The notes under the pieces: model-generated
Seen by the model: the letters and a program-made list of their open reading frames with translations, nothing else
Told to the model about the DNA's origin: nothing
The model's database searches: none
Translations under genes and position numbers: made by a program
Shown here: piece after piece, positions 1 to 64,000 of the stretch
Layout of the letters: each line of letters opens with the position of its first letter
How positions within the stretch are numbered: the first letter of the stretch is position 1
Assembly (NCBI RefSeq): GCF_001663815.1
Contig: NZ_CP016027.1
Location: 1,612,001 to 1,676,000 of the forward strand
Direction of reading: 5' to 3'
From: Halothiobacillus diazotrophicus
GTDB taxonomy: Bacteria; Pseudomonadota; Gammaproteobacteria; Halothiobacillales; Halothiobacillaceae
Length of the DNA stretch: 64,000 bases

Positions 1-842
1 ATGTCCCGCGCCATGCGAATGAAAGCCTTCTGCACCGCAGGCAACTCGGCGTCGCCGATTTCCACACCGAGATCGCCACGCGCGATCATGATGGCATCGG
101 AGGCCTGGATGATGTCCCGAATGCTGTCGATCGCTTCTGCGCGCTCGATCTTCGCCACGATGTGGGCCGTGCAACCCGCTTCCTGCAGCAATCGGCGAGC
201 TTCATGGATGTCCTCACCGGTGCGCGGGAAGGAGACGGCGATGTAATCGACACCGATCTGGGCTGCCGTCTTGATATCGTCGCGATCTTTTTCGGTGATC
301 GCGGGTGCCGACAAGCCGCCGCCCTGACGGTTGATCCCCTTGTTGTTGGACAACTCGCCGCCAACGACCACTTTCGTCTGAATCTTGTTGCCGACGACGC
401 TTTCGACCTGCAGCACGATCCGGCCATCGTCCAACAAGAGAATGTCACCCGGCTTCGAATCAGTGACCAATGCCTTGTAGGTGATACCGACGGCCTGCTC
501 ATCCCCGGCATCCCGATCCATATCGGCATCCAGCGTAAACATTGCACCATCGGCGAGTTCGACCTTGCCGGTCTTGAATCGATCGATACGAATCTTTGGC
601 CCCTGGAGGTCCCCCAGGATCGATACGAATCGCCCGTGCTTGCGTGCCGCTTCGCGGACCATGTCGGCACGGTTCTGATGATCGGCAGCCTTGCCGTGCG
701 AGAAGTTCAAGCGAACGACGTCCACACCGGCACGCACCAGTTCTTCGATGACTTGCGGATTGTCGCTTGCAGGCCCCAATGTCGCCACAATCTTGGTGCG
801 ACGCGTTGAAGACAAATAACCCGGCGTATTCGAGGGGTGCAT
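1..842 (-). CDS. pyk: Pyruvate kinase (C-terminal part lies outside the window)
   Basis: Converts phosphoenolpyruvate and ADP to pyruvate and ATP in the cytoplasm. About 280 N-terminal codons are present. They show the barrel start [12 protein letters not shown], then VRLNFSHG, then GDLQGPKIR, followed by the B domain, and finally the region ending in ARGDLGVEI next to the catalytic lysine segment. The remaining barrel and the allosteric domain are off the left edge. The ATG at 842 is only 9 bases downstream of the pgk stop, so it is the last visible gene of a tkt-gap-pgk-pyk operon. In autotrophs this enzyme drains fixed carbon to pyruvate. The family assignment is secure; which isozyme it is cannot be told. 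Confidence 0.95.
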
Positions 843-851
843 GGGTATTCC

Positions 852-2051
852 TTAAGCTTTGGCGCGTTGTTCGAGGATGGCTACGGCAGGCAGGGTCTTA
901 CCCTCGAGATACTCGAGGAATGCACCGCCAGCGGTAGAGATATAGCTTACTTTATCGTAAATATCGTACTTCTGAATGGCCGCGATCGTATCGCCACCAC
1001 CCGCCAGCGTAAACGCACTCGTATTGGCGATCGCATCGGCGATCGTCTTGGTGCCTGCGCCGAATTGATCGTACTCGAACACGCCCACGGGACCGTTCCA
1101 CACGACCGTACCCGCCTTCATGATGATTTCGGCCAGCTCGTTGGCGGACTTGGGACCGATATCGAAGATCATGTCGTCATCGGCCACGCCGTCCACGGCC
1201 TTGAGAACGGCCGGGGTGTTTTCCTTGCCGGGCAGGAACGGGAGTTCGGTACCCACGACCACGTCGACGGCGACGGGAATCGTCGCACCGCGCGCACTCA
1301 TTTTCTCCATGAGCGAAGTTGCGGTCGGTACGAGATCGTCCTCGCACAGGGATTTACCCACATTGTGACCCGCCGCCTTGATGAAGGTATTGGCAATACC
1401 ACCGCCGACAACCAGCTGATCGACCTTCTCGGAAAGCGCCTCGAGGACGGTCAACTTGGTGGAGACTTTTGAGCCGCCGACGATGGCGACCATCGGACGC
1501 GCCGGATTGGCCAGCGCCTTGTCCAGGGCTTCGAGTTCTTCGGCGAGGAGAATGCCCGCACAGGCAACCGGTGCAAATTTGGCGATGCCGTGCGTGGACC
1601 CTTCAGCACGGTGGGCCGTACCGAAAGCGTCCATGACGAACACATCGCACAGCGCGGCATATTTCTTCGCAGTTTCGTCGACGTTCTTCTTTTCACCCAC
1701 ATTGAAGCGAACGTTTTCCAGCAGGACGACTTCACCCGGGGCCACGTCGAATCCACCATCGACCCAGTCCTTGATCAGTCGGACCTTCTGGCCCAGCTTG
1801 GCACTCATGTCGGCTGCTACGGGTGCCAGGGAGTTCTCTTCGGAATAGACGCCTTCTTCCGGACGCCCCAGATGCGAGGTCACCATGACTTTTGCGCCGG
1901 CCTTCACACAATGCTGAATCGTGGCCAGGGAGGCGGCGATACGCGCATCGGAAGTCACCTTGCCGTCTTTGACAGGCACGTTCAGATCTGCACGGATGAA
2001 GACATGCTTGCCCGCAAGATCCAGATCGGTCATACGAAGAAAATTAGCCAT
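852..2051 (-). CDS. pgk: Phosphoglycerate kinase
   Basis: Interconverts 3-phosphoglycerate and 1,3-bisphosphoglycerate. In the Calvin cycle it uses ATP in the reductive direction. The protein is 399 residues, normal for bacterial PGK. It carries the N-terminal substrate loop [21 protein letters not shown], the hinge segment [12 protein letters not shown], the nucleotide-site segment [15 protein letters not shown], and the C-terminal GGGDT. The ATG at 2051 has AGGAG about nine bases upstream. It lies between gap and pyk on the same strand, after a 147-base gap that contains two strong hairpins (listed separately). The full-length, intact family match makes this a confident call. Confidence 0.97.
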
Positions 2052-2081
2052 GGAATGAGCTCCTGAACAGTTTTGAAGTGG

Positions 2082-2154
2082 TTTGGTTTGCGGGGTCGCA
2101 AACCAAACGACTTACTGGAACGGAATAGGGCCGCGCTGTCAGGTAGGCGCGGCC
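2082..2154 (-). other. Two intercistronic hairpins between gap and pgk
   Basis: A perfect 12-base inverted repeat with a four-base loop occupies 2082-2109 (arms GTTTGGTTTGCG and CGCAAACCAAAC). A second GC stem lies at 2129-2154 (GGCCGCGC and GCGCGGCC). In the direction of transcription (minus) neither is followed by a U-run. They therefore look less like full terminators and more like mRNA-stability, processing or attenuation elements that would set the gap to pgk ratio. The structures are seen directly; the role is inferred. Confidence 0.6.
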
Positions 2155-2198
2155 TTTGGGGATCGGTCACGGAGCATTCCGGGACCGCCGTCTCCGGA

Positions 2199-3206
<1,008 letters not shown>

Positions 3207-3227
3207 TTACTCACACTTGAATTATTC

Positions 3228-3256
3228 AGGATCGGTGCACCATGGCGCCCGATCCT
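3228..3256 (-). other. Hairpin between tkt and gap
   Basis: Arms AGGATCGG (3228-3235) and CCGATCCT (3249-3256) pair perfectly, and the inner bases GTGC and GCGC extend the stem. A T-run follows on the plus strand only. For the minus-strand operon, the stem is preceded by A residues and followed by GAATAATT. It would therefore act as a processing or stability element, or as a terminator for any antisense transcript entering from the left. Confidence 0.5.
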
Positions 3257-3295
3257 TTTTTTATTTTGGCTTTCGCCGCTCGCTACGCGCCTGAC

Positions 3296-5284
3296 TTAGA
3301 GCAGGCTCTGCGCGGTCGCGACGACGTTGTCGACGGTGAAGCCGAACATCTTGAACAACTCGCCTGCCGGTGCAGACTCGCCGAACGTGTCGATCCCGAC
3401 GACCTTGCCGTCGAAGCCCACGTACTTGCCCCAGAAACCAGTCACGCCCGCCTCAACGGCGACGCGCGCACGGACAGACTTCGGCAGAACGGACTCGCGG
3501 TAGGCTTCGTCCTGGGCATCGAACACCTCGGTGCACGGCATGGAGACGACGCGAACCTTCTTGCCGGCCAGTTTCTCGGCGGCCGCAGTGGCCAAAGAGA
3601 CTTCGGAACCGGTCGCGATCAGGATCAGATCCGGTGTACCGTCGCAATCGCGCAGGATATAACCACCGCGGGCGATGTTGGCGATCTGCTCGGGTGTGCG
3701 CGGCTGGTGCGCCAGGTTCTGACGGGAGAAGATCAGGGTGCTGGGCGCATCGCGACGCAGGGCTGCCGCCTTCCAGGCCACGGCCGATTCGACCGCGTCA
3801 CAGGGACGCCAGGTGTTCATGCGCGGAATCATGCGCAGGGTGGCAATCTGCTCGACCGGCTGGTGGGTCGGGCCGTCTTCACCCAGACCGATGGAATCGT
3901 GGGTATAGACGAAGATCGAACCGATCTTCATCAGCGCCGCCATGCGAATCGCGTTACGGGCGTATTCTGAGAACATCAGGAAGGTCGCGGCGAACGGCAT
4001 GAAACCGCCATGCAGCACCATACCGTTCATGATCGCGGACATGCCGAACTCACGCACGCCGTAATGGATGTAGTTGGCGTCGCTCTCGGTCGCGGTCACG
4101 GCGCGGCAGCCTTTCCAGGTCGTCAGGTTGGACGGCGCCAGGTCGGCGGAACCGCCCACCAGTTCCGGCAGCATGCCGGCCAGTGCGGTGATGCTGTTCT
4201 GGGAAGCCTTGCGGGAAGCGATGGTTTCGCCCTTCGCGGCCACGTCCTGGATGAAGGCATCCATCTTGGCGGTGAAATCGGCAGGCAGTTCGCCAGCCAG
4301 ACGACGCTTCAGTTCGGCTGCTTCGGCCGGGTAATCCTTCGCGTAGGCTGCCATGGCGGCATTCCACTCGGCTTCCTGCTGGGCGCCCTTCTCGGTCGCA
4401 TCCCAGCCGGCATAGACTTCAGCCGGAATGACGAAGGGCTCGTGGTGCCAGCCCAGGTTTTCGCGGGTCGCCTTGACTTCGGCCTCGCCCAGTGCGGCAC
4501 CGTGGCAGTCGTGCGTACCACAGAGGTTCGGCGCACCGAAACCGATCACGGTCTTGGTGCAGATCAGGGTCGGCTTGTCGTTGACCGAGCGGGCTTCACG
4601 GATAGCCGCATCGATGGCTTCTGCATCATGACCGTCGACGTCGCGTACGACATGCCAGCCGTAGGCTTCGAAACGCTTGGGCGTATCGTCGGTGAACCAG
4701 CCTTCGACGTGACCGTCGATGGAGATACCGTTGTCGTCGTAGAACGCGATCAGCTTGCCCAGACCCAGCGTGCCCGCCAGCGAGCAGGCCTCATGGGAGA
4801 TCCCCTCCATCATGCAGCCATCGCCCAGGAAGCAGTAGGTGTAATGATCGACGATGTTGTGCCCCGGCTTGTTGAACTGGCCGGCCAGCATCTTTTCCGC
4901 CAGCGCGAAACCGACGGCATTGGTAATGCCCTGACCCAGCGGGCCCGTGGTGGTTTCCACGCCCGGGGTGTAGCCGTACTCCGGATGTCCCGGGGTCTTG
5001 GAGTGCAGCTGACGGAAGTTCTTGAGCTCATCCATCGGCAGTTCGTAGCCGGAGAGGTGCAGCAGAGAATAGATCAGCATCGAGCCATGACCGTTGGACA
5101 GGACGAACCGGTCCCGATCGGGCCATTGCGGGTTCTTGGGGTTGTGCTTGAGGTAACCGTTCCACAGAACCTCTGCGATGTCCGCCATACCCATCGGCGC
5201 GCCGGGATGTCCGGAATTTGCCTTTTGCACGGCGTCCATGCTCAGGGCACGGATCGCATTGGCCAGTTCTCTACGCGTAGACAT
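3296..5284 (-). CDS. tkt: Transketolase
   Basis: Thiamine-diphosphate enzyme that moves two-carbon units between sugar phosphates; in the Calvin cycle it helps regenerate ribulose 5-phosphate. The protein is about 662 residues. It shows the N-terminal [15 protein letters not shown], the ThDP/Mg motif GDGCMMEG with its downstream asparagine (YDDNGIS), the pyrimidine-domain [15 protein letters not shown], and the C-terminal regulatory-like domain. I chose the ATG at 5284 because GGAG sits about six bases upstream. The longer GTG start at 5296 would place that ribosome site inside the gene. First visible gene of the minus-strand carbon-fixation cluster. Confidence 0.97.
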
Positions 5285-5373
5285 AAGTCTCTCCACAGTG
5301 AAGTTTCAAAGGTAAATAAAATCGGCAGAACCGGCCCTGCCCTCTGATCACGGGCAAGACCAAAACGGCTCTT

Positions 5374-5402
5374 TCTGTATTCAAAACTTTTTCCATTGTC
5401 AC
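5374..5402 (-). promoter_or_regulatory. Candidate sigma-70 promoter for the tkt operon
   Basis: On the minus strand GTGACA (5397-5402) and TACAGA (5374-5379) are separated by exactly 17 bases, about 90 bases upstream of the tkt ATG. The -35 box matches well and the -10 box only moderately. No clear CbbR (LysR-type) operator was recognised in the 206-base gap. Confidence 0.3.
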
Positions 5403-5490
5403 CGCAAACGGCCCGAATGGCAACCAAGCCCGATGCCCACATTTCATGAGGAATTGCGCCTGCGGCCATTTCCCATAAGCAGACAGGGCC

Positions 5491-6045
5491 TCACGGCCGC
5501 CACTTGATCGAGCACCCAATCGACGGCCATTGCTCGGCTGGCCCGACCCCAGTTTCCGCGACGATTTTCATGGCTTCGAACAGCTCTCTCGGCGCCTCGG
5601 GAAGTGACTGACGACCGGAGGCATCCAGTCGTCCCCGGTATTGCAGCCGCAGGTCTGCGTTGTAGCCGAAGAAGTCCGGCGTACACACGGCACCATAAGC
5701 CTTGGCAACCATTTGAGTCTCATCGATCAGATAGGGAAAGTCGAACCCGTATTCCCGAGCCACTCGGCGCATGTGTTCGGGCCGATCCTCCGGGTAGTCG
5801 GTTGGATCGTTCGACATGATCGCAACGCTATTCACCCCCAGATCTTTCAGATCGCGCGTATCCCGCACGATGCGATCCAGCACGGCCTGAACATAGGGGC
5901 AATGATTGCAGATGAACATCACGAGCAACCCCCGGGGGCCGCGCAAATCCGATAGCTGCCACATCCGGCCGCTTTCGGCATCCGGGAGGATAAAATCGGG
6001 GGCCGGATGATTAAATTCGCCTATAGGGGTTGCAATACTTACCAT
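5491..6045 (-). CDS. Thioredoxin-fold (AhpC/TSA-like) protein with CNHCPYV motif
   Basis: A 184-residue cytoplasmic thioredoxin-fold protein with no signal peptide. The redox motif CNHCPYV lies near residue 47 and follows LSDLRGPRGLLVMFI. A conserved peroxiredoxin-like block (SNDPTDYPEDRPEHM, then GFDFPYLIDE and AVCTPDFFGYN) follows. This fits the widespread family annotated as thioredoxin-family or redoxin-domain protein, whose electron donor and substrate are not established. The ATG at 6045 has CGGAG upstream. It stands alone on the minus strand between the tkt promoter region and a divergent binding-protein gene. Confidence 0.85.
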   Translation of the reverse strand: MVSIATPIGEFNHPAPDFILPDAESGRMWQLSDLRGPRGLLVMFICNHCPYVQAVLDRIVRDTRDLKDLGVNSVAIMSNDPTDYPEDRPEHMRRVAREYGFDFPYLIDETQMVAKAYGAVCTPDFFGYNADLRLQYRGRLDASGRQSLPEAPRELFEAMKIVAETGVGPAEQWPSIGCSIKWRP

Positions 6046-6285
6046 TGGACAAGCTCCGGATTTTAATTTTTAGTGGCGCAGCAGGACACGGGCGCGCAGG
6101 TAGCGCAGGGCGAAGCATCTCTCGCCGACCATCTCGCTCAATCACACAGGAAGAAATTACAGAAATAGCGTAGACGCCGCCAAGCTTTACTGTCGCAGCC
6201 GGCACACCGCGGCATACCAAGGACAGATCGAGATCAACGGACGTCAAATCGAGAATAGAACCAAAATAAAACCAAGGAAACCACC

Positions 6286-7131
6286 ATGCGGATCATGTTT
6301 TTCAACCGCCACACCGGCGCATCGCGCCGAGCCGGGGCAACACTCAAGATCGCCGCACTGCTGTCCGGCCTGTTCTTCTCCCTACTCGCCTCCGGCGCAG
6401 AAGCCGCGCTCAAGTTTGCCATCCCGCCCTTCCTGCCGCAGGCCGAGGAGGAGCATGTTTTCGCGCCTCTGGTAGAACACCTGAGCAAGCAAATCGGCAC
6501 CCCCATGGAAATCGTGACCTTCCCCAACTTCCTCGCTTTCTGGCAGGCCACGCGGACCGGCTCCCCCTTCGATATCGCCCTCGACTCCGCCCCCGTCAGC
6601 GACTTCCGGGTTCAAAGACAACACTGGCACATCATCGCCAAACTCAATGGCACCGTGACCCAATCCCTGGTGACCGGCCCCAAGGAAGTCATCCTCGATC
6701 CGGCCGAGCTCATCAACAAGAAAATAGCCGTCCAGCCCACGCCATCCGTCAGCGCTCTGACCCTCTATCAACTGTTCCCCAATCCCGTTCAGCAACCCAT
6801 ACTGGTCTTCAAGGACTCCAACCGGGAAGCCGCCGAAGCTGCGCTCTCAGGTGAAGTCGCCGCAGCGATCATCCCAACCCCGATTGCCGCGGGCTACCCG
6901 TCGCTCAATCTGGTCACCACGACCAAACCGATCCCATTCCTCGCCGTGAGCGTGAGTCCGGACGTCCCGGCATCGGTCGTCAGCGCGCTACGAAAGGCGC
7001 TTATCGATCTGGACACGACACCGCAAGGGAAAGAACTGCTCAAACAATCCCAGCTTCGTGCCTTCGAAACGGCCAACGACCGCGAATATGCCGGCGACAG
7101 CAAGCTGCTCGAGGGCACCTTCGGCTATTGA
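6286..7131 (+). CDS. PhnD-like periplasmic substrate-binding protein (orphan)
   Basis: A 281-residue exported binding protein of the phosphate/phosphite/phosphonate type (PhnD-like). The N-terminal signal peptide spans about residues 1-41 and ends in LLASGAEAA. The mature part begins LKFAIPPFLPQAEEEHVFAPLVEHLSKQIG, as in this family, then has FDIALDSAPVSDF and the domain-closing LINKKIAVQPTPSVSAL. AAGGAAA precedes the ATG. No permease or ATPase gene is next to it, so it may serve a transporter encoded elsewhere or act as a sensor partner. The ligand cannot be read from the sequence. Confidence 0.75.
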   Translation: MRIMFFNRHTGASRRAGATLKIAALLSGLFFSLLASGAEAALKFAIPPFLPQAEEEHVFAPLVEHLSKQIGTPMEIVTFPNFLAFWQATRTGSPFDIALDSAPVSDFRVQRQHWHIIAKLNGTVTQSLVTGPKEVILDPAELINKKIAVQPTPSVSALTLYQLFPNPVQQPILVFKDSNREAAEAALSGEVAAAIIPTPIAAGYPSLNLVTTTKPIPFLAVSVSPDVPASVVSALRKALIDLDTTPQGKELLKQSQLRAFETANDREYAGDSKLLEGTFGY

Positions 7132-7139
7132 TCGACACA

Positions 7140-7179
7140 CAGGCCGGGTGATGTTCGCCAAAAAACATCTCCGGGCCTG
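7140..7179 (+). other. Long imperfect hairpin upstream of metK
   Basis: CAGGCC-GGGTGATGTT and AACATCTCCGGGCCTG form a 15-16 base imperfect stem with an A-rich loop, directly after the stop of the binding-protein gene and about 65 bases before metK. No U-run follows. It may end or process the upstream transcript, or form part of the metK leader. Confidence 0.4.
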
Positions 7180-7244
7180 CTAGACTTCGCGAATCGCGAC
7201 CCGGCATAACGGGCGCCCTTCAACTGCCCAAGGACCACAGAATC

Positions 7245-8417
7245 ATGAGCGCGCACAGCGATCACACCCATCTCTTTACCTCCGAATCCGTCGCCGAAGG
7301 CCACCCCGACAAAATCGCAGACCAGATCAGCGACGCCGTTCTGGATGCCATCCTGAGAAAGGACCCCAAGGCACGCGTTGCCTGCGAGACGCTGGTCAAG
7401 ACCGGGTTTGTCGTCCTGGCAGGCGAGGTGACGACATCGGCCTGGGTCGATGTGGATGAGCTGGTGCGGCGCGTCATCGTCGATATCGGTTACGACAGCT
7501 CCGACCTCGGGTTCGACGGCCGAACCTGCGGCGTGCTGAATGCGATCGGCAAGCAGTCGTCGGACATCGCCCAGGGCGTGGACCGCCTGGTAGCCGAAGA
7601 ACAAGGGGCCGGGGACCAGGGCCTGATGTTCGGTTACGCCACCAACGAAACGGACGTGCTGATGCCCGCGCCGATCACTTACGCACATCGCCTGGTTCAA
7701 CGTCAGGCGGAAGTGCGCAAGAGTGGCGAGCTGTCCTGGCTGCGCCCGGACGCCAAATCCCAGGTCACCTTCCGCTATCGAAACGGCAAACCCGTCGGCA
7801 TCGATGCGGTCGTCCTGTCGACGCAGCACGCACCGGGTGTCGATCAATCGATGCTCCACGAAGCCGTGATGGAAACCATCATCAAACCGACCTTGCCCGC
7901 CGAATGGCTGGACGAACAGACCAAGTACCATATCAACCCAACGGGTATCTTCGTCATCGGCGGCCCGGTCGGCGACTGTGGTCTGACCGGACGCAAGATC
8001 ATCGTCGATACCTACGGCGGCATGGCACGCCATGGCGGGGGTGCCTTCTCCGGCAAGGATCCGTCGAAGGTCGACCGCTCGGCCGCCTACGCCGGTCGGT
8101 ATGTCGCCAAGAACATCGTGGCTGCCGGGCTGGCCGATCGCTGCGAAATCCAGGTTTCCTACGCCATCGGCGTGGCCGAGCCCACCTCGATCAGCATCGA
8201 TACTTTCGGCACCGGAAAGATCCCCGATCACCGGATCCGCGATCTGGTCCGCACGCATTTCGACCTGCGCCCCTACGGCATCGTCAAGATGCTCGACCTG
8301 ATCCGGCCGATCTACCAGAAAACGGCAGCCTACGGTCATTTCGGCCGCGAAGACGCCGACTTCACCTGGGAGCGCACCGACAAGGCCGACGCCCTGCGGG
8401 CGGACGCCGGTCTCTAA
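7245..8417 (+). CDS. metK: S-adenosylmethionine synthetase
   Basis: Makes S-adenosylmethionine from methionine and ATP. The protein is 390 residues, the usual length. It has the ATP motif [20 protein letters not shown], the flexible-loop region [15 protein letters not shown], the substrate segment [23 protein letters not shown], and the phosphate-binding [19 protein letters not shown]. The ATG at 7245 has AAGGA upstream. It is the first gene of a SAM-cycle group metK-ahcY-metF. The 213-base gap before ahcY holds an independent promoter and riboswitch, so metK is likely transcribed separately. Confidence 0.98.
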
Positions 8418-8483
8418 CCCGGTTCGCAATCGACATCCGCAGCACAGCCGAACCCAAACCCGCGAACACGACGAGTTTTCGGC

Positions 8484-8489
8484 TATAAT
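8484..8489 (+). promoter_or_regulatory. -10 box of the ahcY promoter
   Basis: A consensus TATAAT lies 12-15 bases before the first stem of the SAH riboswitch, the right place for transcription to begin at the aptamer. The -35 region is poor (CGCGAA at 17-base spacing), so an activator or an extended contact is possible. Confidence 0.5.
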
Positions 8490-8502
8490 CGCAGCCGCTG
8501 TG

Positions 8503-8583
8503 CACCCCAAGGAGCGCTGCAACCCGGTCCCGACGACCGGATCAGGCTTGGGGCGCAAGACTCATGAATTCAACGGCGCTCTC
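8503..8583 (+). promoter_or_regulatory. SAH riboswitch (ahcY leader aptamer)
   Basis: The leader matches the SAH riboswitch class. P1 forms from CCCCAAG (8505-8511) and CTTGGGG (8547-8553). The conserved core GGAGCGCTGCAA covers 8511-8522. A side hairpin forms from CCGGTC (8524-8529) and GACCGG (8535-8540), followed by CAGGCTTGGG. The downstream AACGGCGCTC (8572-8581) pairs through GCGCTC with GAGCGC (8512-8517) to make the class-defining pseudoknot. A GCCCG/CGGGC hairpin at 8591-8605 may be the expression platform. In this class SAH binding turns on ahcY, so the toxic by-product induces its own removal. Confidence 0.93.
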
Positions 8584-8630
8584 AAATCCTGCCCGCCCGG
8601 CGGGCTATTGACACCGATTCCACTGAGGAC

Positions 8631-10046
8631 ATGAGCATGCAAAATCCGCAACCCAACACCCTGAACGATTACCGCGTCGCCGACATCAGCCTGGCCGACT
8701 ACGGCCGCCGCGAAATCCGCATCGCCGAGCGCGAAATGCCGGCCCTGATGGCGATCCGCGCCAAATACCGCGCCAGCCAGCCCCTGAAGGGCGCCCGTAT
8801 CGTCGGCTCGCTGCACATGACCATCCAGACGGCCGTACTGATCGAGACCCTCGTGGATCTCGGCGCCAGCGTGCGCTGGTCCTCCTGCAACATTTTTTCC
8901 ACTCAGGACCATGCGGCCGCCGCCATTGCCGCCGCCGGCATTCCCGTCTTCGCCTGGAAGGGTGAGACGGAGGAAGAGTACTGGTGGTGCCTCGAGCAGA
9001 CGATCCAGGGTCCCGATGGCTGGAAGCCGAACATGCTGCTGGACGACGGCGGCGACCTCACCGGCGTCATGCACGATAAATTCCCGCACCTGCTCGATGA
9101 CGTCCATGGCGTTTCCGAGGAGACCACCACCGGCGTGCATCGCCTGATCGACATGTTGAAGGCCGGCACGCTCAAGGTACCCGCCATCAACGTCAACGAC
9201 TCGGTCACCAAGAGCAAGAACGACAACAAGTACGGTTGCCGCCACTCGTTGAACGATGCCATCAAGCGCGCTACGGATCACCTGCTGTCCGGCAAGCAGG
9301 CCCTGGTCATCGGTTATGGCGACGTGGGCAAGGGTTCCTCGGCCTCCCTGCGTCAGGAAGGCATGATCGTCAAGGTCGCCGAAATCGATCCGATCTGCGC
9401 CATGCAGGCCTGCATGGACGGCTACGAGGTGGTTTCGCCCTACCTCAATGGCCAAAATACCGGTAGCGACGACTGCGTGGATCGTGCCCTGCTCGGCAAG
9501 ATCGACCTGATCGTCACCACCACGGGCAACGTCAATGTCTGCGATGCGCCCATGCTCAAGGCGCTCAAGAAAGGGGCCGTCGTCAGCAACATCGGTCACT
9601 TCGACAACGAAATCGATACCGCCTTCATGCGCGCCCACTGGGCCTGGGAGGAAGTGAAGCCCCAGGTGCACAAGGTCTATCGCGACACACCGGCCGGCCA
9701 GTCGCCGAACCTGGATAGCGACGATTACCTGATCCTGCTGTCCGAAGGGCGTCTCGTGAACCTGGGCAACGCCACCGGACACCCCAGCCGGATCATGGAC
9801 GGCTCCTTCGCCAACCAGGTCCTGGCCCAGATCCATCTGTTCACCGCGGGCTTCGCCCATCTGCCGATGGAACAGCGCGCCGACCGGATCGGCGTCGAAA
9901 TCCTGCCCAAGGCACTGGACGAGGAAGTGGCCCGATACATGGTGCAGGGTTTTGGCGGCGTCCTGACCCAGATGACGCCGAAACAGGCCCAGTATCTCGG
10001 CGTGCCGGTCGAAGGCCCGTACAAGGCCGACAGCTACCGCTACTGA
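8631..10046 (+). CDS. ahcY: S-adenosylhomocysteine hydrolase
   Basis: NAD-dependent enzyme that splits S-adenosylhomocysteine into adenosine and homocysteine, relieving product inhibition of methyltransferases. It has 471 residues, the long bacterial form. Visible features are the N-terminal [33 protein letters not shown], the catalytic-region [21 protein letters not shown], the NAD Rossmann motif [16 protein letters not shown], and the C-terminal KADSYRY. TGAGGA precedes the ATG at 8631. A SAH riboswitch controls the transcript. metF follows after 17 bases, so the two are probably co-transcribed and link SAH recycling to methyl supply. Confidence 0.98.
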
Positions 10047-10063
10047 GCGGGCAGGAAATCGTC

Positions 10064-10915
10064 ATGCACATCCCCATTTCCTGTGAGTTCTTCCCCCCCA
10101 AGTCCGACGAGGGGGCCGCCAAACTGCGCGCGATTCACCTGCGCCTGGCCGAGACGCTCAAGCCGGAATACTTTTCGGTCACCTACGGTGCCGGAGGCTC
10201 CACCCAGGAGCGCACCTTCACAACGGTCCGCGAGATACAGATGGCGTCCAGCGTTCCGGCCGCCCCGCATCTTTCCTGCATCGGTTCGACCCGGGCGGGT
10301 ATTGCGGACATCCTCGATCAGTACCGCGCACTGGACATCCGCCGCATCGTCGCCCTCCGTGGCGACCTGCCCTCCGGCATGCGCGACCCGGGGGATTTCC
10401 GCTACGCCAACGAACTCGTGGCCTTCATCCGCGAACATGCGGGCGACTGGTTTCACATCGAGGTGGCCGCCTATCCGGAGTTTCATCCGCAGGCGCCCAA
10501 CGCCACGGCAGACCTGGAACACTTCAAGCGCAAGGTCGATGCCGGTGCGAACGGAGCAATCACGCAGTACTTCTACTCGATCGAGGCCTACAGCCGCTTC
10601 GTGGATGACTGTGAACGCCTGCAGATCGACATCCCGATCGTCCCCGGCCTGATGCCCATCAGCAACTACACCCAGCTTGCCCGGTTCTCGGATGCCTGCG
10701 GCGCCGACCTGCCCCGCTGGCTGCGCAAGCGGCTGGAAGCCTTCGGCGACGACATGGACAGCCTGCGGGCCTTCGGCCACGACGTCGTCGTCGAACTCAC
10801 CGCAGACCTCATCTCCGCCGGCGCACCCGGCCTGCATTTCTACACCATGAATCAGGCCGACTCGATCATCGCGCTCTGCCGCGATGCCGGCGCCCAGCCA
10901 AGCCACAACGGCTGA
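10064..10915 (+). CDS. metF: 5,10-methylenetetrahydrofolate reductase
   Basis: FAD enzyme that reduces methylenetetrahydrofolate to methyltetrahydrofolate, the methyl donor for methionine synthesis. The protein has 283 residues. It begins with the family signature ISCEFFPPKSDEGAAKL and continues with FSVTYGAGGSTQERT, the flavin-site DIRRIVALRGDLP, GANGAITQYFYSIEAY, and VPGLMPISNYTQLARFSDACGA. It sits 17 bases behind ahcY and has AGGAAA before the ATG, so it probably shares the SAH-responsive transcript. No methionine synthase gene is in the window. Confidence 0.97.
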   Translation: MHIPISCEFFPPKSDEGAAKLRAIHLRLAETLKPEYFSVTYGAGGSTQERTFTTVREIQMASSVPAAPHLSCIGSTRAGIADILDQYRALDIRRIVALRGDLPSGMRDPGDFRYANELVAFIREHAGDWFHIEVAAYPEFHPQAPNATADLEHFKRKVDAGANGAITQYFYSIEAYSRFVDDCERLQIDIPIVPGLMPISNYTQLARFSDACGADLPRWLRKRLEAFGDDMDSLRAFGHDVVVELTADLISAGAPGLHFYTMNQADSIIALCRDAGAQPSHNG

Positions 10916-11133
10916 ACGCCCGCCACACGGGGCAGTTCAGCCTCATACGCTTCCCGGATCACGGTATCAGCGTCCATTCGGGAAGCCGCCCCCCCTCGAC
11001 TTGATGCGTCAGGCTAACAGTCCGCCGACCCATGCAACGATCATGGCGGTCCGCGACCTTCAGTGATAATGTCATTGACCGACCCGATACTGCAGCAGGA
11101 ATCGAATTAACGACATAACAGGAGTTCAGCGTC

Positions 11134-12051
11134 ATGGGTTCATTTGCCATCGTCATTCTCGTTCTCGCGGTCGTCCTGATTTTCGCGGGCGTCAAACAGG
11201 TTCCCCAAGGCCGCATGTACACCGTGGAGCGCTTCGGCCGCTACACCCGAACCCTCGAGCCTGGCTTGAACCTGATCGTTCCGATCATCGACCGGGTCGG
11301 CCACCGCATCAATGTCATGGAACAGGTGCTCGACGTCGCCTCGCAGGAAATCATCACCCGCGACAATGCCATGATCAAGGTGGACGGCGTCGTGTTTTTC
11401 CAGGTACTCGACCCGGCACGTGCCGCCTATGAAGTGCATCAGCTTGACTATGCCATCCTCAACCTCGTGATTACCAACATCCGCAGCGTGATGGGCTCCA
11501 TGGATCTCGACGAGATCCTCTCGCGACGGGATGACATCAACGCCAAGTTGCTCGTCGTCGTTGACGAGGCCACCTCGCCCTGGGGCACCAAGATCACCCG
11601 CATCGAAATCAAGGACATCAACCCGCCGCAGGATCTGGTCAACGCCATGGCCCGACAAATGAAGGCTGAACGGGAAAAACGTGCGGCGATTCTCGAAGCG
11701 GAAGGTATGCGGCAGTCGGCCATTCTGAAAGCCGAAGGTGAGAAGCAGTCCCAGATCCTCAAGGCCGAAGGGGAGCGGGAAGCTGCCTTCCGCGAGGCGG
11801 AGGCCCGCGAACGCCTGGCCGAGGCCGAAGCCTATGCGACCAAATCCGTCAGCGAGGCGATCGCCACCGGCAACGTGCAGGCCATCAACTATTTCGTCGC
11901 CCAGAAATACATCGAGGCATTCGCCCAGATCGCCACGGCGGAAAACCAGCGCGTCATCATGCTACCCATGGAGACCAGCCATATCCTTGGCTCACTCGGC
12001 GGGATTGCCGAACTGGCCAAGGAAGCGTTCAAGCCCGGCAGCAAGATCTAA
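11134..12051 (+). CDS. qmcA: SPFH/stomatin-like membrane protein (QmcA/YbbK family)
   Basis: A slipin-type SPFH protein of 305 residues. One N-terminal membrane helix (about residues 4-20) is followed by VPQGRMYTVERFGRYTRTLEPGLNLIVPIID. The SPFH core includes VLDVASQEIITRDNAMIKVDGVVFFQV. A long Ala/Glu-rich coiled coil (about 175-235) and a conserved C-terminal MLPMETSHILGSLGGIAEL segment complete it. These proteins form cage-like oligomers at the inner membrane and affect membrane domains and proteolysis. The next gene encodes the usual NfeD partner 70 bases downstream. AGGAG precedes the ATG. Confidence 0.93.
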   Translation: MGSFAIVILVLAVVLIFAGVKQVPQGRMYTVERFGRYTRTLEPGLNLIVPIIDRVGHRINVMEQVLDVASQEIITRDNAMIKVDGVVFFQVLDPARAAYEVHQLDYAILNLVITNIRSVMGSMDLDEILSRRDDINAKLLVVVDEATSPWGTKITRIEIKDINPPQDLVNAMARQMKAEREKRAAILEAEGMRQSAILKAEGEKQSQILKAEGEREAAFREAEARERLAEAEAYATKSVSEAIATGNVQAINYFVAQKYIEAFAQIATAENQRVIMLPMETSHILGSLGGIAELAKEAFKPGSKI

Positions 12052-12121
12052 GTACCTGGGTTTCGCCACGCCGCATCGTGCCCAGCACCGATAAACGACG
12101 CGGCCCAAATCTGCAGGGACA

Positions 12122-12598
12122 ATGGAAAACATCATGGTTCAATTCGATTTCTGGGGCTGGCTTATTCTTGCCGTCGCGCTGATCGCGATCGAAGTGCTGG
12201 CACCCTCCAGCTTCTTCCTGTGGATGGGCATCGCCGCCGCCCTCGTCGGCGGCATCCTGTTCCTGATCCCTGGACTGGACTGGCCTTACCAGATTGCGCT
12301 TTTCGCCCTCCTGTCCGTCGTCACCGTCTTCATCGGTCGACGGGTTTTCCGCCCGCAGCGACAGGAGACGGATCACCCGACCCTGAACCAGCGCGGCGCC
12401 CAGTACATCGGCCGGCACTTCACACTGGAAGAACCGATCGTCAACGGCGTCGGCTGGCTCCGGGTCGGCGATTCCCGCTGGCGCGCGCTGGGGACGGACA
12501 TGCCCGCCGGAACCGTGGTCCAGGTGGTATCCGTGGATAGCACCAATCTCGTGGTCGAAGCCGCTCAGGCCGCGACAGCCCGGGGCAAAACGGTCTAG
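12122..12598 (+). CDS. NfeD-family membrane protein (YbbJ-like)
   Basis: A 158-residue short-type NfeD protein. The N-terminal half holds two or three membrane helices (FWGWLILAVALIAIEVLA, FFLWMGIAAALVGGILFLI, YQIALFALLSVVTVFIG). The C-terminal half is an OB-fold (GRHFTLEEPIVNGVGWLRVGDSRWRALGTDMPAGTVVQVVSV). NfeD proteins pair with stomatin-like proteins, and the gene lies directly behind qmcA, which supports that pairing. GGGAC precedes the ATG at 12122; a second ATG four codons on is also possible. Confidence 0.92.
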   Translation: MENIMVQFDFWGWLILAVALIAIEVLAPSSFFLWMGIAAALVGGILFLIPGLDWPYQIALFALLSVVTVFIGRRVFRPQRQETDHPTLNQRGAQYIGRHFTLEEPIVNGVGWLRVGDSRWRALGTDMPAGTVVQVVSVDSTNLVVEAAQAATARGKTV

Positions 12599-12675
12599 AA
12601 TTCCGCCAAGACGACCATCAGGTGCGTGGCCGAGACGGCTTCACGCGCCATGAACCCTGTTTTGCCGAGATGTTC

Positions 12676-14022
12676 ATGACCACCAACCAAGACTGGATCG
12701 ACCGCGATCTATCCGTGCTCTGGCACCCCTGCACCCAGATGAAGGATCACGAAACCCTGCCGCCCATCCCGGTCGCGCGCGGGTCGGGTTCGTGGCTCTA
12801 CGATTTCGAGGGGAAACGCTATCTGGATGCAATCGGCTCCTGGTGGCTGAACCTGTTCGGCCATGCCAACCCGTTCATCAACGAGCGGATCAAGAACCAG
12901 CTCGACCAACTCGAACACGTGATCCTGGCCGGATTCAGCCACCAGCCGGTCATCGAACTCTCGGAGCGTCTGGTCGCCCTGACGCCGCCCGGACTCGATC
13001 GGGTGTTTTTCGCGGACAACGGCTCCTCGGGCATCGAAGTCGCCCTGAAAATGAGCTTCCATTACTGGCGCAATGCGAACAGACCGGAAAAGAACCGCTT
13101 CATCGCCCTGGAAAACAGCTACCACGGCGAAACCCTCGGCGCGCTCGGCGTCGGCAATATCAGCGTCTTCACGGAAACCTACGCGCCCCTCATTCGCCCC
13201 GCGACCATCGCCCCGTCGCCGGATTGTCAGAAAGCCGGCCCCGGGGAAACCTGTGCCGACGTAACTGCCCGAGCGCTCTCGGCCATGCGCGCCATCCTGG
13301 AACGCGAAGCCGACCAGACCTGCGCCGTCATCGTCGAACCCCTGGTGCAGTGCGCCGCAGGGATGCGCATGCACGAACCCGCCTATCTCAGTGGCCTGCG
13401 CGCCCTCTGCGACGAATTCGACGTCCACCTGATCGCCGACGAGATCGCCGTCGGCTTCGGCAGGACGGGCACGATGTTCGCCTGCGAACAGGCCGGCATC
13501 ACGCCGGACATCCTCTGCCTGTCCAAGGGCATCACGGCGGGCTATCTCCCCCTGGCCGCCATGCTCACCACCGAATCGATCTATCAGGCCTTTTATGCTG
13601 ACCGGGCATCGCGACGCGCCTTCCTGCATTCGCACAGCTATACCGGCAACCCGCTGGCCTGCGCTGCGGCGCTGGCCACGCTGGATCTGTTCGAACGCGA
13701 CCGGGTCATCGAACGGAACCGGCAACGCGGTGCGATGATCGACGCGTTGAGCACACCGCTGGCCGCGCACCCGAACGTCGCCAACCTCCGGCGGACCGGG
13801 ATGATAATCGCCATGGACCTGGTCGACGATCAGGGACAGGCCTTTGCCCGCACCGAGCGACGCGGCCTGTTGGCCTACCGGCATGCCCTTGAACACGAGG
13901 TGCTGCTGCGTCCGCTCGGCGATACGCTCTACTGGATACCGCCCTATACCCTCAGCGACGAGGAATGGCGGATGCTGGCAGACGTCACGCTGGGCGCGGT
14001 CGAGGCGGCAGCTCGAGGATGA
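12676..14022 (+). CDS. bioA: Adenosylmethionine-8-amino-7-oxononanoate aminotransferase
   Basis: PLP enzyme of biotin synthesis that converts KAPA to DAPA using SAM as amino donor. It is about 448 residues. It starts DLSVLWHPCTQMKDHE, a BioA hallmark. It has SYHGETLGALGVG, HLIADEIAVGFGRTGTMFACE with the PLP aspartate, and the Schiff-base lysine in ILCLSKGITAGYLPLAA, followed by FLHSHSYTGNPLACAAALATL. I prefer the ATG at 12676 (GAG six bases before) over the ATG at 12670 and a distant GTG. Other bio genes are not in the window; rsmE follows closely. Confidence 0.95.
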   Translation: MTTNQDWIDRDLSVLWHPCTQMKDHETLPPIPVARGSGSWLYDFEGKRYLDAIGSWWLNLFGHANPFINERIKNQLDQLEHVILAGFSHQPVIELSERLVALTPPGLDRVFFADNGSSGIEVALKMSFHYWRNANRPEKNRFIALENSYHGETLGALGVGNISVFTETYAPLIRPATIAPSPDCQKAGPGETCADVTARALSAMRAILEREADQTCAVIVEPLVQCAAGMRMHEPAYLSGLRALCDEFDVHLIADEIAVGFGRTGTMFACEQAGITPDILCLSKGITAGYLPLAAMLTTESIYQAFYADRASRRAFLHSHSYTGNPLACAAALATLDLFERDRVIERNRQRGAMIDALSTPLAAHPNVANLRRTGMIIAMDLVDDQGQAFARTERRGLLAYRHALEHEVLLRPLGDTLYWIPPYTLSDEEWRMLADVTLGAVEAAARG

Positions 14023-14083
14023 ATCCGGCAAACGTCCCGACGCGCGGTCCTTCCGTCGCCTTCAACACCCGCGAAGCAGACCG

Positions 14084-14842
14084 ATGAGAACGCCCCGAAT
14101 CCACCTGGACACCCTCCTCAGCCCCGGCGCGGAAATCGCCCTGCCACCAGACCGGCTCAACTATCTGAAAAACGTACTCCGCCTGCGTGATGGTCAGGCC
14201 GTAATCGTTTTCGACGGTCGGGATAACCAGGCGACGGCCCGACTACAGCTCGGCCGTCGCGAGGGCGTGCTGCTCCTGGACGAGGTGGTCCGGCACAGCG
14301 TCGAATCCCCGCTGCAGACCCATCTGCTGCAGGCCATGGCCAAGGGCGAGAAGATGGACTGGATCATCCAGAAGGCCGTCGAGCTGGGTGTGCACCGGAT
14401 CACGCCCGTGATGACGGAGCGCAGCGTGGTCGAACTCAAGTCAGAACGCGCCGACCGGCGCCATGGCCGGTTCGTCGACATCGCCATCAGTGCCTGCGAA
14501 CAGTCGGGGCGCAACACCCTGCCGCAGATCGATCCGATCACCTCGCTCGAAACGGCACTGAACGACGTGACGGCAAGCTGCCGCTGGATACTGCATCCGG
14601 TCGTCGAGGATGCCTCACACGCGAAGCCCACTCAACCGCCCGCCAGCGCGGCCGTCCTGATCGGCCCGGAAGGCGGTTTCACGGACGACGAGATCCGGCA
14701 GGCGCTGCAACGCTCGTTCGAGGCCGTACAACTCGGCCCCCGGATCCTGCGCACCGAGACGGCCGGACTCGCCGCACTCACAGCCCTGCAATTGCGCTGG
14801 GGAGACTATTCCCTGCCTCACACAGACGAACCGCACACCTGA
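14084..14842 (+). CDS. rsmE: 16S rRNA (uracil-1498-N3)-methyltransferase
   Basis: SPOUT-class enzyme that methylates N3 of U1498 in 16S rRNA using SAM. The 252-residue protein has the N-terminal PUA-like part (RIHLDTLLSPGAEIALPPDRLNYL and VLRLRDGQAVIVFDG). It continues with QAMAKGEKMDWIIQKAVELGVHRITPVMTERSVV and the knot region VLIGPEGGFTDDEIRQA, GPRILRTETAGLAALTALQ. The ATG at 14084 is the family-consistent start; upstream in-frame codons overlap bioA and are unlike the family. Confidence 0.95.
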   Translation: MRTPRIHLDTLLSPGAEIALPPDRLNYLKNVLRLRDGQAVIVFDGRDNQATARLQLGRREGVLLLDEVVRHSVESPLQTHLLQAMAKGEKMDWIIQKAVELGVHRITPVMTERSVVELKSERADRRHGRFVDIAISACEQSGRNTLPQIDPITSLETALNDVTASCRWILHPVVEDASHAKPTQPPASAAVLIGPEGGFTDDEIRQALQRSFEAVQLGPRILRTETAGLAALTALQLRWGDYSLPHTDEPHT

Positions 14843-14942
14843 GCAATCGCCTGGCCATTTGCCCGTCCGAGTTTCGGGCAGGTTCTATACTTAATGGCTG
14901 CACTAAGCCAAAATAGCGGTTTATTTTCATTTTCGTATTGCC

Positions 14943-16118
14943 ATGAACTTACATGAATATCAGGCCAAAGCGCTTTTGGCTCGGTTCTCCGTTCCCGTTT
15001 CGCCCGGCCTGGTCGTCGCCCAAAGCATCGAAGCCGCCCCGGAACGTCTGCCCGCCAGCCAGGACGGGCGCTGGGTCGTCAAGGCCCAGATCCATAGCGG
15101 CGCGCGCGGCAAGGCTGGCGGCATCGCCCTGGCCGACACCCCGGAAGGTGTGCAGGCCGAAGCGGCCAAGCTGCTTGGCCGGACCCTGGTCACCGCCCAG
15201 ACGGGCGGCGCTGGCCTCCCCGTGCATCAGGTCCTGATCGAGCCGGCCGTCGCGATCGCCCGTGAACTGTATCTCGCCATGACCATCGACCGTCAGAGCC
15301 AGCGGGTGGTGGTCATCGCCTCCGCTCAGGGCGGGATGGACATCGAGGAAGTATCCGAAAAGGATCCGAACGCCATCCTGCGGCTTCAGATCAACCCGAC
15401 AGTGGGGTTGATGGCCTATCAGGCGCGCCAGCTGGCCTTCGCGCTTGGACTGACCAATTCGGCGTTCAAGCAGTTCCCGGCATTGCTGCGCGGTCTCTAC
15501 GATGCCTTCATCGCCGAGGATGCCGACCTCATCGAGATCAACCCGCTGGCCGTGACTCAGGAGCACCAGCTGCTGGCCGTGGACGCCAAGGTCACCATCG
15601 ACAGCAACGCCGCCTACCGGCAGAAAGCCCTGTTCGACCAGCGCGACCTGACCCAGGAAGACCCGACCGAGGTGGCGGCCCGTTCGAGCGGCCTGAACTA
15701 CATTTCCCTCACCGGCGAGATCGCCTGCATGGTGAACGGTGCGGGACTCGCCATGGCGACGATGGATCTGATCCAGTCTGCCGGCGGCCAACCGGCCAAC
15801 TTTCTGGACGTCGGCGGCGGCACCTCGACCGAAAAGGTCGCTGCGGCCTTCAAGCTGATTCTCGCCAACCCCCGGGTTCGCGCCATCCTGGTGAACATTT
15901 TCGGCGGCATCGTGCGTTGCGATCTGATCGCCACGGGCATCATCACCGCCGCGAAGGAAGTCGGCCTGACGATCCCCACCGTCGTCCGCCTCGAAGGAAC
16001 CAATGCCGCCGAAGGGCGTCAGATGCTCGCCGAATCGGGCCTGAGCCTGATTGCCGAAAACGATCTCGCCTCGGCCGCCGCCCGCGTGGTCGCCCTGTCG
16101 AACGGAGCCGCATCATGA
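14943..16118 (+). CDS. sucC: Succinyl-CoA synthetase (ADP-forming) beta subunit
   Basis: TCA-cycle enzyme subunit that, with SucD, interconverts succinyl-CoA and succinate coupled to ADP/ATP. It is 391 residues. The ATP-grasp fold begins [22 protein letters not shown], followed by [18 protein letters not shown], the metal-site EINPLAVTQ, and the C-terminal [20 protein letters not shown] and [19 protein letters not shown]. Its stop overlaps the sucD start (ATGA), which means translational coupling. Autotrophs with an incomplete cycle still keep sucCD for biosynthesis; whether the cycle is complete here cannot be told. Confidence 0.97.
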
Positions 16119-17002
16119 GTATTCTCATCAACAGCCAGACCCGCGTGATCTGCCAGGGATTCACCGGCAAGCAGGGCACCTTCCACTCCGAGCAGGCCAT
16201 CGCCTATGGCACGAAGATGGTCGGCGGCGTCACCCCCAACAAGGGCGGCCAGCAGCATCTCGATCTGCCCGTCTTCGACACGGTGCACGATGCCGTCCGC
16301 GATACCGGCGCCAATGCCAGCATGATCTACGTGCCGGCGCCCTTCGCTGCCGACGCCATCCTGGAAGCGGCCGATGCAGGCATCGAAGTCATCGCCTGCA
16401 TCACCGAAGGCATCCCGGTCCTCGACATGCTGAACGTCAAGGCCGTGCTGGCCAGCGACTACCCCGACGTCCAGCTGATCGGCCCGAACTGCCCCGGACT
16501 CATCACGCCGGGCGAATGCAAGATCGGCATCATGCCGGGATCGATCCACCTGCCCGGCCGCATCGGCATCGTGTCGCGTTCCGGCACGCTGACCTATGAA
16601 GCCGTGGCACAGACGACCGCGGTCGGCCTGGGTCAGAGCACCTGTGTCGGTATCGGCGGCGATCCGATTCATGGCATGGACTTCATCGACTGCCTGAGTC
16701 TCTTTGCCGACGACCCGCAGACGGAAGCCGTGATCATGGTCGGCGAAATCGGCGGCAGCGCCGAGGAAGAGGCCGCGCATTTCATTGCCGAGCAGTTCAA
16801 CAAACCCGTGGTCGCCTACATCGCCGGTGCAACCGCACCGACGGGCAAACGCATGGGCCATGCCGGTGCCGTGATCGCCGGCGGCCGCGGCAGCGCCGAG
16901 GACAAATTCCGCGCCCTGGAACAGGCGGGCGTTCGGATCGTTCGCGACCCCACGCAGATGGGCAGGGCAATGGCCGAACTCCTGGGACATCCGGCCCCAT
17001 GA
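16115..17002 (+). CDS. sucD: Succinyl-CoA synthetase alpha subunit
   Basis: CoA-binding and phosphohistidine subunit, 295 residues. It begins [28 protein letters not shown] with the CoA-binding Rossmann fold, then [41 protein letters not shown], and the active histidine segment [13 protein letters not shown] near [14 protein letters not shown]. It overlaps sucC by four bases upstream and nadE by four bases downstream, forming a tightly coupled sucC-sucD-nadE unit. Confidence 0.97.
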
Positions 17003-18669
17003 GCGGACTGCCGTCCGACGCCAGCGCATTGCGCATTGCGCTGGCACAGATCACCACGCGCGTCGGCGACTGCGTCGCCAATGCCGACCGGGTGATCGAG
17101 ATGATGGCCCGTGCCCGCCGGGAGCTGGGCGCTCGCGTCGTCGTATTCCCCGAACTCACCCTGACCGGCTACCCGCCGGAAGATCTATTGCTGCGGGAAG
17201 ATTTCCTCGCGCAATGCGAAACCCAACTGGCGCGCATCGCCGAAGCCGCCGGCGACATGGCCGTCGTCATCGGTGCACCGCTGCGCGTACCCGACGATGC
17301 GCCGCCGGGGCTGGCCATCACCAATGCGGCGGTGGTCATCGAACAGGGGCGCATCGTCGCCCGGTACGACAAGCGCGCACTGCCGAACTACGGCGTGTTC
17401 GACGAGAAGCGCTACTTCCGCAAGGGACGCAGTGCCTGCGTGGTGCCCATCGACGGCGTACCGCTCGGCATCACCATCTGCGAAGACATCTGGGAGCAGC
17501 GCGCCGTGCGGGAAGCTGCCGAGGCCGGCGCCCGGGTCATCCTCACCCTGAACGCCTCGCCCTATCATCGCCACAAGACCATCGATCGCGAGCGGGTAGT
17601 GGCCGAACGCATCGACGACACCGGGTGCCCGGTCGTGTACGTCAATCTGGTCGGCGGCCAGGACGAACTGGTCTTCGATGGCCGCTCGTTCGTCGCGACG
17701 GCGGACAAGACCATCGTCAGCAAACTGCCGGCCTTCGCCGAAGGCCTTGGCTGGGTCGACGTCGCCGCTTCCGGCGCCATCGTGGCGCACGGCGCCTCGC
17801 ACACCTGGCCCGAAGGCGAGCAGGAAGTCTACTCGGCACTGACCACGGGCATTCGCGACTATGTCCGCCAAAACGGTTTTCATGGCGTGGTGCTGGGTCT
17901 GTCCGGCGGGATCGATTCGGCACTGGTGCTGACCCTGGCCGTCGATGCGCTGGGCGCGGACAACGTGCTCGCTGTCCGGATGCCGTCGCGCTATACCTCC
18001 CAGATGAGTCTCGACGATGCGGCCGAGCAGTGCCAGAACCTCGGCGTTCGCTGCGAAACCCTGCCGATCGAGTCCGTCTTCGAGTCGCTCCAGTCGAGCC
18101 TGTCCGGGCTGTTCGCCGGCCTCGAAGAGGACGCGACCGAGGAAAATCTGCAGGCACGCACCCGGGGCGTGCTGCTGATGGCCCTGTCGAACAAATTCGG
18201 CCGCATGCTGCTGACCACGGGCAACAAGTCCGAACTCGCCGTCGGCTACGCCACCCTGTATGGCGACATGGCCGGCGGCTTCGCGCCGATCAAGGACGTG
18301 CCGAAGACCCTCGTCTATGCGCTGGCACGCTGGCGCAACCAGTCTCTGGTCGCCGGACGTTTGCCCATTCCCTTGCGCGTAATCGAACGGGAACCCTCCG
18401 CCGAACTGCGCGCGAATCAGAAGGATTCCGACTCCCTGCCACCCTACGACCTGCTGGACCGGATCATCCGGGCCTTCGTCGAGGAGGACCAGTCCGTCGA
18501 CGACATGGTGACCGCAGGGATGGATCAGGCCATTGTCCGTCGCGTCGTCCGGCTGATCCTGCTGAACGAATACAAGCGCCGCCAGGCACCGCCGGGCATC
18601 CGGATCAGTCGTCGCGCCTTCGGTCGCGACCGGCGCTACCCGATCACCTCCGGATTCCGTCCGGAATGA
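16999..18669 (+). CDS. nadE: Glutamine-dependent NAD+ synthetase
   Basis: Last step of NAD synthesis: amidates nicotinic acid adenine dinucleotide using ammonia released from glutamine. The 556-residue protein fuses two domains. An N-terminal nitrilase-type glutaminase has the triad E52 ([15 protein letters not shown]), K125 ([12 protein letters not shown]) and C161 ([10 protein letters not shown]). The C-terminal synthetase has the PP-loop [39 protein letters not shown] and the C-terminal [11 protein letters not shown]. It overlaps sucD by four bases (ATGA). Confidence 0.97.
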
Positions 18670-18853
18670 CATCTGCCGCAGGCCAATGACTTGCCTGCAC
18701 GCACACCGAGCCCAACGGTCTAAAGTTAATGTGTACGCTGCCGATACATATGGATCGACACAGCATCAGTCCTGATACACGCACACCCTTATTGCACCAC
18801 AGGAAGCCTGCGAACACACCATGCGACCCTAAGTAGAAACTGCACGATCAAGC

Positions 18854-21361
18854 ATGCACAAAAAGAAAAATAGAGCTGCACATGCCGCATGGCGCCGCAC
18901 GGGCGCATTCATTCTTCTGACTGCCGTCATCGCCGCCGCCCCGGCACAGGCTAATGACGAGTCCCCCGCACTGACGCAAGCCAGAACTCAAGCTGTCCAG
19001 GATGCCCGGAACGGCCACCTCGTGCGCGGGATCGCGACGCTGGAATCGCTCCATCGGACCCATCCCGACGATGCATTCGTGACTGCGGACCTGATCGTCC
19101 TGATGCGCCTTGCCGGGCAAAACGCCCAGCTTGCCAAGCTCACCGAACATACGGACCCCCGTACCATCCCAAACTATGCCGTTATCGACTGGGCACGCGC
19201 CCTTCGCGACAGCAAGGAATTCACTCGGGCACGCGGCATTCTCGCCCCCCGTTTGTCCGATCTGGGTCCCAAGGGGGACATACTGTATGCCATGATCACC
19301 GTTGAATCCGGCCCGAAACACCCGGCCGTTATCGCCTTACCCAAGACGAGTACGCCGGGGTTAAGTCCGACCGATCTGGCGGACATGGCCTATGTACAAC
19401 GCAAGGCAGGCGATCCCATTGAGGCATTGAAACTGGCCTATCTGGCCCTGAGTCGTGCCAACCAAAACCCGCATGCCTTCCGGGAACTGGTTTTTGCGCT
19501 ATCGGACAGTGGCGCGGCGAATCTGGCCTGGGAAAAGGCGCAGGAGCGTCCGTCGCTCTTCAACAATGACGCACTGAACCGACTGCGTGCCGACGTCGCG
19601 ACCGTGGAAATCCGAAATGCCGTCCATGAACGGCGACGTCTTGACGATGACTTCGACTATGCCCAGCGGGATATCCCCCTCAAGCGCGCGCTGAGCACCC
19701 TCAAGAAGAACCAGCAGCGCTTCGCAGAGGACAAACCGCAAGCGCTGCGCACCCAGTACGATCGGGTCTATGTCCTGCGCACACTGGAAATGATGCAGGC
19801 CGCCATCGACACATACGAATCATTGCCCCAAAAACCCGCGACGGCCACCAAAGCGAAGCGGATCGCCATCCCCAGCTACGTTCGGCGAGCGGCGGCCGAT
19901 GCTTATCTATATCGACATCACCCGCGAGAAGCCGCTGCGCTCTACCGGGAACTGATCGCGGAAAACCCCAAGGCCGATGTCAACCTATTCATCGCGCTGT
20001 ACTACGCCTATCTGGATAGCGAGCAATACGATCGGGCCGAGAAGATTCTGGCCACCATTCATCGAGTGACGCCGACCTGGCGTACCCGTCAGAAAACCCC
20101 GGGCCGCGTTGAAAACTGGGAGCGTCTCGATGTGGATCAACTCTGGGCGATGGATGCCGCCTACCGGAATCACGAGGACATTGCCTATGCGCGGATCAAC
20201 ATCCTGGTGGATCACGCCCCCCGCAACTCGGGGCTGTTGAACGCCAAAGCGACCATCGAACGCTGGCGCGGCTGGCCGGAGCAATCCCTGAAAACGACAA
20301 AACTGGCCCAGGCCTACGCCCCGAAAACCAAAGATACGCGGCTCAACCTAGCCGACAATGCCCGAGATCTCGAACATTTCAAAACCTGGGGCGAACAGAT
20401 CCGGGCCCTCAATCAAGACTTCCCGACGGACACCAGCATTCAGCGGAGCATGGCACAATGGCGCGACCGAAGCCGCCCCTCCATCAGCTCCGAATACACC
20501 ACGGGGCGCAGCAGAGGCAACAGCACCCTGGGCAATCCGGTGGTCGGCAACCGCGATCAGGAATGGCAAAGCCGACTCAACAGCCCTTGGCTGGCGAACG
20601 GCTGGCGCGCGTATATCGACCAACACTACCTGTGGTCCAGCTTCACCGATAGCAGCGAGCGATACAATCGCTACGGCGTCGGTGCGGAATGGCGTGGCAA
20701 CCGGAAACATGCCTGGGTCAGCATCAACAATGACCAACTCACCGGCCGACACGTCGGGGTTGAGGCCGGCTGGAGCCAGTGGCTGGACGACCACTGGCAA
20801 TACGGGATCAGTGGCAACACCTATTCCCTGAGCACCCCTTTGCGCGCCAAACAGGCCGGCCTCTCCGGAAAATCACTGAATGCGAAACTCAACTGGCGTC
20901 AGGACGAAACGCGCGAAGCCTATGCCGGGCTGAGCGTACTGTCCATCTCAGACGGCAACAAACGCACGGATCTCGCTGCCGGGTTCTCCCAGCGCCTGTT
21001 TGCCAGCCCGCACCATATCACCACCGGCGGCGTGGACGCCTTTGCGGAGCACAATAGCCGGCCGGGCGGCAGCTATTTCAACCCCGCCAACAGCGAAAGC
21101 CTGTCGGTTCGGTTGGCGCACAAATGGACCACCTGGCGAGACTACGATCGCTCATTCACACAATATGCAAAAATTTCAACCGGCTATGGATGGCAAGCCG
21201 GTTACGGCGGCGCCCCCATGACCGATATTTTTTACGAACACATCTGGAAACTGAACCGCACCTGGGATCTGCACTATGGTGTCGGCTGGGGAAGCAACGT
21301 CTATGATGGCGGGCGCGAACAGCGACTCTATGGTGTTCTCGGATTTGGAGGCGTGTTTTGA
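18854..21361 (+). CDS. pgaA: Poly-beta-1,6-GlcNAc outer-membrane export porin
   Basis: Exports partly deacetylated poly-N-acetylglucosamine across the outer membrane. It is 835 residues. A signal peptide (about 1-34, ending in AAPAQA) precedes a periplasmic superhelix of tetratricopeptide-like repeats (about 40-530), which in the family guides the polymer. A C-terminal beta-barrel (about 540-835) begins near SSEYTTGRSRGN and is rich in alternating aromatic strands such as WRAYIDQHYLWSS. It is the first gene of a gap-free pgaABCD operon and overlaps pgaB (TGATG). The ribosome site before the ATG is weak. Confidence 0.9.
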   Translation: MHKKKNRAAHAAWRRTGAFILLTAVIAAAPAQANDESPALTQARTQAVQDARNGHLVRGIATLESLHRTHPDDAFVTADLIVLMRLAGQNAQLAKLTEHTDPRTIPNYAVIDWARALRDSKEFTRARGILAPRLSDLGPKGDILYAMITVESGPKHPAVIALPKTSTPGLSPTDLADMAYVQRKAGDPIEALKLAYLALSRANQNPHAFRELVFALSDSGAANLAWEKAQERPSLFNNDALNRLRADVATVEIRNAVHERRRLDDDFDYAQRDIPLKRALSTLKKNQQRFAEDKPQALRTQYDRVYVLRTLEMMQAAIDTYESLPQKPATATKAKRIAIPSYVRRAAADAYLYRHHPREAAALYRELIAENPKADVNLFIALYYAYLDSEQYDRAEKILATIHRVTPTWRTRQKTPGRVENWERLDVDQLWAMDAAYRNHEDIAYARINILVDHAPRNSGLLNAKATIERWRGWPEQSLKTTKLAQAYAPKTKDTRLNLADNARDLEHFKTWGEQIRALNQDFPTDTSIQRSMAQWRDRSRPSISSEYTTGRSRGNSTLGNPVVGNRDQEWQSRLNSPWLANGWRAYIDQHYLWSSFTDSSERYNRYGVGAEWRGNRKHAWVSINNDQLTGRHVGVEAGWSQWLDDHWQYGISGNTYSLSTPLRAKQAGLSGKSLNAKLNWRQDETREAYAGLSVLSISDGNKRTDLAAGFSQRLFASPHHITTGGVDAFAEHNSRPGGSYFNPANSESLSVRLAHKWTTWRDYDRSFTQYAKISTGYGWQAGYGGAPMTDIFYEHIWKLNRTWDLHYGVGWGSNVYDGGREQRLYGVLGFGGVF

Positions 21362-23511
21362 TGGAACGACGGCACTTTCTCAAATCCCTGGTGGCGACCC
21401 TCACCGTCACCGCCACACCAGGGGGGTGGGCGGGAACCCCGAAGACGGGTGCTGCGGGCACGCCGGCACCACTGACGACCGTTCAAATCCCACCGGGGCA
21501 ATTCGTCACCTTGTGCATGCACGACGTACGGGACGATGTCGCGCCCGGTGTCGATAACGATCCCTACGCCATGAACACCCGGCGCTTAGCGGCACTATTC
21601 GACTGGATGAAGGTACACGACTGGCACCCCGTATCCCTTCAACGGATCGTGGACGCGCACGCCGGCAAGACTGACTTGCCGAAGAATGCCGTCCTGCTTT
21701 CCTGGGATGATGGACTGGCCAGCATCTATTCACGGGTGTTCCCGCTCCTGAAGGCATTTCAGTACCCGGGGCTGTTCGCTCTGGAAACCGACTGGCTGAC
21801 CCGCGTTCACCGAGGCTTATCGGTCGACTATCAGGGTGAGGGATTCGCCGCCTCGGTCACGGACACCCAAAAGGCCACCGACGCCCTCAAAATCGATGAG
21901 GCACAAGCCCGAGCGTCGAATAATCTCAAAGCCCCCAACCGAGTGTTGTACAACGGCTCCGAGCGCGGCGCCAAAGGGTTTATTTCCTGGGCTCAGGCTC
22001 GGGAAATGCAAGCCTCTGGCCTGGTGGAGTTCGCCACGCATACGCACGATTTGCACCATGGTATTTTGGCCAACCCCCAGGGAAACGTCGAACCCGCAGC
22101 GATTACCCGGCAGTACCTTGCGCCACTCAAACGCTATGAAACCGACCGTGAGTTTCATACTCGGATTCTGACCGATCTGCGCCAGAGCGCGGCCATCATT
22201 CAACGGGAAATCGGCGTACGCCCCCGCGCCATCGTCTGGCCCTACGGCGCGATGAATGCCGAGGTCGAAGCCATCGCCCGCGAAGCCGGCCTGCCCATTT
22301 CCTTCGGCCTGGGTGACCGACGTCTGGATAGCCGAACCCAAGCGCTGTCGTCTTTTGGCCGTCTTCTGGTGATGGATGACCCGACCCCCGTATCCATTGA
22401 GGCGCAGGTTTCCCAGTCCATCACCCCGGTGCCGGGGATCGAACGGGCGGTACAGGTCGACATGGACTACATCTACGATCCCGATCCAGTCCGAACGAAC
22501 AGCAATCTGGGCAAACTGCTCGACCGAATCAAGGCACTCAAGGTACGCACAGTCTATCTACAGGCCTTTGCCGACCCCGACGGCTCGGGCAACCCCAAGG
22601 CGCTGTATTTCCCCAACCGGGTGCTCCCCATGCGGGCCGACCTGTTCAACCGCGTGACGTGGCAACTCCGTACCCGGGCCGGCGTACGGGTATTTGCCTG
22701 GTTGCCGCTTCTGGCCTATCAATTGCCGGATACGGCGCAACAGGATCGACTATCCGTCAAAATTCAGGACGCCGAAGGCAAAATCGTACCCGCTCGACGC
22801 GACTACCATCGATTGAGCCCCTTTTTGCCGGAAACGCTCGCCCTCGTTGGCGATATCTATGCCGACCTGGGCAAAAGCATGACCGGCATCTCGGGGCTGT
22901 TGATTCACGATGACGCCTATCTCGCGGAAGACGAGGACGCTACCGCCCTGAGCCCGGAAGCCCGTTGGCCGGGCACCGATCGCCCCGTGGGTCAAACGCC
23001 GCTCACGGCACGCCAGAAAACGGAAGCGCTGATCGCCTTCGGCGAAGCGGTGGCCGAACGCATGCGCTATTACACCAATGCAAGCAACCCGTTTATCGTC
23101 GCACGGAATCTGTACGCCCGTGTCGTGCTCGACCCCGAGGCGGAAAGTCGCTTCGCGCAAGCCTTGGATCCCTTCCTAGCCGCCTACGATGGGGTCGCCT
23201 TGATGGCGATGCCCTACCTGGACGGCACTACGGAACCCCCGGAGCGGTGGTTGCGGCAACTGGCGGAAACCGTTGCGCGCACGCCGACGGGCCTACAGAA
23301 AGTCGTCTTCGAGCTCCAAACCAAAAACTGGACGACCGGCGCCTGGATTCCCGGCGCGACGCTCAAAAACTGGATGCAGGAACTCACCCGGATGGGCGCG
23401 GTGAACCTTGCCTATTACCCGGATGACTTTCTGACCGACCACCCTCCTTTCACGCCCACCTTCGAAGGAATCAGCCTGACTGAGTTCCCGTACTACCGGT
23501 TGAAGCACTAA
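21361..23511 (+). CDS. pgaB: Poly-beta-1,6-GlcNAc N-deacetylase with glycoside-hydrolase-like domain
   Basis: Periplasmic enzyme that partly deacetylates the polymer before export. It has 716 residues. The N-terminal polysaccharide deacetylase domain shows CMHDVRDDVAPG, the NodB-type LLSWDDGLASIYSRVFPLL, and the metal-site HTHDLHHG. The C-terminal PgaB hydrolase-like domain (from about residue 365) starts VDMDYIYDPDPVRTNSNLGKL. Unlike the enterobacterial lipoprotein, the start MERRHFLKSLVATLTV has a twin-arginine RRxFLK pattern and no lipobox cysteine, suggesting Tat export. The ATG at 21361 overlaps the pgaA stop, and pgaC overlaps its stop by one base. Confidence 0.93.
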   Translation: MERRHFLKSLVATLTVTATPGGWAGTPKTGAAGTPAPLTTVQIPPGQFVTLCMHDVRDDVAPGVDNDPYAMNTRRLAALFDWMKVHDWHPVSLQRIVDAHAGKTDLPKNAVLLSWDDGLASIYSRVFPLLKAFQYPGLFALETDWLTRVHRGLSVDYQGEGFAASVTDTQKATDALKIDEAQARASNNLKAPNRVLYNGSERGAKGFISWAQAREMQASGLVEFATHTHDLHHGILANPQGNVEPAAITRQYLAPLKRYETDREFHTRILTDLRQSAAIIQREIGVRPRAIVWPYGAMNAEVEAIAREAGLPISFGLGDRRLDSRTQALSSFGRLLVMDDPTPVSIEAQVSQSITPVPGIERAVQVDMDYIYDPDPVRTNSNLGKLLDRIKALKVRTVYLQAFADPDGSGNPKALYFPNRVLPMRADLFNRVTWQLRTRAGVRVFAWLPLLAYQLPDTAQQDRLSVKIQDAEGKIVPARRDYHRLSPFLPETLALVGDIYADLGKSMTGISGLLIHDDAYLAEDEDATALSPEARWPGTDRPVGQTPLTARQKTEALIAFGEAVAERMRYYTNASNPFIVARNLYARVVLDPEAESRFAQALDPFLAAYDGVALMAMPYLDGTTEPPERWLRQLAETVARTPTGLQKVVFELQTKNWTTGAWIPGATLKNWMQELTRMGAVNLAYYPDDFLTDHPPFTPTFEGISLTEFPYYRLKH

Positions 23512-24833
23512 TGGGTTCCTTTTTCATTCAGATGGATTTGATCTTTTCATTGAGCGCAATGACAATGAGAGACATCTTTTTCGGATACGCCTTCTACTAC
23601 CCGCTGATCATGGCGTGGATGTGGATGATCGGCGGTCTGTGGTACTTCCTGCGCTGGGAAAACCGCTACGACCTCGGCCCGGACTACCCGCCGCCGGTCA
23701 GCAAGCAACCCCCGGCCAGCATTCTGATTCCCTGCTTCAATGAGGAGCAGAACGTTCGGGATACCATGGCCTATGCCCTGGCGACGGACTATCCGGACTT
23801 CGAGGTCATCGCCATCAACGACGGCTCCAAGGACCGTACGGCGGAAATACTCGACGAACTCGCGGAAATCCACCCGCGCCTGCGGGTGATCCACCTCACC
23901 ACCAACCAGGGCAAGGCCATGGCCCTGCGTGCCGGAGCGATCGCCGCGCGCAACGAATTCCTGATCTGCATCGACGGCGACGCACTGCTCCACCCTGAAG
24001 CCGTGGCATGGATGATGGTGCACCTGGCCTCGGGCAACCGGGTGGGCGCCGTCACGGGCAATCCGCGCATCCTGAACCGCTCCACCCTGCTCGGCAAGCT
24101 TCAGGTGGGCGAATTCTCGTCCATCATCGGCCTGATGAAACGCGCCCAGCGCGTCTACGGCCGACTGTTCACCGTCTCCGGCGTCATCGCGGGCTACCGA
24201 CGCACGGCCCTGCACCGAATCGGTTACTGGTCCGAAGTGATGATTACCGAGGACATCGACATTTCCTGGCGACTGCAGATGGATCATTGGGACATCCGCT
24301 ACGAACCCGACGCCCTCTGCTACATCTACATGCCGGAAACCTTCACGGGACTCTGGAAACAGCGCCTGCGCTGGGCCCAGGGCGGTGTGGAGGTGCTCAT
24401 GCACCATGGACGCGACCTGCTGATCTGGCGCCGTCGGCGGTTCTGGCCGGTCGCCATGGAATACCTGGCCTCGGTGGCCTGGGCCTACATCATGCTCACC
24501 ATCATCATCCTGTACGTGATCGGTCGTTTCGTCCCATTGCCCCCCGCATGGCACATCGATACCCTGCTGCCTCAATGGAACGGCGTCATTCTGGGGGTCA
24601 CCGCCCTGACCCAGTTCGCCATCAGCCTGATGATCGATCGTCGATACGAACCAAAGAAGCGTTTCTTCAGAAACTATTTCTGGATCATCTGGTATCCCCT
24701 GGCTTTCTGGTTGCTGACCCTCTTCACCACCATCGTGGCCGTCCCCAAGACACTGCTCAAGAAGCGCGGCCTGCGTGCGCGCTGGGTCAGTCCGGATCGT
24801 GGAATCCGTGCCGATGGGTCTAACGAACCATGA
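23511..24833 (+). CDS. pgaC: Poly-beta-1,6-GlcNAc synthase (GT2)
   Basis: Inner-membrane processive glycosyltransferase that polymerises UDP-GlcNAc. It is 440 residues. Membrane helices lie at about 23-45 and 325-415. The GT2 core holds PASILIPCFNEEQN, AINDGSKDRT, ICIDGDALLHPEA, the base in MITEDIDISWRLQ, and the processivity motif QRLRWAQGG. It starts at the ATG within the TAATG overlap with pgaB. PgaC works with PgaD, whose gene overlaps downstream by four bases. In E. coli, c-di-GMP binding to PgaC and PgaD stimulates synthesis; a cyclic-dinucleotide response here is inferred. Confidence 0.95.
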   Translation: MGSFFIQMDLIFSLSAMTMRDIFFGYAFYYPLIMAWMWMIGGLWYFLRWENRYDLGPDYPPPVSKQPPASILIPCFNEEQNVRDTMAYALATDYPDFEVIAINDGSKDRTAEILDELAEIHPRLRVIHLTTNQGKAMALRAGAIAARNEFLICIDGDALLHPEAVAWMMVHLASGNRVGAVTGNPRILNRSTLLGKLQVGEFSSIIGLMKRAQRVYGRLFTVSGVIAGYRRTALHRIGYWSEVMITEDIDISWRLQMDHWDIRYEPDALCYIYMPETFTGLWKQRLRWAQGGVEVLMHHGRDLLIWRRRRFWPVAMEYLASVAWAYIMLTIIILYVIGRFVPLPPAWHIDTLLPQWNGVILGVTALTQFAISLMIDRRYEPKKRFFRNYFWIIWYPLAFWLLTLFTTIVAVPKTLLKKRGLRARWVSPDRGIRADGSNEP

Positions 24834-25378
24834 GCCACCCTGTGCCGCGCCCGCGCATCCCGGAAATCATCCATCGTCCCGATCTCGTGACCGCATCCCG
24901 AAAAGGGGTCATGGCCTTGATTGCCACTATCGGCTGGATGATCTGGCTCTATCTAATTTCTCCGTTGTCCGCCCTGTTCGCCTGGTGGTTCGGCTACGAT
25001 CGAATGAATCTCTTCGTGCTTTCGGATCCGGCTCATACCATCCGAACACTCATGCTCTACGCCATGGTCATTGCCGCTGGCGGCGCACTCTTCATTTTAT
25101 GGGCGGTCTATAACTGGCTGCGTTTTCGCCGAGTGGATCGGCGGCGGGTCCCCGAAACCGCAACGGAGGCGGATATCGCGTCCGCCTTCGCCATCCCGAC
25201 TCAGTCCGTTCTCGACGCCAGGGGCGGCAAGGTACTGGCCTTCAATTTCGATGATCACGGTCAGATCATGGACATCGAGACGACCCGGGCGCTCTCAGAG
25301 AAAACACCGGCTGGAACACCCGCTTCCAAGCCGCTCGACAACGCCGCCAGCGAGACCATCCCCCATGCCTGCAAGTGA
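24830..25378 (+). CDS. pgaD: Poly-beta-1,6-GlcNAc synthesis accessory protein
   Basis: Small membrane partner of PgaC, 182 residues. Two membrane helices (VMALIATIGWMIWLYLIS and LMLYAMVIAAGGALFILWAVYNWL) follow a short IPEIIHRPDLVTASRKG start typical of PgaD. The region after the second helix carries RFRRVDRRRVPETA. A longer-than-usual acidic, Ala/Pro-rich C-terminal tail of about 60 residues is not obviously conserved. ATGA overlap with pgaC places it as the last gene of the operon. Confidence 0.88.
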   Translation: MSHPVPRPRIPEIIHRPDLVTASRKGVMALIATIGWMIWLYLISPLSALFAWWFGYDRMNLFVLSDPAHTIRTLMLYAMVIAAGGALFILWAVYNWLRFRRVDRRRVPETATEADIASAFAIPTQSVLDARGGKVLAFNFDDHGQIMDIETTRALSEKTPAGTPASKPLDNAASETIPHACK

Positions 25379-25704
25379 TCCCCAAAATGGGATAGGCGCC
25401 CCGGAAGCATTGGAAACAGGCCCCTGATTTCCAATGTGAAACCTCTGTCTCATAAAATTCATGACAGTTTCATTTGACTTGGCTTTGCCAACGGCTCTAA
25501 TCTTGACAGGGCTACAGTAGCATTGGCTAATTAATCACGTTGTACATGCCAGTGCGCCCTAGCCATCCGACCTATCCGCGGGGTGATTCGCGACGCCCCG
25601 AACTCATTGACCGTCGTATCGAATAAGGCACCGCCCCGCCCCGGGTGCGGTGCGCATCGCACGACTCAATGTTCATGCGTCTGTACAAAGGAGGGACTCT
25701 TACC
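25379..25704 (+). promoter_or_regulatory. Upstream region of the GH5 cellulase gene
   Basis: This 326-base gap contains no gene. It includes the 12-mer AAATTCATGACA at 25455-25466, which recurs upstream of the cellulose operon. A consensus -35 box TTGACA lies at 25503-25508, with a weak AT-rich -10 candidate at 25527-25533 (18-19 base spacing). No sigma-54 motif and no strong terminator for pgaD were found here. Confidence 0.4.
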
Positions 25705-27537
<1,833 letters not shown>

Positions 27538-27570
27538 TCCCTCGGGCGGGCATCCATCAGCCGCCCAGCC

Positions 27571-27605
27571 GCAGACAATCCCCTCCCGGGTGATTGTCTG
27601 CTTTT
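27571..27605 (+). terminator. Rho-independent terminator of the cellulase gene
   Basis: A perfect 10-base stem, GCAGACAATC and GATTGTCTGC, is followed by TTTT, 34 bases after the cellulase stop. This separates the cellulase transcript from the cellulose operon downstream. Confidence 0.88.
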
Positions 27606-28106
27606 CTCCCCTGTGCCGCAGGCACGGACCATCTCCCCGCGGTCAAATCAATCCCGACTTGGCATTTTCTCACTCCGGCAAGAAACGCAGGCAGGCCATC
27701 CGATATACCTGCCGATTTACGGCCTGATTATCTGAGTACGACCCACAACCACCCCAATAACACATGAATTTAAGCTCGCCCAGTATCGAAATTTCCCGGG
27801 TCTGTAAATTCATGACAATTTTGTCAGCCCCTCGAAGATCCGATTGTCACACCCGCCAGACAGGCTTTTTGACTGCCTCGAACAGCATCTGAGTCGTCAG
27901 GCACGGACCTCGTGCCACCCTATTCATAAAAAATAGCAAGAACCGTAAAAACAAATATATAAACACGGATTCAGGGGTAGAAATTGCATGAAACCCCGAG
28001 AATTTCGGCCTTGGACGCAGCCCCGACCAATCGACATGGCCCGTAATTTGCTTTTAAGCATTTACTGGTTTTTTCACATTAAATATTGAAACGGGATGTT
28101 CCATTA
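27606..28106 (+). promoter_or_regulatory. Regulatory region of the cellulose operon
   Basis: No gene is visible in this 500-base stretch. It holds the shared 12-mer AAATTCATGACA (27806-27817), which runs into an inverted repeat TGACA-ATTT-TGTCA (27813-27826). A GGCACG/CGTGCC palindrome lies at 27900-27916, and an AT-rich segment at about 27925-27967 could bend or bind IHF. A sigma-54 promoter match lies at 28037-28052. The order upstream site, AT-rich bend, -24/-12 promoter is typical of enhancer-dependent promoters. Confidence 0.55.
28037..28052 (+). promoter_or_regulatory. Sigma-54 (-24/-12) promoter of the bcs operon
   Basis: TGGCCCGTAATTTGCT matches the sigma-54 consensus TGGCACG-N4-TTGCW at all but one defined base, with GG and GC exactly ten bases apart. 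It ends 54 bases before the first bcs start codon. The match is seen directly; use by RpoN and an enhancer-binding protein is inferred. Confidence 0.7.
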
Positions 28107-29216
28107 ATGCTGAATCTATTTTCTCGCTGGGGAAAAAAGACCCCGAATCCGGCCGCACTGAAACGCGTCGACCCCCTGGAAGATGTACAACGGCTCTATA
28201 ATGAACTAAACCTCGACCCGTCAGGCTATCACCGCTTCGACACTACGCCGCTTCCCGAGACGAGTCTCGCGCCCAAACCGGAAAAGACCGAAATCGAAGC
28301 CGTGCAGACCGAGCCGGAAACCACAACGGCCGCACTGACGACGCCTGAACCAGAAACCCCGGAAATCGCACCGGCGCCCGTGACGCCCCCCCTTGAAACG
28401 CCAGCCAGCGCCGCTGTCAACCCAGCCAAGCCAATTCCGGACACCAAACCCAAGAGTTTTTCCCTCCTATCCCACTTCGCGCGAAATACCCTGCGTACCG
28501 CCAGCATCGACGCGCCGGTCGTGGGATTTGCCTCCTTTTCCGGGGGTGTCGGCAAAAGCACCCTGAGTGCGGCACTGGCAACGAGTCTCCTATCCCGCGA
28601 TCAACGCTGTCTCGTCCTCGGACAAACCCTGTTCTCACCCTTGCCCTACTATCTCGGCTGGAAGACCCAGGAGCAGGACGAATCTGAAAACACGGTCGTC
28701 CATATCAACCAGCCCATCGAAGCAATCGGTCAATCGCTGAACCTGTTCATCAGCGAAACCGGCAGCCGCCATCTGGTGGCAGAGGCGCGGAATACGGTAC
28801 CCAAGGCTGATCTGATTCTGTACGACCTCGAGGCCTCCCCCCACATCATCGATGCCTTCGCATCCATCGATCTGTTGATCGTACCGCTTCGACCCGACAT
28901 CAATGCCCTGATCATCATCAACCGGATCGAGCAGGCACTATCCCAGATGGAAGCCACCCCCAGACTGGGCGTCTTCTACGTCCTCAACCAGTTCGATGAA
29001 GGGAAGAGCCTGCACCGGGAAATCCGGCAGACCCTCAAAACGCGGCTGGGTGACCGGCTGCTGGATGTCGTGATTCCCTGGGACGATTCGGTTCAGGAGG
29101 CCCTGGCCAACGGCCGGTCGCCGCAAGCCCATCAACCGGACAGCCCCTTTGCGCGTGCTGCCGATTCGTTGTCTCGCTGGTTGGAACAAACAGCATCCCT
29201 TCCCGCCCGAGCCTGA
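28107..29216 (+). CDS. bcsQ: BcsQ-type ParA/MinD-like ATPase fused to an N-terminal BcsR/BcsP-like segment
   Basis: Likely positions or supports the cellulose synthase at the inner membrane. The 369-residue protein has three parts. Residues about 22-44 read PLEDVQRLYNELNLDPSGYHRF, resembling the short BcsR/BcsP motif. A Pro/Thr/Glu-rich spacer covers about 45-115. A MinD/ParA-like domain covers about 135-365. Its P-loop FSGGVGKST keeps the Walker lysine but has Ser in place of the signature lysine of KGG. The usual switch aspartate (LLIDxD) is absent (LVLGQT), and the later strand is ILYDLEAS. I used the ATG at 28107 rather than a TTG at 28086. It heads the operon, 22 bases before bcsAB. Confidence 0.82.
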   Translation: MLNLFSRWGKKTPNPAALKRVDPLEDVQRLYNELNLDPSGYHRFDTTPLPETSLAPKPEKTEIEAVQTEPETTTAALTTPEPETPEIAPAPVTPPLETPASAAVNPAKPIPDTKPKSFSLLSHFARNTLRTASIDAPVVGFASFSGGVGKSTLSAALATSLLSRDQRCLVLGQTLFSPLPYYLGWKTQEQDESENTVVHINQPIEAIGQSLNLFISETGSRHLVAEARNTVPKADLILYDLEASPHIIDAFASIDLLIVPLRPDINALIIINRIEQALSQMEATPRLGVFYVLNQFDEGKSLHREIRQTLKTRLGDRLLDVVIPWDDSVQEALANGRSPQAHQPDSPFARAADSLSRWLEQTASLPARA

Positions 29217-29238
29217 TGCCCTCACCGAGGCGATTGAA

Positions 29239-32200
29239 ATGAAAAGAAACACCCGATTCATGGGCCTGGACGATCTCGTCCTGGTCGTCATCTTTGTGTT
29301 TGGCGCCATCATGCTGTTGCCCATGATCGTCGTCCCCTTCGATTGGCAGGATCAGGCCTGGCTCGGCTTCGGATTCGTGCTGCTGGCCGTCCTGGTGAAC
29401 CGCCTGTTCAAGCCACACTGGATTACCTATTTCCTGATGGCGCTCTCACTATTCGCCACTGCACGCTATGCCTGGTGGCGAACCACGGAAACCCTGGGAT
29501 TCAACTCGCCGGATTATCACTGGTACGATCTGACGATCTCCCTCATCCTGTATGCAGCCGAAGTTTATGCCTGGATCGTGCTTGTTCTGGGCTTCCTGCA
29601 AACCGCCGCGCCGCTCAAACGCAAACCGCTGAGTCTGCCGCCGAAGATCGATCAATGGCCGTCGGTCGACGTCTACATCCCGACCTACAACGAACCGATC
29701 GAAGTCGTACGCCCCACCGTACTGGCCGCCATGCAGATGGACTGGCCGCACGACAAGCTCAACGTCTGTCTGCTGGACGACGGCGGACGTGAGGAATTCC
29801 GCCAGTTTGCCGAGGAAGTGGGCGTCACCTACATCATTCGCGACGAACACAAGCATGCCAAGGCGGGCAACCTGAATCACGCCATGACGAAGACCCATGG
29901 CGAATACATCGCCATTTTCGACTGCGACCACGTCCCCACGCGCTCATTCCTGCAAATGTCGATGGGCTGGTTCCTCAAGGATGAGCATCTGGCCCTGGTA
30001 CAAACGCCGCACCACTTCTACTCGCCCGATCCATTCGAGCGGAATCTGAAGGTCTTCAAGGAAGTCCCCAACGAAGGCGAACTCTTCTACGGGATCGTTC
30101 AAGATGGCAACGATCTCTGGGATGCCACCTTCTTCTGCGGCTCCTGCGCGGTCATTCGCCGCGAAGCACTGGACCAGATTGGCGGGATCGCCATAGAAAC
30201 CGTCACGGAAGATGCCCATACATCGCTGAAGCTCCAACGACTCGGCTGGCGTTCGGCCTACATTAACCTTCCGCAGGCCGCTGGCCTGGCCACGGAAAGT
30301 TTTTCCGGCCATGTCGGTCAACGCGTGCGCTGGGCACGGGGCATGGCGCAGATCATGCGCGTGGACAACCCGCTGCTCGGTCGCGGCCTGCAATTCATGC
30401 AGCGCCTCTGCTACCTGAACGCAATGCTGCACTTCTTTTTCGCGCTGCCCCGGCTGATCTTCCTGACCGCACCGCTGTTGTTCCTGTACTTCGGCATCTA
30501 CGTGATCAATGCCTATGCATTGACCATTGCCGCTTACGCGCTGCCTCACCTCGCCCTGGCCATGATTGCGAACTCGCGGGTACAGGGAAAGCATCGCAAC
30601 TCGTTCTGGAACGAGGTCTACGAAACCGCGCTGGCGCCCTACATCCTGCTACCCACATTGTTGGCCGTCATCAATCCCAAGCTCGGCAAGTTCAACGTCA
30701 CCGCGAAGGGGGGACTGGTTCAGAAGGACTACTTCGACAGGAAGATCGCTCGACCCTTCGTGATCCTCTTCCTCCTGAACGTGGGTGGCTTGATCGCCGC
30801 AGCCATCCGCTGGTGGGGACACCCCAATGTCGACATTCCCACCCTGGTCATGACCACCGCGTGGACGGTCTACAACCTCGCCATGATCCTGGTCGTGCTC
30901 GGCGTGAACTGGGAGACCAAGCAGGTGCGCAAGAACGTCCGGATACCGATTTCCTTGCCTGCCCGGGTTATCCGCGAAGATCAATCGATCGTCATGGCCA
31001 AAACCGTCGACATATCCGAAGGCGGTGGCCGCGTGATCACAGCCGAACCGATCCCGGAAGGCGAAAACCTGATCCTGGCCTTCCTGTACGACGGCGAGGA
31101 GTACGCCTTGCCCATCAGAAAACTACCATCGCAAGGGGACGTCATGCGGTTTCAGTTCAGAGAAATGAATCATCTGCAGTTCGGCTATCTGGTTCGCGTG
31201 ATTTATGGACGCGCGGACGCCTGGCTCGGTTGGGGCGAGGGTCGTCGCGTCGATCGGCCCTGGCGCAGCCTGGTTCAGATCAGCTTCCTGGCACTGGTTG
31301 GCTTGACCCGCCTGGTACGCGGTGCCTTCGGGAAGGAGGGCGGCCACGGCGAGGCCGCCGAAACCACCCCAGTACCGAAAAACCCTGCGCCGGAACCGAA
31401 ACTCGAGGATACGACTGATACAGCCACAGTCTTACCACCCATGGCCGGCCGCGTAACTTCAGTCATACTCGCCGGGATCTGCGCCCTCACGCTCTGGGCT
31501 CAGATGCCGCAACCGGCCCTGGCGGCAAATGAAGTGCCAGACCAGCCGACGACCACATCGACCAAGGGACAGTTCAACGAACACTGGGCCGTAGGGACGA
31601 GCGGTGCGGTGTCCGGACTGAAGCTTCATGGTGTCGATGAAATTCAATCCCTGGATCTGTCCATCCCACCGGATCGTGTGGTATCGGCCGCCCAGATGAC
31701 GTTGACCTATACGATCTCGCCCGGTCTGCTGCCGCGAATCAGCCAGATCAACGTCCTATTCAACGATCATGTCGTCCGTTCGTTCCCCATCGAGGCTGGC
31801 GATGACAAGGGCCTGCCCCATCAGGTGAGCTTCCCGATCGATGCGAACCTGTTCACCGAGTACAACCACGTCGGCTTCCAGTTGATCGGTCACTATACCG
31901 ATCAGTGCGAGGACCCGATGAACTCCACCCTGTGGGCGACCATATCCCCCAAGACGGAGATCGCGATTTCGGGTCTGCGCCTGCCGATCCAAAAAGATCT
32001 CCGTTTCCTGCCCGCACCGTTTTTCTACAAGTCCGCCGAACACAGGCTGAACCTGCCGTTCGTATTCGCGAGCGATACCGATACGAGCTCCGCCCAGGCA
32101 GCTGGCATCGTGGCCTCCTGGTTCGGCACCCTGGCGAGCTACCGAGGCAGTAATTTCCCCGTTAACATCCGCCGGATCCCCGAACAGGGGAACGCCGTAG

Positions 32201-33666
32201 TCTTCGCACTCAAAGGGCAACCTTTACTGCCCAACGAGCCGAAAATCGAGGGCGCAACGGTTGCCGTGACGGCTAACCCGAACGACCCTTACGGTACGGT
32301 GCTGTGGGTGCTTGGCAGCAGTGACGAGGAGTTGATTCAAGCCGCCCAGAACCTGGTGCTTGGCGCGAACCTGCTCAATGGCGAGATCGCCCATGTCGGT
32401 CACGTGAACCTGCCGCCGATTCCCGCTCCGGACAGCGCGCCGCGCTGGGTGCCGAGTACCGGTCCGGTCCGTCTGGATGCGCTGTCCGACTGGACGCCCA
32501 TGAGCGTCAAGGGAACGGGGACCCTGCCCTTCACCTTCTATCTCCCACCCTCGCTCTTTTACTGGAACCGCGACGGCGTGCCTCTGAATCTGCACTATGG
32601 CTACAACTCGATTCCCCTGGCCCAGAATTCCAGCCTGAACCTGGAAGTGAACGGTCAGTTCATCCGCTCCTATCCCCTGAAGGAAGGCGACAAAGCCAAG
32701 CAGGAGCAACATGTATCCCTGACGTTCCCGCAAACCACGCTGTCGCCCTACGCCAACCTGATGAAAGGCACGTTCTACTTCGTACCGATCAAAGGGAAAT
32801 GCACAGAAACGAATGTAAAAAATGCCGCAGGGTCGATTTATCCCGACTCCACCATCGACATCAGCGACATTCCGCATTACGCCCGGTTGCCCGAACTGTC
32901 CATATGGATCAATGGCGGTTATCCCTTCACCCGATTTGGCGATCTCTCCCGCACCGCGGTCGTGTTGCCACAGAAACCCGACATCGACCTGTTGCAGACT
33001 TATCTGAACGTGATGGGCCTGTTCGGCCAGTTCACGGGCATGCCCGGCTTCCGTGTCAAAGTCGTGAATTTTGGCGACGAGTCTTCCGTGGCCGATCGCG
33101 ACCTGCTGACGATGAGCACCCCCGCCGAACTGTCCGCACAAAGTTGGCAGACGCAGCTTCCCGTTTCCTTCGAGAACCAGCACCTGACCATCAACGACGC
33201 CCTGGGCTGGTTCAGCGACGTCCGCTGGCATCTGCCCTGGTGGCACGTTGAAGATGCCCGCTTCGGCAAGGCCGCGCTGGGCAAGATCGTCAACAATGGC
33301 GTCGTCCCGCGGGCCCTGATACAGGAAACCATCTCGCCGTTCCACCCGGAACGCATTCTGCTGAGCCTGAGTGCAGGCACGGACTCCGGATGGCAGGGAC
33401 TTCAGGAAACACTGGATACCCCCGCCCTGCGGACCAATGTCTTCGGCGGCCTGTCGATCGTGCATGGCGACAAAGTGAGCTCCTTCGTACTGGATCGCCC
33501 GCATTACTACGCCGGCACGCTCTCCTGGTGGGACTGGATGCGCTTTCACCTCAGCCAGCACCCCTGGATGATCTGGCTGGGTGTCGTCGTTTTGGCCCTG
33601 ATTCTCTCCGGGCTGGTTGGCGTCCTGCTCCAGCATCGTGCCCGCAAGCGATTAGCCACGTCGTGA
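29239..33666 (+). CDS. bcsAB: Cellulose synthase, catalytic BcsA fused to periplasmic BcsB
   Basis: Single 1475-residue chain that should polymerise UDP-glucose and pass the glucan through the inner membrane. The BcsA part has N-terminal helices and a GT2 core with DDGG (about 179), FDCDHV (about 227), VTEDAHT (about 323) and QRVRW (about 360). More helices and a PilZ domain with RKNVR (about 564) and DISEGGG (about 591) follow, for c-di-GMP activation. A low-complexity acidic linker (about 700-735) and a helix or former signal segment (about 738-755) lead into a BcsB-type carbohydrate-binding region, closing with a membrane helix (about 1443-1465). The ATG at 29239 has GAGG upstream. Such fusions are known from Komagataeibacter. 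Confidence 0.95.
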   Translation: MKRNTRFMGLDDLVLVVIFVFGAIMLLPMIVVPFDWQDQAWLGFGFVLLAVLVNRLFKPHWITYFLMALSLFATARYAWWRTTETLGFNSPDYHWYDLTISLILYAAEVYAWIVLVLGFLQTAAPLKRKPLSLPPKIDQWPSVDVYIPTYNEPIEVVRPTVLAAMQMDWPHDKLNVCLLDDGGREEFRQFAEEVGVTYIIRDEHKHAKAGNLNHAMTKTHGEYIAIFDCDHVPTRSFLQMSMGWFLKDEHLALVQTPHHFYSPDPFERNLKVFKEVPNEGELFYGIVQDGNDLWDATFFCGSCAVIRREALDQIGGIAIETVTEDAHTSLKLQRLGWRSAYINLPQAAGLATESFSGHVGQRVRWARGMAQIMRVDNPLLGRGLQFMQRLCYLNAMLHFFFALPRLIFLTAPLLFLYFGIYVINAYALTIAAYALPHLALAMIANSRVQGKHRNSFWNEVYETALAPYILLPTLLAVINPKLGKFNVTAKGGLVQKDYFDRKIARPFVILFLLNVGGLIAAAIRWWGHPNVDIPTLVMTTAWTVYNLAMILVVLGVNWETKQVRKNVRIPISLPARVIREDQSIVMAKTVDISEGGGRVITAEPIPEGENLILAFLYDGEEYALPIRKLPSQGDVMRFQFREMNHLQFGYLVRVIYGRADAWLGWGEGRRVDRPWRSLVQISFLALVGLTRLVRGAFGKEGGHGEAAETTPVPKNPAPEPKLEDTTDTATVLPPMAGRVTSVILAGICALTLWAQMPQPALAANEVPDQPTTTSTKGQFNEHWAVGTSGAVSGLKLHGVDEIQSLDLSIPPDRVVSAAQMTLTYTISPGLLPRISQINVLFNDHVVRSFPIEAGDDKGLPHQVSFPIDANLFTEYNHVGFQLIGHYTDQCEDPMNSTLWATISPKTEIAISGLRLPIQKDLRFLPAPFFYKSAEHRLNLPFVFASDTDTSSAQAAGIVASWFGTLASYRGSNFPVNIRRIPEQGNAVVFALKGQPLLPNEPKIEGATVAVTANPNDPYGTVLWVLGSSDEELIQAAQNLVLGANLLNGEIAHVGHVNLPPIPAPDSAPRWVPSTGPVRLDALSDWTPMSVKGTGTLPFTFYLPPSLFYWNRDGVPLNLHYGYNSIPLAQNSSLNLEVNGQFIRSYPLKEGDKAKQEQHVSLTFPQTTLSPYANLMKGTFYFVPIKGKCTETNVKNAAGSIYPDSTIDISDIPHYARLPELSIWINGGYPFTRFGDLSRTAVVLPQKPDIDLLQTYLNVMGLFGQFTGMPGFRVKVVNFGDESSVADRDLLTMSTPAELSAQSWQTQLPVSFENQHLTINDALGWFSDVRWHLPWWHVEDARFGKAALGKIVNNGVVPRALIQETISPFHPERILLSLSAGTDSGWQGLQETLDTPALRTNVFGGLSIVHGDKVSSFVLDRPHYYAGTLSWWDWMRFHLSQHPWMIWLGVVVLALILSGLVGVLLQHRARKRLATS

Positions 33667-33682
33667 CGGAGCGCCTCGCCTC

Positions 33683-34837
33683 ATGCGCCACCATCCGTTT
33701 CGGATTCTGCTGCTCATTTCCGCCCTGTCGGCCATGCTGACAGGCTGCGGCAAATCGGCCCAGCAGACGTGGACCGATCGCTTCACGCACCTCTGGCAGG
33801 CGTATCAGGTCACGTTCATTTCCCCGGAAGGACGAATCGTCGATGCGAGTCAACCGGATCAACGCAGTACTTCCGAAGGGCAGGCCTACGCCCTTTTCTT
33901 CGCCCTGGTGGCCAATGATCCGACCCGTTTCGCACAGATACTGAACTGGACCCGGCTCAACCTGGGCGCCGGGGATATGAACACGCATCTGCCCGTCTGG
34001 CTCTGGGGCCACCGGGCCGATGGATCCTGGGGCGTCATCGACGGCAATACCGCGTCCGATGCGGACCTGTGGCTGGCCTACATCCTGTTGCAGGCCGGGC
34101 GACTCTGGCACCAGTCCGCCTACACCGAGACGGGACGCCGGATGGTCAGCCTGATTGCCCAACGGGAAGTGGTCGACGTCGCCGGCACGGGGCCGGTGCT
34201 GCTCCCGGGGACGCGGGGCTTCGGTCCCGATGACCAGGGCTGCGTCACCGTCAACCCGAGTTACACCCCCCTGCCGGTCGCGACCTACATGGCGCACGAA
34301 TTCGGCCCACCCTGGCAATCGATCGCAAAGCGGCTGCCCCAACTCATCCGTGCCACAACTGAACGGGGATTCGCCGCCGACTGGGCTCAGGCCTGCCCGG
34401 ACAAACCCCTGACGGTGCCCGCGCCGGGGCACCCGCCGACGGGCAGCTACGACGCCATCCGCGTCTACCTGTGGGCGGGACTCGCCGCCCCCGGCACGCC
34501 GGGACAGAAACCGCTGATCGACAGCGTATGGGGCATGGCCAGCTATCTTGCCGGCCATGAGGCACCGCCTGAGCGCGTCAACCTGTCAACCGGCGACGCG
34601 GAAAACACCGGCCCCATCGGATTTTCCGCCGCGCTCCTGCCCTATCTCGAAGCCCAGCACATGAAGCAGCGTTTCCGGCAGCAGGCGGAACGGGTGACGG
34701 CAGGACAGCAACCCTCGGGCCTGATGGGCACCCCACCCACCTACTACGACCAGAATCTCGCGTTGTTCGCCCTGGGGCATCTGGCCGGTTTATACACATT
34801 CGATGAACATGGAACTCTTGAGGTGCATTGGCAATGA
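33683..34837 (+). CDS. bcsZ: Cellulose-operon endoglucanase (GH8)
   Basis: Periplasmic beta-1,4-glucanase that trims cellulose during secretion. It has 384 residues. The N-terminus (LLLISALSAMLTGC) ends in a lipobox-like LTGC, so it may be a lipoprotein, whereas many BcsZ proteins are soluble. GH8 motifs are the acid E65 in STSEGQAYALFFAL, WLWGHRADGSWGVIDGNTASDADLWLAY with D126/D128, and a later NPSYTPLPVATYMA. It lies 16 bases after bcsAB and overlaps bcsC (ATGA). Confidence 0.94.
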   Translation: MRHHPFRILLLISALSAMLTGCGKSAQQTWTDRFTHLWQAYQVTFISPEGRIVDASQPDQRSTSEGQAYALFFALVANDPTRFAQILNWTRLNLGAGDMNTHLPVWLWGHRADGSWGVIDGNTASDADLWLAYILLQAGRLWHQSAYTETGRRMVSLIAQREVVDVAGTGPVLLPGTRGFGPDDQGCVTVNPSYTPLPVATYMAHEFGPPWQSIAKRLPQLIRATTERGFAADWAQACPDKPLTVPAPGHPPTGSYDAIRVYLWAGLAAPGTPGQKPLIDSVWGMASYLAGHEAPPERVNLSTGDAENTGPIGFSAALLPYLEAQHMKQRFRQQAERVTAGQQPSGLMGTPPTYYDQNLALFALGHLAGLYTFDEHGTLEVHWQ

Positions 34838-37800
34838 AAAATCATATTTGGTCACCGATACTGCTGGCCGGCGTATTAGGGATGAGCATGCCGACTATCG
34901 CGTACACGGCCGATCAGGGCGCCGCCATTGATCTGTTGCTGCATCGTGCCGACTACTGGAAAAGCAACGGCCGCATGGACCTGGCTGTTCAGAACTGGCA
35001 ACTCGTGCTGCAATCGAACCCGAACCAGCCGGAGGCACTCGCCGGGCTGGCACGGGAAGCCGCCACCCAGGGCCACACCCAAGAAGCGGACACCTATCTG
35101 CAACGCTTGAAGCAGGTTACGCCGGCCAACCCCGCTATCGCCGACATCGAGGGACTGCTGGCGCTCGGTCCCAACTCCGGCCCTCGACTGGCCAAGGCCG
35201 CACAGCTTGCTGCCGACAAGCGCTACCCCGAGGCCCTGGCGGCCTACAACGACGTATTCAACGGGCCACCCCCGCCCAAATGGGCCCAAACCTACTTTCA
35301 GGTCATGGTTCAGACGCCGGGTGGACAGAACCGGGCCGTGAAGGAACTGACCACGCTTGCCCAGGATCATCCCGACGAACCAGCCTACCGATTGATGCTG
35401 GGGAAGGTACTTACCTACGATACGGCCACACGAGGCCGCGGCATCGACCTGCTCGCGGACATGAGCCGAAAATCCACCGGCACGACCGCCAGCGCCGCAC
35501 GCGACGACTGGCACCAGGCGCTGGTATGGATGGGCGACGATCCCGCCGCGATCCCCTATCTCCGTTCGTATCTCGCCAAGTACCGGGATCGCTCTCTGAG
35601 CGATCGCCTGCACAAGCTCGAGAGCCAGAATGCGGCACGGAAGGTTCAGCAGGCTCGTGGACAGGCCCTGGGCAATGCCTACCGAACCATGAATCAGGGA
35701 CAACTGGATCTCGCCCGGACTCGCTTCGCGAAGATCCTCGAAAAGGAACCGAACAACGTCAAGGCCCTGGAAGGTCTGGGCGATGTCGCGTTCAAGGACA
35801 AGCAATATGACGACGCGGCACGGTACTACGCCCAGGCTCGCACGTTCTCGAAATCCCGGGAGGAGACCCGTCGACTCGATACGGCGACCCAGAAAGCCTA
35901 TTTCTGGTCCTGGATGCAGTCCGGCAACCAGAATGTTGAAGCAGGGCAACTGCCCACCGCTGCCAATGCCTACCGCCAGGCGCTGAGCATCAGTCCCGGG
36001 GACACGCTGGCCACCCAGGCGCTGGCGAACGTCTATCTGAAAATGGGCCAGACCCGTCAGGCGACGGACCTCTATGCCGCACTCACCCGAAAAAACCCGA
36101 ACAACGCGGATGCCTGGCTCGGCTACCTGCAAACGCTCAATCAGGAGAACCGTCCACGGGAAGTCATCGCCCTGACCCATAAAATGCCGGCAAGCGTCTC
36201 CGTCAAACTGGAGCGCAATCCGGATTACGTCACCGCTCTGGCGAATGCGGAAGCCAGCCACGGAGACACCCGAAAGGCGCTGAGCCTGATCCAGCGCGCC
36301 ATGGCCTCGGCCAAGCCCGCCCAGAGAACGGATCTGGCGATCCAGGAAGGCTGGCTGCTGTACAAGACGAAAGACGATGCCGCGCTCTACGCCCTGATCA
36401 TGGACCTGCTGAGCCAGCCGGATGCCTTGTCACCGTCTCAAGCCAACGAAGTACGCAGCCTGTACCTCACGGCCGCGCAGCGGGAAGCCCAGACGGCACT
36501 GAAGAACGGCGATCCGTCCGCTGCCGACGCCATCGTGGCGGGTCTGGGCACGCAATACCCGGATGACCCCGGTGTTGCCCGCGTTCAGGCCAACCTGCTG
36601 GTGCAACAACGCAAGTTCGACGAGGCCGAATCCATCTATCGCCAGATCGGGCCAGGCGACACGCCGGGTGACGTGCAGTCGGCGGTTGGCGCCGCACTCG
36701 CCAACGGCGACGAAAAACAGGCCAAGCGTTGGCTCCAGGCCGGCCGCACCAGCCATCCCGACAATGTGCCGCTCAAGGAAATGCAGGCCAAGCTCGATCT
36801 GCAGAACGGCGACGATCGTTCGGCCAAGGCCGCCCTGCGTAGCGCACTGGCCAGCCTGCCGCGCGCCGCCAGGTATGCGCGTCCCTCTACCGGCTCGTCC
36901 GTGGCCTATGCCCAATATCCGTTTGCCGCCGGAATGCCGAGTGCGCCAGGATCGTCGGAACAGGAAGATGCGGGCACGGCGGCTTATCCGTTCAGCGCTG
37001 GCGCCCGTCATTCCGCGGGCACTCCGACCGAAACGGCAACGCCCGAGCAGACGGGTATCGCGACTGCGGACGTATCACGTACACGGGCACGTCTTCAGGA
37101 GCAACTGGACGGCATCGATGCGCACATGAGTTCGGAAGTCGGCGGCAACATCTATGGCCGTTCCCGCAGCGGTACCTCGGGCCTCGACCAGTTCGCCCTG
37201 GCGGGCTCGCAGGTCGAGGGCAGCGTCGCTCTGGGCTACAACACGCGCATGACCGCTCGCCTGACGCCGATCCGCATCGATGCGGGCAGCCTGAGCGCGG
37301 ACTCGGCCAAACTGTACGGAACGGGCCCGGTCTATGGTGGAAAAGCCGGCGGCGCATCGGCCGAATCCGGCGTCGGCCTGACCGTCGGCGTCAACAGCGC
37401 CAACTACGGCGTCATGCTGGGCACCTCGCCCCAGGGGTTCACCGTCAGCAGTCTGATCGGCCAGCTCAATCTGCACCCGCAGGGCAGCCCCGTCGGCCTG
37501 AGCCTGTTCCGGGAAAGCGTGACCGACAGCGTACTGTCCTTTGCCGGCGCGAAGGACCCGCAGACGGGTCAGACCTGGGGCGGCGTATTCCGCAACGGCC
37601 TGGGCCTGAACTTCGGTGTGGCCGATCAGGATTCAAGCGTCTTCGGCAGTCTGAAACTGGCGTATCTCAAGGGCACGAACGTCAAGAGCAATACCCAGGT
37701 GGAAGGCAACTTCGGAGCGGACTGGTCGGTATTCGACCGCGAAAGCAATCGCATCAAAATCGGATTCGATGCCCTCTCCATGTTCTATGCCCACGATTCG

Positions 37801-38253
37801 AGCCACTTCACCTATGGGCAGGGCGGCTACTTCAGCCCCAGCTACTACTTCCGCCCGGCGGTCACCATGAAATGGACCGGGTCGGCCGGAGACCGTCTTG
37901 GCTACAACGTCGAAGGGTTCATGGGCTGGCAGACCTTCCATCGCGACAGCAGCGCCTACTTCCCCGAGGATAGCGCCTTGCAGACGGCAGCCGGAAATCC
38001 CTACTTCCCGGCCAGCACCGTCAGTGGCGTGGGATACGGCCTGAAGCTCAATCTCGGCTATGCGGTCACACGGAACTTGACCATGGGCGGATTCCTGGCG
38101 ACCGACAACAGTCAGGATTACAGCAACGTCTCGGCGGGCCTCCAAATCAAGTACTGGTTCTCTCCGCAGATCATCCACTCTGAAAAACCCTTGCTTCAAC
38201 GCAATTGGCTCATGGGGGTGGATTCGGGTGATACCAGTCCGGGCGGCGAATAA
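34834..38253 (+). CDS. bcsC: Cellulose outer-membrane export protein
   Basis: Exports cellulose through the outer membrane. It is 1139 residues. A signal peptide (about 1-26) is followed by a periplasmic TPR solenoid (about 30-690) with units such as ALEGLGDVAFKDKQYDDAARYYAQA and ANVYLKMGQTRQATDLYAAL. A Ser/Thr/Pro-rich joint (about 690-755) leads to the BcsC-type C-terminal barrel (about 760-1139), with SGTSGLDQFALAGSQVEG and the final QIKYWFSP segment. The ATG at 34834 overlaps the bcsZ stop; an in-frame TTG six bases earlier is less likely. No bcsD, E, F or G genes accompany it, so this is a minimal synthase-export operon. Confidence 0.94.
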   Translation: MKNHIWSPILLAGVLGMSMPTIAYTADQGAAIDLLLHRADYWKSNGRMDLAVQNWQLVLQSNPNQPEALAGLAREAATQGHTQEADTYLQRLKQVTPANPAIADIEGLLALGPNSGPRLAKAAQLAADKRYPEALAAYNDVFNGPPPPKWAQTYFQVMVQTPGGQNRAVKELTTLAQDHPDEPAYRLMLGKVLTYDTATRGRGIDLLADMSRKSTGTTASAARDDWHQALVWMGDDPAAIPYLRSYLAKYRDRSLSDRLHKLESQNAARKVQQARGQALGNAYRTMNQGQLDLARTRFAKILEKEPNNVKALEGLGDVAFKDKQYDDAARYYAQARTFSKSREETRRLDTATQKAYFWSWMQSGNQNVEAGQLPTAANAYRQALSISPGDTLATQALANVYLKMGQTRQATDLYAALTRKNPNNADAWLGYLQTLNQENRPREVIALTHKMPASVSVKLERNPDYVTALANAEASHGDTRKALSLIQRAMASAKPAQRTDLAIQEGWLLYKTKDDAALYALIMDLLSQPDALSPSQANEVRSLYLTAAQREAQTALKNGDPSAADAIVAGLGTQYPDDPGVARVQANLLVQQRKFDEAESIYRQIGPGDTPGDVQSAVGAALANGDEKQAKRWLQAGRTSHPDNVPLKEMQAKLDLQNGDDRSAKAALRSALASLPRAARYARPSTGSSVAYAQYPFAAGMPSAPGSSEQEDAGTAAYPFSAGARHSAGTPTETATPEQTGIATADVSRTRARLQEQLDGIDAHMSSEVGGNIYGRSRSGTSGLDQFALAGSQVEGSVALGYNTRMTARLTPIRIDAGSLSADSAKLYGTGPVYGGKAGGASAESGVGLTVGVNSANYGVMLGTSPQGFTVSSLIGQLNLHPQGSPVGLSLFRESVTDSVLSFAGAKDPQTGQTWGGVFRNGLGLNFGVADQDSSVFGSLKLAYLKGTNVKSNTQVEGNFGADWSVFDRESNRIKIGFDALSMFYAHDSSHFTYGQGGYFSPSYYFRPAVTMKWTGSAGDRLGYNVEGFMGWQTFHRDSSAYFPEDSALQTAAGNPYFPASTVSGVGYGLKLNLGYAVTRNLTMGGFLATDNSQDYSNVSAGLQIKYWFSPQIIHSEKPLLQRNWLMGVDSGDTSPGGE

Positions 38254-38287
38254 AACGTCCGACGACCCGCGACACCTGCCGTCGCGG

Positions 38288-38329
38288 TAAAAAAAGACGG
38301 GCCGCAGTCGGATAGACCGCGGCCCGTTT
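38288..38329. terminator. Bidirectional terminator between bcsC and yggX
   Basis: The stem ACGGGCCGC (38297-38305) with GCGGCCCGT (38319-38327) is flanked by seven A residues on the left, which form a U-run for minus-strand transcripts, and by TTTC on the right. It suits the convergent bcsC and yggX genes. Another stem, CCGCGAC/GTCGCGG (38267-38287), lies just beside it. Confidence 0.8.
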
Positions 38330-38354
38330 CACACCCGGACAGATTCAAATGCGC

Positions 38355-38630
38355 TCAGGCTTCCGGAGGAACGTATCCCTCAGGCTGCGTGACTTCCCCA
38401 CCGAAGAGGAACTTCTCCATCTCGGTCTCCAGGAATTGTCGCGCTTTCGGATCGATGGGCGACAGCCGATATTCGTTGATCAGCATGGTCTGGTGACTCC
38501 GCCAGGCCAGCCAGGCAGATTCCGAGATCTGCTCGAAGATCCGCTGGCCGAGGGCCCCCGGATAGGGCGGCTTCGCCAGGCCTTTGGCTTCGCACTGCAG
38601 ACGGGCACAAAATACAACGCGATCACTCAT
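38355..38630 (-). CDS. yggX: Fe(2+)-trafficking / oxidative damage protection protein
   Basis: A 91-residue YggX-family protein linked to iron handling and protection of iron-sulfur clusters. It reads [22 protein letters not shown] with the family cysteine, then [38 protein letters not shown] and FLFGGE. The ATG at 38630 has GGAG eight bases upstream, while the ATG two codons earlier would be too close to it. It follows mutY by 47 bases on the same strand, the conserved mutY-yggX order, which fits protection of the MutY cluster. Confidence 0.95.
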
Positions 38631-38677
38631 GATCATTCTCCACGATTAGAAAAGGGGAAGGCCCCAGCCTGCGCCGC

Positions 38678-39802
38678 CTATGCGGTGCCCGACTGGCCCT
38701 CGCTCGGTTTACCCGCGCGATCCGGCTCGCGCGGCATATGGGGACAGACCACCTCGAGCGCCTCGGTCATCAACAGGCGCTGGATGGGCTTGGGCAGGCC
38801 GAGCTGGATCATGTCCTGGCGGTACTCGACCAGATCGAGCCAACAGGTTTCTTCGGGGGGTAGCGCCTGGACGTCCTCCGCATCCAGCCGCAAACGCAAG
38901 ACGGTCGCCGACAGGATAAAGTGCGTGAAGCGGTGCTGAAAATCCAGGGTCGGGCACTCATCTGCCAACGCCGGACCTTCCGCCGCCCATGACGGCAGAC
39001 TCTCCGGCTCGGGCAGACACCAGAGGCCGCCCCAGATGCCGGTCGGTGGCCGGCGAACCAGCAGAACGCGACGCGCCGAATCCTGAATCAGGTAGAACGT
39101 ACCCGCCCGGGTCGGTACCGTCACGCGTCGTCGTCGGGCCGGCAACGCATCCACACGATCCGTCTGGCGAGCCACGCAGTCCTCGGCGACCGGACAGCGG
39201 CCGCACTCCGGCTGAGTACGTGTGCAACAGGTTGCCCCGAGATCCATGATCGCCTGCGTATAGTCGGCAAACCGGGCGTCCGGTGTGTATTCCTTGGCCA
39301 CCTGATACAAGGCCTGCACAGTCGCGGATTGCTCGATGGGCGTATCGATACCCGCATGGCGGGCAATCACGCGTTTGACATTGCCGTCCAGGATGGTGGC
39401 CGGTTCGTCGAAAGCCTGCGCCATGATGGCGGCGGCGGTAGATGAGCCGACCCCAGGCAACGCCAGCCAGTGCGCCAGAGTTTCCGGAATCCCCTGCTGC
39501 GCCATGACCCGGGCAGCCGCATGCAGGTTGCGCGCACGGGCGTAGTAGCCCAACCCGGACCACAGTGCCAGCACTTCGTCGATCGATGCGGCAGCCAGAT
39601 CCTCCAGCCGGGGGAATCGTTCCATGAACCGATTGAAGTAATCGATGACCGTGGCCACCTGGGTCTGCTGGAGCATCACCTCCGAAACCCAGACCCGGTA
39701 GGGGGTTCGGGGGTGCTGCCAGGGCAAATCATGACGCCCGTGCACATCGAACCAGGTCAGCAGGCGCGCCGAGAATGGCGCCAGACTTACGGTATCACTC
39801 AA
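38678..39802 (-). CDS. mutY: A/G-specific adenine DNA glycosylase
   Basis: Removes adenine mispaired with 8-oxoguanine. It is 374 residues. The catalytic glutamate lies in SEVMLQQTQVATV. The helix-hairpin-helix LPGVGSSTAAAI is followed by the aspartate in ILDGNVKRVIAR. The 4Fe-4S cysteines have the C-x6-C-x2-C-x5-C spacing (CTRTQPECGRCPVAEDC). The C-terminal NUDIX-like 8-oxoG recognition domain (from about residue 225) includes VLLVRRPPTGIWGGLWCLPE. It sits between the asmA-like gene and yggX, all on the minus strand. Confidence 0.97.
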   Translation of the reverse strand: MSDTVSLAPFSARLLTWFDVHGRHDLPWQHPRTPYRVWVSEVMLQQTQVATVIDYFNRFMERFPRLEDLAAASIDEVLALWSGLGYYARARNLHAAARVMAQQGIPETLAHWLALPGVGSSTAAAIMAQAFDEPATILDGNVKRVIARHAGIDTPIEQSATVQALYQVAKEYTPDARFADYTQAIMDLGATCCTRTQPECGRCPVAEDCVARQTDRVDALPARRRRVTVPTRAGTFYLIQDSARRVLLVRRPPTGIWGGLWCLPEPESLPSWAAEGPALADECPTLDFQHRFTHFILSATVLRLRLDAEDVQALPPEETCWLDLVEYRQDMIQLGLPKPIQRLLMTEALEVVCPHMPREPDRAGKPSEGQSGTA

Positions 39803-39849
39803 GATCGAATCACTCCGCGCGCCTCAACCACCTGCACAGGGTGAGCCGG

Positions 39850-42264
39850 TCACAGCCCCAATCCCTTCAGGAGGTTCTGAACGGGCGCAGCCCCGTTCCC
39901 CAGACGCTTCTCGAGCTCCTGATTGAGCTTTTCCTGAACCTTTTGCTTGGCCTGCCCTTCAAGCAGCCCTTGCAGATCGATACCGAACTTCGGTTGCGCG
40001 AAGGTTCCGGTGATCTTGATCGGAATTTCGAGCTTGCGCAGCCTGTCCAGCGCCTTGCCCCCCTGGCCGGTCGCCGTGTTCACCACGATCGCCGTCAACA
40101 GATAATCCAGGGATTCCCGGGCCAGATCGGCCGTCCCCTTGCCCGAGACGCGCAGCAAGGGAGATGCCCCCTGCAGATCATTGTTGCGCAACACACCGTT
40201 GTTGATCACGCCTGTACCGGTGATCGAGGAAAAATCGGTCGCCTGTTCCTTCGGCACAGGTTCCGTCGCACCCTGCAGGCGCGCCTGTGCGGCGCGGAGC
40301 ATATACCCGAGATCGAACCCCTTGATCTGACCGTTCTTGAGTGCAAAGCGGATATTTCCGTCCAGACTCGAGCGGATCTTGCCCAATCGATCGCCCTGGG
40401 CGCGCAGATCCATGCCCAGATCCCCCTGCCCCGAAAGACGGGATTCACCCATGGCGGCCGTCAGCGCGGGTTGCAAATCGATATGCTGGGTATCGAGCTT
40501 GGCCTGCCACCCCGGCACATTGCTTCGGACGTCCAATCCCGCCTGGGACTTGACTGCCCCGCCGAAGGCGTTGAAATCGAGCCGGCTCAGATTGACTTGC
40601 CCACCAGCCGCAGTTAGTGCCAGAACGAGATTCTTCAGCACATACTTCTGATAGGTCAGCTGGGCGAGCTGTACCCCGATATCCGCATTCAGGCGACGAA
40701 GGGCATCGATGGGCAGCGGAATCGGCGTATCCGGCGGCAGGCTTGCCGAAACGTTCCGGGCGGTGCTGCCCTCGGCACCTGCAGACTTCGCGGGCGCCGA
40801 GGGCGCCGCATTGCCCGGCGGCAAATACGGATTCAGATCGAAAGCACCGCCCTGGAGTCGAACGAACAGTCGCTGGGACTTTAGATCGGAGAGCCCCACC
40901 GTACCGGTAAACGACTGGCCATCGAGACCGAGCTTCATGTCCGACAACATTGCCTTCTCGGGAGTCACCTCGATCCGGCCCTGCATATCGAATTCGGTCA
41001 GGGCCTTGTCGGACTGCATCAGAGGTACCCGATACTTCATGATCTCCGCCAGCTGACGCGGATTGAAACGGGCGATACTCAGCGGACCACTGACATGCAT
41101 CGCCGATGCCTTGCCCGCCGCCGGCGCGAGGCCCGTCGCCTTGAGGGAGGTCGTCACCACCACCGGATCGCTGGAAATTCGCCAATCGTTCAGATCCGCG
41201 GTTCCCTGCGTCAGGTTGACGTCCAGACCGCCGGTGGCCTTCCAGTTCAGTTCGCCCGTATGTGTGCCGATGCCCTTGAGGCTGCCGCTCAGATTGAGCG
41301 CCTTGCTCTGGTAAATGCCCTTCTGCCAATCGGCCTGGAGGTTTCCGTCGGCAGTCATCTCGGCATGGGTCAGTCCCTGAACGCGATCGGCCTTCACGGT
41401 CAGGCTGAAACCGGGTAGCGCCACCGTGTGCTTGTCCAGCGAAACAGCCAACTTGTCTGCCGAGAACGACAGATCGGTCTGTTCGGGCAGCGGCGATGGC
41501 GCCACCCCGGCACCTCGCTTCGCGGACACATTGAGCTTCAACTGACTGAGGGCCAACGTCTGCGCCGTCATGTCCGCCTGGACGGTTCCGCCCAGCCGCA
41601 TCTGACCGGAAAGATCCGGCTGTCCCGGTTGCTGAATCGCATAATCGAAATGCGTATCGAACTGGATCGGCTGATTCGGTGCGATCGCCCCGGTATCGAG
41701 AAAGGCATGATCGATTCGCGCCGACTGGCCGTTCATCTCATCGCGCCAGATCACGGTGGCATCCTGGACGGACACACCGCCGATTGCCAGGGCCAACGCC
41801 CGCGATTTCTGCGGAGTGGGTGCGGCCGCTGGCATCGGCTTGGACGCTGCGGTCGCCTGCTCATGCGACACAAGATCGGCCCAATTCGTCCGCCCCGCCT
41901 TGTCGCGCGTGAGATTGATGGTGGCCCCATTCAGCACCAGGCGTCCGATCTCGAACTGTCCGTGGAGCAGCGGCAGGACGGCCGCCTTGGCTTCGATATT
42001 CTGTGCCGACAGCATGGTCTTGTCGGTGAACCCGATGGCATTGCCAAGTGTCACATCCTTGATCTTCACGCCCAGCCAGGGGAAGAACGTGAGAGAAATC
42101 GGCCCATTGAACTGAACGGTGCGCCCGGTCTCCTTCTGTATGACCCGGGCGATCTGATCCTTGTAATCGTTGGGGTTGACCGTCGCGACGAATGCCACGG
42201 CAGCAATCACGGCAACCAGCACCAATGCAACCGAAAGCAGGACGATACGTTTGATCCATTTCAT
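39850..42264 (-). CDS. AsmA-family inner-membrane anchored protein
   Basis: An 804-residue AsmA-like protein. One N-terminal membrane helix (IVLLSVALVLVAVIAAVAFVA) is followed by the conserved NPNDYKDQIARVIQKETGRTVQFNGPISLTFFPWLGVKI. A large periplasmic beta-rich region leads to the C-terminal AsmA domain, with GQGDLGMDLRAQGD and a NDLQGASPLLRVSGKGTADL segment. AsmA proteins are thought to act in phospholipid transport to, or assembly of, the outer membrane. The ATG at 42264 (GGAG nine bases upstream) fits the family; upstream codons do not. mutY and yggX follow on the same strand. Confidence 0.92.
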   Translation of the reverse strand: MKWIKRIVLLSVALVLVAVIAAVAFVATVNPNDYKDQIARVIQKETGRTVQFNGPISLTFFPWLGVKIKDVTLGNAIGFTDKTMLSAQNIEAKAAVLPLLHGQFEIGRLVLNGATINLTRDKAGRTNWADLVSHEQATAASKPMPAAAPTPQKSRALALAIGGVSVQDATVIWRDEMNGQSARIDHAFLDTGAIAPNQPIQFDTHFDYAIQQPGQPDLSGQMRLGGTVQADMTAQTLALSQLKLNVSAKRGAGVAPSPLPEQTDLSFSADKLAVSLDKHTVALPGFSLTVKADRVQGLTHAEMTADGNLQADWQKGIYQSKALNLSGSLKGIGTHTGELNWKATGGLDVNLTQGTADLNDWRISSDPVVVTTSLKATGLAPAAGKASAMHVSGPLSIARFNPRQLAEIMKYRVPLMQSDKALTEFDMQGRIEVTPEKAMLSDMKLGLDGQSFTGTVGLSDLKSQRLFVRLQGGAFDLNPYLPPGNAAPSAPAKSAGAEGSTARNVSASLPPDTPIPLPIDALRRLNADIGVQLAQLTYQKYVLKNLVLALTAAGGQVNLSRLDFNAFGGAVKSQAGLDVRSNVPGWQAKLDTQHIDLQPALTAAMGESRLSGQGDLGMDLRAQGDRLGKIRSSLDGNIRFALKNGQIKGFDLGYMLRAAQARLQGATEPVPKEQATDFSSITGTGVINNGVLRNNDLQGASPLLRVSGKGTADLARESLDYLLTAIVVNTATGQGGKALDRLRKLEIPIKITGTFAQPKFGIDLQGLLEGQAKQKVQEKLNQELEKRLGNGAAPVQNLLKGLGL

Positions 42265-42503
42265 AACAGCAGGCTCCACAAGGGAATTTTCGACTTCGGG
42301 CCATCGGACCGTTCGGCGCGCCATGCCCGTAGACGACGGCGGCAACGGACAAATAGCCATTCTCGGGGTCGTGGACGACGCTACCCGAGGTTTTTCCAAT
42401 GGTTGCTTTGAATGACTGCGACTTTAGCAGACAATAGACACCCTGTATCCAAGTGGACCCCGGAATCGCGCGGGTCCGAACCCGAGCAAGCCGATTGAAC
42501 ACC

Positions 42504-42731
42504 ATGAGCGTGACCGTAAAATTTTTTGCCGGACTGCGAGAGCAGATCGGCCTTGAGGAAATCAGGACGCCGACCGTCCCCGCCACCGTCCAGGAGGCCT
42601 GGCAGCAGGTTACCGACCGGCCTCGACCGGCGAATGTCCTGGCCGCCGTGAACCACGAATACGTCGCCTTCGATCATGCCCTGGCCGACGGCGACGAAGT
42701 CGCCTTCTTTCCGCCGGTAACCGGAGGCTGA
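42504..42731 (+). CDS. moaD: Molybdopterin synthase sulfur-carrier subunit
   Basis: A 75-residue beta-grasp sulfur carrier for molybdenum cofactor synthesis. It begins MSVTVKFFAGLREQIGLEE and ends with the obligatory di-glycine (FFPPVTGG) that becomes thiocarboxylated. No moaE or other moa gene adjoins it, so its partner must be elsewhere. The modABC molybdate transporter lies about 12 kb downstream on the same strand. The ATG at 42504 matches the family start; the longer in-frame extension does not. Confidence 0.88.
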   Translation: MSVTVKFFAGLREQIGLEEIRTPTVPATVQEAWQQVTDRPRPANVLAAVNHEYVAFDHALADGDEVAFFPPVTGG

Positions 42732-42743
42732 GGTCCCCAGCTC

Positions 42744-43064
42744 ATGAATCCCGACATCCAGAAAATGCTTCGTCAACGCCAGCGCTTCCTCCGCGCCTGG
42801 CCGCCCATCGCCCTGCTGCTGACCGGCCTGACCCTCGGCTTCTATGTCTGGGCGTTTCTCAAGCAACCCATTCTCGTGAACCCGCTGCACGTCATCCGGC
42901 TGATTCAGGAAAATCATCTCGATACGGCAACGCAGGGCCTGCTCTCGATCATGGCGCCCATCCTGTTCCTGACCATCGGCGCACTCATTCTGTTGCTGCT
43001 CGTATTCGTCACGGCCGGTCTGGTGAACGAAGGCCGTTTGATCCGTCTGCTGGAGAAGCAATAG
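42744..43064 (+). CDS. Small two-helix membrane protein of unknown function
   Basis: A 106-residue protein I do not recognise. It has a basic start (MNPDIQKMLRQRQRFLRAW), a first membrane helix (PPIALLLTGLTLGFYVWAFL), a short loop PILVNPLHVIRLIQENHLD, and a second helix (ILFLTIGALILLLLVFVTAG) with a basic tail. It is 12 bases behind moaD and preceded by GAGG, so both may be on one transcript. No functional motif is visible. Confidence 0.7.
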   Translation: MNPDIQKMLRQRQRFLRAWPPIALLLTGLTLGFYVWAFLKQPILVNPLHVIRLIQENHLDTATQGLLSIMAPILFLTIGALILLLLVFVTAGLVNEGRLIRLLEKQ

Positions 43065-43181
43065 GATTCATCGAATCTTTTGCGTTAAACATTCTTTTTT
43101 GTGATGATCCTGTCAAACAAGATATTTAAAAAGGTGGAGTCGTCTTAATCCGGTTCAGGCTATCGTTCAAGGAGCAACATC
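43065..43181 (+). promoter_or_regulatory. AT-rich leader of the CBM48 gene
   Basis: Positions 43075-43137 are markedly AT-rich against a GC-rich background (TTAAACATTC, GATATTTAAAAAGG), likely containing a promoter. No boxes could be assigned with confidence. AAGGAG lies just before the following ATG. Confidence 0.3.
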
Positions 43182-43490
43182 ATGGCACTGGTCAAGAAGT
43201 CACTTAAAACCCGCCCTGTTTGCAAGGTCACCTTTTCACTCCACCCGCCGGTCAGCACGGAAGCCAAGACCGTAGCGCTCGTCGGCGATTTCAACGACTG
43301 GTCCAAGGAAAGCCTCTATTTGAAGAGCAAGTCCGACGGATCGTTCAGCGTCACCGTCGATCTGCCCACCGATCAAACCTTCCAGTTCCGCTACCTCATC
43401 GACGGCAATCGCTGGGAAAATGACGACCAGGCCGACGCATATCTGCCGACGCCTTTCGGCAACGATACCAATAGCGTCGTCAGAACCTGA
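43182..43490 (+). CDS. Isoamylase early-set (CBM48, glycogen-binding-like) domain protein
   Basis: A 102-residue stand-alone CBM48 domain. The core VCKVTFSLHPP, TVALVGDFNDWSKESLYLKSKSDGSFSVTVDLP and FQFRYLIDGNRWENDDQADAYLPTPFG follows the glycogen-binding fold, including the Trp of DFNDW. There is no catalytic domain and no signal peptide. It may bind alpha-glucan or regulate a partner. It lies 40 bases before a hexose-6-phosphate mutarotase gene, which suggests a link to storage sugar metabolism. Confidence 0.88.
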   Translation: MALVKKSLKTRPVCKVTFSLHPPVSTEAKTVALVGDFNDWSKESLYLKSKSDGSFSVTVDLPTDQTFQFRYLIDGNRWENDDQADAYLPTPFGNDTNSVVRT

Positions 43491-43530
43491 CGTTCAACCC
43501 TCACACACCACCATACTGCAGGGATCGCAC

Positions 43531-44424
43531 ATGATCGCGCTTGAGCGACTGAATCAGCAATTTGCCGATGGAAAGCACATCGCGTTCGTCAAGATCGGCG
43601 AACTCATTCTGGCCAAGATCGATACCTCCGTTGCCCGTGCCATGGTGGCCGTTCAGGGCGCGCAGGTCGTTGAATGGCAACCGGCCCACGAAGATCTGCC
43701 TGTGGTCTGGCGCGCGAATGACCCCCTGTATGAAACGGGAAAATCCATTCGGGGCGGCGTCCCCATCTGCTGGCCCTGGTTCGGGGATCACCCGACGCTC
43801 ACCCTGGCCCATGGTTTCGTCCGGACACGCGATTGGCAACTGATGCACGTACACACGGCACCGGACCATACCGTCAGCCTGCACTGGCGCATCACGGATT
43901 CGCCGGACACCCTGGCCCTCTGGCCGCACACGTTCGAACTGGATGCCATCATGCACATTGGTTCGGATCTGCGTATCCAGCTCGTCACGCACAACACGGG
44001 GCCTGAACCCTTCAGCATTACGCAGGGGCTGCACACCTACCTGAAGGTGGGGGATGCACGCAGCATCGTGATCCGGGGGCTTGAGGCGACCTATTATCTC
44101 GACAAGCTCAAAGGCTATGCCCGCGATTATCAGGACGACATGATCACCATTCATGGCGCGGTGGACCGCATCTACTTCGGCACCAACCACGCCGTCGAAA
44201 TCGAGGATGGGGAACTGGATCGCCTGATTCAGATCGACAAGGAAGGAAGCTACTCGACCGTGGTCTGGAACCCGGACGACCGGGTTCCCTCCGGCATGCG
44301 CCCGGAAGAATCGAAGGACATGGTGTGCGTGGAGGCTGTCAATGCCGCCGATGACACCGTCTCCGTGGCCCCGGACGAGAGCCGGATTTTGGGTACGCGG
44401 ATCTCGACCCGACGCCTGACCTGA
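43531..44424 (+). CDS. D-hexose-6-phosphate mutarotase (YeaD-like)
   Basis: An aldose-1-epimerase superfamily enzyme, 297 residues, expected to interconvert the anomers of glucose 6-phosphate. Motifs include VAVQGAQVVEWQP, GKSIRGGVPICWPWFGDH, LAHGFVRTRDWQL with the active histidine, and the later VWNPDDRVPSGM and CVEAVNAADDTV. The ATG at 43531 fits the family; the preceding in-frame codons overlap the CBM48 gene. It converges on the PilZ gene with only 28 bases between the stops. Confidence 0.9.
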   Translation: MIALERLNQQFADGKHIAFVKIGELILAKIDTSVARAMVAVQGAQVVEWQPAHEDLPVVWRANDPLYETGKSIRGGVPICWPWFGDHPTLTLAHGFVRTRDWQLMHVHTAPDHTVSLHWRITDSPDTLALWPHTFELDAIMHIGSDLRIQLVTHNTGPEPFSITQGLHTYLKVGDARSIVIRGLEATYYLDKLKGYARDYQDDMITIHGAVDRIYFGTNHAVEIEDGELDRLIQIDKEGSYSTVVWNPDDRVPSGMRPEESKDMVCVEAVNAADDTVSVAPDESRILGTRISTRRLT

Positions 44425-44452
44425 ATCGCGACGGCAGCGAGCCTGCCGGCAC

Positions 44453-45157
44453 TTAGCCGATCATCAGCCGCTGCAGTTGCATGACGGCCCGATCCAGCTG
44501 CTGTGCGACCAACGGCGGCAACTCGGTGAACTGAGCGCCAAAGATCCATTCCCCTTCCGAAACGATACGCTGGTTGCGGATCACGAGATCCACCGTCGTA
44601 TCCACAAAGCCCTCAATGACGATCTTCACCTGAGGCAGCACCACACCCTCGTCAAGCCCCACCGCCTGATCCGGCCGAATCGCGATCGAGCAGCCACCGG
44701 CGGACAGATCATTGACCCGCCCCACCCAAACGGTACTCGTGGTCGGCTGGACGAATTCAATCCGCGTCGGCACGTCTGGCGGTATGCCGACCCGGAATAC
44801 GTTTCGACGCTGCAGGCGGTCGATACTTTCGGGATAGGGTATTTCGAAATACCGATCGCCGTCCTCCGTTTTTTCCGTGAGCCGGAACACATAGAACCAG
44901 GACACCAGTTGATCGATGACCGCCTGGACCTTGATGCGATCGCAATTGCGGAGATGACGTAGCGGGATCACCCCGGGTTGATCGACAAGGAACACCCGCC
45001 GATCGGGATCGTTGCCGACCATGGCGACAGCCGACTTGAAGTTTTCCTGTCCCTCAGGGATCAGCCAAAAATATCCCCGGACCTCGAAATGCCGGGCGAA
45101 AATCTTGTCGATCACACGCGGGCTTCGGGTCGAAATGATGACGTCTGACTCACTCAC
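44453..45157 (-). CDS. YcgR-like PilZ-domain c-di-GMP receptor
   Basis: About 234 residues. The N-terminal half is a YcgR-N-like domain (VSWFYVFRLTEKTEDGDRYFEIPYPESIDRLQ). The C-terminal PilZ domain has the two c-di-GMP signatures RRNVFRV and DLSAGGCSI. Such proteins relay c-di-GMP, classically to the flagellar motor, but others act in exopolysaccharide control. Given two c-di-GMP-type polymer synthases in the window, either role is possible. The start is uncertain: GTG at 45157 has GGAAG ten bases upstream, and a TTG at 45166 would add three residues. Confidence 0.85.
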   Translation of the reverse strand: MSESDVIISTRSPRVIDKIFARHFEVRGYFWLIPEGQENFKSAVAMVGNDPDRRVFLVDQPGVIPLRHLRNCDRIKVQAVIDQLVSWFYVFRLTEKTEDGDRYFEIPYPESIDRLQRRNVFRVGIPPDVPTRIEFVQPTTSTVWVGRVNDLSAGGCSIAIRPDQAVGLDEGVVLPQVKIVIEGFVDTTVDLVIRNQRIVSEGEWIFGAQFTELPPLVAQQLDRAVMQLQRLMIG

Positions 45158-45327
45158 GGCGTGCAATCTTCCCAGGCTACGAGATTAAAGGACCTAGCAT
45201 AACGAGTGTGTGCGGACACGGGCAAGCTGAAGCGCGCCGTGGCGATCCAATTACGCCGTGGATTCGTCGGGGAATGATTCTCGGGTGCTCACCCTGTGGT
45301 GCCCTCAGCAGCCCTCGCCGGGTACGG

Positions 45328-46587
45328 TCATCCTAGGGAGGAAGTCCAGCGGGGCAGTTTCTGCACGACGCGTTGCAATCGCAACGTCGCGAACACCGGC
45401 AGGCCGTGCCGAAACGGCGGCAGATCCTCGCCCTGAATCAACGGCAGCATGTATCGTCTGGCCGCCTCCGTAATCCCGTAACCATCGGCACGGATGAAGG
45501 TTCGCGGTACCGGCAGCTCGATATCCGCCACCGCGTCGAGCGGCACGCCTTCGAGCGTCCACAGATAGGGCTCATCCGACGTACGTCGGATGGCGACCAT
45601 CACGTCCGTTTTACCCTGTAGCGCATAAGTAACGGCCTCGGACCCACAGGCGTAGGCCTGATCCACATCCACGCGCGAAGCCAGATGACGGGCGGAACGC
45701 TGGAAGTAATCCGACACGGCCCAGTGCGTCTTGAACCCCAGCCGCCGACTAAGCCCCGCCAGCTGCGGTGCCAACCCGCCCAGCTGCTCGTGTCCGAAAA
45801 TCACGCTCTGCTGGGCCTGGGCGCAAAACTCGCCGTTGCCGCACAACAACCCCTCGGCCACCACCACGATGCACCAGCCATGACATTGCACGCGAGCTCG
45901 AAGCGCCTCGGCAAATCCGGCCTCGTTGAAGGGGATCTCGGCGAACAGCAGCAGCAAGGGCGACTCCTCGACGTCGAATGCAAGGCCAGCCGCTGCCGCG
46001 AGCCAGCCGGCATGTCGCCCCATCACCTCCAGGATGAAGACCTTTGTGGATGTACCCGCCATAGCGGACAAGTCGCGGGACACCTCGCGGATGCTGGTCG
46101 CGATGTATTTTGCGGCCGAACCGAAACCGGGGCTGGTGTCCGTTTGCGGCAGGTCGTTGTCGATGGTTTTCGGAATGCCGATCACGGTGAGGTCCAATCC
46201 CTGGTCGCGGGCGAAATGGGCGATCTTGGCGGCCGTCAGCATGGAACCGCCGCCGCCGTTATAGATGAACGTGCCGATATCATGCGCGCGGAGCACCTCG
46301 ATCAGACGGGCATATTGCTCCGGATGCGATTCCGGGGTACCGAGATCGGCCCGGCAGGAACCGAATGCGCCGCCCGGGGTATGCCGCAGAGCGGCCAGTT
46401 CGGCGGGGTCCTCGAGCGACAGGTCGTACAGTTCCTCACGGAGGACGCCGAGAATGCCGTCCCGGGCCGCGAAGACCTTGCCGAAATGCATGGGATGCCG
46501 GGCGGCCGTTTCGACGACCCCGCAGGCACTGGCGTTGATGACGGCCGTGACGCCCCCGGACTGGGCATAGAGGATATTGTGCTGCAT
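45328..46587 (-). CDS. pfp: 6-phosphofructokinase, pyrophosphate-dependent type
   Basis: Phosphorylates fructose 6-phosphate, probably reversibly with PPi. It is about 419 residues, long for bacterial ATP-PFK but normal for this PPi-PFK clade. Motifs are LYAQSGGVTAVINASACGV, YNGGGGSML, IGIPKTIDNDLPQTDTSPGFGSAAKYIA and VMGRHAGWLAA. The lysine in PKTIDND, where ATP enzymes have glycine (PGTIDND), indicates PPi use. The ATG at 46587 gives the usual distance to YAQSGG; an upstream ATG at 46623 is possible. It is divergent from fbp. Confidence 0.9.
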   Translation of the reverse strand: MQHNILYAQSGGVTAVINASACGVVETAARHPMHFGKVFAARDGILGVLREELYDLSLEDPAELAALRHTPGGAFGSCRADLGTPESHPEQYARLIEVLRAHDIGTFIYNGGGGSMLTAAKIAHFARDQGLDLTVIGIPKTIDNDLPQTDTSPGFGSAAKYIATSIREVSRDLSAMAGTSTKVFILEVMGRHAGWLAAAAGLAFDVEESPLLLLFAEIPFNEAGFAEALRARVQCHGWCIVVVAEGLLCGNGEFCAQAQQSVIFGHEQLGGLAPQLAGLSRRLGFKTHWAVSDYFQRSARHLASRVDVDQAYACGSEAVTYALQGKTDVMVAIRRTSDEPYLWTLEGVPLDAVADIELPVPRTFIRADGYGITEAARRYMLPLIQGEDLPPFRHGLPVFATLRLQRVVQKLPRWTSSLG

Positions 46588-46683
46588 GCGGGCTCGGACT
46601 GGCGATTGTGGGTTGGGGGACATCCCGCTATTATGCACGACTGATTTGAAGAAAATATTGCCCACATTTTTAAGGAGTTCGGC

Positions 46684-47688
46684 ATGCAGATTGGCACCAG
46701 CCTCACCCACTTTCTGATCGAAAGCCAGCGCGCGCACAAGGCCGCATCCGGCGATTTCACCCTGCTGATGAACGACATCGTCAGTGCCTGCAAAGTGATC
46801 TCCAGCTATGTCAACAAGGGCAACCTGATCGGCATTCTCGGTTCCGCCGAGTCCGAGAACATTCAGGGCGAAACCCAGAAGAAGCTGGACGTCATTTCCA
46901 ACGATGTCTTCACCAACACCCTCATGCAGGGCGGTCAGGTTGCCGGTCTGGCTTCCGAAGAAATGGATGACGTCTATCATCTGCCGGCCACCGCTCAGCG
47001 CGGCAAGTACCTCTGCGTGTATGATCCGCTCGACGGCTCCTCCAACATCGACGTCAACGTCACCGTCGGCACCATCTTCTCCGTGCTGCACGCACCCGAA
47101 GGCGTTGCCAACCCGGCCGAAGCCGAGTTCCTGCAGCCGGGCACCGAGCAGGTCGCCGCCGGCTACTGCATCTACGGCCCGTCCACCATCATGGTCCTGA
47201 CCACCGGTGACGGCGTAAACGGCTTCACCCTGGACAAGGACATCGGTGAGTTCATGCTGACTCATCCGAACATCACCATTCCGGAAGACACCAGCGAATT
47301 CGCCATCAACATGTCGAACCAGCGTTTCTGGGACGCTCCGGTCAAGCGCTACATCGACGAGTGCCTGATCGGCAAGGAAGGCCCGCGCGGTCGTGACTTC
47401 AACATGCGCTGGGTTGCCTCCATGGTGGCCGAAGTCCACCGCATCCTGACCCGCGGCGGCATCTTCATGTACCCGATCGACAGCAAGCACCGCGAGCGTG
47501 GCGGCAAGCTGCGTCTGATGTACGAAGCGAACCCGATGTCCATGATCGTCGAGCAGGCCGGTGGCCTGTCCATCACTGGACCGGATCGCATCATGTCCCT
47601 GGCGCCGCAGAAGCTGCACCAGCGCGTGCCGGTCATCCTCGGCTCCAAAAACGAAGTTCAGCGCGTCTGGGACTACCACAAGGCCTAA
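46684..47688 (+). CDS. fbp: Fructose-1,6-bisphosphatase, class I
   Basis: Hydrolyses fructose 1,6-bisphosphate; essential for gluconeogenesis and Calvin-cycle regeneration. It has 334 residues. The metal-binding [22 protein letters not shown], the substrate-site [17 protein letters not shown], and the C-terminal [22 protein letters not shown] are all present. AAGGAG lies before the ATG. Codon choice is more uniform and C-biased than in its neighbours, suggesting high expression. It is divergent from pfp, so the two opposing activities share a 96-base control region. Confidence 0.97.
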
Positions 47689-47735
47689 GACCGACTGCCG
47701 GTGCCCGCCCGCTTCGGCGGGCGAACAGACAAGCG

Positions 47736-47762
47736 AAAGCCCCGGATTCCGGGGCTTTTTTT
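47736..47762. terminator. Terminator between fbp and the RND pump gene
   Basis: The stem AAAGCCCCGG / CCGGGGCTTT with a four-base loop (ATTC) is followed by T residues. It is symmetrical enough to serve both convergent genes. An additional GCCCGCC/GGCGGGC hairpin lies at 47703-47721. Confidence 0.93.
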
Positions 47763-47781
47763 CGTCAGCGAAAAACCGGGC

Positions 47782-50700
47782 TTACCCGACCTGCGGTTTC
47801 ACCCGGAACCACAGGGCGTACATTGCCGGCAGGAACAGGATCGTCAGGAAGGTTCCGCCGAAGATGCCGCCGATCAAGGTAAACGCCAGCGGCCCCCAGA
47901 AGGTGCTCTCGGTCAAAGGAATGAAGGCCAGCATCGCCGCCAGCGCCGTCAGCACGACTGGGCGAGCGCGGCGGATGGTCGCCTCGATCACTGCCGTCCG
48001 CCGATCCAGACCCTGGCGCTCGTTTTCGTGGATCTGCCCGACCAGGATCAGGGTATTGCGCATCAGGATTCCGGCCAGCCCGATCAGCCCCAGCAGGGCC
48101 ACGAAGCCGAAAGGCTGATCGAACAACGAAAGCGCGATCACCGCACCGATCAGCCCCAGCGGTGCGGTGAGCAGCACCATGAACATGCCGGGGAAGGAAC
48201 GCATGATCAGCATGATGAGCGTCAGCATCAGCATGACCATCACGGGCATGACCTTGGCAATGGACGCCTGGGCTTTGGCGGACTCCTCCACCGAGCCGCC
48301 GATCTGGATCTGGTAATCCAGTGGCAGGTGCGCGCGCAGATCGGCCAGCTTGCCCCAGATTGCCTGGGTGACGTCCGGCGGCTGCGCCCCGGTTACCTCG
48401 CTGTCGACATTGATATAAGGCTCCCGATTGCGGCGCTCAAGCACCGGATATTCGTAATGCACTGCAATCGCCCCCAACTGCCCGAGCGGTACCGTCCGAC
48501 CATTGTCCATCCGGATCGGCAGGGTCGTCAGTTGCGATAGCTGACGCGCCTCGGCAGGCAGGCCACGTGCCATCAGCGCGACGGTGCGGATGTTTTCGCG
48601 CAGTTCGGTCACCTTGGTTCCCGACAACAGTAACCGGGTCTGTTCGGCGATACCCTGCGGCGTCAGCCCCAGAGCCGCCAGCCGCGCCTGATCGAGCGTC
48701 AGGAACAGCACGGGCACCTGCTCGCCCCAGGCCAGATGCGGATCGATGGTATGGGGGTTCTCCGCCATGATGGCGCGCACCTGGTCGCCGATCCGACGCA
48801 GTTCGGCGATATCCGGCCCCATCACCCGGAACTGCACCGGCCAGATGACCGGCGGGCCGTATAGCAGCGGATGCGGCCGGACGCGCGCCTCGGAGAAATC
48901 GCCTTCGTCGATCTTTTTCTGCAGCATCGCCTGAAGACGATCCCGGCCAGCCGCATCGTGCGCCACGGCGATGATCTTGGCGAAGGCGGGATCGGGCAGT
49001 TCGGGGTTCAGCGCGAGGAAGAAGCGCGGGGCGCCCTGCCCGATATAGGTCGACAGCGAGGCCAGTTCCGGCGCGCCCTTGAGCGCCTTCGCCACTTCGT
49101 GGGCCACGCGCTCCGTGGTCTGGAACGATGCGCCCTCGGGCAGATTGATGTCGATCAACAGCTCGGGCCGGTCGGAACTGGGGAAAAACTGCTTGGCTAC
49201 ACCCTTGCCCATCACGAACACAGCCCCGACGAACAACAACAGCGTGGCCATCGCCACCCAACCCCGGCGGTCGACGCAGAACGTGACCACGCGGCGCAAC
49301 CCGCGATAGACCGGAGACTGGTACATACCCGCCCCACCTTCGGGATGCGGCACGACCGCCGGCAACAACTTCACGCCGAGGTAGGGCGTAAACACGACCG
49401 CCACCCACCAGGACGCCAGCAGGGAAATCGCCAGAATCCAGAAGATGTTCCCGGCGTACTCCCCGACATTCGACTGAGCGAAACCGATCGGCACGAACCC
49501 GACGACCGTGATCAGCGTGCCGACCAGCATCGGGGCCGCCGTGATCCGCCAGGCGGCGGCCGCCGCATCGGTTCGACTGTATCCCTCCTCAAGCTTCACC
49601 AGCATCATCTCGATGGCAATGATCGCGTCGTCGACCAGCAAGCCCAGCGACAGGATCAGCGCACCCAGCGTGATGCGATCGAGGTTCTTGCCCGTCATGA
49701 GCATCACGGCGAAGGTGATGCTCAGCGTCAGCGGCACGGCCAGCGCAACCACGAGTCCGGCCCGCAGCCCCAGGGAAAGAAAGCCCACCAGCATCACCAC
49801 GCCCAAGGCGATGAAGAACTTGAGCTGGAAGGTGTTCACGGCCAGACGAATCGCATTGGCCTGATCGGTCACCTTGTGCAACTGGATACCCACGGGCAGG
49901 CGCTGCCGTTCGGCCGACTCGAACCGGCTGAGCCGCTCGCCCAGTGCCAGGCCGTTGACGTTCTTGCCCATGATCACGCCGACCATGATGGCGGGCGTGT
50001 CGTTATCCTCGATCAGGAAACTCGGCGGGTCGGCGTAACCCCGGTGGACGCGGGCGATGTCGCCCAGGCGGATCACCCGACCGTTCACGGCGATCGGCGT
50101 GTTTTCGATCCGGGCGGTCAGGCCCGGCTGGTCCGGGCGGTAGCCGGCGTCGATCCGCAGGTACAGACGCGGACCGGCCGTCTCGATCAACCCCGCCGGC
50201 GCGACCGCATTCTGCGCGGCCAGCGCCTGTTGGACGAGGGTCATCGGGATCCCCAGCGTCTGCAACTTGTGGGGATCGACGTCGACATACACCCGCTCCG
50301 GCTGCTCGCCCAGGATATGCGCCTTGGCCACCCCGGGCACCTGCAACGCATCCGAGCGAAGGCGCTCCGCTTCACGGGCCAGATCCCGCGGCGGGAGGCC
50401 GGGCGCGGTCAGCGCATACAGGGTGAAATAGACGTCGGAAAAATCGTCGTTGAAATAAGGTCCCTGCACCCCCTTCGGCAGATCGGGCGCCACGTCGCCC
50501 AGATGCTTGCGCACCTGGTAATAGACGGCCTGCACCTGATCGGGCGGCGTGTCCTCCCGAAACGAGACGCGCATGTAGACGTTGCCCGGCCGGGAAACCG
50601 TCTCGACCTTGTCGAAATACGGCACGTCCTGCAGAGCCTTTTCGAGCGGGTCGGCGACCTGATCCTGCATTTCCCGGGCCGTGGCGCCCGACCATTGGGC

Positions 50701-50874
50701 CGAGACCAGCATCACCTTGAGGGTGAAGGCCGGATCCTCCGCGCGACCGAGGGAAACGAAGGCATAGACCCCCGCCAGGGCGACCAGAATGATGAAATAC
50801 AGGGTGACGGCCCGCTCGCGCACCGCCAGCGCCGACAGGTTGAACCCCGAACGGAAACCGCCGGAGGAACTCAC
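47782..50874 (-). CDS. RND efflux transporter permease (AcrB-like)
   Basis: Proton-driven inner-membrane pump of the resistance-nodulation-division superfamily, 1030 residues with the usual 12-helix plan and two large periplasmic loops (about 35-335 and 560-865). Transmembrane helix 4 has the paired aspartates in LGLLVDDAIIAIEMM. The N-terminal RSGFNLSALAVRERAVTLYFIILVALAGVYAF and FGRAEDP-type start (SLGRAEDPAFTLK) place it near the HAE-1 branch often found with lipoprotein adaptors. The GTG start overlaps the adaptor stop by four bases. No outer-membrane factor gene adjoins it, and the substrate is unknown. Confidence 0.94.
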   Translation of the reverse strand: MSSSGGFRSGFNLSALAVRERAVTLYFIILVALAGVYAFVSLGRAEDPAFTLKVMLVSAQWSGATAREMQDQVADPLEKALQDVPYFDKVETVSRPGNVYMRVSFREDTPPDQVQAVYYQVRKHLGDVAPDLPKGVQGPYFNDDFSDVYFTLYALTAPGLPPRDLAREAERLRSDALQVPGVAKAHILGEQPERVYVDVDPHKLQTLGIPMTLVQQALAAQNAVAPAGLIETAGPRLYLRIDAGYRPDQPGLTARIENTPIAVNGRVIRLGDIARVHRGYADPPSFLIEDNDTPAIMVGVIMGKNVNGLALGERLSRFESAERQRLPVGIQLHKVTDQANAIRLAVNTFQLKFFIALGVVMLVGFLSLGLRAGLVVALAVPLTLSITFAVMLMTGKNLDRITLGALILSLGLLVDDAIIAIEMMLVKLEEGYSRTDAAAAAWRITAAPMLVGTLITVVGFVPIGFAQSNVGEYAGNIFWILAISLLASWWVAVVFTPYLGVKLLPAVVPHPEGGAGMYQSPVYRGLRRVVTFCVDRRGWVAMATLLLFVGAVFVMGKGVAKQFFPSSDRPELLIDINLPEGASFQTTERVAHEVAKALKGAPELASLSTYIGQGAPRFFLALNPELPDPAFAKIIAVAHDAAGRDRLQAMLQKKIDEGDFSEARVRPHPLLYGPPVIWPVQFRVMGPDIAELRRIGDQVRAIMAENPHTIDPHLAWGEQVPVLFLTLDQARLAALGLTPQGIAEQTRLLLSGTKVTELRENIRTVALMARGLPAEARQLSQLTTLPIRMDNGRTVPLGQLGAIAVHYEYPVLERRNREPYINVDSEVTGAQPPDVTQAIWGKLADLRAHLPLDYQIQIGGSVEESAKAQASIAKVMPVMVMLMLTLIMLIMRSFPGMFMVLLTAPLGLIGAVIALSLFDQPFGFVALLGLIGLAGILMRNTLILVGQIHENERQGLDRRTAVIEATIRRARPVVLTALAAMLAFIPLTESTFWGPLAFTLIGGIFGGTFLTILFLPAMYALWFRVKPQVG

Positions 50875-51983
50875 GCGCCGAGCCCCGGCTGGACCCGGAC
50901 CGCCTCGCCATCATGCAGCCGGTTGATGCCGACCGCCACGACCGGGGTGCCCACCGGCAACGGCGTGTCGATGACCGCCCGATCGGCTTCGAGCTGGATC
51001 ACGGTGACCGGGGTCCGATGCACCTTGCCATCGCGCACCACGAACACCACGCCCTGCTGCCCCTCACCCTGAATGGCCGCGATCGGCACGGTTTTCCGGA
51101 CCGACTGCGCCGGGAAATGCAGTGTCACCGTCTGCCCCAGGCGCACGTTGGCCTGGTCGGCCAGCTGATAGCGAACCGCCCAGGTTCGCGTCTTGGGGTC
51201 GGCCGCGCCCTCGGTCGAGAAATAGGTCGCCGTCAGCGTGTCGGTACGACCATAAGGCAGGGCTTCCGCCGTTTTCGGCAATGCATCCAGTCGTTGTGCC
51301 GGAACGTCCACCAGAACCTGACGCGGCCCACTCGCCGCCAGGGTCAACACCGGCTGGCCGCTCGACACCATATCGCCGCGATCGGCCCGAATGGCCGTGA
51401 CCACCCCGTCGAAGGGCGCCTTGAGCGTGGCATAACCCAGGGAAAGGCGCGCCTGATCCAGCTGGGCGCGGGCCGCATGCTCCCCTGCCTGGGCCGCCTT
51501 GAGCATGCTGCTCGCCTGATCGAAATCCTGCTGACTCGCCAGCTTGCGGGCCAACAGGGACTTGAGGCGATCATAGTTCTGCTGGGCAAATCGGACCTGC
51601 GCCGAAATCTGCTGCCATTGTGCCTCGCTGGCGTTGACGCGGGCTGTCAATTCGTCCGGATCGAGTCGCGCCAGCACCGTGCCGGCCGACACGGCCTGCC
51701 CCCGGTCGACCAATCGCGCCGCAATGCGACCACTGACCTGAAAGCCCAGGGCGCTCTGGATCTGTGCGACCACGGTGCCCGTGAGATCCGGCTGGGCAAG
51801 GGTTCCCGCCTGGATCGGGGCCGTACGGACGATCAGGGGCGGCAGATCGCTCCCCGTCTGAGCCGCCCGATCCTGGCACCCCGACACACCGATGGCCAGC
51901 AACGCCAGCAATACTCGCCGCCATGGGGCACTGGGGATTACGCCTCGGACAGCCCGAGGGTAAATCGGTCTCGAATCGTTCAT
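50871..51983 (-). CDS. RND efflux periplasmic adaptor (membrane-fusion lipoprotein)
   Basis: Links the inner-membrane pump to an outer-membrane channel. It is 370 residues. A lipobox-type end to the signal peptide (LLALLAIGVSGC) is followed by the biotinyl-lipoyl halves (GFQVSGRIAARLVDRGQAVSAGTVLARLD and LKAPFDGVVTAIRADRGDMVSSGQPVLTL). These flank a coiled-coil hairpin with LLARKLASQQDFDQASSMLKAAQ. The beta-barrel and membrane-proximal domains follow. The ATG at 51983 has GAGGAG upstream. It overlaps the pump gene (GTGA). Confidence 0.94.
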   Translation of the reverse strand: MNDSRPIYPRAVRGVIPSAPWRRVLLALLAIGVSGCQDRAAQTGSDLPPLIVRTAPIQAGTLAQPDLTGTVVAQIQSALGFQVSGRIAARLVDRGQAVSAGTVLARLDPDELTARVNASEAQWQQISAQVRFAQQNYDRLKSLLARKLASQQDFDQASSMLKAAQAGEHAARAQLDQARLSLGYATLKAPFDGVVTAIRADRGDMVSSGQPVLTLAASGPRQVLVDVPAQRLDALPKTAEALPYGRTDTLTATYFSTEGAADPKTRTWAVRYQLADQANVRLGQTVTLHFPAQSVRKTVPIAAIQGEGQQGVVFVVRDGKVHRTPVTVIQLEADRAVIDTPLPVGTPVVAVGINRLHDGEAVRVQPGLGA

Positions 51984-52118
51984 CCGCACTCCTCTGCGCC
52001 GACAGAGCAGAATCGGGGCACATCCGCCGGGGCTAACTGCGCTCAGGCGCAGTGCTGCCGGCCGAAAAATGTCCCGCCGCCTGCCATACTGATATTTTTG
52101 ACATCGAGACAATCATCC

Positions 52119-53561
52119 ATGACGACGATCGTCTGGTTCCGACAGGATCTTCGCCTCTCGGATCATCCCGCATTCTCGGCCGCGCTGGACCGTCTGGCGG
52201 AAAATGCCTCTCGCATCATACCCGTTTACATTCTCGATGAGGGATCGCCCCGACTCGGCGGTGCTGCCCGCTGGTGGCTGCATCACAGTCTGGCGGGCCT
52301 GCAGGCGGATCTTGCGCGCCGCGGCAGCCGGTTGATCCTGCGCCACGGCGACGCCGAAACCGAAATCGCCAGCCTGTTGCAGGAAACAGGCGCCACGGCC
52401 GTGTACTGGAACCGGCGGTACGACCCCGAGGGCATCCGGCAGGATCAGGCGATCAAGAGCCGACTCAAAGAGCGCGGCATCGACGCCCAATCCTTTGTCG
52501 GCAATTATCTGCACGAACCCTGGCAGGTGCTGAATCGCCAGGGCGAACCCTTCCGGGTATTCACTCCCTACTGGAAGGCGCTGGTCGCGGCAGGTATCGA
52601 TGACGCCCCGCTACCCGACCTGCCCGACACCCTGCCTCCGGTTCCCGAGAACCTAGCCAGCGCAGCCTTGTCCGCATTGCCCCTGCTGCCCGCCATCCCC
52701 TGGGATCGCGCCTTCCCCGAATACTGGCAACCCGGAGAACAGGGCGCCTGGGCGCGCTTCGACGCATTCCTGCCCCGGATCGAATCCTATGCCGACGGGC
52801 GCAACGCCCTCGATGGCACGGGCGTCTCCCGTCTGTCGCCACATCTGCGTTTCGGCGAGATCACGCCCCGGCAGATTTCGGCAGCCCTATTCAGCCGGTA
52901 TCCTCATCCGCTGGAAGTACCCGGTGTCGAGCATTTCCTGCGGGAACTCGGCTGGCGCGAATTCGGCAACTATCTGCTCTTTCACGAACCCCAGACCGTA
53001 TCGGAACCCCTGAATCCCCGATTTGCCGACTTTCCCTGGCGCGACGCGCCTGACGACCTGCGCGCCTGGCAACGCGGCGAGACGGGCATACCGGTCGTGG
53101 ATGCCGCCATGCGCGCCCTATGGACCACCGGCTGGATGCACAACCGCGCGCGGATGATCGTCGCCTCCTTCCTGACCAAGAACCTGCTGCTCGACTGGCG
53201 CCTGGGCGCCGACTGGTTCATGGACACGCTGGTGGATGCCGATCCGGGCAGCAACACCGCAGGCTGGCAGTGGACTGCAGGCTCGGGGGCCGATGCGGCG
53301 CCCTACTTCCGGATCTTCAACCCGATCCTGCAGGCGGAAAAATTCGATCCGGACGGCAGATTCATCCGCCAATGGCTGCCCGAGCTCGCCCGGGCGGACA
53401 CCAAGACCCTGTTCGCCCCTTGGCAGGCAAGCAGCAATGCCCTGGGTCGGGCGGGCATCCGCCTGGGCGAAACCTATCCCGAACCCATCGTCGATCTGGC
53501 CGGCAGCCGCACGCGTGCGCTCGACGCCTTCGCCCGGATCAAGTCGGCGGCGGCCCACTGA
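52119..53561 (+). CDS. phr: Deoxyribodipyrimidine photolyase (cryptochrome/photolyase family)
   Basis: Light-driven DNA repair flavoprotein of 480 residues. The N-terminal antenna-binding domain begins TTIVWFRQDLRLSDHPAFSAAL. The C-terminal FAD domain shows GVSRLSPHLRFGEITPR, FLRELGWREFGNYLL, WQRGETGIPVVDAAMRALWTTGWMHNRARMIVASFL and the cofactor-binding NTAGWQWTAGSGADAAPYFRIFNP. This pattern fits class I CPD photolyases. The antenna chromophore cannot be told, and a (6-4) photolyase is less likely. It is divergent from the efflux adaptor gene. Confidence 0.93.
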   Translation: MTTIVWFRQDLRLSDHPAFSAALDRLAENASRIIPVYILDEGSPRLGGAARWWLHHSLAGLQADLARRGSRLILRHGDAETEIASLLQETGATAVYWNRRYDPEGIRQDQAIKSRLKERGIDAQSFVGNYLHEPWQVLNRQGEPFRVFTPYWKALVAAGIDDAPLPDLPDTLPPVPENLASAALSALPLLPAIPWDRAFPEYWQPGEQGAWARFDAFLPRIESYADGRNALDGTGVSRLSPHLRFGEITPRQISAALFSRYPHPLEVPGVEHFLRELGWREFGNYLLFHEPQTVSEPLNPRFADFPWRDAPDDLRAWQRGETGIPVVDAAMRALWTTGWMHNRARMIVASFLTKNLLLDWRLGADWFMDTLVDADPGSNTAGWQWTAGSGADAAPYFRIFNPILQAEKFDPDGRFIRQWLPELARADTKTLFAPWQASSNALGRAGIRLGETYPEPIVDLAGSRTRALDAFARIKSAAAH

Positions 53562-53613
53562 AGCCCGCGACGGGTACACTGTTCGCCGAATCAAAACGCT
53601 TGAGCCGGAAATT

Positions 53614-54417
53614 ATGTCGATATATAGTGAGAAACATATTGGTGATTTCGTGGTGCCGCTGGCCCTGCGGCTTGGCGAGCAGGAAATCTCGCACCGGCGC
53701 CTGAAGCTGTTGGAAGCGGTCCAGGCGGAAGGCTCGATCAGTGCGGCGGCCAAGGCGATCGGCATGACCTACAAGGCGGCCTGGGACGCGGTGGACGCCA
53801 TCAACAACCTCGCCGGCCGGCCGATCGTGGTCGTCCAGCACGGCGGGGCCGGCGGTGGCGGCGCGGCACTGTCCCCCGCGGGCGTGCAGCTGGTCGATTC
53901 GTTCAAGCGGCTCGGCCACCTGCAGAGCCAGTTGATGGCCCTGTTCGATCAGCACGACATCAGCGGCGATCTCAACGTGATCCGGAGCCTCTTCATGAAA
54001 ACGAGCGCACGCAACACCCTGTCCGGCACGATCACGTCGATCCAGCGCGGCGCCGTCAACACCGAAGTGGTGCTCGGCATTCAGGGCGGCGACGCGCTGG
54101 TGGCCATCATCACCAACGGCAGCGCGGACAGCATGAACCTCGCCGTCGGCCAGTCCGCCTACGCGTTGATCAAGTCGAGTTTCGTGCTGGTGACCACGGA
54201 GAAGGTGAAGACCTCAGCCCGCAACCAGCTGTGCGGCACGATCGAACGCGTCACCGAAGGTGCCGTGAACAGCGAGGTGGTCATCGCGCTGGCCGGGGGC
54301 AACACCCTGACCGCGATCATCACCGAGGGCGGCGCCGAATCGCTGGGACTGAAAGTCGGCGCGCCGGCCTGTGCGCTGATCAAGGCCAGCCTGATCATCC
54401 TGGGCGTGGACAGCTAA
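53614..54417 (+). CDS. modE: Molybdate-responsive transcription regulator
   Basis: A 267-residue ModE protein. The N-terminal winged helix-turn-helix (about 25-110) carries RRLKLLEAVQAEGSISAAAKAIGMTYKAAWDAVDAINNL. Two C-terminal Mop (molybdate-binding) domains follow, each with the TSARN motif (KTSARNTLSGTI and KTSARNQLCGTI). With molybdate bound, ModE typically represses mod genes. It precedes modABC on the same strand, separated by a terminator, so it is probably a separate unit. The 9-mer CGATATATA overlaps its own start region. Confidence 0.95.
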   Translation: MSIYSEKHIGDFVVPLALRLGEQEISHRRLKLLEAVQAEGSISAAAKAIGMTYKAAWDAVDAINNLAGRPIVVVQHGGAGGGGAALSPAGVQLVDSFKRLGHLQSQLMALFDQHDISGDLNVIRSLFMKTSARNTLSGTITSIQRGAVNTEVVLGIQGGDALVAIITNGSADSMNLAVGQSAYALIKSSFVLVTTEKVKTSARNQLCGTIERVTEGAVNSEVVIALAGGNTLTAIITEGGAESLGLKVGAPACALIKASLIILGVDS

Positions 54418-54427
54418 AAACCCGCCG

Positions 54428-54455
54428 AAACCGAGTACCTATGGCTCGGTTTTTT
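54428..54455 (+). terminator. Terminator after modE
   Basis: The stem AAACCGAG / CTCGGTTT with loop TACCTATGG is followed by further T residues, 11 bases after the modE stop. It isolates modE from modABC. Confidence 0.9.
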
Positions 54456-54464
54456 ACGGCCAAG

Positions 54465-54473
54465 CGATATATA
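54465..54473 (+). promoter_or_regulatory. Candidate ModE half-site before modA
   Basis: CGATATATA matches the CGnTATAT half of the known ModE operator and is identical to 53618-53626 at the start of modE. It lies 62 bases before the modA ATG, a suitable operator position. The second half-site is not clear. Confidence 0.35.
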
Positions 54474-54534
54474 CCAGACTTACCATCGAATCGAATTGAA
54501 CCGACCGAACCGAACCCACAAGAGGACCCCGACC

Positions 54535-55320
54535 ATGAACAAGTCATTCGCCACCGTGCTCTGCACGATCTTTCTGTTCACTGCGAGCCTGAGTGCGGCA
54601 CGCGCCGACACCATCACGGTCGCCGTGGCCGCCAACTTCACCAAGGCCGCCGAGGAAATCGGCGCGGCCTGGCACAAGGAAACCGGCAACACGGTGCGGT
54701 TCTCGTTCGGGCCGACCGGCGGCCTGTTCGCCCAGATCAACAACGGCGCGCCCTTCGATGCCTTCCTGGCGGCCGACACCCGGCGCCCCGCCCTGCTGGT
54801 CAAGGTCGGCAAGGCCACGGACGACTTCGTCTATGCCCAGGGCACGATCGCCCTGTACAGCAGAACCCTGCCGGTCGCTGCCGATCATGATCGCGTGCTC
54901 AAATCCGGCGATTTTGCCCATCTGGCCATCGCCAATCCGAAGAGTGCGCCCTACGGCGCGGCCGCGGTCGCCGTCATGCAGAAGCTGGGCGTCTATCCGA
55001 CCTTGAAGCAACAAGGCAAGATCGTGGATGGCGAAAGCATTGCCGCCACCTTCCAGTTCGTGATGACCGGCAATGCGCAACTCGGCTTCGTCGCGCTGTC
55101 GCAGCTGGCCGACCCGGCCAGTCCCGCCAAGGGCATCGGTCAGTACTGGGTGCCGCCGCAGAGTGACTATCCGCCAATCGAGCAGGCTGCCGTGCTGATC
55201 AAGGACAGCCCACATGCCGATGCGGCCAGGAATTTCCTGACCTTCCTGCGCTCGCCCGCCGCGACCAAGATCATCCAGCATTACGGGTACGCACTGCCGA
55301 CGCCGGGCAAGCCGGGCTGA
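54535..55320 (+). CDS. modA: Molybdate ABC transporter, substrate-binding protein
   Basis: Periplasmic molybdate (or tungstate) binding protein, 261 residues. The signal peptide ends near ASLSAARA. The mature protein begins DTITVAVAANFTKAAEEIGAAWHKETGNTVRFSFGPTGGLFAQINNGAPFDAFLAAD, with the oxyanion-binding Ser/Thr region. Later it has AIANPKSAPYGAAAVAVMQKLG and TGNAQLGFVALSQL. AGAGGA precedes the ATG at 54535; a longer in-frame start lacks a ribosome site. First gene of modABC. Confidence 0.95.
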   Translation: MNKSFATVLCTIFLFTASLSAARADTITVAVAANFTKAAEEIGAAWHKETGNTVRFSFGPTGGLFAQINNGAPFDAFLAADTRRPALLVKVGKATDDFVYAQGTIALYSRTLPVAADHDRVLKSGDFAHLAIANPKSAPYGAAAVAVMQKLGVYPTLKQQGKIVDGESIAATFQFVMTGNAQLGFVALSQLADPASPAKGIGQYWVPPQSDYPPIEQAAVLIKDSPHADAARNFLTFLRSPAATKIIQHYGYALPTPGKPG

Positions 55321-55392
55321 GTCCGGACACGGATACGTAGATTGTCGTACCCTGTCGCCTTCAATCGAATCGAACGAGGCTAACGACCGCCG

Positions 55393-56085
55393 ATGTCGCT
55401 CCTGGATTCCGCCGTGGACACCGCACCGATCCTCCTGACCCTGGAGGTCGCGGCGATCAGCACGGCCATTCTGCTGCTCATCGGCACACCCATTGCCTGG
55501 TGGCTGGCCAACATGCGCTCCAATGCCCGGATATTCTTCGAGGCGCTGGTGTCCCTGCCGCTGGTCCTGCCGCCCACCGTGCTCGGCTTCTACCTCATCA
55601 TCGCCCTCAATCCGAATGGCGAGATCACCCAGTTCCTACGCCTGTTCGGCTTCACGGGGCAGCTCACCTTCAACAAGACGGGCCTCGTGATCGGCTCGGT
55701 GATCTATTCCCTGCCGTTCACCGTCCAGCCGATCATGGCCGCCTTCGAAGCACTGCCGACCCAAGTCGTCGATGCCGCGCGGACGATGCGTGCCTCGTTC
55801 CTCGACCGGTTCTTCACGGTGATCGTGCCCCTGGCGCGGCAGGGATTCCTCGTCGGGGCGGTGCTCACCTTCGCCCATACGGTCGGGGAGTTCGGCGTCG
55901 TCCTGATGGTCGGCGGCAACATCGAAGGACAGACGCGCACGGTATCGATCGCGATCTTCGATCATGTCGAATCCTTCGAGTACGCCGCGGCCCATCAGCT
56001 CTCCCTGCTGATGCTGCTGTTCTCGGTACTGGTGCTGATGTTCGTCTACGCCCTCAACCGCAAACTGCAACCGGGGCGGGACTGA
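55393..56085 (+). CDS. modB: Molybdate ABC transporter, permease
   Basis: Inner-membrane permease, 230 residues, with five to six hydrophobic segments. The permease motif EFGVVLMVGGNIEGQTRTVSIAIFDHVE and the coupling region EALPTQVVDAARTMRASFLDRFFTVIVPLARQGFLVG are typical of ModB. LPLVLPPTVLGFYLI is also diagnostic. It lies between modA (72-base gap) and modC (3-base gap). Confidence 0.96.
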   Translation: MSLLDSAVDTAPILLTLEVAAISTAILLLIGTPIAWWLANMRSNARIFFEALVSLPLVLPPTVLGFYLIIALNPNGEITQFLRLFGFTGQLTFNKTGLVIGSVIYSLPFTVQPIMAAFEALPTQVVDAARTMRASFLDRFFTVIVPLARQGFLVGAVLTFAHTVGEFGVVLMVGGNIEGQTRTVSIAIFDHVESFEYAAAHQLSLLMLLFSVLVLMFVYALNRKLQPGRD

Positions 56086-56088
56086 ACC

Positions 56089-57201
56089 ATGTTCCAGGGA
56101 CACCTGCAACTCAGCCTGCCGCATTTCACCCTCGACTCGACGCCGTTCGCCTTCGATAGCAGCGGCGTCACGGTGCTTTTCGGCCGATCCGGTTCGGGCA
56201 AGTCGACATTCCTGCGCGCTCTGGCGGGACTGGATCGGCGTACCCAGGGATCGCTGCGCTTCGGGGACGAAGTCTGGCAGGCCGGCCGAAAGGCCCTGCC
56301 CGTGGAGCGACGCGATATCGGATTCGTCTTCCAGAGCGCGGCCCTCTTGCCGCACAGGAACGTACGCGGGAATCTCGACTATGCCGCCCGGCGGGTACCG
56401 AAGGATCGGCAGCACGGACCGGCCTTTGCGGAAATCGTCGAGCGGGTGGGGATCGCGGATCTGCTGGACCGGCCGACCGAGTTTCTTTCCGGCGGAGAAC
56501 GCCAGCGCGTGGCGATCGCCCGAGCGCTGCTGATGCGCCCCCGACTGTTGATGATGGACGAGCCCCTCTCCGCCCTGGACTGGCAGGCGAAGAACGACCT
56601 GCTCGGCCTGATCGCAAACGTGATCGCCGAATACCGGATCCCGACGCTCTACATCACTCATGCTCCTGTCGAGGTCGAACGACTCGCGGATCGGGTCGTG
56701 TTCATGGCCGACGGTCGCATCGCCTCCATCGAAACCCTCGCTGAGGCGACCCACCGGGTCGACTCCCCCCTGTTCACGGAGGAGGGGCCGGTCTCGGTGC
56801 TGCACGGCACGCTCGGCCCGCGCGAAGTGGATGGACTGGCACCGTTCCGCGCCCGTGAGAAAGACGCCTTCACCTTCTGGATCGGCGCCCCCGACAGCGC
56901 CCGGGCAATGGTCGCCGCCACGCCCGTGGACACCCGCCTGCGGGTTCTGGCCCGCGACGTCGCGATCGCCTGCCAGCGTCAGGAAGGCATCAGCATGCTC
57001 AATCAGCTTCCCTGCCGGATCACGGCCATCAGCCACGAAGGTGATGGCGCTCAACCGGGGCGGTCGGTCGTCTTCCTGGCGCTTGCCGACGGCCAGTCCC
57101 TGCTGGCGGAACTGAGTCACCGTTCGGTGGAGAATCTCAGTCTGAAGGTCGACCAAACGGTGTTCGCCCTGATCAAGACCGCCGCCCTGCTCGACGCCTG
57201 A
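56089..57201 (+). CDS. modC: Molybdate ABC transporter, ATP-binding protein
   Basis: ATPase of the transporter, 370 residues. It has Walker A FGRSGSGKSTFLRALAGL, the Q-loop IGFVFQSAALLPH, the ABC signature LSGGERQRVAIARALL, Walker B LLMMDEPLSALDWQ, and the H-loop LYITHAPVEVERLADRV. A C-terminal Mop domain (about 295-365), with LNQLPCRITAISHEGDG and KVDQTVFALIKTAAL, gives molybdate sensing. It starts three bases behind modB and converges on pstA with 36 bases between the stops. Confidence 0.96.
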   Translation: MFQGHLQLSLPHFTLDSTPFAFDSSGVTVLFGRSGSGKSTFLRALAGLDRRTQGSLRFGDEVWQAGRKALPVERRDIGFVFQSAALLPHRNVRGNLDYAARRVPKDRQHGPAFAEIVERVGIADLLDRPTEFLSGGERQRVAIARALLMRPRLLMMDEPLSALDWQAKNDLLGLIANVIAEYRIPTLYITHAPVEVERLADRVVFMADGRIASIETLAEATHRVDSPLFTEEGPVSVLHGTLGPREVDGLAPFRAREKDAFTFWIGAPDSARAMVAATPVDTRLRVLARDVAIACQRQEGISMLNQLPCRITAISHEGDGAQPGRSVVFLALADGQSLLAELSHRSVENLSLKVDQTVFALIKTAALLDA

Positions 57202-57237
57202 TCGCCACCGCGATCTCCCGCCCCTACCCGGCAAGGT

Positions 57238-58101
57238 CTAGCGTCTGCGCAGCAAAAGTATTCGAGCGGCGACGTTGATCGCCAGGACCATCAGCGTGAT
57301 CAGCAGCGCCGCGGCATAGGCCAGTTGATGGGCCGAGTCGTAAGGCTCGCCGATGAAGCTCCAGATCACATAGGTCAGATAACCGACGCCCTCGTGGGTG
57401 AAATGCCCGTTCCAGAGATAATTCGACCACCCGGCCGTATACAGCAGCGGCGCCGTCTCGCCCAATGCGATGGCGAGCGCCATCAGCACGCCGGTGAGAA
57501 TTGGTATGCGCGCCGCCGGCAGGAGAATCCGCCAAACGACCCCCCATTCCGGGCAACCCAGTGCATAGGCCGATTCCCGGAGGGAAATCGGTACGGCGCG
57601 AAATGCCATCTCGCTGGTTCTTGCGATATAGGGCAGCATCATGATCGCCAGGGTGATGGCCCCTGCCAGCAGGGAAAATCGCCACCCCAGACCGATCACC
57701 ATGGTGATGTAACCGAAGTATCCAAGCACGATGGAGGGGACACCCACCAGCACATCCGAGAGAAAGCGCGTCACCCGGGCAGGCAGTCCTTCGCCATACT
57801 CGGCGAGATAGATGCCGGCACTGACTCCGATGGGCACGGCCAGAATCAATGCGCCCCCGGAAAGCAGCAACGAGCCGGTGATGGCATTGCGCAATCCGCC
57901 GGCAATTCCCTGAGTGTCGGTCGTGAGGATATCCGGATGCAATGCCGGGAACCCGTGCACGAACACGTATCCCAGAATGTGCAGGAGCACGAAGGCCAGC
58001 AGGGAAAAGCTGAGGATCGCGCCCCCCCAGATCGTCAGATCGGTGATCCGGCGTTTCAGGTAGCCCGCCGAATGCCCCACGGGGCGACTGGCCGAGCTCA
58101 T
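57238..58101 (-). CDS. pstA: Phosphate ABC transporter, permease PstA
   Basis: Inner-membrane permease of the high-affinity phosphate system, 287 residues with six helices. The permease loop reads FRAVPISLRESAYALGCPEWGVVWRILLPAARIPILTGVLMALAIALGETAPLL. The N-terminus RRITDLTIWGGAILSFSLLAFVLLHIL is typical. The ATG at 58101 overlaps the pstC stop (ATGA). The operon ends here: the next gene, modC, is on the other strand, so pstB and phoU are not adjacent, which is unusual. Confidence 0.96.
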   Translation of the reverse strand: MSSASRPVGHSAGYLKRRITDLTIWGGAILSFSLLAFVLLHILGYVFVHGFPALHPDILTTDTQGIAGGLRNAITGSLLLSGGALILAVPIGVSAGIYLAEYGEGLPARVTRFLSDVLVGVPSIVLGYFGYITMVIGLGWRFSLLAGAITLAIMMLPYIARTSEMAFRAVPISLRESAYALGCPEWGVVWRILLPAARIPILTGVLMALAIALGETAPLLYTAGWSNYLWNGHFTHEGVGYLTYVIWSFIGEPYDSAHQLAYAAALLITLMVLAINVAARILLLRRR

Positions 58102-59087
58102 GGTCGATACCCCGACAACCACAGCAGTCCCCGCGCCGCCGCATTGACCAGCACGGAAATCAACATCAGCAACAGGGCAATCTCCGCCAGGGCATGCACG
58201 GCCATTCCGGTCGGATCCTGCAGCGCGCTATCGAGTTGCGATGCGATGAAGGCGGCCATGGTGGATACCGGATCGTAAATATTCTTCGGCAGGCTGTTCA
58301 ATGCGTTGCCACTCACCATCAACACAGCCATCGTCTCGCCGAGCGCCCGCCCGAATGCGAGCACCGTAACGCCGATCACCACATTGCGTTGCCCACGCAA
58401 AAGGATCAAACGCACGACTTCCATCCGCGAAGCCCCCATGCTGGCGCCCGCCTCGCGCAAGGCGGCCGGGGTCGCCGCCAGGGCATCGCGCAGACTGGCG
58501 GTAATCAGAGGCACGACCATGAAGGCGAGCAGAATACCCGCCGTCAGCAGTCCGTACCCGCTGCCGGACGGGCCGCGGAACATCGGCAGCACCGGTCCCA
58601 GCGTATGCGCCATCCAGGGATAGAGATCATGTCCCAGCAGCGGGATCAGGACGAGATACCCCCAGAGCCCATAGACCACGCTGGGCACCGCGGCCAGCAA
58701 CTCCACCAGAAAGGAGCCAAGACCGCGCGCGGCGCCCCGAAGCCCCTCGGCCAGAAAAATCGCCGAAAGCACGCCGACGGGAACGGCCAGCGCCAGGGCG
58801 ATCAGTGAACTGAGCAACGTGCCCACCACGAGGAACAACACCCCATAATCGGCACGCGGCAGCACTTCCTGCCCCCGAATCGTCACGGGGTCGGCATACA
58901 TGTTTCCGAGATTCCAGCTGTTATGCGTCAGAAACCCGATGCCATTGAACGTGATGGCTGGCCAGGCCGCCTGCAGCAGAAACGCCACGATCACCAGGAG
59001 GGATAGCGGCAACAGCGACGCGACCAATCCAACCCGCCAACGAAACCGGAAGCCCGAGAAAATACTCAGCATCCACGTACCACCCAT
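58098..59087 (-). CDS. pstC: Phosphate ABC transporter, permease PstC
   Basis: Partner permease of PstA, about 329 residues. Helices include VGLVASLLPLSLLVIVAFLLQAAW. The PstC-type GIGFLTHNSWNLGNMYADP and FLVELLAAVPSVVYGLWGYLVLIPLL are present, as is the coupling loop LAATPAALREAGASMGASRMEVVRLILLRGQRNVVIG. I give the ATG at 59087. A TTG two codons upstream and an ATG at 59072 are alternatives, and no clear ribosome site decides between them. It overlaps pstA and lies 170 bases behind pstS, with a strong hairpin in the gap. Confidence 0.95.
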   Translation of the reverse strand: MGGTWMLSIFSGFRFRWRVGLVASLLPLSLLVIVAFLLQAAWPAITFNGIGFLTHNSWNLGNMYADPVTIRGQEVLPRADYGVLFLVVGTLLSSLIALALAVPVGVLSAIFLAEGLRGAARGLGSFLVELLAAVPSVVYGLWGYLVLIPLLGHDLYPWMAHTLGPVLPMFRGPSGSGYGLLTAGILLAFMVVPLITASLRDALAATPAALREAGASMGASRMEVVRLILLRGQRNVVIGVTVLAFGRALGETMAVLMVSGNALNSLPKNIYDPVSTMAAFIASQLDSALQDPTGMAVHALAEIALLLMLISVLVNAAARGLLWLSGYRP

Positions 59088-59130
59088 GCCCAAATTGCTT
59101 CAACCATCCCCAAGCCGATCACTCCCTCAT

Positions 59131-59162
59131 GATTGAAAAAAGGGGACACCCTTTTTTCAATC
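59131..59162 (-). terminator. Intercistronic hairpin/attenuator between pstS and pstC
   Basis: A perfect 14-base inverted repeat (GATTGAAAAAAGGG and CCCTTTTTTCAATC) with a four-base loop. Its GC-core plus U-rich arm would partly stop transcription after pstS, giving more binding protein than permease, as expected for binding-protein operons. Confidence 0.7.
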
Positions 59163-59257
59163 GCTGAACAGCAAAAATGGCGGGCAAGGCCCAAAACCCT
59201 GCCCGCCCCATGTACCGAACCGGTCCGACACGATGTCTGATCGGTCGGACTCCACCA

Positions 59258-60343
59258 TCAGGCGTGGATCTTGTCGATCTGTGCCGTGGATTGCTTGACG
59301 ACGCTCGGCGGCAGAGCCACGAAATTCACCGATTTCATGAAGTGCTCGGCATTGCCGCCGTTCGAGGAAATGGCCCAGGAAAGCAGCTTCTTCAAAGCCG
59401 CGCTCATCTCGGCAGACGGCTGATGGCTATCGACCAGCGCATATTCATAGTTGATGATCGGATAGCTTTCGGCACCCGGGGCGAAAATCAGGCTGATGCG
59501 CTGATCGGCCGGCGTTTTCGGCACCATGGCCGCGGCAGCGGCCTTCACGTTGCGGATTTCCGGCAACACGAAATGACCGGCCTTGTTTTCGATCCGGGCC
59601 TCGCCCAGATGGTCATCCATGATCTGCTTCTTGAAGCTGACGCCAATGTAGGCCACCGAATACGGATTGTTTTTCAGCGCGTCGACCATGCCCGGATTGC
59701 CCACGGCGCCGATGTTGCCCTGTACGGGCGCCCAGCTCACCGACGTGCCATAGCTGTACTTGTCCGACCACCAGGGGGTCGAGTCGCTCAGATATTGGGT
59801 GAAGATGAAGGTATCGCCCGAGCCGTCGGTCCGATGGATCGCCACGATCTTGTGTGCAGGCAGCTTCACGCCGGGGTTCATCTTGGCGATGGCCGGATCG
59901 TTCCACATGGTGACCTTGCCGGCATAGATATCCGCCAACACCGGCCCGCTCAACTTGAGATGATCGCCGTTCAGTCCCGGCACGTTGTAGTTCACCATCT
60001 GGCTGGAAATGGCCATGGGGATGTTGAGCATCGAAGGATGCTGCTTCATTTGCGCCCCGCTCAGATAAGCGTCAGACGCACCGATCTGGGCCAGCCCCTG
60101 CATCGACTGCGCCTGTCCCGTGCCGCTGCCGGTACTGGCCGTCGTCAGCTGAACACCTGGATTTTCCTTGGTGTAGACCGGTTGCCACAGGTTGAACAGG
60201 GGATACAACAGGCTCGAACCGGTTTCCAGAATGGAGACCGAACCCGCCTCAGCCAGACCCGCCGCCCCCAGGGCAGCCCCGGAAATCACACCAATCATTG
60301 CCACACGCAGTGCGGACTGTTTGAACACACGCTTCAGAGACAT
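59258..60343 (-). CDS. pstS: Phosphate ABC transporter, substrate-binding protein PstS
   Basis: Periplasmic phosphate-binding protein, 361 residues. The signal peptide (about 1-33) ends near AAGLAEAG. The mature start VSILETGSSLLYPLFNLWQPVY and GVQLTTASTGSGTGQAQSMQGLAQIGASDAYLS hold the phosphate-binding Ser/Thr/Asp positions. HRTDGSGDTFIFTQYLS is the second binding loop. GGGAGG lies before the ATG at 60343; an in-frame ATG 20 codons earlier lacks this. First gene of pstS-pstC-pstA, behind a Pho-box-like triple repeat. Confidence 0.96.
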   Translation of the reverse strand: MSLKRVFKQSALRVAMIGVISGAALGAAGLAEAGSVSILETGSSLLYPLFNLWQPVYTKENPGVQLTTASTGSGTGQAQSMQGLAQIGASDAYLSGAQMKQHPSMLNIPMAISSQMVNYNVPGLNGDHLKLSGPVLADIYAGKVTMWNDPAIAKMNPGVKLPAHKIVAIHRTDGSGDTFIFTQYLSDSTPWWSDKYSYGTSVSWAPVQGNIGAVGNPGMVDALKNNPYSVAYIGVSFKKQIMDDHLGEARIENKAGHFVLPEIRNVKAAAAAMVPKTPADQRISLIFAPGAESYPIINYEYALVDSHQPSAEMSAALKKLLSWAISSNGGNAEHFMKSVNFVALPPSVVKQSTAQIDKIHA

Positions 60344-60423
60344 AACCACCTCCCAATAGAAACACGCAGAAAACCAAACAGAAAAAATAATATTTGGCTT
60401 CAATTAGGAGGTTTGCGAACGAT

Positions 60424-60456
60424 AAAGTTTTTGAATTTTGCGTGAATTTTTCGTGA
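60424..60456 (-). promoter_or_regulatory. Triple 11-bp Pho-box-like direct repeat upstream of pstS
   Basis: Read on the minus strand, three abutting 11-mers occur: TCACGAAAAAT (60456-60446), TCACGCAAAAT (60445-60435) and TCAAAAACTTT (60434-60424). Pho boxes are tandem 11-base units with a TCA-type head and an AT-rich tail, and this spacing and composition fit. It lies about 80 bases before the pstS ATG. PhoB binding is inferred. Confidence 0.65.
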
Positions 60457-60512
60457 CCGGAAGATGACAGGCCCGGGTCGCCGCCCCTCCGGCAAGAGCA
60501 ATCCCCAGGAGG

Positions 60513-61520
60513 TTACTTATCCGCCGGAGAAAGCAGTCGCCAGGCGCGGTCGCCCAGCATGGCCAAGAAAACGGGCAAGCCGGCCAGCAGATAGAAGTAG
60601 TAGGTGATCATGCGCCAGAGCAAAAGCGACAGACCGATGGTCTCCGCATCGAGGAAGGGCGAGAGCAAGGCCGCATAGCCCAGTTCCACCCCACCCGCCC
60701 CGCCGGGCAGAAAACTGATCTGGCCGAACAGCAGCAGCACCCCCTGCACGGCGAACAGATAGGACCAGGGTACCGAACTGCCGATGATGCTGATCACCAC
60801 GGCCAGGATGCTGTAACGCAGCAGCCAATGACCGGCACAGAACATGAATAGCAACAGGAGCTGCCAACGCGGCAGACGAAGCACAAGACGCACCCCTTGC
60901 CGGAACTGCATCAGCCAGCGCGCCATGCGGCGCCGACGGTGCGCCGTGAGCCGGAACGGCCGGAGGACACGCCCGAACATCCGGATCAGGAATCGGTGCT
61001 CGCGAAGCAACAACCAGAATAGGCCCGCCCCCATGCCGAACAGCGCCAATGTCACCGCCACCAACCAGGCCGGATCACTGAACCCACCGTGAAGCGCGAG
61101 GGAAAGCAGCGCCACGGGAAAGGCCACAACGAAGAATACACCGTCCATGAAGTGATCGATGGCATACATCGCCGCCGCATGGGCCGTGCGGATCCCCCGT
61201 TGTTTGAGCAGCGCCACATACGTCAATGCGCCGCCTGCGCCGGCCGGCGATGCGGCGCCGGCAAATTCCGTCGCGATGACCGCACCGAAACTCCAGACTG
61301 CAGGCACCTGCCCCCCCATTCCGGACGCCAGTAACCGTAACCGGAAGCTGTTGAAGACCCATCCCAGAACGACCATGCCGATCAGCAACGCCCCCCAGCC
61401 GGGCGCGATCTTGGGTAGATCTTCCAGCAGATGCCGGCCGCCCAGCAGGATCGGAACAGCCAGACTGGCGACGATCGCGAGCAGCAGCATCCAGAGCAAT
61501 CGCCGCCGGTGTCGGTTCAT
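60513..61520 (-). CDS. YbhN/LPG-synthase-TM family membrane protein (flippase-like)
   Basis: A 335-residue polytopic protein of the lysylphosphatidylglycerol synthase transmembrane (UPF0104) family. About eight hydrophobic segments are visible. Conserved parts are NSFRLRLLASGMGG, ATEFAGAASPAGAGGALTYVALLKQRGI with its Ala/Gly-rich loop, and ISFLPGGAGGVELGYAALL. Relatives move or anchor lipid-linked substrates, but the function here is unknown. The ATG at 61520 overlaps the stop of the DUF2334 gene (ATGA), making it the third gene of a coupled trio with GT4. Confidence 0.87.
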   Translation of the reverse strand: MNRHRRRLLWMLLLAIVASLAVPILLGGRHLLEDLPKIAPGWGALLIGMVVLGWVFNSFRLRLLASGMGGQVPAVWSFGAVIATEFAGAASPAGAGGALTYVALLKQRGIRTAHAAAMYAIDHFMDGVFFVVAFPVALLSLALHGGFSDPAWLVAVTLALFGMGAGLFWLLLREHRFLIRMFGRVLRPFRLTAHRRRRMARWLMQFRQGVRLVLRLPRWQLLLLFMFCAGHWLLRYSILAVVISIIGSSVPWSYLFAVQGVLLLFGQISFLPGGAGGVELGYAALLSPFLDAETIGLSLLLWRMITYYFYLLAGLPVFLAMLGDRAWRLLSPADK

Positions 61521-62308
61521 TGCCAATCGATCACCCCGGATTTTGTCGCCCCGGCACGCTGCTCAAGAACACGGGCAAGTGCCTGCTGCCAGAAGGCGAC
61601 GGCCATCGGCCAGTCGGCGTCCACCGGATGCAGCCCGAGACGGATGGGCACGGACGCGCGGTCGGGGTGCAGCAAATGGTCGAGTAACCGCTGGTTGTAG
61701 ATTTGGGAGAGCTGGCGACGCCAGGCCGCACGGACACTCCAGACCAGGGACGTGGCCGCGATTTCACGCCCGGCCTGCAGATCGAAGAGCCCGGTGCGGG
61801 TGGCGAACCAGTCGAAACCCAGCGCCTGGAGTGCGTCACGCGCGCCGGGACTTGTCAGCCAGGCCGGCGCCACGAAACCCCGCGACTGCCAGCCGCAGGC
61901 CGACAATTCGTTTAACCCCGAGGACAGCAGCGTCTGCGCCTCGTCGACGTCAAGCCGCGCGAACTCGCCTTCGATGGTATAGATCCGCCGCTCGATCCAG
62001 TCCCTCAGGCCGGTGACCGGGCGCTCATCCGTATGCGTATAGCCGTGCAAAATCACCTCGTCGCCCAGAAGCAGGCGGCGATCGATCCACGCGCGAAAGG
62101 CCGGATAGGAACTCAAGGCGTCCGCGCCATGGTAGCGGGGCACGACCAGCAGGGTGACCGGCATGGGACCATGCGGTGCAATCCACGGCGACAGCGCGTC
62201 GAGCAGGGCCTCGCAGCGCGCCTGCGTCTGTGGTGCCACATCGTGCAGCACCAGCGCAGCGGGTGCCCGAGCGGGCAAGGTTTTTTCCAGGGTTATCGCT
62301 TGGCTCAT
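61517..62308 (-). CDS. DUF2334 polysaccharide-deacetylase-like protein
   Basis: A 263-residue protein of the NodB-like deacetylase superfamily (DUF2334). The metal-site motifs are LVLHDVAP near the start, VILHGYTHTDE in the middle, and SRGFVAPAWLTSPGA. No signal peptide is seen, so it is probably cytoplasmic, in contrast to most polysaccharide deacetylases. It would act on a sugar, possibly a lipid-linked one. It overlaps the GT4 gene (ATGA) upstream and the YbhN-like gene downstream. Confidence 0.85.
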   Translation of the reverse strand: MSQAITLEKTLPARAPAALVLHDVAPQTQARCEALLDALSPWIAPHGPMPVTLLVVPRYHGADALSSYPAFRAWIDRRLLLGDEVILHGYTHTDERPVTGLRDWIERRIYTIEGEFARLDVDEAQTLLSSGLNELSACGWQSRGFVAPAWLTSPGARDALQALGFDWFATRTGLFDLQAGREIAATSLVWSVRAAWRRQLSQIYNQRLLDHLLHPDRASVPIRLGLHPVDADWPMAVAFWQQALARVLEQRAGATKSGVIDWQ

Positions 62309-63492
62309 CGCAGCAGCTTCAGTGAGGGATCATCAATCATGCCATGGTGTTGCAGCTGTGCCAGTCGACCGAACATCTGCCCGAATCGCACCGACCAGCC
62401 GAAATGACGCACGACCCGTTCCCGAGCCGCCTGACCCAATGCCATGGGATCCCGCGCAAACACGGATTCGACCGCCGCCACGAAGGCGTCGAGACTCCCC
62501 GCTTCGGCCAAGGCGCCCACGGTGTCATCCACCAGTTCCGGCACCGCCGAGCTGTTGATTCCGATCACCGGCAGTCCGGCAGCCATTCCCTCAGCGATCA
62601 CCAGCCCGAAGGTTTCCTGATCGCCCGCATGCACCAGCGCGTCGCTGCTGGCCAACAGACCGGCCAGCACTTCGATATCCGCAACATAATCGACAATGGT
62701 CATGGGGATGTCGTCCACGCGCGGCATGTCCGGCCCGATGAGCAGCAGGTGGTAGGGCGCGCCCAATCGGCGGACCGTCTCGAACAATGTCGGCAGATTC
62801 TTTTCGATCGCATTGCGGCCGGCATAGACCAGTACCCGCGCCTCGTCGGGAATACCCAGATTCCGCCGCACCGCCTGGGACCGGCGCTCGGGAGAAAACA
62901 CCACCGTGTCGACCCCCAGGGGCTGGGCCGTTACCTTCGTCAAGCCCAGGGATCGAAGCCGATCGGCCATGACCTGACTGGGCGCGAACACCCAATCATA
63001 GTGGCCATACAGATGCTGGATATAGCGTCGAATCGGTTCGCGGGTCCAATCGCCGAAGCGCAGTGCCGTCATGCGGCTCAGGTCGGAATGAAAGAATCCC
63101 ACCACGGGGACGTCCAGTGCCCGACCGGCACGAACGGCCGCCCAAGCGAGGCGATAGGGATCACCCGCCTCGATCACGTCGGGCCGAATGTCCTTGAGCT
63201 GGTCGATCCAGGGCTGCAAACGCAGCGGAAAACGGTACCCCTTGCCGCCGATCAGTCTCATCGCAGGAAGCGTACGCATCGCCAGTACGCCTTCGTTCGA
63301 TTCGGACGCCGTCGCCCCCGGCACCAGCAGGGTGTGACGAAGCCCCGAATGTTCGGCGCAAAAGGCGCGCTTGGCGAGAATATATCGTCGGACGCCGCCG
63401 GAAGCGGGGCCCCAGAACATGGTGATATCGGTCAGATGCACGATGCACTCGGATGGCTGGACAAAGACAGAATCGGTTTCACGAACATGCAA
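62305..63492 (-). CDS. Glycosyltransferase family 4
   Basis: A 395-residue GT-B retaining glycosyltransferase. The N-terminal acceptor domain holds MFWGPASGGVRRYILAKRAF and IRPDVIEAGDPYRLAWAA. The donor domain holds VLVYAGRNAIEKNLPTLFETVRRL and the E-x7-E motif ETFGLVIAEGMAAGLPVIG. Similar proteins use GDP- or UDP-sugars to decorate lipids or glycans; the acceptor is unknown. The start is uncertain: TTG at 63492 gives the full length and GTG at 63441 is an alternative. It leads a translationally coupled trio and lies close to the pst operon. Confidence 0.88.
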   Translation of the reverse strand: MHVRETDSVFVQPSECIVHLTDITMFWGPASGGVRRYILAKRAFCAEHSGLRHTLLVPGATASESNEGVLAMRTLPAMRLIGGKGYRFPLRLQPWIDQLKDIRPDVIEAGDPYRLAWAAVRAGRALDVPVVGFFHSDLSRMTALRFGDWTREPIRRYIQHLYGHYDWVFAPSQVMADRLRSLGLTKVTAQPLGVDTVVFSPERRSQAVRRNLGIPDEARVLVYAGRNAIEKNLPTLFETVRRLGAPYHLLLIGPDMPRVDDIPMTIVDYVADIEVLAGLLASSDALVHAGDQETFGLVIAEGMAAGLPVIGINSSAVPELVDDTVGALAEAGSLDAFVAAVESVFARDPMALGQAARERVVRHFGWSVRFGQMFGRLAQLQHHGMIDDPSLKLLR

Positions 63493-63575
63493 CAGCCTGT
63501 GTGACGGTTTTAAAGTGGCAGCAATTTAACGTACCCGTGCCACAAAACAAATCAGTTTAGCCCCTTAGACCCAAT

Positions 63576-64000
63576 CTAACTCGCTCGGCGCTGAACAGAT
63601 TCCACCGCCGGCAGTCGCTGTAGGCGACGGAGCATCTCCTGGACATCCGTACTTCCCGGCAGTTCCAGCAGCAGGTATAGATCGGTCAGCCCCGTATTTC
63701 GTTCATGTCGGCTTCTGCTCTCGACAACATGGGCCTTGAACGGCGCAAGCACCGGCCCCAGATCGGCCCAGAACCGCGTGACATCCGCCACGAGGAGGTC
63801 GAGCTTCAGGGGCAGCACCCAGGACTTTCCGGTACTGGGCCAGTCCACGGACAGGATCCGCTCGGGATATGCCGCCTGCAAATGCCGAATGTTGCTGCAA
63901 TCCACCTTATGCAGGCGCAGCCCCTGCCCGCGCGTGATGAACGCCAGCACCCGGTCGCCAGGGCGGGGATGACAACAACCTGCCGGCTGGGCCTTCAGAC
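63576..64000 (-). CDS. RelA/SpoT-family (p)ppGpp enzyme, C-terminal end (truncated by window edge)
   Basis: Only the last 141 or so codons are inside the window. They show CCHPRPGDRVLAFITRGQGLRLHKVDCSNI, the conserved Cys-Cys and ITRG-H-x-x-DC zinc-finger/RIS segment found after the TGS domain. A divergent ACT domain (LDLLVADVTRFWADLGPVLAPFKAHVVESRSR) follows and ends at the stop at 63576. The catalytic domains lie beyond the right edge, so RelA and SpoT cannot be told apart. Confidence 0.88.
   Translation of the reverse strand, partial: LKAQPAGCCHPRPGDRVLAFITRGQGLRLHKVDCSNIRHLQAAYPERILSVDWPSTGKSWVLPLKLDLLVADVTRFWADLGPVLAPFKAHVVESRSRHERNTGLTDLYLLLELPGSTDVQEMLRRLQRLPAVESVQRRAS

Follow-up and report, generated by a model that had tools for sequence, protein, structure and literature searches.

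The cellulose operon bcsQ-bcsAB-bcsZ-bcsC of Halothiobacillus diazotrophicus is very probably preceded by a sigma-54 promoter, as judged from the quality of the match, its position, the presence of rpoN and of bacterial enhancer-binding protein (bEBP) genes, and the company that the element keeps genome-wide. The upstream DNA further points, with moderate confidence, to bcs as a target of the PilSR/sigma-54 system, with PilR as the most likely activator.

Genomic context of the bcs operon

The window analyzed is a stretch of 64,000 nucleotides (C1:1612001-1676000) within a single-contig genome of 2.91 Mb. It carries pgaABCD (18854-25378, with pgaB and pgaC assigned by eye), a cellulase gene and the bcs genes (28107-38253), arranged in one row. 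The cellulase, a GH5 enzyme with CBM2 domains, is encoded between pgaABCD and bcs, and its gene ends at 27537. The bcs operon lies on the forward strand and comprises bcsQ, its first gene (28107-29216, ATG at 28107), a bcsA-bcsB fusion with a PilZ domain (29239-33666), bcsZ (GH8, 33683-34837) and bcsC (34834-38253, start uncertain). In BcsQ, the P-loop domain is preceded by ∼130 additional N-terminal residues (28107-28510); the orthologue from genome G288 has this extension too, and the first part of the extension may resemble BcsR.

A terminator-like hairpin with a T-rich tail is located 3' of the cellulase gene on the forward strand (27571-27608). The 61-nt stretch that contains it folds at -26.6 kcal/mol (z -7.2); a simple terminator scan gave no match at this hairpin. 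Because such a hairpin follows the cellulase gene, bcs probably has its own promoter within the next 500 nt.

Sigma-54 element upstream of bcsQ

A first-pass annotation had proposed a sigma-54 site in this gap, and the sequence observation was confirmed. The -24/-12 element TGGCCCG-TAAT-TTGCT (TGGCCCGTAATTTGCT, 28037-28052, forward strand) has its GG and GC exactly 10 nt apart and is separated by 54 nt, as first claimed, from the bcsQ ATG at 28107. It differs at one position from TGGCACGN4TTGCW, while 73 of the 74 matches in the window differ at two or three. Loose matches to this consensus are rarer in the window than in shuffled sequence (74 versus a shuffle mean of 106.6), and therefore only the quality of the bcs match is unusual. 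With a weight matrix of approximate frequencies, TGGCCCGTAATTTGCT scored 17.2 bits, the top of the window (runner-up 14.9), a score never equaled on the forward strand when the gap 27538-28106 was resampled 300 times under a first-order Markov model. Transcription would be predicted to start near 28063.

Genome-wide matches place the element in good company. At least five exact matches to TGGC[AC][CT]GN4TTGC[AT] are found among the matches listed, which cover 100 of 144 sigma-54 places in the genome (72/72 forward and 28/72 reverse), so that further exact matches may exist on the reverse strand. All five are intergenic and lie 48-76 nt upstream of a called start codon, ahead of pilA, bcs, two genes that resemble fixA and dctP, and a fifth gene without a name; the last is less sure, as cruder gene calls place its site (L032) inside a 102-aa ORF. 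Only 4.3% of positions would qualify by location (18,608 of 428,620 in the window and 11 other stretches of the same genome), and for this reason the exact matches observed look like promoters, bcs among them. Among one-mismatch sites with loci, 9 of the first 25 listed are promoter-positioned; two of the one-mismatch sites, L052 and L055, duplicate each other.

It is quite unlikely that the element matches by chance and that bcs, like other bcs operons, depends on a sigma-70-type promoter or one of another kind. A scan of 27500-28200 found no sigma-70-type site, against a chance expectation of 0.7, and four exact forward matches in 2.9 Mb translate into a probability of ∼0.0008 in 569 nt. A weak promoter could hide in the AT-rich gap. 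The PilR-type box described below is further support for the promoter. A precedent for sigma-70 does exist in Pseudomonas syringae, whose wss cellulose operon is, like bcs here, tied to a bEBP-family protein; FleQ-controlled transcription of wss is sigma-70 dependent and involves a FleQ site, whereas bcs is preceded by a sigma-54 element, with no FleQ site upstream (PMC10083355).

Two further sets of sigma-54-like sites were noted elsewhere in the genome. Divergent sites ∼180 nt apart, at C1:319863 (reverse) and C1:320057 (forward), each precede a called gene, one of which is amine-oxidase-like by eye. Two sites recur with identical sequence in C1:194358-195157 and C1:210530-211329, in inverted order and with the same called gene downstream, which suggests an inverted duplication.

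RpoN and candidate activators

The genome encodes rpoN, and the search for enhancer-binding protein genes that had been proposed as a check returned ten strong bEBP genes, nine of whose products show GAFTGA or a near variant. The PilR-type protein combines receiver, sigma-54 and HTH_8 domains, and its gene adjoins that of a PilS-type kinase; the NCBIfam PilR model is absent from the matches listed for it. The kinase gene, upstream of pilR, encodes the PilS membrane domain PF25323 (84.6 bits versus a cut-off of 27). Another bEBP (C1:1277302-1278858) carries the VpsR domain PF20161 (38.8 bits versus a cut-off of 23.7). The other bEBPs are presumably NtrC-, FleQ-, NifA-, PspF-, DctD- or NtrX-like, names that we assign tentatively from neighboring genes.

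A putative PilR-type box shared with pilin promoters

A likeness between the bcs and pilA promoters of this genome, in the form of TGTCA/TGACA, was noticed by eye before any matrix was built. Pilin loci were then collected from 27 genomes of the family, and the 20 of 30 loci with a sigma-54 site of at least 12 bits were kept (two of the loci, L260 and L280, share one promoter), the ten others being dropped. TGTCA-N5-TGACA occurs exactly in 11 of these 20 promoters and within one mismatch in 13; it is absent at one mismatch in the remaining 7. A matrix was built on 12 unique boxes taken from other genomes, the pilA of H. diazotrophicus being excluded, and it recovered both boxes of that promoter (24.5 and 20.9). 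From what is known of pilA biology, we infer that the box of pilA promoters belongs to PilR.

The same matrix ranked TCTGTAAATTCATGACAAT, a predicted PilR-type box 236 nt before the bcs element (27801-27819, core 27803-27817, forward strand), first in the window, with a score of 17.3 against 11.4 for the next match. The score is inside the leave-one-out range of real boxes (12.8-26.1), and one core position of the bcs box is mismatched. The box also ranked first of 221,294 positions scored in stretches of the genome, pilA not among them (next 14.6), and the PilR-type box score at 28 other sigma-54-like sites of the genome reached at most 12.1. Resampling of the bcs upstream DNA equaled the score in 5 of 3000 cases, a chance of ∼0.01 after allowing for five kinds of motif and before counting the matching 42-bp register described next.

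The box starts at -236 at bcs and at -238 at pilA. In relatives, however, it is found anywhere from -36 to -325, and the equal distance is therefore suggestive only. The pilA promoter has a second box 42 bp further on, a spacing also seen in genome G005. At bcs, a left half-site in this register, ATTGTCAC (27843-27850, forward strand, at -194), is the strongest upstream of the operon; it has no right half, and its full-box score is -5.6. The G005 pilin promoter (L266) also carries, beside two PilR-type boxes, a VpsR-type box, TGTTTCAACAGTGATACA, of 22.7 bits at -69 of its sigma-54 site.

Two other upstream features of the first-pass annotation are present in the sequence. The inverted repeat placed about 210 nt upstream, TGACAA-TT-TTGTCA, lies at 27813-27826, and its left arm doubles as the right arm of the PilR-type box. 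A regulon for this repeat was rejected, since a genome search that allowed one mismatch found no copy but the repeat itself; a perfect dyad with 6-nt arms was also found in 14 of 18 other promoters examined, from neighbor sites picked by hand. The AT-rich possible bend corresponds to 27920-27966, which is 77% AT and lies between the PilR-type box and the element, and no match to an IHF site better than two mismatches was found in 27901-28060.

FleQ, NtrC, NifA and VpsR sites

The bcs upstream DNA was tested against five kinds of site, which cover only some of the ten bEBPs; for FleQ and NtrC general consensus sequences were used. Activation of a real sigma-54 promoter by another of the ten bEBPs is unlikely: all are encoded in the genome, but the best FleQ and NtrC matches upstream of bcs each have four mismatches, GTCA-N6-TGAC is absent, and no exact NifA site (TGT-N10-ACA) is found, although one has a single mismatch among its six bases. 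The FleQ-like control suggested earlier thus finds no counterpart upstream of bcs.

The VpsR-domain bEBP was the obvious guess, and its probable site could be defined. PF20161 is found in 35 of 369 genomes of the class, and many of the proteins retain GAFTGA and are encoded near strong sigma-54 sites. TGTWWC-N6-GWWACA lies within 300 nt of 16 of the 21 intergenic sigma-54 sites near genes for VpsR-domain bEBPs, a count that covers all 21 and replaces one of 18 hand-picked sites; with other gaps the controls gave 0-7 of 21, and intragenic sigma-54 sites gave 1 of 9. The box is often near -80 at these loci (L147, L178, L193, L195, L198, L201 and others). The box was not encountered in the literature text consulted. 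Seven C39-peptidase promoters of the family, that of H. diazotrophicus included, have a proximal VpsR-type box at -79 or -80, and in four of the seven the sigma-54 site scores only 8.7-13.6.

It is very unlikely that this VpsR-domain protein activates bcs from a real sigma-54 promoter and so links cellulose to the box-bearing C39-peptidase operon. In the protein PF20161 is above its cut-off and GAFTGA is intact, unlike in Vibrio cholerae VpsR, which is described as lacking it (PMC3162934). The C39-peptidase operon of H. diazotrophicus (L249:4435-7844, C1:1287934-1291343) lies ∼9 kb from the bEBP gene; its first called gene is preceded at 55 nt by a sigma-54 site, with boxes at -80 and -146, and six other genomes of the family show a similar box placement. 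At bcs, a match at -81 (TATATAAACACGGATTCA, 27956-27973) was reached by 1 of 49 control rows and has a P of ∼0.003 by matrix and 0.015 by consensus. This match scores 4.9 bits, however, with three mismatches to the consensus, versus 16.3-20.6 bits in the seven C39 promoters, which are the same seven that built the matrix. The best match anywhere upstream, at 6.1, was reached by 132 of 500 resamples. The box is thus clear in relatives and a poor fit at bcs, where the PilR-type box fits better, and the VpsR-like control suggested by the first-pass annotation is disfavored along with the FleQ-like one, while its sigma-54 promoter holds up by sequence.

The closest parallel on the VpsR side is Vibrio fischeri, where bEBP-family VpsR activates the bcsQ promoter; a VpsR-domain protein is also encoded here, but bcs has only the weak VpsR-type site (PMC11841056).

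Other bcs operons

BcsB had a match in 26 other genomes, and 17 of their bcs operons were examined, with approximate gene starts. In 16 of them the sigma-54 score was at most 10.6 bits, the exception being L311 with 13.2; this would also be expected if the element at bcs were a chance match. PilR-type scores were at most 11.9, except at L143 (14.4, within the range of real boxes), whose operon has no sigma-54 site. Since 16 of the 17 have no comparable sigma-54 site, the arrangement at bcs looks specific to the lineage, and conservation therefore gives it no support. The orthologous operon of G288 (BcsQ 38% identical) has no sigma-54 site (2.8 bits). Promoter conservation could not serve as a test: across 56 related genomes even the best matches to bcsQ were weak (at most 35% identity), and a scan of genome contigs gave only relatives of 28-35% identity.

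A proposed shared switch for pili and cellulose

The DNA itself shows the element and where it lies, the box and how well it matches those of pilA promoters, and the rpoN, pilS and pilR genes. From these a mechanism can be proposed in which 28037-28052 serves as the -24/-12 element driving bcsQ-bcsAB-bcsZ-bcsC. PilR, of the PilSR two-component system, would occupy the predicted box at 27801-27819 and perhaps also the half-site that follows at 42 bp. With the AT-rich stretch looped out, it would then activate the RpoN polymerase poised at the element, in the manner of pilA. A single transcriptional switch would serve both cellulose and type IV pili, with c-di-GMP still acting on the enzyme via the PilZ domain of BcsA. 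If true, one sensor system would be common to pili and cellulose.

Control of pilin promoters by RpoN and PilR is classical; in Azoarcus BH72 the transcription start was mapped 12 nt after the element, and PilSR/RpoN control is cited for the pilin of P. aeruginosa (PMC3262810). The bcs promoter resembles these systems in its -24/-12 element, its upstream box and the presence of PilS and PilR genes, and differs from them in that the target is a cellulose operon and the second box a half-site (PMC3262810).

In the literature consulted, bEBP-type proteins reach matrix operons, those for cellulose included, via sigma-70 promoters or through another regulator; sigma-54 is used at V. fischeri syp, which concerns another polysaccharide (PMC5552954, PMC4646962). 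In Burkholderia cenocepacia a matrix polysaccharide is likewise governed by RpoN and a bEBP, BerB, but RpoN acts there on berA, which activates bep, whereas the element here is at the biosynthesis operon itself (PMC5552954). The word "cellulose" is absent from the accessible text of two wide surveys of sigma-54 regulons (PMC3162934, PMC12316311). No paper describing a dedicated sigma-54 promoter for a bcs operon, or PilR control of one, was recognized in a literature search of partial coverage that included few subscription journals.

A broader reading can be advanced only tentatively. Here bcs would belong to the PilSR/RpoN regulon, and the kinase that monitors pilin would control cellulose as well, so that a single phosphorylation step would take the cell from attachment by pili to a matrix of cellulose. 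The GAFTGA-bearing VpsR-domain protein would add a further input, from the side of the surface proteins.

The best VpsR-type match of the window is found elsewhere, ahead of the pga genes. The short intergenic gap upstream of pgaA, in which no sigma-54 site of at least 9 bits was found, contains AGCATCAGTCCTGATACA at 18762-18779, 75 nt before pgaA; its 13.5 bits were reached by 114 of 20,000 resamples.
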